Part shown: piece after piece, positions 1 to 25,472 of the stretch
Layout: every line of letters starts with the position of its first letter
Position numbering within the stretch: the stretch's first letter is position 1
Virus record (IMG/VR): IMGVR_UViG_3300046009_004287
Location: 1-25,472 of that record
DNA length: 25,472 bases
Direction: 5' to 3' (one strand)
Source of the DNA: a virus
The notes under the pieces: model-generated
Seen by the model: only the letters and a program-made list of their open reading frames with translations
What the model was told of the DNA's origin: nothing
Databases searched by the model: none
Position numbers and translations under genes: made by a program

Positions 1-1161
1 ACCAGTTCCAATTCTTTCCACACATGATGTTCTACTGCTAAATACTCCACCAATAGATGTGCAGTAGTGTCTATTCATATAATCTATACATTGCGTTTCG
101 TCTAAATCCGATTGACAAACGCAACACGATCCAATTTCATCAAAATCTACAACAGTTGAAAGAGTGGTAGATCTTAGTGGAATTTTATCTCCCTGGGTAT
201 CAATTGTAAATGCATTTTCTGCAGTTGTATTGTCTATGATATCCCAACTAGTAGAGGGAAATCTAAAATCTAAAGAAACAGTACCCGTTGTGCCTAAGTA
301 TAATCGATTTGAAGTTGTGTATGTACTTATCTTGCTCTCGATATAGTTATCGCCATCATTATAGTCCCAATAGTAAATATCCGAAGTAGATGGTGATCCT
401 GGGACATTAATTCCGTTTATAGTATCAGTAAGAGGTGTTTCTTGAATAAATGCAGTTCCATTAGTAACACCTGAAATATTTTGTGAGAATGGAGCACTAT
501 CGAATGAAGATCTATAATTAAAATTTTGAGTATCATCATTCCAATCTGCCTGCGATGCTATGATTGCATTTAATCGTTTTAACCCATTGTTCCAATATGT
601 GTAAGATGCTCCTCTAGCTGCATTTGATGCAAATATATAAAGCAATTCCCCTGTATTTCCTAGAGGAAATGTATTTGTTGAGAAATTTTTACCAGCAACA
701 AAAATAGAATTAAAATCACTAGAAACGCCGGCTATACTGCCCAGTGGACCGTTAAATGATATTTTTCTTATTTTTATAGTATCATCGTCTGTTACTTGTA
801 AATAATTTTCTGCATAAAATGGACTATCGACGGTTGAAAAAATAGGGGAAACATAATTAGATTCAATCATTGGACCTGTATTTCCCTTTACTACCGCAAA
901 TTCATTTCCCTCTTCTACTGCAGATGGACCAGTTATAGTAATAGACGCATTACCTGTGCCACCAATATAAAACACCGCAACACCATAACCGCCTATGGTA
1001 GCACCAGTTATTCCATAACCAGTATTTCCTGTATTTCCGGTAATTCCAAAACCAGTAGCACCTGTAGCCCCAGTTATACCAGTAGCACCAGTTGGTCCGG
1101 TAAATCCTCCCGTACCACCTGTGCCTGGTATGTAAATTACAGAATTACCGTAGTATATCAT
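1..1161 (-). CDS. Collagen-like, cysteine-containing tail fibre/adhesin, C-terminus cut by window edge
   Basis: The reading frame is open from an ATG at 1161 to base 1 (387 codons) and continues beyond the window. The start overlaps the stop of the 944-residue gene upstream as ATGA, so translation is probably coupled; no strong ribosome binding site precedes it. Residues 13-54 are Gly-X-Thr/collagen-like triplets (GPTGATGITGATGATG and similar), expected to form a trimeric stalk. A beta-rich, Ser/Thr/Asn-rich region follows. The last 45 residues before the edge become cysteine-rich: 'GSCCVCQ' at about 344-350, then single cysteines in 'ETQC', 'RHYC' and 'TSC'. This resembles the GACC modules of the neighbouring 944-residue protein. 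It lies at the distal end of the baseplate-to-fibre array, so a receptor-binding or fibre role is inferred. The C-terminal domain is unknown because it is missing. Confidence 0.8.
   Translation of the reverse strand, partial: MIYYGNSVIYIPGTGGTGGFTGPTGATGITGATGATGFGITGNTGNTGYGITGATIGGYGVAVFYIGGTGNASITITGPSAVEEGNEFAVVKGNTGPMIESNYVSPIFSTVDSPFYAENYLQVTDDDTIKIRKISFNGPLGSIAGVSSDFNSIFVAGKNFSTNTFPLGNTGELLYIFASNAARGASYTYWNNGLKRLNAIIASQADWNDDTQNFNYRSSFDSAPFSQNISGVTNGTAFIQETPLTDTINGINVPGSPSTSDIYYWDYNDGDNYIESKISTYTTSNRLYLGTTGTVSLDFRFPSTSWDIIDNTTAENAFTIDTQGDKIPLRSTTLSTVVDFDEIGSCCVCQSDLDETQCIDYMNRHYCTSIGGVFSSRTSCVERIGTG
1000..1125 (-). repeat. Collagen-like triplet repeat DNA in the truncated fibre gene
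   Basis: This codes residues 13-54 of the partial gene, mostly Gly-Ala-Thr and Gly-Asn-Thr triplets with two single-residue interruptions ('GFGITG', 'GYGITG'). The plus strand shows repeated 'ccagtagcacc' and 'ccagtatttcc'-like units. The pattern and codons resemble those at 3840-3932. Confidence 0.8.
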
Positions 1162-3992
1162 GTGTTACTTTGAATATCCTTTTCGTTTAATTTTAAAAGT
1201 CTCCAATATTTAGTATTATATTGTGCATCACAACGAATCATTCTGATTAATCGTAAATTACATTTTTCGGTAATTCTATTTCTTTTCTTTACCATGAAAT
1301 TATCTTGATTTCCATCAGAATCAAATTTGATTGCCCATGCAACAGAGCCTTGAGTTAACTCTTTATTTCCGTTTATTGTTGGTGAATCAGTCGAACCAAA
1401 TGATCCAGTAGACGACCAATACCAATCGTAAAGTGGTGTTCCAGAAGATAACATCAATTTAACATTAATGTTTTCATCAGAATCTTCCTTTATGCACGAA
1501 TTGGCTATAAATGCTAATTCGTCGTGACTTGGTATAAACCAATCAGAAACCATACTCGTTTCGCTTGGGTATTTTAAATTATATAGAGAAACGGCTCTTG
1601 CTATTGTTATTTCGGTTTCATCTTCTACTGGTGTATAATCTGAAGAATCTATTCCCTCCGCAGAAAGACCTTTAAAGTAAAAATACTCAGAGTTTAAAAG
1701 TCTCATTGTATTCATAAATCCATAGTTTCTATACCATTTACCATTAAAAGATGTATTTGGATTATTAACTAACCAATCGTCTGGATTATTTGTCTTTCGT
1801 ATCATCCCACACATAGGGAAAGAAAGATATGGTAAATTACTTTGAGAATTGCTAATAGATCTATTAAACAAATATCCTTCTAGATTTGAATCGTATGAAG
1901 AAATATTAACTGCATAATTAATCGGACTAATTATAGGTCCCCAAGCGTTTGAACCATTGCTCCAAATGAAAGTAGTTTTATCTGTTGACTCTCCGGTGTA
2001 ATCAACTATTTCATTGTTTTCATCTAGTGTAATTGGATGTAGAGACATTAACATTATATAAGAATCGGAATTATTTTCACATGTAGAGGACAACTCATGA
2101 CCATATCCAGAATAATCATATGTTGTTTTATATTTTATCGGTTTTTGAGAAATGGTTTTTTTGTTTAGTATTCCCGACACTGTTGTGGAATTTTCTCCAA
2201 ATGCAGCATTTCCAAAACATTCAGAACCATTTGGATTGAATATTCCAACAACTATTCCATTTTCAAAAACATCTCCGATTTTTAAAGTTTGATTCGGAAC
2301 AACGCTATAACATGGTATGGTTTCAACTGAACAATCTACACAGTTACATGATGATTGATCTCCAAAATAAGTTTTATTTTGCTCAAAGCATGTTGATCCT
2401 GTTATACCATTTTCACAGGTGATACCAGAATCACAACATGCCCCATAACCATTATAGCAAACATTTAGATTGTCTTTATTCGTACACTTTACACCAGGCC
2501 CGTGCCAATAACCATTGCAATTTTCTTTTGTAGTTTCAACACACAACCCAGAACCATCACAGCATGCTCCCAATTTTCCATATGACAAAGTACAATCAAA
2601 ATCTCTACAACTATTTTTAATACCACCAAATACATTCCAACTGAAATTTAAATTTGAATTTGAAGCAATATCCGAACACTCACAATATGTTAGTTCTTCA
2701 CATTTTAGTGGTAATCCTTCTTTAGTGAAAAGACAACATGCTCCTTCAGAAGAACAAAATGTTACTCCATTTGTTATACCGGGAAAGAAATATCCAGTGC
2801 AACCATAAATATCAGTTAATGTAAATCCACATGTACTATTACAGCAAGTGCCGAATGTATAACCACACGAAGATTGTGTATTTAGTAAGCCCAACATAGT
2901 AGATCTAGATTTAAATCCACTTGAACCTCCATGACAACCATATATGGTCGAAACATCGTCTTCGTTGTCATATGTCCGTATATTAGAAGAATTTGTTATA
3001 TTATAACCAGCCACATAACCATACCAAACACCACCTACAGATATAAAGTTAAATATATCATAATTGCCACTTAAACATGGAACATCTCCGAGTGGCCAAA
3101 CTACGGGAGAAAGATTTTCAGTATCACTTGGTTGTATTGATGCATTTGTGGAATATTCAAAAAACATCGGTAAACTAGACTTAGAATTTGGAGCAAACAC
3201 AACTGTTATGCTATGTGCGTATGATGGATTTTGTGGTGTTGTTAAAATTAATTTATTGAATCGAACATTACTTAAATTTGTAGGAGAGGGCGAGAGAAAA
3301 AACGAATTGCCTTCGGTATTGATATTACAATTCCAATATTGATATCTTACTGGATTATCCGTTGTTCCATTTTTAACTCTTAATTTATCTCCTAGATTTG
3401 CAAAAACTCCAAAAATAGAATTCTTGCTAGAATCATATGAAGTTCCATCTATACCAGTTTGTGTGTTTCCTGGTTGATTGTATACTAATTTATTTGGAGA
3501 TCCACTTACTCTCAGAGAGGATATATCAATTAAGTTATAAGTTAGTTCAATTTCTCCATCATCTTTATATTCAAATTGTATCTCATTTGGAGTTGTAGTT
3601 GAAATGTTTCTAAGATAAACTATTTTTCTATATTCTGCACTATCTGTTGTTTGTGGATCGGAATAAAGAAACTCACCACTTAATCTAAAAATATTTGGGT
3701 TAGAACCCAAATCATTACCAGATATTCCAACCATATAATAACCAGTTGGACCTAGTATGACATCTGAAGTCTGGAAAGATTCCCCAGTATCATAGAAATT
3801 TACTATTCTTTGATTTATATACCGAATGTCTTCTAGACTTGGTCCGGTATTCCCGGTAGCTCCATAACCAGTATTACCAGTATTACCAGTATTGCCTGTA
3901 TTACCAGTTGGACCCCGAGGACCAGTAAAACCAACCACCCTGTATATTTTTGTTAGAAGTAATCTACTACTTCCTGGATTGGATGATGGCAT
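1158..3992 (-). CDS. Collagen-like adhesin with tandem GACC cysteine modules and a DUF1566/Lcl-type C-terminal domain
   Basis: This 944-residue protein has a start supported by TAAGG eight bases upstream of ATG. Residues 21-51 are collagen-like triplets (GFTGPRGPTGNTGNTG...), probably a trimeric stalk. Residues about 60-350 look like beta-rich fibre sequence. Residues about 381-555 hold four 'G-x-CC' modules (381, 417, 476, 518), each roughly CC-x(3-6)-C-x(5-9)-C, an aromatic-x-G segment, then further cysteines. Residues about 570-920 resemble DUF1566/Lcl C-terminal domains, which are related to C-type lectin-like folds: 'DWFIPSHDELAFIA', 'YDWYWSST', 'AWAIKFDSDG' and a closing 'NLRLIRMIRC'. 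It lies between the 432-residue fibre and the second collagen-like gene, with an ATGA overlap to the latter. A receptor-binding adhesin is inferred; the ligand cannot be told. Confidence 0.82.
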   Translation of the reverse strand: MPSSNPGSSRLLLTKIYRVVGFTGPRGPTGNTGNTGNTGNTGYGATGNTGPSLEDIRYINQRIVNFYDTGESFQTSDVILGPTGYYMVGISGNDLGSNPNIFRLSGEFLYSDPQTTDSAEYRKIVYLRNISTTTPNEIQFEYKDDGEIELTYNLIDISSLRVSGSPNKLVYNQPGNTQTGIDGTSYDSSKNSIFGVFANLGDKLRVKNGTTDNPVRYQYWNCNINTEGNSFFLSPSPTNLSNVRFNKLILTTPQNPSYAHSITVVFAPNSKSSLPMFFEYSTNASIQPSDTENLSPVVWPLGDVPCLSGNYDIFNFISVGGVWYGYVAGYNITNSSNIRTYDNEDDVSTIYGCHGGSSGFKSRSTMLGLLNTQSSCGYTFGTCCNSTCGFTLTDIYGCTGYFFPGITNGVTFCSSEGACCLFTKEGLPLKCEELTYCECSDIASNSNLNFSWNVFGGIKNSCRDFDCTLSYGKLGACCDGSGLCVETTKENCNGYWHGPGVKCTNKDNLNVCYNGYGACCDSGITCENGITGSTCFEQNKTYFGDQSSCNCVDCSVETIPCYSVVPNQTLKIGDVFENGIVVGIFNPNGSECFGNAAFGENSTTVSGILNKKTISQKPIKYKTTYDYSGYGHELSSTCENNSDSYIMLMSLHPITLDENNEIVDYTGESTDKTTFIWSNGSNAWGPIISPINYAVNISSYDSNLEGYLFNRSISNSQSNLPYLSFPMCGMIRKTNNPDDWLVNNPNTSFNGKWYRNYGFMNTMRLLNSEYFYFKGLSAEGIDSSDYTPVEDETEITIARAVSLYNLKYPSETSMVSDWFIPSHDELAFIANSCIKEDSDENINVKLMLSSGTPLYDWYWSSTGSFGSTDSPTINGNKELTQGSVAWAIKFDSDGNQDNFMVKKRNRITEKCNLRLIRMIRCDAQYNTKYWRLLKLNEKDIQSNT
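3840..3932 (-). repeat. Collagen-like triplet repeat DNA in the 944-residue adhesin
   Basis: On the plus strand this reads as repeated 'accagtatt' nine-mers (ccagtattaccagtatta...), the complement of codons for Gly-Asn-Thr triplets. It codes residues 21-51 with Gly at every third position. Such short in-frame repeats are prone to slippage and recombination, especially with the similar stretch at 1000-1125. Confidence 0.85.
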
Positions 3993-4002
3993 ATATTTAA
4001 CC

Positions 4003-5301
4003 TTATGTTATTCTAAGAATTGCTTTAATTGCTGCTATGTCTGCATCTACTGATGTTTTCCATGTATTTAGACTTTGATCTGAAAGATATAAAGTGTCTG
4101 CATTTATTCTATCTACAGATAATTCATCTGGAACATATATTGAGGTAGAACTTTCTCCCTTTATTTTCATGTAAACTTGTATCGGACTGGCTTCTTGGGC
4201 CGAAGAAGAAAACGATTGAGCTTTCTCTGATCCATAAGAAAATACATTATTTGTGAATGATATTTTAGGAGTAACCAATCCATGTAAAGCAAAACTAGTG
4301 TTTACATAAAAATAACCACCAAATCTTTCAGTGCTATCTAAACCATCAAAAAAGAACCAGTTATGAGAAAATCCAGCTGCCGGTTTACTTGATGCATTCG
4401 AAAGAATGTGTTCTGATGTATTTACTTTTGAAGCTGGTTTTGATCCATTATATGAATATGTTGGTGGAGTTACTTTGAAATAGTAATATGTGGAGTCTGC
4501 ATCATAACATGTAACAGTTGGGAATTTATAGGTTGCTCTATCCGGTGTAGCAGCAAATGCTCTTGAGTCTGCAGCAATTTTTGAACCGATCCATTTTCTA
4601 TCTGGTGTTTTTGTTGAACCAGAAGCACTATATGGAATTACTTTCATGATATACGGTAATGTTAAATCGAATTTATTTAAGAATTCTTGATTATCAGAAA
4701 CAGTTACTATAGTTTGTCCGTCGCATTTAGAATAATTATTTGGAGCATCATATCCGTTTGGAACCAGAATTAAAGTTCCTATATTTCCAGTTAAATTATC
4801 TGCAACGGTTGCAACTGTATCTGAACCTATTACATATCCAATATAATTTTGCACTATTCCGCTATATGATCCGTGTGGGGATTTCTGATATACTGGTTTT
4901 ACAATATGTCCCACTTCTGTTGGTGCAACATCTACTAATTTACCAGCGGTTAGTCCACTTAAAAAGTAAATATCCTTTCCACCAGAAAGACCATTTAATC
5001 CTGAATCTGCTAAAACTGCATTATCTAGAGCGATGGATCCGGAAATTACAACACTCAAACTACCATCTGAATTGTAAGTTTCAACTACTCCAAAGACTTC
5101 AGCACGAACTTGATCATCTGCTTGTGATTTATAATATGAAGCTCCCGCAACATTATAATATATTGCATCTCCTGCGGTTATTCCAGGTTCATATGAACCA
5201 CTAGTCAAATTGCATATCAATCTAGAACCAGCACCCCCGGATGTTATGGTTATATTATTATTTGTTGAAAGAATATTTGAACTATTACCGCAACTTGGCA
5301 T
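4003..5301 (-). CDS. Tail fibre protein with beta-module and tail-collar-like segment
   Basis: This 432-residue protein has a good ribosome binding site (AAGAGG, about six bases before ATG). Residues about 38-158 match a module also present in the neighbouring 765-residue fibre: 'YEPGITAGDAIYY', then 'AEVFGVVETY', 'VVISGSI', 'GGKDIYFLSGLTAGKL', 'PTEVGHIVKPVY' and 'YIGYVIG'. Residues about 170-196 ('GNIGTLILVPNGY...KCDGQ') resemble the phage tail-collar motif in which a Pro-x-Gly-Tyr segment is followed by Cys-Asp-Gly. Residues 246-263 ('RAFAATPDRATYKFPT') may be the collar's later part. The end (about 395-432) looks alpha-helical ('WKTSVDADIAAIKAILR'), a plausible trimerisation or attachment tip. 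A fibre or fibre-adaptor role fits the position next to two other fibre genes. I cannot assign a T4 gene number. Confidence 0.78.
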   Translation of the reverse strand: MPSCGNSSNILSTNNNITITSGGAGSRLICNLTSGSYEPGITAGDAIYYNVAGASYYKSQADDQVRAEVFGVVETYNSDGSLSVVISGSIALDNAVLADSGLNGLSGGKDIYFLSGLTAGKLVDVAPTEVGHIVKPVYQKSPHGSYSGIVQNYIGYVIGSDTVATVADNLTGNIGTLILVPNGYDAPNNYSKCDGQTIVTVSDNQEFLNKFDLTLPYIMKVIPYSASGSTKTPDRKWIGSKIAADSRAFAATPDRATYKFPTVTCYDADSTYYYFKVTPPTYSYNGSKPASKVNTSEHILSNASSKPAAGFSHNWFFFDGLDSTERFGGYFYVNTSFALHGLVTPKISFTNNVFSYGSEKAQSFSSSAQEASPIQVYMKIKGESSTSIYVPDELSVDRINADTLYLSDQSLNTWKTSVDADIAAIKAILRIT

Positions 5302-5315
5302 TTTTTACCTCTTGA

Positions 5316-7613
5316 TTAATCTGGTAGTGGGAAATCTGCATCTGCTACTATATGGTAGAAAATACGGTCATATAAAACTATACCTTGCTCTGCACATATC
5401 TTAATTCCTGTTGGAGATGCACTAGTACTTATAACTGGAAATCCTGCTTTCACCAGTCTATTTGATCCATTATACCCAACAGTTCCTCCACTATTCTTGC
5501 AGTCTCTTCCTGCGGTTTCATTGAATGCACCAGCAGTTCCGCTAGATGGAGAATAAACTGAAACGGTTGGAGTGGTTCTCATCTTTGTCGGCCAAGAATA
5601 ATAATTACAGAATTGAGTAGGCAACATTAAATGATTAGGAACTCCATATTCTGGAATTTGTGGAGTAATCATAGTACTATCACCATCTTCGTTGTCCAAT
5701 GGATAGGATCTATAATAATATTTTTGACACTCTAATAGTCTGCTTTGAATGTTTCCGTGATTATGATTAAAATTGCCAAGTGCGGGCTGACCATTTAACA
5801 GACAGACTGAAGCAATGCTAATCTTTGCATTCAAATCAGTAGATGCACCAGCAGCAACAACTGATTCTGTTATTGGGAAGAAATCAAAACCAATTTCTAG
5901 ATAATCATCTTCTCTTGGTGTTATTCCTGCATTCGAGAAAATAGTCATATGGACATCGTGTCTTGCCCATGCTGTAGTTAAAAATATTTCCTCAAAACTA
6001 TAATAATCAAGTGAAACAGAATTATTGTATCTTATATAATACGGTTTTATCTTATATCCATTTGTTTCTGATTTTGCATAAAAACTAAAAGTAACATCAC
6101 TATTAAATAGAGATTTTGCATTTGGTATTACATGACCAAATGTTAGGCGATTAGTATCTAGTGTTGAATATGTTAAACCAAATGCCTTTGCTTCAAGATA
6201 ATAGTCGGGCGACCCTTCAATGGAAACCGATGAATCTGAAAATCTTTTTCTTTCAAGAGAGAAATACTTTGTTGCAGATGAAGTTATTCCATCTACTCTT
6301 CTCCACATGTCTGCAAAAACTATATCTTCGGTTCCAGTATATCCGCTGTTTTTTCCAACATCTCTTTGCCATATAGAAAAATCACCATTCAATAATACAT
6401 TCTGTAAACTTATCTTTTCGTCTGTATTTCCAGAAGAAGCGGCCGCAACACTTGCTGTACTGGTGCTTGATCCTTTTCTATGACTATTAATTACTGTGTA
6501 TTTATTTGCTTCATACTGGAATGCTATTATTTTTCCAGGAGCATTTGTAGCATCAGATTTAAAAATTTGACCAGATGATGGAGAAGCAGTATAATTCCAA
6601 GTATTGGAAAGTTGGTATACACCAACACCACCTAAAGTTTCTCCCACATCACCATGTGTAACAATCCAAAAGATATCATCCCCACCACTACTTATAACAT
6701 CTGCAACGATTCCAACGACATAATCTTCTTCTGCTCCATTGAATACAGTATCAGGTCCATCACCTGAATTATATGCCCTACTTAAAAACCATCCAGAATA
6801 TGAAGCTGGTCTGCCGCCTCTAGTGGAAAGATATGAGTCCAGTGAAGACGAATTTACTGAAGGATTATATGAAACTACACTATTCATTATAAATCCTGGA
6901 TTACTTGCTGTTGGAATGGAGATGTAGAATCTATTACCACCAGATGCTCCACTTATACCGGAAGAATCTAAATAATTTCCTCTATAGCTTAAGACGACAC
7001 CGGAGGTTGCACCGATTGCATATAGTGCAGGTTTAGATACGCTTCCACTAGTTGTTGGTTCGGTTGTTGTTATTCGACCAGTACTGGAATCGCTAATGAA
7101 ATATACACACCCAGCACTTAGAGTAGCCCCACCACCGCCGAGCACATCCTGAAAATCCCCATCAATTTTACCAGTAACTGTTACGGTAGAATAGGATTCT
7201 GTTCTTTGGGTGATTAGTCCAATCATTTCACCGCCCTGTTGACTATTTGCTTTTGATGCAGTATAACCAACGGCGGAATCATAATAAACTGGAGTTCCGA
7301 ATGTAAATCCGGGGGTTCCTGATGTTACCCCTGTTATCTTATATGAAACATTTGGTAGGATTGTTGGTCCATCAAAATTAATTTTACCAGAAAATGTAAT
7401 ATCAGTGGTTATTGGGCCCGATCCACCGAAACTAATAGTCCATACTCCGGTTGTTGAATTACTCGTAACGCCAATACCAGATCCGGCAGATAATCCGAAT
7501 ACCTTTAGGAGATTTAGTTTTTCGATGATCTCTGTATTTTCTTTAGTCCACCAATCAAAGAAACTAGCAGTTCCTCCCAAATCCCCAATTATTGTGTCTC
7601 TAGTAATTGCCAT
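5316..7613 (-). CDS. Tail fibre protein with carbohydrate-binding-like C-terminal domain
   Basis: This 765-residue protein starts after a TTGAGGA ribosome binding site. The N-terminus ('MAITRDTIIGDLGGTASFFDWW') looks like the baseplate-attachment end of marine phage fibres. Residues about 98-212 contain the module shared with the 432-residue neighbour ('PGFTFGTPVYY', 'GEMIGLITQ', 'VTVTGKI', 'SAGCVYFISDSSTGRI', 'PTTSGSVSKPALY'). Residues about 238-378 may be a second, diverged copy ('PGFIMNSVVSY', 'DYVVGIVADVIS', 'IFWIVTHGDV'). Residues about 403-610 match the jelly-roll domain opening 'NVLLNGDFSIWQR...FADMWRR', common in phage fibres and thought to bind carbohydrate. Residues 625-765 ('RLLECQKYYYRS', 'KMRTTPTVSVYSP') are the usual extension after that domain. 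The likely role is host-surface recognition. Confidence 0.84.
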   Translation of the reverse strand: MAITRDTIIGDLGGTASFFDWWTKENTEIIEKLNLLKVFGLSAGSGIGVTSNSTTGVWTISFGGSGPITTDITFSGKINFDGPTILPNVSYKITGVTSGTPGFTFGTPVYYDSAVGYTASKANSQQGGEMIGLITQRTESYSTVTVTGKIDGDFQDVLGGGGATLSAGCVYFISDSSTGRITTTEPTTSGSVSKPALYAIGATSGVVLSYRGNYLDSSGISGASGGNRFYISIPTASNPGFIMNSVVSYNPSVNSSSLDSYLSTRGGRPASYSGWFLSRAYNSGDGPDTVFNGAEEDYVVGIVADVISSGGDDIFWIVTHGDVGETLGGVGVYQLSNTWNYTASPSSGQIFKSDATNAPGKIIAFQYEANKYTVINSHRKGSSTSTASVAAASSGNTDEKISLQNVLLNGDFSIWQRDVGKNSGYTGTEDIVFADMWRRVDGITSSATKYFSLERKRFSDSSVSIEGSPDYYLEAKAFGLTYSTLDTNRLTFGHVIPNAKSLFNSDVTFSFYAKSETNGYKIKPYYIRYNNSVSLDYYSFEEIFLTTAWARHDVHMTIFSNAGITPREDDYLEIGFDFFPITESVVAAGASTDLNAKISIASVCLLNGQPALGNFNHNHGNIQSRLLECQKYYYRSYPLDNEDGDSTMITPQIPEYGVPNHLMLPTQFCNYYSWPTKMRTTPTVSVYSPSSGTAGAFNETAGRDCKNSGGTVGYNGSNRLVKAGFPVISTSASPTGIKICAEQGIVLYDRIFYHIVADADFPLPD

Positions 7614-7641
7614 TTATTGTCCTCAATCTTTATTTATGCCT

Positions 7642-8385
7642 TTATTCTATTGTTACTGTTTGCATGAGATAATTATTCATAGATCTTAAATAAAAGTTGT
7701 TTTCGCTATGTTCCACTGTACAAAGAGCAATGGTATTATCCATTTGTTCATTTTCTACTGAGGTTATTTCGACCTCTATTCTATCTGCACCATTTGTTAT
7801 TGGATTTATAGTTCTATTTGATCTATCGTTAAAGAAATAACCAATATCTGATTGGTTTTCTGAACATTCCTCTAGTCTGTAATCAATTTTTAAATAAAAG
7901 GTTCTTTCCTCTCCGGAAAAAACTAGTCCAGAAACAAATTTACTTTCAAATAAACAAACCCAATGAGCAACTGAATTTATAGGAAAAACATACCATCCGG
8001 GACTTAATATGAGTGTGACATTGTCCGAACTAACAGAAATGTCTATTTGATTATTTTTGAATAAAGGGTAAGCATGATAATTTATGTTAGGAAATTCTAA
8101 AAACCTCAAAGAATCTCCAGTCAACTCCTGAATAGTGGCTTCATCTTCTCCCTTATATACTCTCCATTGTGTAAAAAAATTCAAACTTAAAGATTGATTT
8201 AAATAATGATGTTCCTGAATTTCATTTAATTCTGCTGCTTGCAATGGAATTCCAGGTTTAAATCCTTGCATAAAAAAATTGTGCCTACTATTCAGAGATT
8301 CATATTTTCTTCCATAAAGAGGCCAAGGACTCAATGGATATGAGTTTTGTGTTAATAGAGGATTATCCGATAAAGATATTGGCAT
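7642..8385 (-). CDS. Phage structural protein, paralogue of the preceding gene
   Basis: This 247-residue protein begins one base after the stop of the upstream 245-residue gene. It has no clear ribosome binding site, so coupled translation is likely. It shares with that gene 'FKPGIPLQAAELNEIQE' (residues about 42-58), a central 'L.LSPGWYVFP' strand and a C-terminal 'YLKIDYRL...NDRSN...NGADRIEVEI' region in the same order. The 'F.PG..LQA.ELNE.QE' signature recalls a motif of marine phage structural proteins (compare 'FxPGxxxQARELxQLQ' of DUF4815-type proteins). The pair lies between gp8-like wedge and fibre genes, so an adaptor between baseplate periphery and fibres, in the position of T4 gp9-gp12, is a reasonable inference. 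I do not recognise a specific T4 homologue. Confidence 0.72.
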   Translation of the reverse strand: MPISLSDNPLLTQNSYPLSPWPLYGRKYESLNSRHNFFMQGFKPGIPLQAAELNEIQEHHYLNQSLSLNFFTQWRVYKGEDEATIQELTGDSLRFLEFPNINYHAYPLFKNNQIDISVSSDNVTLILSPGWYVFPINSVAHWVCLFESKFVSGLVFSGEERTFYLKIDYRLEECSENQSDIGYFFNDRSNRTINPITNGADRIEVEITSVENEQMDNTIALCTVEHSENNFYLRSMNNYLMQTVTIE

Positions 8386-8386
8386 T

Positions 8387-9124
8387 TTAGATCTGATATG
8401 TTGTATCTAATAATCTGTTAACAGAAAGATCTGTTATTTCGATATCAAGAAATGAACCATTAGAAGAAGAATCTAATTTTAACACACAATTATTCTGAGC
8501 TGAATTTACCACAGTTATGGGGGTATCGGATAGTCTTACTCTTATTCTATTTGCACCACAAGTTCCTGATTCAAAAGTTGAATCTGAATTATCATTTAAA
8601 ATCCAACCCTCGTTTGATGAATCTGAGGAACATGGTATATAGAGTAATTCTGGATTTAGTTTTAAATATTTTACGGAGGAACTTGCAAAATCATCTCTGG
8701 AAAGTGTCACTGCTCTTCTAAATTCATTATAGATCCAATAGCGCATGCCATCAAGCACAACACAAATCCAACCGATTTCTAATGTTAATGTGATTGATGA
8801 ACCGGAAACAATTGTAAATCCGGGAGCTTCACCTAGATAACCATTTCCGTATAGAGTGTAAGCTGCATTAGAATTTTCCGATGTTGGTTCCTCGTTATTT
8901 TGGGAAAAAAATCTTGCAAGAAATGTAGTATTTAAATTTGTTTGTGTCATTAACATCTCTTGTACTTCATTCAATTCCGATGCTTGCAAAGGAAATCCAG
9001 GTTTAAACGCTACATATGGATAATTTTTTGCAGCATCCCCGGCCAAACCCGGAAACAATAAACCAGAAATTCTACTTTTATAGGGTGAAATGGAAAGAGG
9101 AAAACTATTCGCATTAATGGTCAT
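8387..9124 (-). CDS. Phage structural protein, first of two tandem paralogues
   Basis: This 245-residue protein starts three bases after the gp8-like gene, with an AAAAGGA ribosome binding site inside the end of that gene. Residues about 40-56 carry 'FKPGFPLQASELNEVQE', nearly identical to the next gene. Later shared segments include 'LTLEIGWICVVLDGMRYWIY' (about 113-132), 'VKYLKLNPELLYIP' and 'SGTCGANRIRVRLS'. It differs from its partner in the N-terminal 35 residues ('FPLSISPYKSRISGLLFPG'), which may set a different attachment partner. The role is probably structural, at the baseplate edge or fibre base, inferred from position and from the ELNE-containing motif. The paralogy suggests a tandem duplication with strong divergence. 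Confidence 0.72.
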   Translation of the reverse strand: MTINANSFPLSISPYKSRISGLLFPGLAGDAAKNYPYVAFKPGFPLQASELNEVQEMLMTQTNLNTTFLARFFSQNNEEPTSENSNAAYTLYGNGYLGEAPGFTIVSGSSITLTLEIGWICVVLDGMRYWIYNEFRRAVTLSRDDFASSSVKYLKLNPELLYIPCSSDSSNEGWILNDNSDSTFESGTCGANRIRVRLSDTPITVVNSAQNNCVLKLDSSSNGSFLDIEITDLSVNRLLDTTYQI

Positions 9125-9127
9125 GTA

Positions 9128-10879
9128 TTATCCTTTTGGGGTTATTATTCTAAATGTACTTGCAACATTTGTAGAATTATCATCTGATTGAATGGATCTG
9201 GTTGTAAAGACATTTGCCTTCAATTGATTGCCTGAAAACTGCTGTATATGTGTTGGTTTTGTGATAACGGAATCAATTACATAATTGATACCATTCACCG
9301 TTAGCATATTGATAGAAGATGCATCATCTTTAAAATCTCCTACAACTTTAATTCTGGTTCTAGAGGATTGATCTCTAACTTGAATTATCTTTACATCTTG
9401 TTTCTTGCCACCACTATCTGTTGCATATGTTCCATAATTTGACCACTTCGTTTTATCTTCTAAATTAGTTCTATCTCCGCCAGAAATAGTAGTAGATGCT
9501 GCAAATTCAGTATACATTGGCTTAATTTCTTTTGTATAGGGAGTAGAAGTTGATTTTGATGCTTTAAATTCATAAGATCCAGTAATTTGAATTGGATTTT
9601 CTATTAATGAATAGAAATTTATTTCATTAGGAATGAATACTCCTTCATCCGCCAACTCTCTAGTATATACTGTTACGTTTGTTAGAATATTTGAACAATT
9701 TAAAGTTGTGTATGGATCAAATCCGATATAATCATTTAGATCAGTATTGACTATTATTCTAGACATAAGTGTACTTGATGATATTCCACTTAAATAAGAT
9801 TGGTTAATATCCATCAATACATCTTTATATCCACTACCACCATCTAAAACTTCAATTCCATTTATTTCATAATTTCCAGAAAGATTTATGTATGTTTTGA
9901 GTCTTATAGATGCGTCTTCACCTGTTACTGAATTAACAATCAAAGATGGATTTTCTACAGTGCTAATTAAATCAGATTCAGATAACCCTTCAAGATCTAT
10001 GAATGCAGATATTATAGCACCATCTAATATTTGATTATTTTCATATAGATCATATAAACTGTAAAACGACGAGTTTGGTGATAATTGACTAGTTTGTATT
10101 AAATCTTCTACCTCTTCCAATTTTGTTTTAATTGAAATCGATAGATCTGCAGAATCTGAACCAAAAAATACGGATGTGTATTTGTCGTTTTTTCCATCAA
10201 ACAAATGAAAACAATTCGAACAAGAGATGCCGGGTATTGTTGTAAACAAATCTCCTTTGGAATACTCTACATAAGAATTGTCGGAAATGGCTAACTGTGT
10301 ATCTTCATTAAAATAAATACCACAATTACCAGAAACACCAGTGCCATAATCAGAACAGAAATTAAATGCTCTTCTATATTGATTTACTTGATTTCCTTCG
10401 ATATCCAGAAAATCAAAACTGACGATTGGAATCCAATCATTACTTAAATATTTAAAAATATCACTATTAACTCTGAATACTGGCAACCAAGTATATCCAT
10501 CTTCATATGTTCTCTTACCGTAACTATGAGTTGGAGTTATAGTTGAAACATAATCTCCATCTTCATCTATTCTATTATTTGGATTATTGGATATGCAAAG
10601 ATATATTAATCTAGTTTGAGGAACATAAACATAATAATTGGTGCTTGTATCTAAATTTGTTCTCCAGTATGAATAATACGAACTTCTATTCCAAGATATA
10701 TTTGGAACAACACCAATTACATCATTTTTTGTTACTTTAACGGAGAGATGAGCATCTTTCCATGCACTTTGAAAAAGTTTCGGTGAATTGGAATTTAATG
10801 TAGAATCGGTTGTACCAAGTAAAAGATATTGGATATTATCTTTACCATATGATTTTACATAGTTTTTAGCATCTGACAT
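9128..10879 (-). CDS. Baseplate wedge protein, gp8-like
   Basis: This 583-residue protein starts after a clean TAGGAG ribosome binding site. The N-terminal 155 residues follow the pattern of T4 gp8: an opening strand ('IQYLLLGTT'), 'SAWKDAHLSVKVTKNDVIGVVPNISW' (split here across about 38-63), 'YYVYVPQTRLIYLCISNN', then 'YEDGYTWLPVFRV' and 'NDWIPI' at about 125-152. In T4, gp8 is a dimeric wedge subunit bridging gp10, gp7 and gp6. T4 gp8 is 334 residues, so this protein is considerably longer; the extra C-terminal part (about 230-583) is beta-rich and unrecognised. It has cysteines at 175, 186 and a CxxC pair at 220/223 ('SCSNCFH'). Its place after the gp25-gp6-gp7-like genes supports a wedge role. 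The gp8 call is by sequence pattern and order. Confidence 0.75.
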   Translation of the reverse strand: MSDAKNYVKSYGKDNIQYLLLGTTDSTLNSNSPKLFQSAWKDAHLSVKVTKNDVIGVVPNISWNRSSYYSYWRTNLDTSTNYYVYVPQTRLIYLCISNNPNNRIDEDGDYVSTITPTHSYGKRTYEDGYTWLPVFRVNSDIFKYLSNDWIPIVSFDFLDIEGNQVNQYRRAFNFCSDYGTGVSGNCGIYFNEDTQLAISDNSYVEYSKGDLFTTIPGISCSNCFHLFDGKNDKYTSVFFGSDSADLSISIKTKLEEVEDLIQTSQLSPNSSFYSLYDLYENNQILDGAIISAFIDLEGLSESDLISTVENPSLIVNSVTGEDASIRLKTYINLSGNYEINGIEVLDGGSGYKDVLMDINQSYLSGISSSTLMSRIIVNTDLNDYIGFDPYTTLNCSNILTNVTVYTRELADEGVFIPNEINFYSLIENPIQITGSYEFKASKSTSTPYTKEIKPMYTEFAASTTISGGDRTNLEDKTKWSNYGTYATDSGGKKQDVKIIQVRDQSSRTRIKVVGDFKDDASSINMLTVNGINYVIDSVITKPTHIQQFSGNQLKANVFTTRSIQSDDNSTNVASTFRIITPKG

Positions 10880-10890
10880 TTAAACTCCTA

Positions 10891-12009
10891 TTATGGGCAT
10901 CCGCCGCATGTTAAACCGTAATTTGGACTGGTGAACCCCTGCACATAGCATAACTGGAACATGTCCGTGATATTTATATCAAAAAATCTACTTGCTGTTA
11001 TTTCGCCTGTCCAATTAGGATACACATGTGTTGGCATTTCAAACTCTTTATCATACGGATCAGCGCAACCGACACAAGCAGTTAAACCATATAAAGGAGT
11101 GACACCATCGGGCCCAGTTCCTATTTGTGTTGTATAAGATGTAGTTAAACCATATGGAAAATAATTTCCAATTAGGGGTGACTCGCATACTGTAAATACT
11201 ATATCTCCATCACCAGGACCTTGATAATCGGTTATTGTTTTTTCAAAAACAACTTTTAATCCTGCTGGGTGCATCATGTTCAGATATGTGTCACGATATA
11301 TGTCCGCAGTCAATCCGACTTTCATTAAGTATGAAAAATCCTGAATCCAATCCGAATCTTGCATTCTGGATCCATTTAAATATGATCCTGCTAGATCATT
11401 CCTTGATTCATATGATCCAGTTCCACCTTTAAATTTGAATGAATCATTATAGAATCTACCACCATTCAAACGCAAAACTAATTGTTTTGGGTAATAAATT
11501 TGTATATCATCTGGACTTATGGAAAATAGTTTATTGAAAAAATATTTCACCGATTCTAGTGTGGTTTTCTTCTGATATAGATTTTTTCTTACATCTTTAA
11601 CAAATTGAATGAATGATTCCGTTTCTATTTGACCACCGTTTATCTTTAGTAAATTAGAATCAAACCCATCCAAGTATATTGAAATGAAGGATTTATAATA
11701 AACTTCTTTAGTTTTTTCTATGTCTATTAAATCTAATAAGTTTTGAGATAAAGTATAACGAGCACCATCGGACTCATCGCAATATAACCAATCATAATAT
11801 TTTTGCAAAAAATCAAATATAGTAACGGGATTTTGACCCTCAGATTCCATTTTTTGCTTTTCAAAAACTACCCACAATGGAACATATTTTGATATATCAA
11901 ATACGGTATTACAAGTATCAGTGTTTATATCAATTTCACTATTGACTAAATCAAAAAAATTGTCAATTTGTGATTGAAAATCTTGAGATGCTTGTATTAG
12001 GGAAATCAT
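10891..12009 (-). CDS. Baseplate wedge protein, gp7-like (short form)
   Basis: This 372-residue protein overlaps the gp6 stop by four bases (ATGA), implying coupled translation. Seen in sequence: 'DISKYVPLWVVFE' (38-50), 'FLQKYYDWLYC' (67-77), 'FVKDVRKNLYQKKTTLESVKYFFNKLF' (split, about 136-162) and 'YYPKQLVLRLNGGRFY' (172-187). This is the order found in marine T4-like wedge proteins, where a KGT-like helix precedes 'YP...vlR'. 'DWIQDFSYLMKVG...MHPAGLKVVFE' follows at about 220-256. T4 gp7 is over 1000 residues, so this would be a reduced version, and the gp7 label is tentative. The C-terminal 110 residues carry cysteine pairs at 312/315 and 368/371, the latter ending the protein as 'CGGCP'. 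That is unusual and may bind metal or form disulfides. Confidence 0.68.
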   Translation of the reverse strand: MISLIQASQDFQSQIDNFFDLVNSEIDINTDTCNTVFDISKYVPLWVVFEKQKMESEGQNPVTIFDFLQKYYDWLYCDESDGARYTLSQNLLDLIDIEKTKEVYYKSFISIYLDGFDSNLLKINGGQIETESFIQFVKDVRKNLYQKKTTLESVKYFFNKLFSISPDDIQIYYPKQLVLRLNGGRFYNDSFKFKGGTGSYESRNDLAGSYLNGSRMQDSDWIQDFSYLMKVGLTADIYRDTYLNMMHPAGLKVVFEKTITDYQGPGDGDIVFTVCESPLIGNYFPYGLTTSYTTQIGTGPDGVTPLYGLTACVGCADPYDKEFEMPTHVYPNWTGEITASRFFDINITDMFQLCYVQGFTSPNYGLTCGGCP

Positions 12010-13766
12010 GCCTTAGACATAACCTTTGTTAGATAGATGTTATTTACATTTATTCCCGCATTAATGTATTTTTTAGCAAGAGGTAAAATTACAGTATAGG
12101 TATTTGTGGCCACCGGAGCAATTCTTAAAATTCCTCGTTTTATATCAATTTCACCGAATGATCCTTGTATTTCTATACCATTCAAATCCCCTTGAGTATA
12201 ATATGCTTTTAAATTAATCATTTTAGTCAAATCTGTCTGATATGTTGTGACTAAGTATAACGCAAAATTTCTGCCAATGCTGTCTGTAATATCTGATGTT
12301 ATTTTTATATTTTCACTTAAACCTATATCAAATTCATTAAATGAATTTATGATCAATTCCTGATTTGGTTCTCCAACCACCCTCATGCTTATTGAAAAAT
12401 CTTCAGATGACATTATAGCATCAGCAGAATATGCGGAATTTACACTTTGAGATACTTCATCCGCATATAATTCTAAATTGAACTTGTTATATTCTATAAA
12501 GTTTCTTTGTATATAATCCTTAATATCGTTTTCGATGTCTTGTTTTTGACTTGGTGTTAGAAATTGATTTTTAAGTTTGAAGGCAATCTCTACTCGATAA
12601 TCTACTGTTTTTGGTTGAACATACTCTGGTAATATGGTTATTACTGAGTTTTCTTTAAGAATAGTTAAAAGTTTTGAAATATTTGCTTCTTCCAACCCTG
12701 TTAATGATATGAAAACTCTTCCGTATCTTGGTGGATATATTTCTTCTCCTCCAAAAATAACAAAGTCATCTTCTCCATTTACAAGGTTAGAATTTAAAAC
12801 TAATGCTTGATAGTCTCTCTTGGTGACCGCTCTCCCCTGTGAGGAGAACCATTTTGGCGCAACAAATTTAATTAGATCTATATCGGGTTGATCTAGACCG
12901 CCATTAGATGGATCACATTCATCACAAGATGTTCCAACATCTAAATTACCTGGCGTATATCCTACTGGTTCTCCTGCCGTAAATGCATATATTCCATTTG
13001 CAGCAGAGCCAGATGAAATTACATATCGTATTTCTAACAAATCGCCTTCTTCGAGCGATTTACCCAAACTATTAGTGAATCCAAACTGAACTGCATATCC
13101 CCCAGAGGAAAGTCTTTCTATGAAATAGATATTATCTTCTGTCTGAAAATTTGAACCTATATTTCCAACTAATCTCCATGTAGTATAGTCTTCTTGATTA
13201 CTTAGTTTTACTCTAGCTCTTATTGAAGAGATATCTACATTTTCATTATTGATGTAATATTTTTGTTTATCGAAATCAAAGGAATTTATTGCAGATGAAT
13301 CCACAACCAATTCTCCTTCAATTACTTCCAATAGGGTATCGCTATCCTGAATAACACTAGTTTCTAAATTAACAAAGGTATATTGTAATCCGTCTTCATT
13401 TATTCCATAAAATGTTTCGTGTTCGGGAAATGTTGCAGATTCTGCTGCTCCAATATCTATACCCGTTACTAAAATTTTTGCCCTTGCTGATCTTCTTCCA
13501 GAAACAGTATAACCAAGGGGTTTAGTTAGAGAAATAAGGGACTCTATTCTTTGTGCAGAATCAAGAAACATTTCACTTGCAACCATATTCATATAATAAG
13601 CATAGTAAAATGTATTATATGATAATAAATCTATTAGGGTTCTTATTGCAGATCCCTCATAGTTGTAATCTTTGATTATATTTTGCGATTTTAAGTAATT
13701 TATAAGACTAGTTTTTATTTCTTCATAGTCCAAACTACCTAAAACTGGTGGTTTTACTTTTGCCAA
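12006..13766 (-). CDS. 6: Baseplate wedge protein gp6 (baseplate J-like)
   Basis: This 586-residue protein is the wedge subunit whose T4 counterpart forms the inner ring of the baseplate iris. The N-terminus is strongly diagnostic: 'LDYEEIKTSLINYLKSQ', 'KDYNYEGSAIRTLIDLLSYN', 'NMVASEMFLDSAQR' and 'LGYTVSGRRSARA' (12-96). The later 'APKWFSSQGRAVTKRDYQ' and 'PPRYGRVFISL' (about 303-355) are also typical. The start is TTG at 13766, directly after the gp25 stop; AAAGGA at 13780-13775 sits eight bases upstream. The next Met (residue 59) would delete the conserved N-terminus, so TTG is the better start. A CxxC pair at 281/284 ('SCDECDP') lies in a loop just before the conserved 'VAPKW' segment. T4 gp6 is about 660 residues, so the length is comparable. 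Confidence 0.92.
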   Translation of the reverse strand: MAKVKPPVLGSLDYEEIKTSLINYLKSQNIIKDYNYEGSAIRTLIDLLSYNTFYYAYYMNMVASEMFLDSAQRIESLISLTKPLGYTVSGRRSARAKILVTGIDIGAAESATFPEHETFYGINEDGLQYTFVNLETSVIQDSDTLLEVIEGELVVDSSAINSFDFDKQKYYINNENVDISSIRARVKLSNQEDYTTWRLVGNIGSNFQTEDNIYFIERLSSGGYAVQFGFTNSLGKSLEEGDLLEIRYVISSGSAANGIYAFTAGEPVGYTPGNLDVGTSCDECDPSNGGLDQPDIDLIKFVAPKWFSSQGRAVTKRDYQALVLNSNLVNGEDDFVIFGGEEIYPPRYGRVFISLTGLEEANISKLLTILKENSVITILPEYVQPKTVDYRVEIAFKLKNQFLTPSQKQDIENDIKDYIQRNFIEYNKFNLELYADEVSQSVNSAYSADAIMSSEDFSISMRVVGEPNQELIINSFNEFDIGLSENIKITSDITDSIGRNFALYLVTTYQTDLTKMINLKAYYTQGDLNGIEIQGSFGEIDIKRGILRIAPVATNTYTVILPLAKKYINAGINVNNIYLTKVMSKA

Positions 13767-14183
13767 TTATCTGGTCCTTTCTAATGATATTCTTAATGTT
13801 TTTGATGCTGGACTATTTGATTCTCTATAAATTACATCAATTAATACTGTTCTTAGTTCGGTTGGTTCTGTGCTAAAAACAATATCTTCGCAAAAAATTC
13901 TAGGTTCATACATGTCTAAAGAATTTTTAATTCTATATTTATATCCTAACAGATTAATATCATCGTTTGGATTAACAGGATCAAAATTTTCAAATAGCAT
14001 ATCATAAATCGATCCACCAAAATCTGGTAAGAATGGCCTCTCACCAAGATTAGTTAAAGTGATATTGATTATTGATTGCTGTAAAGCACTTCCATCTTTC
14101 TTTAAATTTATATCCTCAGTGAATAAATTCCTGCTAAGAAAGAATGGAAGATCTGAATGAAGATTTTTGCCTATTAATTGCAT
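13767..14183 (-). CDS. 25: Baseplate wedge protein gp25 (gpW/gp25 family)
   Basis: This 138-residue protein has the length and pattern of gp25, the wedge subunit that contacts the sheath and helps nucleate its polymerisation in T4. Seen: 'LQQSIINITLTNLGERPFLPDFGGSIYDMLFE' (split, about 34-65). The 'GERPFLPDFGSxL..LLFE' core is the family hallmark. It is followed by 'YRIKNSLDMYEPRI' and a terminal strand 'TLRISLER'. It lies between the hub gene (33-base gap) and gp6 (no gap). No Shine-Dalgarno sequence is visible upstream. Instead TATAAATA lies on the minus strand at 14200-14193, nine bases before ATG, which could be a T4-type late promoter giving a nearly leaderless message, or could be chance. 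Confidence 0.92.
   Translation of the reverse strand: MQLIGKNLHSDLPFFLSRNLFTEDINLKKDGSALQQSIINITLTNLGERPFLPDFGGSIYDMLFENFDPVNPNDDINLLGYKYRIKNSLDMYEPRIFCEDIVFSTEPTELRTVLIDVIYRESNSPASKTLRISLERTR
13775..13780 (-). promoter_or_regulatory. Ribosome binding site that fixes the gp6 TTG start
   Basis: AAAGGA on the minus strand lies eight bases upstream of the TTG at 13766, overlapping the last codons of gp25. No ATG or GTG is available near it, and the conserved gp6 N-terminus begins at this TTG. Confidence 0.7.
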
Positions 14184-14192
14184 AGTTGAAAT

Positions 14193-14200
14193 TATTTATA
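14193..14200 (-). promoter_or_regulatory. TATAAATA late-promoter-like octamer before gp25
   Basis: On the minus strand TATAAATA ends nine bases before the gp25 ATG, inside the 33-base gap after the hub gene. It equals the T4 late promoter consensus. With T4 geometry the transcript would start only about four bases before ATG. Three other copies on the minus strand lie inside genes (10978-10971, 13943-13936, 20235-20228), about what chance predicts in such AT-rich DNA, so this site is only suggestive. Confidence 0.3.
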
Positions 14201-14216
14201 GTATTTTTGATCAGAT

Positions 14217-17200
14217 TTAACCATATTCAACCATTTCTTTATACAACGCTTCCAAACCAGGAGTTATATACTCGGGTGGTCTTTCTGCGGTATCTCTGTT
14301 CAGGACTAAAACCATCGACGCACTGTTATCCTTGTGGAATAGATGTTTGATTGCGGTAATTAACCATTTTCCGTGTGTATTTTTTTCTTGTTTTGGTAAA
14401 CTTGGACTAATTGCACCGTAATGATTAGTTTTAATCAACATACCAACCTTTGGTATAGAAGTATAGGGAACCATGATTGACATTTGTTGTGCGCTCATTT
14501 GTGTCATTTGTGCAACTCTATTAAGTGGTGTTGCCAATGGTGTATCCCAGAAATTTGAATATGTTCTATTATATTCAAGATATTCTTTGAACTTGCTATT
14601 CTGACACGGACAAATACAACTACAGGGAGCATCTGGATCACTCCATACACATCCAAGATACTCTTCCCCAAGAACTGTCTTGATTAATTCACATTCCTTT
14701 AGTTCTTGCCATTTGCAGAAAAGATCTATGTAACTTGGTTCTGGTTCTTTGGGTTTTTTGTCTTTACACGGACAATTGCAATAAGGATCATTTTGTGGGC
14801 ATCCACTATATCCTATTGGTGCCTCTGGATTTGCACATACAAATCCTTCACAAATCTTAGATTTTCTAGTAAAGACTAAAAACTGAGCTGAGAAATTATT
14901 ATCAAAAAGATCATAATTTGGTTTCATGGTTGGGGGCGAAACCATACCATAATCGCTCTCTCCACTTAAATCATATTTCCATACATCTTCTGTAACCAAT
15001 CCCGGTCTATAGAGCAAGAAGTTTGCTTTCATCCAATTCATTGTTGTTTCGTAGAACCACCCAGCACCCGCCCCACCAATGTTATTCGAATCGTGAACTT
15101 TTGCATAATCGCTTCTATTTGCATCGCTGATCGCACTTAAAACTTTTAAACCGCTTAACTGTGCTCTACCAGTTGGTGTCAAACGCAACCATCTGTCAAG
15201 ATCACTCCCATACCACCAGACATAATCTTTCCATTTATATCCCATTAGATCTCCAATAATTCCACTGTTTTCTCCGTTTTCTATTTCTCCAAATTTTACG
15301 GATAAAATATGAAATAGATCTTGTGGTATAAAGATATTCTTGGGTATATGGAATGACCACCAACTTCTATGTGGTTTTATTCTTTTATGTGAATACTGAA
15401 GATATCCACTTCCATGTGCGCTTTCTTTGTATTCTGGATCTACATCTGCAGATCTAGTATACCAATCGTAATTATTAACATTTTCCTTAAATGCATCATT
15501 ACCTTTACCACCTTCTCCATGATACCAACCATTATTCCACCACCACCCCTTCGGATCTGTGGTATAATATGGGAAAGCGGTTTCAAATCCGACTTCTGGC
15601 CAAAGATCCATTCCGTTGTTTGATAATGATGTATCATTTAAATTTCTATAATCGTCCCACCAGGCCCATTGCTTATCTGTTTCTTCGTCACTTACATTGC
15701 TTTTCTTAATCGCAACATCAAACCCATATGGATCTTGTCCTATTACTGCAATATTATTTCTTACTGTTTGTCTTCCTGTTGGTCCTGGCGTTAACGATAC
15801 CAAATACGGCAAGAAATACTCAGTTCCAGCATCTCTAACAAATGAATCTGGGAAATCCTGAATACTTTCTAATCCAATTGGAGATTCAAATTCTATTCTC
15901 ACATAAGAAGATAATTGTTCATTTTTAAGATTTGGAGGAATAGAAGAACCCCCTATTGAAAATATATCATATGCAGTACTATAATCTGAGGGGTTTGTAT
16001 TTATGTTTAAATCATATTGAGTTTGTGGTGCCAATTGATCTACGGAAAAAAGATTTCCCCCTAGAACTTGATCTATTGGTAGACTTATATGAGATTTCTC
16101 TGTAAAGTAAGAAGAAAGGTTTCCACAATTTGCAGGGCTATATTGAGAAGTAAACGGAAAATCATTATATGGATTTGAATTATTGTAAAGATAATTTCTG
16201 TATAATTTTCTTTGTGTTTTAAATGAATTAGCGTCGTAGGTTTGAGTGTAATATGGGTGTCTTGATCCACCAGACGAACTATTTGCAAAGAAGAAATTGT
16301 ATAACCAACTTCCAACATTTGCTCCAGTTACACCTCTATTTCTTGCTAGAAGTTCATATCTGCTTCCTCTTATTGGTTTTCTCTTTATGGTTTTGATATT
16401 ATAAAGTGATTTAGGAGTAGATATTGGAGTAAGTCTACCATTTTTAATGCTTCCTGGAATTCCAGTAGATAGATCAGTAAACACATTCTTTCCTGGAATC
16501 TTTGAATAGAAGAAAGATTTTCTGTTCCACCATTCCTCATAATTTTGATTGAATGTTGTTATAAAGTTTGTTTGAAATATATTTCTAGAATATTCTAGTA
16601 ATTTAATTTCAGCATCAATTACTTTTATTTCTTCTTCTGCTCTTCTTTTTTCGACTTCGAGATATAGAGGATTGAAGCATAGAACATTATAACAGTCTCC
16701 ATTTGCTATACAATCCAATGTAGTTTGTCTGTCTCCATAATCATTTGGACCAATATAATCATCTGCATCCGAGAAGGCACTTCCGCCGCCGGGGGTGTAT
16801 CTATAATTAAAATACCAATTAGATTCTGATCCAAGATATTGAATCAATTTTTTCATAAATTTTTCACCAGAGCAGGTCTTGACCCAACCCGGTAAAGGTG
16901 AATATGTTTTTGCTTCATTTGCAGTGCAGTTACAGCAATTTATTTGATCAAATTCTTTGTCTGCATTAGTTTCAACAAAATTATTGCATTTTCTACACAT
17001 TCCTTCTGGGAGAGTAATGAGTGGGACATTTCCTAGTCCATCAACATAGTTGAATCCAACACAAGCAGAAGGTTCCCGAGAAAAAACACTACCCGTAAGA
17101 GTATCAGTACACCCCTCGCGCAAACATGGACCGGTTCCTTCTTCGCATAAATCATAATTATCTTGTTGAACGGATCCAGTTCCACCCTTACAATAATTTA

Positions 17201-20147
17201 TTTGAAAACAGGACAATCCTTTGTAGAAGGTTGTTCTGTTTGGATCTCCAAGAGTATTAGCCCTAGCAGCACATTCCTGATAAGTGTACCCATCAAGACA
17301 TGCACACTTTACATTATTTCCACCAGGTTCTGGATCTGGACAATCCTCACAGCATGCACCAGAATTATCAAAATTAGCACATCCATAACATCCTCCAAGA
17401 CCTATAGGTATTGTATTAGTTGTATAACTAGCACCATCCCAATCTGGATTTTGATTGAATATGTAGGATCTTATAGTAGCATTTCCTAAAAAGTAGGTTA
17501 TGTGATCCTGTATTATATTTTCCCAATCCGCTTGATCTTCCTCGCAGAGACATTTACATGGAAGTTCAACACCGCCAGCATTAAGTGTCGCTTTATGAGT
17601 AAAGGTACATTCTCCAATTCCACATTGTGAATATTGTTGACAGTCCTCCAAACTTTTAAATGATGGTGCTTGTGAAGAGGGAAAAGACTGCGCTATACAA
17701 CTACCGGATCCAGGACAGACATACCACAAAGAATCTTCCTGACAAGACAATACACAAGAAACCCGATCACTAAAATCTCCATCCTTACAATCCAAATATT
17801 TGGGTGGAAACCCAGGTTCTAGGCCCCGGTAGTACGATGTGCACTTTCCCCCGTCGCATGTCCAGCACTGACAAAAGCTGGCGGGAGGACACCCAAAGCA
17901 GCAGCTGTCTATAAATGATTGTTCCGGTTCACACTCTTCAGAGCAAAAACCATTTACACAACACGCACTATCGCAATCTGAACACTCTACTCCAGAGAAA
18001 GCTTGCAATGAACTACTAGATCCACCTCCCCCACCCCCGGCACCTCCGCCGGCTCCATTTAGAGGTCCTGGAGTTGTACTACCGGCCGGACCAGCTCCAA
18101 CTCGCGGATATGGATAACAACATGGAAGTAATCTATCAGTAATCCATTGATCTGCTTGTGTAATATACGATGAAACATTGGCAATAAATTGTTGTGCAGA
18201 AGTTTTTCTATCTTGTAAATCTTGTATTACTTGATTGTATTGATTGATGCCTCTTTGTAATACATTATTTTTATACTTTGTAATATTTCTATCTAAATTA
18301 TAAAATTCACCTATTGTTTGTTTTAACCATACATTGGGATTAAAGAATGAGGATGGAGTTCCTCCATCTAAAACCCCAGCTGGCGTTTTGATGTTTGGGC
18401 TATCTAAATTTACAGAAAGAGTTAATCCGTGTTGAATACACTCATTTTCTTTATCGTAATCTAGTAAATCAGTAAACGAACCGGCCGCGACAACCCTATA
18501 TTCTTCGTTTCCTTTATAGATTCCATTCTCACCAAAAAGAAAATTATAAACATCACCACTAATTCCTAATTGTGCTGGATTTATACAACCAAGATTTCCG
18601 GTAAATCCACAAGCAGATCCAATAGATTGCAAGGACTCTAATTGTTGTTTATCCTTTATTCCATAATCAAAACCATTGAAGCAGCAAACCACACAACGGT
18701 ATACTTCCCACCGTCGTTTAAGATTTTTCATTTTTACAAATTCTTTTCTCTTATCTTCCAATGGTTCTCTAATTTTAGTTTGAATTAGATGAAGTTTTTT
18801 AATTTCTAGTTCGGTGATATCAAATTGGGGTTGCCATGCGATATTTGACCATCTGGAATCTTCTTTTCTATCAACATAATCCCACCAAACTATTTTTGGA
18901 TTATCAGGTTTTGCTCCAAACCCTCTGTCTGCAGAATAATGTATTCCACTTTCAAATGGATTATTTAAAGTATTTAATTCGTAAAATCCCCAAACCGAAT
19001 CCGTTGCTAATCGTGAGGGTTTTGTTATTTTCTTTTTTTTGTTTAAAATTGATCCAGTATCAACATCTTCTGGTATTAATTTATATTGTTCAACGTGATT
19101 TACTTTGGCAAAATCTCTATGATAATCGTAATCTACTATTGAATAGGTAAACCCTTCAATCGAACTCATAAAATCAAAGTAAGGATCATTATAATTTGGT
19201 TTTTGTGAGATGTAGTGAGAGTAAAATGCTCTGCTATTTGTTAGAGAAAGTAAATCATTTTGATTTGTGATGGATACCGAAATTACTCTGCTTAATTTTT
19301 GTTCTGGACCCTGGAGATCGTCAGTATTAAGATCGAAGGTTGGTGGACTTTCATTTTCAGATTGTTCCTGTAGAATTTTTTCTATAGATTTAAAGTGCCA
19401 TCCGTCTCTATCTTGCCAGAAACAAAAATTAACAGCATTTGTGTTTATTTTAGAAACAGAATAGTTTGTCACAAACTTTATCAAAGACATTATATCGATC
19501 TGTCCCTGATTGACTCCGGTTGGATAGCTAATATCTTTATGCTTTAACCAAATACCATTTTTTGTTCCTTCTATTTCTACTGGACTTAATCCTAATTTTA
19601 AGGAAAGTTCATTTATAAGACCTGGTATTTTATTTTGATTTGAACCAGATTGTTCTTCCTCATCCGAACCAATTGAAATATATCCAATAAAGTCTTTATC
19701 TAGATTTAAAAATGAAGTACTGAATATTTTATCAAAAAATTCAGAAGACATGAATTCCATTCTATAAACAATATGCTTATCTGCAACCCCATATCTTAAT
19801 TCATTTACATTTGCAAAATCATTTATAATTTTAGAGGAAACAATTGTGAACTTCAATTCAACTGGACTTTGGTTTACTGGAAGATCGATATAACCAAACT
19901 TTATTATTATCTTCTCACCACCAACGATATTCATTTGACCTACCCAGTCATTTCTATCCACAACTTCAATATAACCAGTCATATAACCAGTGGAAAGATT
20001 TTCTTCAAAACTCAAAACCTTCAACATACTTTCACCAGAACCACTGGTTTCTGCTGAAACTATATGAAAAATTTCTTCATCTTTTTCTATTGCGATAGAA
20101 CTAAGAGCGGATATGAACTGATTTGGGTTATCTGTTATTTGCGGCAT
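14217..20147 (-). CDS. Giant baseplate hub protein: gp27-like ends around a very large cysteine-rich insert
   Basis: This 1976-residue protein begins three bases after gp53 (GAGAG upstream). Residues 1-310 resemble the gp27-type hub fold: 'VLSFEENLSTGYMTGYIEVVDRN', 'GGEKIIIKF', 'YRMEFMSSEFFDK', 'NFCFWQDRDGWHFKSI'. The last 110 residues ('SIPKVGMLIKT', 'GKWLITAIKHLFHKD', 'MVLVLNRDTAE') look like the closing hub strands. Between them are helical, possibly coiled-coil stretches (447-482, 612-660, 1160-1192), a Gly/Ser linker (696-714), Cys-rich blocks (720-870, 920-1075, 1766-1848) and Trp/Tyr-rich sequence (1490-1720). I count about 70 cysteines. T4 gp27 is 391 residues. No lysozyme domain is evident. 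The long proteins called VrlC in cyanophages are a possible comparison. The hub role is fairly sure; the insert's function is unknown. Confidence 0.8.
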   Translation of the reverse strand: MPQITDNPNQFISALSSIAIEKDEEIFHIVSAETSGSGESMLKVLSFEENLSTGYMTGYIEVVDRNDWVGQMNIVGGEKIIIKFGYIDLPVNQSPVELKFTIVSSKIINDFANVNELRYGVADKHIVYRMEFMSSEFFDKIFSTSFLNLDKDFIGYISIGSDEEEQSGSNQNKIPGLINELSLKLGLSPVEIEGTKNGIWLKHKDISYPTGVNQGQIDIMSLIKFVTNYSVSKINTNAVNFCFWQDRDGWHFKSIEKILQEQSENESPPTFDLNTDDLQGPEQKLSRVISVSITNQNDLLSLTNSRAFYSHYISQKPNYNDPYFDFMSSIEGFTYSIVDYDYHRDFAKVNHVEQYKLIPEDVDTGSILNKKKKITKPSRLATDSVWGFYELNTLNNPFESGIHYSADRGFGAKPDNPKIVWWDYVDRKEDSRWSNIAWQPQFDITELEIKKLHLIQTKIREPLEDKRKEFVKMKNLKRRWEVYRCVVCCFNGFDYGIKDKQQLESLQSIGSACGFTGNLGCINPAQLGISGDVYNFLFGENGIYKGNEEYRVVAAGSFTDLLDYDKENECIQHGLTLSVNLDSPNIKTPAGVLDGGTPSSFFNPNVWLKQTIGEFYNLDRNITKYKNNVLQRGINQYNQVIQDLQDRKTSAQQFIANVSSYITQADQWITDRLLPCCYPYPRVGAGPAGSTTPGPLNGAGGGAGGGGGGSSSSLQAFSGVECSDCDSACCVNGFCSEECEPEQSFIDSCCFGCPPASFCQCWTCDGGKCTSYYRGLEPGFPPKYLDCKDGDFSDRVSCVLSCQEDSLWYVCPGSGSCIAQSFPSSQAPSFKSLEDCQQYSQCGIGECTFTHKATLNAGGVELPCKCLCEEDQADWENIIQDHITYFLGNATIRSYIFNQNPDWDGASYTTNTIPIGLGGCYGCANFDNSGACCEDCPDPEPGGNNVKCACLDGYTYQECAARANTLGDPNRTTFYKGLSCFQINYCKGGTGSVQQDNYDLCEEGTGPCLREGCTDTLTGSVFSREPSACVGFNYVDGLGNVPLITLPEGMCRKCNNFVETNADKEFDQINCCNCTANEAKTYSPLPGWVKTCSGEKFMKKLIQYLGSESNWYFNYRYTPGGGSAFSDADDYIGPNDYGDRQTTLDCIANGDCYNVLCFNPLYLEVEKRRAEEEIKVIDAEIKLLEYSRNIFQTNFITTFNQNYEEWWNRKSFFYSKIPGKNVFTDLSTGIPGSIKNGRLTPISTPKSLYNIKTIKRKPIRGSRYELLARNRGVTGANVGSWLYNFFFANSSSGGSRHPYYTQTYDANSFKTQRKLYRNYLYNNSNPYNDFPFTSQYSPANCGNLSSYFTEKSHISLPIDQVLGGNLFSVDQLAPQTQYDLNINTNPSDYSTAYDIFSIGGSSIPPNLKNEQLSSYVRIEFESPIGLESIQDFPDSFVRDAGTEYFLPYLVSLTPGPTGRQTVRNNIAVIGQDPYGFDVAIKKSNVSDEETDKQWAWWDDYRNLNDTSLSNNGMDLWPEVGFETAFPYYTTDPKGWWWNNGWYHGEGGKGNDAFKENVNNYDWYTRSADVDPEYKESAHGSGYLQYSHKRIKPHRSWWSFHIPKNIFIPQDLFHILSVKFGEIENGENSGIIGDLMGYKWKDYVWWYGSDLDRWLRLTPTGRAQLSGLKVLSAISDANRSDYAKVHDSNNIGGAGAGWFYETTMNWMKANFLLYRPGLVTEDVWKYDLSGESDYGMVSPPTMKPNYDLFDNNFSAQFLVFTRKSKICEGFVCANPEAPIGYSGCPQNDPYCNCPCKDKKPKEPEPSYIDLFCKWQELKECELIKTVLGEEYLGCVWSDPDAPCSCICPCQNSKFKEYLEYNRTYSNFWDTPLATPLNRVAQMTQMSAQQMSIMVPYTSIPKVGMLIKTNHYGAISPSLPKQEKNTHGKWLITAIKHLFHKDNSASMVLVLNRDTAERPPEYITPGLEALYKEMVEYG

Positions 20148-20150
20148 ATT

Positions 20151-21086
20151 TTAAACTCTCACATCAATGAACACACTTCTATCTACCCTATCGAGAATAA
20201 TTGCTTCATCGTATAGTCGATATATTGTATTTATAAACTGTGTTTTTGGTATTTTTATTGTAGAAAGTTTATCGTTTCTTTTGTTTTCAAAATCTCGATT
20301 AGTCTCTACTGTAATTCCAGCGTTTCTTAAAATTGCAGAGGAAATTATGTATAAAAATAAAACAGTATTATATAAAGTTGTGGTATTCGTATACGGAAGA
20401 TTTGTGGTTATCTCACTGTCGCTATCTGCAATTAAAGTAGTCAATTCATTGGTTGATCTATTAATTATTCTGTATGGATTTACTATATTTTTATTTTGAT
20501 CGTAGAATCTATAAGGAAGAATTAATTCAGATTCTACTCGTGCAATTCTTCCTGCTGGTGTATTACTCACTAAAGAAAATCCATTTTCAGATGGTCTAAG
20601 AATTATAAAATAATTATTAGCAGAAAAAGAACCACTGACTGCTGAAATTAATGTATTTCTTAAAATTTTATCATAATTCGATTCAACTCTACCCCAAACA
20701 GTAGTATCTAAATTTCTACCAGTTGAATCTGTCTTGACCACTATGTCGTTTACTTGTGCATTTTGCATGTTGTAAGTATAGAGAGCAGTTCCACTATAGA
20801 TATTTGATAATTCTGTATTGAAACTAGTATATTCTGTGGGCCAATCTTTATTGGGATTAATTATTTGATTTGCCATGAATATGAGTGGAGAATACATGCT
20901 ATCTCCATATATTTTTCTTGAAACATCCTCTGGTTTGTCTCCACCAGAAATGATATATGTGTCATATAATTGATATTCATTAAGTGTCGATTGAGAAAAT
21001 GAAACCTTTCTGAATATATCAACGACCTCTATTGTATTATCATTCTGAAAGGTGTAATTTATTTTAGGATATCTTTTAAATATCAT
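20151..21086 (-). CDS. 53: Baseplate wedge protein gp53
   Basis: This 311-residue protein has the gp53 N-terminal signature: 'YPKINYTFQ', 'VVDIFRKVSF', 'YDTYIISGGDKPEDVSRKIYGDSMYSPLIFMANQIINPNKDWP' (split, about 41-83). The conserved core '..G.rPEdvA...YGd..y.WlilllN.iidP..dWP' is what I recognise. In T4, gp53 is a wedge subunit that helps join wedges around the hub and carries a LysM-like fold. T4 gp53 is about 196 residues; here an extra 100-residue C-terminal part is present ('LYNTVLFLYIISSAILR', 'RLYDEAIILDRVDRSVFIDVRV'). The start is supported by AGGAAA nine bases upstream. It lies 18 bases after the gp48/54-like gene and three before the hub gene. Confidence 0.88.
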   Translation of the reverse strand: MIFKRYPKINYTFQNDNTIEVVDIFRKVSFSQSTLNEYQLYDTYIISGGDKPEDVSRKIYGDSMYSPLIFMANQIINPNKDWPTEYTSFNTELSNIYSGTALYTYNMQNAQVNDIVVKTDSTGRNLDTTVWGRVESNYDKILRNTLISAVSGSFSANNYFIILRPSENGFSLVSNTPAGRIARVESELILPYRFYDQNKNIVNPYRIINRSTNELTTLIADSDSEITTNLPYTNTTTLYNTVLFLYIISSAILRNAGITVETNRDFENKRNDKLSTIKIPKTQFINTIYRLYDEAIILDRVDRSVFIDVRV

Positions 21087-21104
21087 TGTTGTTTCCTATA
21101 AATT

Positions 21105-21968
21105 TTAATAGAAAGAAGAGGATCGTGATTCGATCTCCTTCGAATATGCCTTCGCCTTTCTCATGTTTGGTTCTAATTCTACAAATTCCAGCGTAACAGA
21201 TTGAGCAAGCGGCCTTACTTTTCCTTGACTTCCTACACCATATGCACCCTTGAACGCGGTTTTATTTATTGTGACCGCAGATAATAGACACAATTGGGGT
21301 TGATTGTTCCAATATGTGTCATATTTTAAACTATCTGCAGGCCCAATACCAATTCTCCAAAGCGGAGGGTGACGCATTTTATATGCATATGGATATATAA
21401 GTGTAGTTGGTAATTGATATGCCTGAAATGCATCACATACATCGGATGCTGCTTCAGAATCACCCTCACTCAAAGCAGGCATTAAAAGTCTAAAAGTAAA
21501 GACTCTCTTGGATACTCCTATAAATTTTGTATCAGATAAATCCAAATCCTGTAGGACACTTCCCAAAAATAAATCATTCATTTCGCTCACGGCAAATTGA
21601 ACTAGTTCGTTAAAAGCCCACCCCGCAGCAAGTCCAACTGCAATTTCGGGTTGACCAGCAGCTGCGGCCACAAGAGCCCCTGTACCTGCCCAGTTTGAAA
21701 AAGTTTTAACTGGATCTGCTAGTGTATCGTTTCCTTTTCTGTCTGTTGCATAGTGAACATTTGAATATGTGGAAAGATCAGTAGGTGCGGGAACGGATAT
21801 GGATGCCAATCTGGGAGTTGAAAATGTCGGAGGTGATCCGGGGGGAGAATTATTTGCTCGTAGAAGAGAATTATTGGTGTATTCATGGGCATAGAACTTC
21901 AGCCACAATGGAACTTGTTTCTGCAATGCTGGATTTTTAGGATATACATAATCTCCCTGTATTGGCAT
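21105..21968 (-). CDS. Baseplate tail-tube cap/initiator, gp48/gp54-like
   Basis: This 287-residue protein is the first gene of the minus array, starting after GAGGAG (21985-21980). The diagnostic part is 'GVSKRVFTFRLLMPALSEGDSEAASDVCDAFQAYQLPTTLIYP' (split, about 151-193), matching the 'kRtF.F...L.P.t..E...i..I...f.....P' pattern of T4 gp48 and gp54, the tube-fold proteins that cap the baseplate centre and start the tail tube. The end, 'VTLEFVELEPNMRKAKAYSKEI', also fits. Residues about 94-128 form an Ala/Gly-rich hydrophobic segment, as in gp48/54 relatives whose middle part is helical. Which of gp48 or gp54 it represents cannot be decided. Its neighbours gp53 and hub agree with a central baseplate role. 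Confidence 0.75.
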   Translation of the reverse strand: MPIQGDYVYPKNPALQKQVPLWLKFYAHEYTNNSLLRANNSPPGSPPTFSTPRLASISVPAPTDLSTYSNVHYATDRKGNDTLADPVKTFSNWAGTGALVAAAAGQPEIAVGLAAGWAFNELVQFAVSEMNDLFLGSVLQDLDLSDTKFIGVSKRVFTFRLLMPALSEGDSEAASDVCDAFQAYQLPTTLIYPYAYKMRHPPLWRIGIGPADSLKYDTYWNNQPQLCLLSAVTINKTAFKGAYGVGSQGKVRPLAQSVTLEFVELEPNMRKAKAYSKEIESRSSSFY

Positions 21969-21997
21969 TTTTATTTTAACTCCTCATAGATAGTTAT
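21969..21997. other. 29-base divergent intergenic region
   Basis: Only 29 bases separate the ATG codons of the two divergent gene blocks. The minus-strand gene has GAGGAG here as its ribosome binding site. The plus-strand gp4 gene has no recognisable ribosome binding site. There is no room for two promoters, so at least one promoter must lie inside the opposite gene. A weak TTGTTT/TAGGAT pair (21915-21920 and 21938-21943, 17-base spacer) inside the gp48/54-like gene could serve the plus strand, but the match is poor. Confidence 0.5.
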
Positions 21998-22429
21998 ATG
22001 GCATATAAGACGAAATATATCCCAACTAATCCCACCAAATATGTAGGTGATATTAATTTAATTTGTTGCCGTTCTCTCTGGGAAAGGAAATTTTGTAAAT
22101 ACCTAGACACCAATAAGAATGTTGTAAGGTGGTCATTCGAAAGTATCAAAATACCATATGTTTCTCCTATAGATAATAAAATTAAAAATTACATACCAGA
22201 TTTTATAGTAGAAACACGAAATAAAGACGGATCTATTGAAACTAAAATCGTAGAAATCAAACCAAAAAAACAAACACTAGAACCTGTAATCGGAAAGAAA
22301 CATAAAAGAACACTATTAAATGAATCGTTGACTTATCAAGTCAATAAGGCAAAATGGGAGTCGGCTATGAAATTTTGTGAAAAAAATAATATAAAGTTTA
22401 AAATTATAACTGAGGAGGATTTGTTCTAA
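21998..22429 (+). CDS. 4: Head completion nuclease, gp4-like
   Basis: This 143-residue protein matches T4 gp4 (also called gp50/65), a late head-completion protein with a restriction-endonuclease-like fold thought to trim DNA before tail joining. Seen: 'YIPTNPTKYVGDINLICCRSLWERKF' (split, 7-32), then 'YIPDFIVE' (65-72) and 'IVEIKPKKQTLEP' (84-96). The candidate PD-(D/E)xK residues are E29, D68, E86 and K88, all present, so the protein looks catalytically intact. The end, 'AKWESAMKFCEKNNIKFKIITEEDL', is the usual closing helix and strand. It starts the plus-strand cluster and overlaps the next gene by one base (TAATG). No good ribosome binding site is visible. Confidence 0.9.
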   Translation: MAYKTKYIPTNPTKYVGDINLICCRSLWERKFCKYLDTNKNVVRWSFESIKIPYVSPIDNKIKNYIPDFIVETRNKDGSIETKIVEIKPKKQTLEPVIGKKHKRTLLNESLTYQVNKAKWESAMKFCEKNNIKFKIITEEDLF

Positions 22430-23064
22430 TGGATAGAACCGCTAAAAGCATAACCGACTATAGAGCTAAAATTGCACAATATGGTGGCCCCCAGATACCA
22501 AGTAGATATAAAGTTTCTTTTTCATTTAGAGGTGTAGATGAAATTAAAACATATTATCCAGAAAGTATATCTCTTCCGGCTAGAGCATTCAATGTTACTC
22601 CATTTTCTTATTGGGGTCCAGACTACCTAATACCATCAAAACGAGACTACGGTGAATGTGCAATGTCATTCATTATAATGCAAGACTGGGAAGAACGAAG
22701 ATATTTTGAAAAATGGATGGATAATGTAATTACTGTAAAGGGAAGGGGAGGTCGAACTCCAGGTCTTACCAGTAGTTCATTTGGAAGTCTTTTTGGCATC
22801 ATTCCTGACGTATTTCCATCTCAAGCAGGAACAAGCGACGTTAATCAATCAGAATATCCAGACATAGCAATGCCTTATGAAAAGTTTGCAGGAACTATTG
22901 GTATTCAATGTTTGAATACAGAACATAATAAAGGCCCAAATGCAATATTCACTCTACATGATGCATACCCAACAACAATAACAACCACAAATTTGGCCGC
23001 CGAAGCAAATTCTTATGGAACATTTGTTGTTGTTTTTAGCTTTAGATATTATACAATGATATAA
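22429..23064 (+). CDS. Tail-tube-fold protein (gp19/gp54-like)
   Basis: This 211-residue protein starts in a TAATG overlap with gp4, with a strong AGGAGG at 22413-22418 inside the end of gp4. The sequence reads as a tail tube fold: 'IPSRYKVSFSFRGVDEIKTYYPESISLPARAFN' (split, about 22-54), 'SKRDYGECAMSFIIMQDWEERRYFEKWMDNV' (69-99), and final strands 'GTIGIQCLN...AIFTLHDAYPTTI' and 'TFVVVFSFRYYTM'. T4 gp19 (tube) is 163 residues, and gp48/gp54 use the same fold. Its place among baseplate and hub-assembly genes, away from any sheath gene in the window, makes a baseplate tube-initiator (gp54 role) as likely as the main tube subunit. The function is tail-tube structure either way. Confidence 0.75.
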   Translation: MDRTAKSITDYRAKIAQYGGPQIPSRYKVSFSFRGVDEIKTYYPESISLPARAFNVTPFSYWGPDYLIPSKRDYGECAMSFIIMQDWEERRYFEKWMDNVITVKGRGGRTPGLTSSSFGSLFGIIPDVFPSQAGTSDVNQSEYPDIAMPYEKFAGTIGIQCLNTEHNKGPNAIFTLHDAYPTTITTTNLAAEANSYGTFVVVFSFRYYTMI

Positions 23065-23074
23065 GGAGATTTGA

Positions 23075-23785
23075 ATGCCACTTGTTGATATGTTAAAAAC
23101 CACATTACCAAAATATTCAGAAACGATTCCGTCAACTGGTAAGAAAATTTACTATAGACCATTTTTAGTAAAAGAAGAAAAAACACTATTGATGGCGCAA
23201 GAAGTCGGGGATGAAGAGAGTGTCTTATTGGCAATAAAGGAAATAATAGAATCTTGCTTTCCCGATATAAAGGATGCATCAAAAATACCATTATTTGATT
23301 TAGAATACCTCTTTTTAAAATTAAGAGCGAAATCTGTAATGGAAATTGCAAATCCAATTTTAATATGTCCAGATACAAAGGAAAAGGTTAAATTAGTCAT
23401 AAATCTAAACAACATAAAAGTTAAGACCGATAAAACTCATACAACTGAATTACAAATATCGAATGACATAATAATTGGAATGAAATATCCATCCTTGAGT
23501 ACTCTGTTGGAGAAAAATTTAAATTCAGCAAGTCTGATGGATTTCTATGAAATGGCAATAAACTGTATAAAGTTTGTACAAACAAAAGAGGAAAAGATAG
23601 AAACCGATAGTCTTTCAAAAGAAGAAGTCAAAGCATTCGTTGATTCAATGACAAAACCTCAATTTGATAAAATCATAGAGTTCTTTGCAACTATGCCCAG
23701 AATAGAAGAAGAAATAGAATATAAAACTTCGGACGGAGTTACTAGAAAGGTTTTACTGAAAGGAATAAAGGATTTTTTCGAATAA
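23075..23785 (+). CDS. 26: gp26-like baseplate hub assembly / tail chaperone-type protein
   Basis: This 236-residue protein has an excellent ribosome binding site (AAGGAG, six bases before ATG). It belongs to the T4 gp26-type baseplate family: 'KKIYYRPFLVKEEKTLLMAQE' (split, 23-43), 'AIKEIIESCFPD' (53-64), 'IPLFDLEYLFLKLRAKSVMEIA' (split, 71-92) and 'ICPDTKEKVKLVINL' (97-111). In T4, gp26 is needed for hub assembly. The C-terminal 60 residues ('LSKEEVKAFVDSMTKPQFDKI', split) form an alpha-helical region. The gene ends with GAT TTT TTC GAA TAA, which contains T TTT TTC, a canonical -1 slippery heptamer. The -1 frame stays open into the next small gene. Its position directly before a tape-measure-like gene is that of lambda gpG, so it may act as a tail assembly chaperone. 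Confidence 0.85.
   Translation: MPLVDMLKTTLPKYSETIPSTGKKIYYRPFLVKEEKTLLMAQEVGDEESVLLAIKEIIESCFPDIKDASKIPLFDLEYLFLKLRAKSVMEIANPILICPDTKEKVKLVINLNNIKVKTDKTHTTELQISNDIIIGMKYPSLSTLLEKNLNSASLMDFYEMAINCIKFVQTKEEKIETDSLSKEEVKAFVDSMTKPQFDKIIEFFATMPRIEEEIEYKTSDGVTRKVLLKGIKDFFE
23773..23779 (+). other. Probable -1 ribosomal frameshift site (T TTT TTC)
   Basis: In the gp26-like frame the codons are GAT TTT TTC GAA TAA, so the heptamer has the X XXY YYZ form with the zero-frame codons TTT and TTC. The zero-frame stop follows one codon later. After a -1 slip the next codon is CGA (23779-23781) and the frame is open for 73 codons to the TGA at 23998-24000. The product would be a 308-residue fusion of gp26-like residues 1-235 with the downstream small protein. 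GCCTCAG, starting six bases after the heptamer, is complementary to CTGAGGC at 23911-23917, a possible stimulatory long-range stem. Confidence 0.6.
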
Positions 23786-23856
23786 GCCTCAGTCATATTT
23801 CATTAGACAATGTTTTTGATATAAATTTCAAATTAACAATTATATTAAAACAGAAC

Positions 23857-24000
23857 ATGTCAGAAATGCAAGAAATGATACCTTGGGAAAGAGACATTTA
23901 TCTTGATATGCTGAGGCGACACATCGAAGACGAGAACTTAAAATTGAAAACTGCAAAAAATGATACAATGACAAGTAACGCATTAAGGAGAAATAGATGA
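23857..24000 (+). CDS. Small protein, probably the -1 frameshift extension of the gp26-like gene
   Basis: The frame from ATG 23857 encodes 47 residues: 'MSEMQEMIPWERDIYLDMLR', then 'RHIEDENLKLK' and a basic end 'NALRRNR'. The same frame is open upstream without an in-frame stop through at least 23779, and no Shine-Dalgarno sequence precedes this ATG, unlike most plus-strand neighbours. Both facts favour production as a C-terminal extension of the gp26-like protein by -1 frameshifting (73 residues beyond the slip). The 'IPWERDIYLDMLRRHIEDE' segment looks like a short amphipathic helix with a Pro-Trp start, as seen in the T-type halves of tail assembly chaperones. The stop overlaps the next ATG (ATGA). 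In lambda-like phages the GT fusion binds the tape measure; the same role is inferred here. Confidence 0.7.
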   Translation: MSEMQEMIPWERDIYLDMLRRHIEDENLKLKTAKNDTMTSNALRRNR

Positions 24001-25412
24001 AAGAAAAAGATCTAGAAAGTTTAAAAGAAAAAATGATGGGTGTTTTTTCTCCATACATGAACTCCAATGATCTGGTAATGGATGAAGTTGAACTTCGATC
24101 ATTTCCAACAACAGTAATACCAAAAATTGAATCTGAATCTCCTCTACAAGCACCCAATGATCCTGTAAATTTAAATGTTACTATAAATCAAAATTCAAGA
24201 ACACCCATATCATTAAATCCAATAAACATCAAAAGCAATAACAAGACTGTTAATGTTAATTTAAAAAAAAATGAAACAGTGATTGATAATATACTTTCTT
24301 CTAAGTTATCAGAATTAATCAAAGAAGAAAAAAATGTTATACTTAGAGAAAAGATGGTTAAGTTATACGAAAAGAACAAATCATCTATTATTTCTATTCC
24401 AATGTCTTTTATTACCAAAACACCCTATAGTTTTACTACAAATGTTGGTAATTATTATATTGAGACACCAAGTATAAAAGAAAAACAAGATAAAAGATCT
24501 TTCCAGAATTCTGCATCAAAAGTTAAATTAAAAGAATTGGAAATGCGAAAATCACAAGAGGTTGATTATCAATTGCCAAAAATGCAAGTGCAAAAATCAC
24601 AAGAGGTTGATTATCAAGTTCCAAAAATGCAAGTGCAAAAATCACAAGAGGTTGATTATCAAGTTCCAAAAATATCAGATGATGAATTTAATTCCTTTGA
24701 CGAAAAGGAAAAAATGATTCTCAAACAACTATTCAATGCAACATATAATTTACAACAAATTAAAAATTTCAATGATGAGCAATTGGATTCTAAATCATAT
24801 GAATTTACCAAAAATGAAACCTATGTTGCAGTTGATCTCAATAAAGAAAAGAAAGAAAAATTAAACTTTAAATCACTTAAAAATAGATTAATAAGTAAAC
24901 AAAAAGCAAAACTATTAAAGGATAAAAAGGATAATACAAAAACAATAATACCTGCTTTCTCTACAGGTGCAATTATATCTTCTCCAACTTTTGCACTCGT
25001 TGGAGAAAATAGACCAGAAATGATAACACCAATTGAAATTAATGTAGAAAAATATTGGAATCTTCCAAGTGGCAGAATAAACACTGAAATGGCTGCCAAT
25101 GGTACATCTTTAAATTCGATACAACCAAATTACGAAAATAAAGTTTCCGATGCTATTTCCAATAATTATAAAATGAAAGAAGAAACTACAGCTTCGTCTA
25201 CATTACAGACAATGTACGACGAAAGCGAAGATCCTAAGAATCAAAATACAGAAAGAAATAAAAATCACAGAAGTGCGAATCCAAACGTCGGTAGACCACA
25301 AACCAACATGTATGATTTTAAAGATCAAAAGCAAGTGACATCATCTACCAGTATTCTAAACTTTTTGATGGGAATCAATACTATTCCTGTTCATAGACAA
25401 TTTCATATGTAA
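23997..25412 (+). CDS. Tape-measure-like protein
   Basis: This 471-residue protein starts in an ATGA overlap with the small frame, with AAGGAG seven bases upstream. The only family signal I see is 'AFSTGAIISSPTFALVGENRPEMITP' (split, 320-345), matching the 'GGIv..PTlAlVGE.GPEaviP' signature near the C-terminus of many tape-measure proteins. The rest is Lys/Glu/Asn-rich, helical and low complexity. Residues about 185-225 contain a 15-residue unit ('KSQEVDYQVPKMQVQ') repeated nearly three times. No transmembrane segment is obvious. At about 0.15 nm per residue, 471 residues would span about 70 nm if it alone set tail length. Position after the gp26-like and frameshift genes supports a tape-measure or gp29-like role; the short length leaves doubt. 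Confidence 0.65.
   Translation: MKEKDLESLKEKMMGVFSPYMNSNDLVMDEVELRSFPTTVIPKIESESPLQAPNDPVNLNVTINQNSRTPISLNPINIKSNNKTVNVNLKKNETVIDNILSSKLSELIKEEKNVILREKMVKLYEKNKSSIISIPMSFITKTPYSFTTNVGNYYIETPSIKEKQDKRSFQNSASKVKLKELEMRKSQEVDYQLPKMQVQKSQEVDYQVPKMQVQKSQEVDYQVPKISDDEFNSFDEKEKMILKQLFNATYNLQQIKNFNDEQLDSKSYEFTKNETYVAVDLNKEKKEKLNFKSLKNRLISKQKAKLLKDKKDNTKTIIPAFSTGAIISSPTFALVGENRPEMITPIEINVEKYWNLPSGRINTEMAANGTSLNSIQPNYENKVSDAISNNYKMKEETTASSTLQTMYDESEDPKNQNTERNKNHRSANPNVGRPQTNMYDFKDQKQVTSSTSILNFLMGINTIPVHRQFHM
24549..24671 (+). repeat. 45-bp tandem repeat (2.7 copies) inside the tape-measure-like gene
   Basis: Copies begin at 24549, 24594 and 24639; the third is cut after 33 bases. Each unit encodes KSQEVDYQ(L/V)PKMQVQ. 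The first and second copies differ only at two bases (TTG versus GTT codon); the second and third are identical over 33 bases. Near identity at the DNA level points to recent duplication. The unit is a multiple of three, so copy-number change keeps the frame and would change protein length by 15 residues. Confidence 0.95.
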
Positions 25413-25418
25413 AAAGAA

Positions 25419-25443
25419 ACAACCCCGAGGCCTTCGGGGTTGT
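25419..25443. terminator. Strong hairpin after the tape-measure-like gene
   Basis: ACAACCCCGA (25419-25428) pairs perfectly with TCGGGGTTGT (25434-25443) around a five-base loop GGCCT. On the plus strand no T-run follows the hairpin. On the minus strand it is followed by TTCTTTTT. By shape it is therefore a Rho-independent terminator for transcripts arriving from the right on the minus strand, while still marking the end of the plus cluster, seven bases after its stop codon. It may work in both directions. Confidence 0.65.
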
Positions 25444-25446
25444 CGG

Positions 25447-25467
25447 ACCGGAGATGCTATCTCTGGT
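25447..25467. other. Second hairpin near the right edge
   Basis: ACCGGAGAT (25447-25455) pairs with ATCTCTGGT (25459-25467) over nine base pairs including one G-T wobble, with a three-base loop GCT. It lies three bases after the first hairpin. No T-run is visible before the window ends. It may belong to a tandem terminator or to an RNA structure continuing beyond the window. Confidence 0.4.
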
Positions 25468-25472
25468 GGGGT

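Follow-up and report, generated by a model that had tools for sequence, protein, structure and literature searches.

In phage lambda, G/GT is a short reading frame near the end of which ribosomes slip by -1 at the heptamer G GGA AAG to give a longer minor form, and it lies just before the tape measure gene. A conserved -1 frameshift of long-tailed phages is said to have been described by Xu, Hendrix and Duda in 2004. For the T4-like phages, the identification of tail assembly chaperone genes is announced in the title of Vladimirov, Gautam & Davidson 2022 (Virology 566:9-15). According to PMC10885494, this work reports a short gene accompanied by a longer, fused one in some T4-like phages, and PMC12846349 refers to it for the presence of poly-T slippery sequences within the short-form genes of the T4-like group. 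Judging from the title, these citations and the matches of T4 gp51 given below, the genes meant by Vladimirov et al. are probably gp26 and gp51. The chaperone of Vandenendeviridae and Andersonviridae (PMC12846349), with the poly-T motif GTTTTT and an open -1 frame conserved in divergent genomes, is similar to our locus by its description and belongs to other phage families than that of the DNA studied here.

The window analysed is the whole stretch of 25,472 nucleotides of viral DNA, positions 1 to 25,472 of the IMG/VR record IMGVR_UViG_3300046009_004287. On its plus strand, just downstream of a tail tube protein gene (22429..23064, phrog_45 tail tube, 1.6e-16), lies a gp26-family gene (23075..23785), which is preceded by an AAGGAG Shine-Dalgarno sequence and codes for 236 amino acids. 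Its product matched PF12322 over model positions 2-219 of 219 (1.1e-54, 185.9 bits, cut-off 24.5) as well as phrog_150 (4.2e-56), and from these families and the predicted fold we assign it as the putative short form of a tail assembly chaperone. The gene ends with GGA ATA AAG GAT TTT TTC GAA TAA. As the first-pass annotation had pointed out, the heptamer T TTT TTC (23773..23779, plus strand) stands close to the end of the short frame in the phase required for a tandem -1 slip. A single codon (GAA) separates it from the 0-frame stop TAA (23783..23785). The 73 open codons claimed for the -1 frame were found as well. This frame opens 37 nt upstream of the 0-frame stop, and the extension (23776..24001, plus strand) runs from the first post-slip Phe codon at 23776 to the TGA at 23999-24001, adding 73 residues after the slip to a predicted fusion of 235 + 73 = 308 amino acids. 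The -1 product matched phrog_634 'baseplate hub assembly catalyst' (gp51) from the first post-slip residue (5.6e-15), and this match together with the pN/pS values described below suggests that it is the C-terminal part of a long form. The short and long form and the poly-T slippery site are as in the T4-like chaperones of Vladimirov et al., as far as the citing papers present them. The layout, with a probable tape measure gene following, also resembles that of lambda G/GT, but the heptamer differs, and the relation to lambda rests on the layout and the predicted fold.

Our main reading, to which we give a probability of about 0.95, is that a -1 programmed ribosomal frameshift at this site yields a short and a long chaperone of the G/GT type; from the data below we infer the slippage and its frequency as well as the function as a chaperone. 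While translating the gp26-like gene, ribosomes would arrive at T TTT TTC, where the majority would continue in frame and terminate one codon on, releasing the short form. A minority would slip by -1, with the two tRNA-Phe re-pairing with TTT TTT, and would translate the gp51 frame to give the long form. By homology with the lambda G/GT type, the N-terminal domain shared by both forms would coat the tape measure protein, and the C-terminal extension of the minor form would recruit tail tube subunits.

To collect relatives we used viral contigs and genome contigs, most of them found through an alignment that ended before the 3′ end of gp26, with variants of the N-terminal gp26 peptides FRPFLVKE and FDIEYLFL as queries, so that the sampling was independent of the slip site. 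We added 15 loci that a previous full-length search had found and three loci of annotated phages, and identical loci were dropped, which left 122 distinct loci. Relatives from the site-independent search share only 36-57 % identity with the query. At the 3′ end of gp26, T TTT TTN stands in the -1 phase in every one of the 122 loci, a count taken over mutually related loci and not over independent events, and the open -1 frame is present along with the heptamer, as the first-pass annotation would have it for relatives. The T run is exactly 6 nt long in 110 of the 122, and the 0-frame stop follows one codon past the heptamer in 107. The same genes provided an internal control. For the last Phe-Phe pair of each frame, the codons are TTT TTC or TTT TTT in 119 of 121 genes, with a preceding T in 117, whereas the non-terminal Phe-Phe pairs show T TTT TT in only 4/121; the conserved Phe-Phe of the FFxTMP motif mostly uses the codons TTC TTT or TTT TTT. 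This difference (4/121 vs 122/122) rules out that the heptamer arose by chance. The heptamer was also found in phages of Vibrio, Aeromonas and Stenotrophomonas, in Sinorhizobium phage phiN3, Pseudomonas phage Astolliot and Methylophilales phage Melnitz-1. Within this branch of the T4-like phages the slip site is nearly universal. Directly visible in the compared sequences are the site itself, the degree to which it is conserved and the selection on the -1 frame.

The alternative that survives best, though we consider it very improbable, is that gp51 is an independent small gene translated from an internal ATG, either from its own ribosome binding site or by coupling to the termination of gp26. 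Separate gp51 genes are indeed given in the GenBank records of S-SSM7, P-SSM2, HTVC008M and phiN3, and many cyanophages have an ATG soon after the stop. However, several findings speak against such a start. In the window, the -1 frame has its first ATG at 23857, which is not preceded by a Shine-Dalgarno-like sequence, nor is one conserved among the relatives, in agreement with the initial claim that the small frame has no ribosome binding site of its own. Across the loci, the Shine-Dalgarno energy at the first gp51 ATGs (-1.0) is weaker than random (-2.4), whereas that at the gp26 starts (-4.2) is stronger. In the cyanophage group with a hairpin (see below) the ATG sits inside the stem. The -1 frame opens only at the heptamer itself in 19/122 loci, for example TGA TTT TTT CGG in L007 (our loci are numbered with an L). 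In a sample, the first 18 codons lack any ATG in 48 loci and any ATG, GTG or TTG in 32, and yet in the 32 start-less loci the pN/pS of these codons is 0.42 in the -1 frame against 1.37-1.60 in the other frames. The gp51 frame is, by this measure, selected as protein from the slip site onward. An independent gene would also leave the invariant heptamer unexplained. The absent starts, the absent Shine-Dalgarno sites and the selection upstream of any start lead us to reject the independent gp51 start, and the codon data are most simply explained if gp51 is produced by extending gp26.

Still less probable is that the long form results from transcriptional slippage at the T run instead of ribosomal slippage. 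A conserved T run does exist, but it is just 6 nt long in most loci and the usual sites of transcriptional slippage are longer. Moreover, the X XXY YYZ phase is always kept, which RNA polymerase would not need, and in some relatives a hairpin follows at a distance of 4-10 nt, which is the spacing of ribosomal frameshifting. A single gene split by a sequencing or assembly error has a negligible probability. One-base errors in T runs are a common error type, but the identical frame break is shared, at the same place, by more than 120 distinct contigs and by isolate genomes, which refutes it.

Within the frameshift reading, the role of the product was approached through structure. A sequence search for solved relatives of gp26 gave none that was credible. 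The AlphaFold2 model of the window gp26, built on a 26-sequence alignment, had a mean pLDDT of 88.2 and a pTM of 0.83, and its best match among PDB chains by VIA-align was the HK97 tail assembly chaperone 2OB9 (Z 7.8; 85 residues, rmsd 4.0, 9 % identity). The similarity covers gp26 residues 1-88 and the window protein has about 140 residues more. The second best was 3FGX (Z 7.2), named a phage tail assembly chaperone (PMC9603447), and the next row scored 4.5. The structural Z values are below 8 and the Foldseek E values of 0.44 and 1.4 are insignificant alone, so that the fold is to be taken as supporting and not as decisive. For the N-terminal domain common to both forms, the model gives moderate support to a chaperone fold. 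The chaperone role of gp26 proposed in the first-pass annotation is backed by this fold, with HK97 as the top match, and by the fusion seen in T4 gp51. Taking the predicted fold, the probable gene order and the short/long pair together, a G/GT-type chaperone appears to be the best-supported function.

The situation in T4 itself is different. There gp26 and gp51 each have a gene of their own, located on opposite strands, and gp26 ends with GAG TTC TTT GAG TTA CTA TAA, without the heptamer. T4 gp51 matched PF12322 with residues 1-201 (3.9e-52), phrog_150 with residues 3-248 (2.6e-84) and, in its C-terminal part, phrog_634 with residues 147-246 (1.2e-23). Consisting of a gp26-like body and the gp51 C-terminus, it looks like a long form encoded in one piece, and as its gp26-like domain carries the same tail, T4 seems to encode its short and long forms in separate genes. 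This agrees with the short and fused genes reported in PMC10885494 from the 2022 work. In T4 the gp26-like and gp51 parts are thus joined in frame and two genes serve the two forms, whereas in the window both parts lie in overlapping frames of one frameshifted locus. T4 gp26 also weakly matched the gp28 family phrog_1140 (9.4e-4), a hint in sequence that T4 gp28 may be a further gp26 paralogue.

A third arrangement was seen in Ackermannviridae (L139, L144, L145, L146), where GAN ATT TTC ATY TAA terminates the gp26 homologue and a gp51-like tail is encoded in the -1 frame. The pattern scan used here was loose and returned mostly chance matches, of which we kept only those with a gp51-like motif in the -1 frame. 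No X XXY YYZ heptamer was found at this junction, which is highly conserved as GAN ATT TTC ATY TAA T(T/G)T TTG AAA. Two genera have TAATG, where stop-start coupling is possible, and the others have TAATT. The proposal that gp26-type phages frameshift does not extend to all of them, given T4 with its separate genes and Ackermannviridae, which have a -1 tail without the canonical heptamer.

Regarding the sequence downstream of the slip site, the 42 nt starting 3 nt past the heptamer were, in 120 loci, more stable than redraws with synonymous codons (mean z -1.64), and strong stems were found in 46 % of loci against 10 % of synonymous shuffles, controls that overstate significance on related sequences. 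The signal peaks 13-43 nt from the heptamer start. The clearest group (L017, L018, L031, L066, L068, L075, L081, L082, L085, L089, L110, L115 and others) has a stem of 11 bp, or 12 in a few, which begins 4-5 nt past the heptamer. In 20 loci picked by the 5′ half only, 91.8 % of the pair cells were paired vs 28-43 % when the partner was slid, in a stem much of which barely varies. Three stem pairs show changes on both sides, with the compensatory variants GGCTCA/TGAGTC, GGCGCA/TGCGTC and GGCACA/TGTGTC. The ATG at which gp51 starts in the S-SSM7 annotation lies within the stem. In the window, the first 42 nt downstream of the slip site gave no hairpin signal (L001, identical there, had z +0.6), and its own branch shows no such stem. 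It is possible, and we propose it tentatively, that the chaperone frameshift of T4-like phages is tuned differently in different lineages. A part of the cyanophage-type phages would add a stimulatory hairpin, up to 11-12 bp long and placed 4-5 nt past the heptamer, with compensatory changes, hiding the annotated gp51 ATG, and the branch of the window would do without it. Ackermannviridae would make the same extension at the non-canonical ATT TTC ATY TAA, by a single-tRNA slip or by stop-start coupling.

The general suggestion of the first-pass annotation, that gp26-type proteins are frameshifted chaperones, is supported but is not new, as PMC10885494 and PMC12846349 cite Vladimirov et al. 2022 on these points. 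The principle is already known and, going by these citations, much of it was proposed in 2022. What is added here is the breadth of the comparison, the internal Phe-Phe control and the hairpin; the presence of the hairpin in part of the family and the Ackermannviridae relatives without a canonical heptamer are possible additions. In several phage records the 'baseplate hub assembly catalyst gp51' is entered as a separate gene, and it more probably represents the C-terminal portion of a chaperone made by frameshifting. For gp26 and gp51, two long-puzzling T4 proteins, this offers a clear function.

The gene following the extension (23997..25412, plus strand, 471 aa) is preceded by an AAGGAG Shine-Dalgarno sequence and its ATG at 23997 overlaps the TGA of the -1 frame. 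Family searches with its product gave no match. However, the segment PAFSTGAIISSPTFALVGENRPEMITPIE resembles a tape-measure motif and matches the corresponding gene of neighbours, and from its position after the chaperone and this one motif we regard the gene as a probable tape measure protein gene. The same gene contains tandem near-identical segments KSQEVDYQ(V/L)PKMQVQ at 24540-24680. Elsewhere in the window, the minus strand at 14217-20147 encodes a protein of 1976 aa with only a partial match to a phage tail protein (phrog_350, 2.7e-23), and the product of a gp4-type head closure gene at 21998-22429 matches a TnsA-like endonuclease N-terminal domain (PF08722, 2.7e-20).
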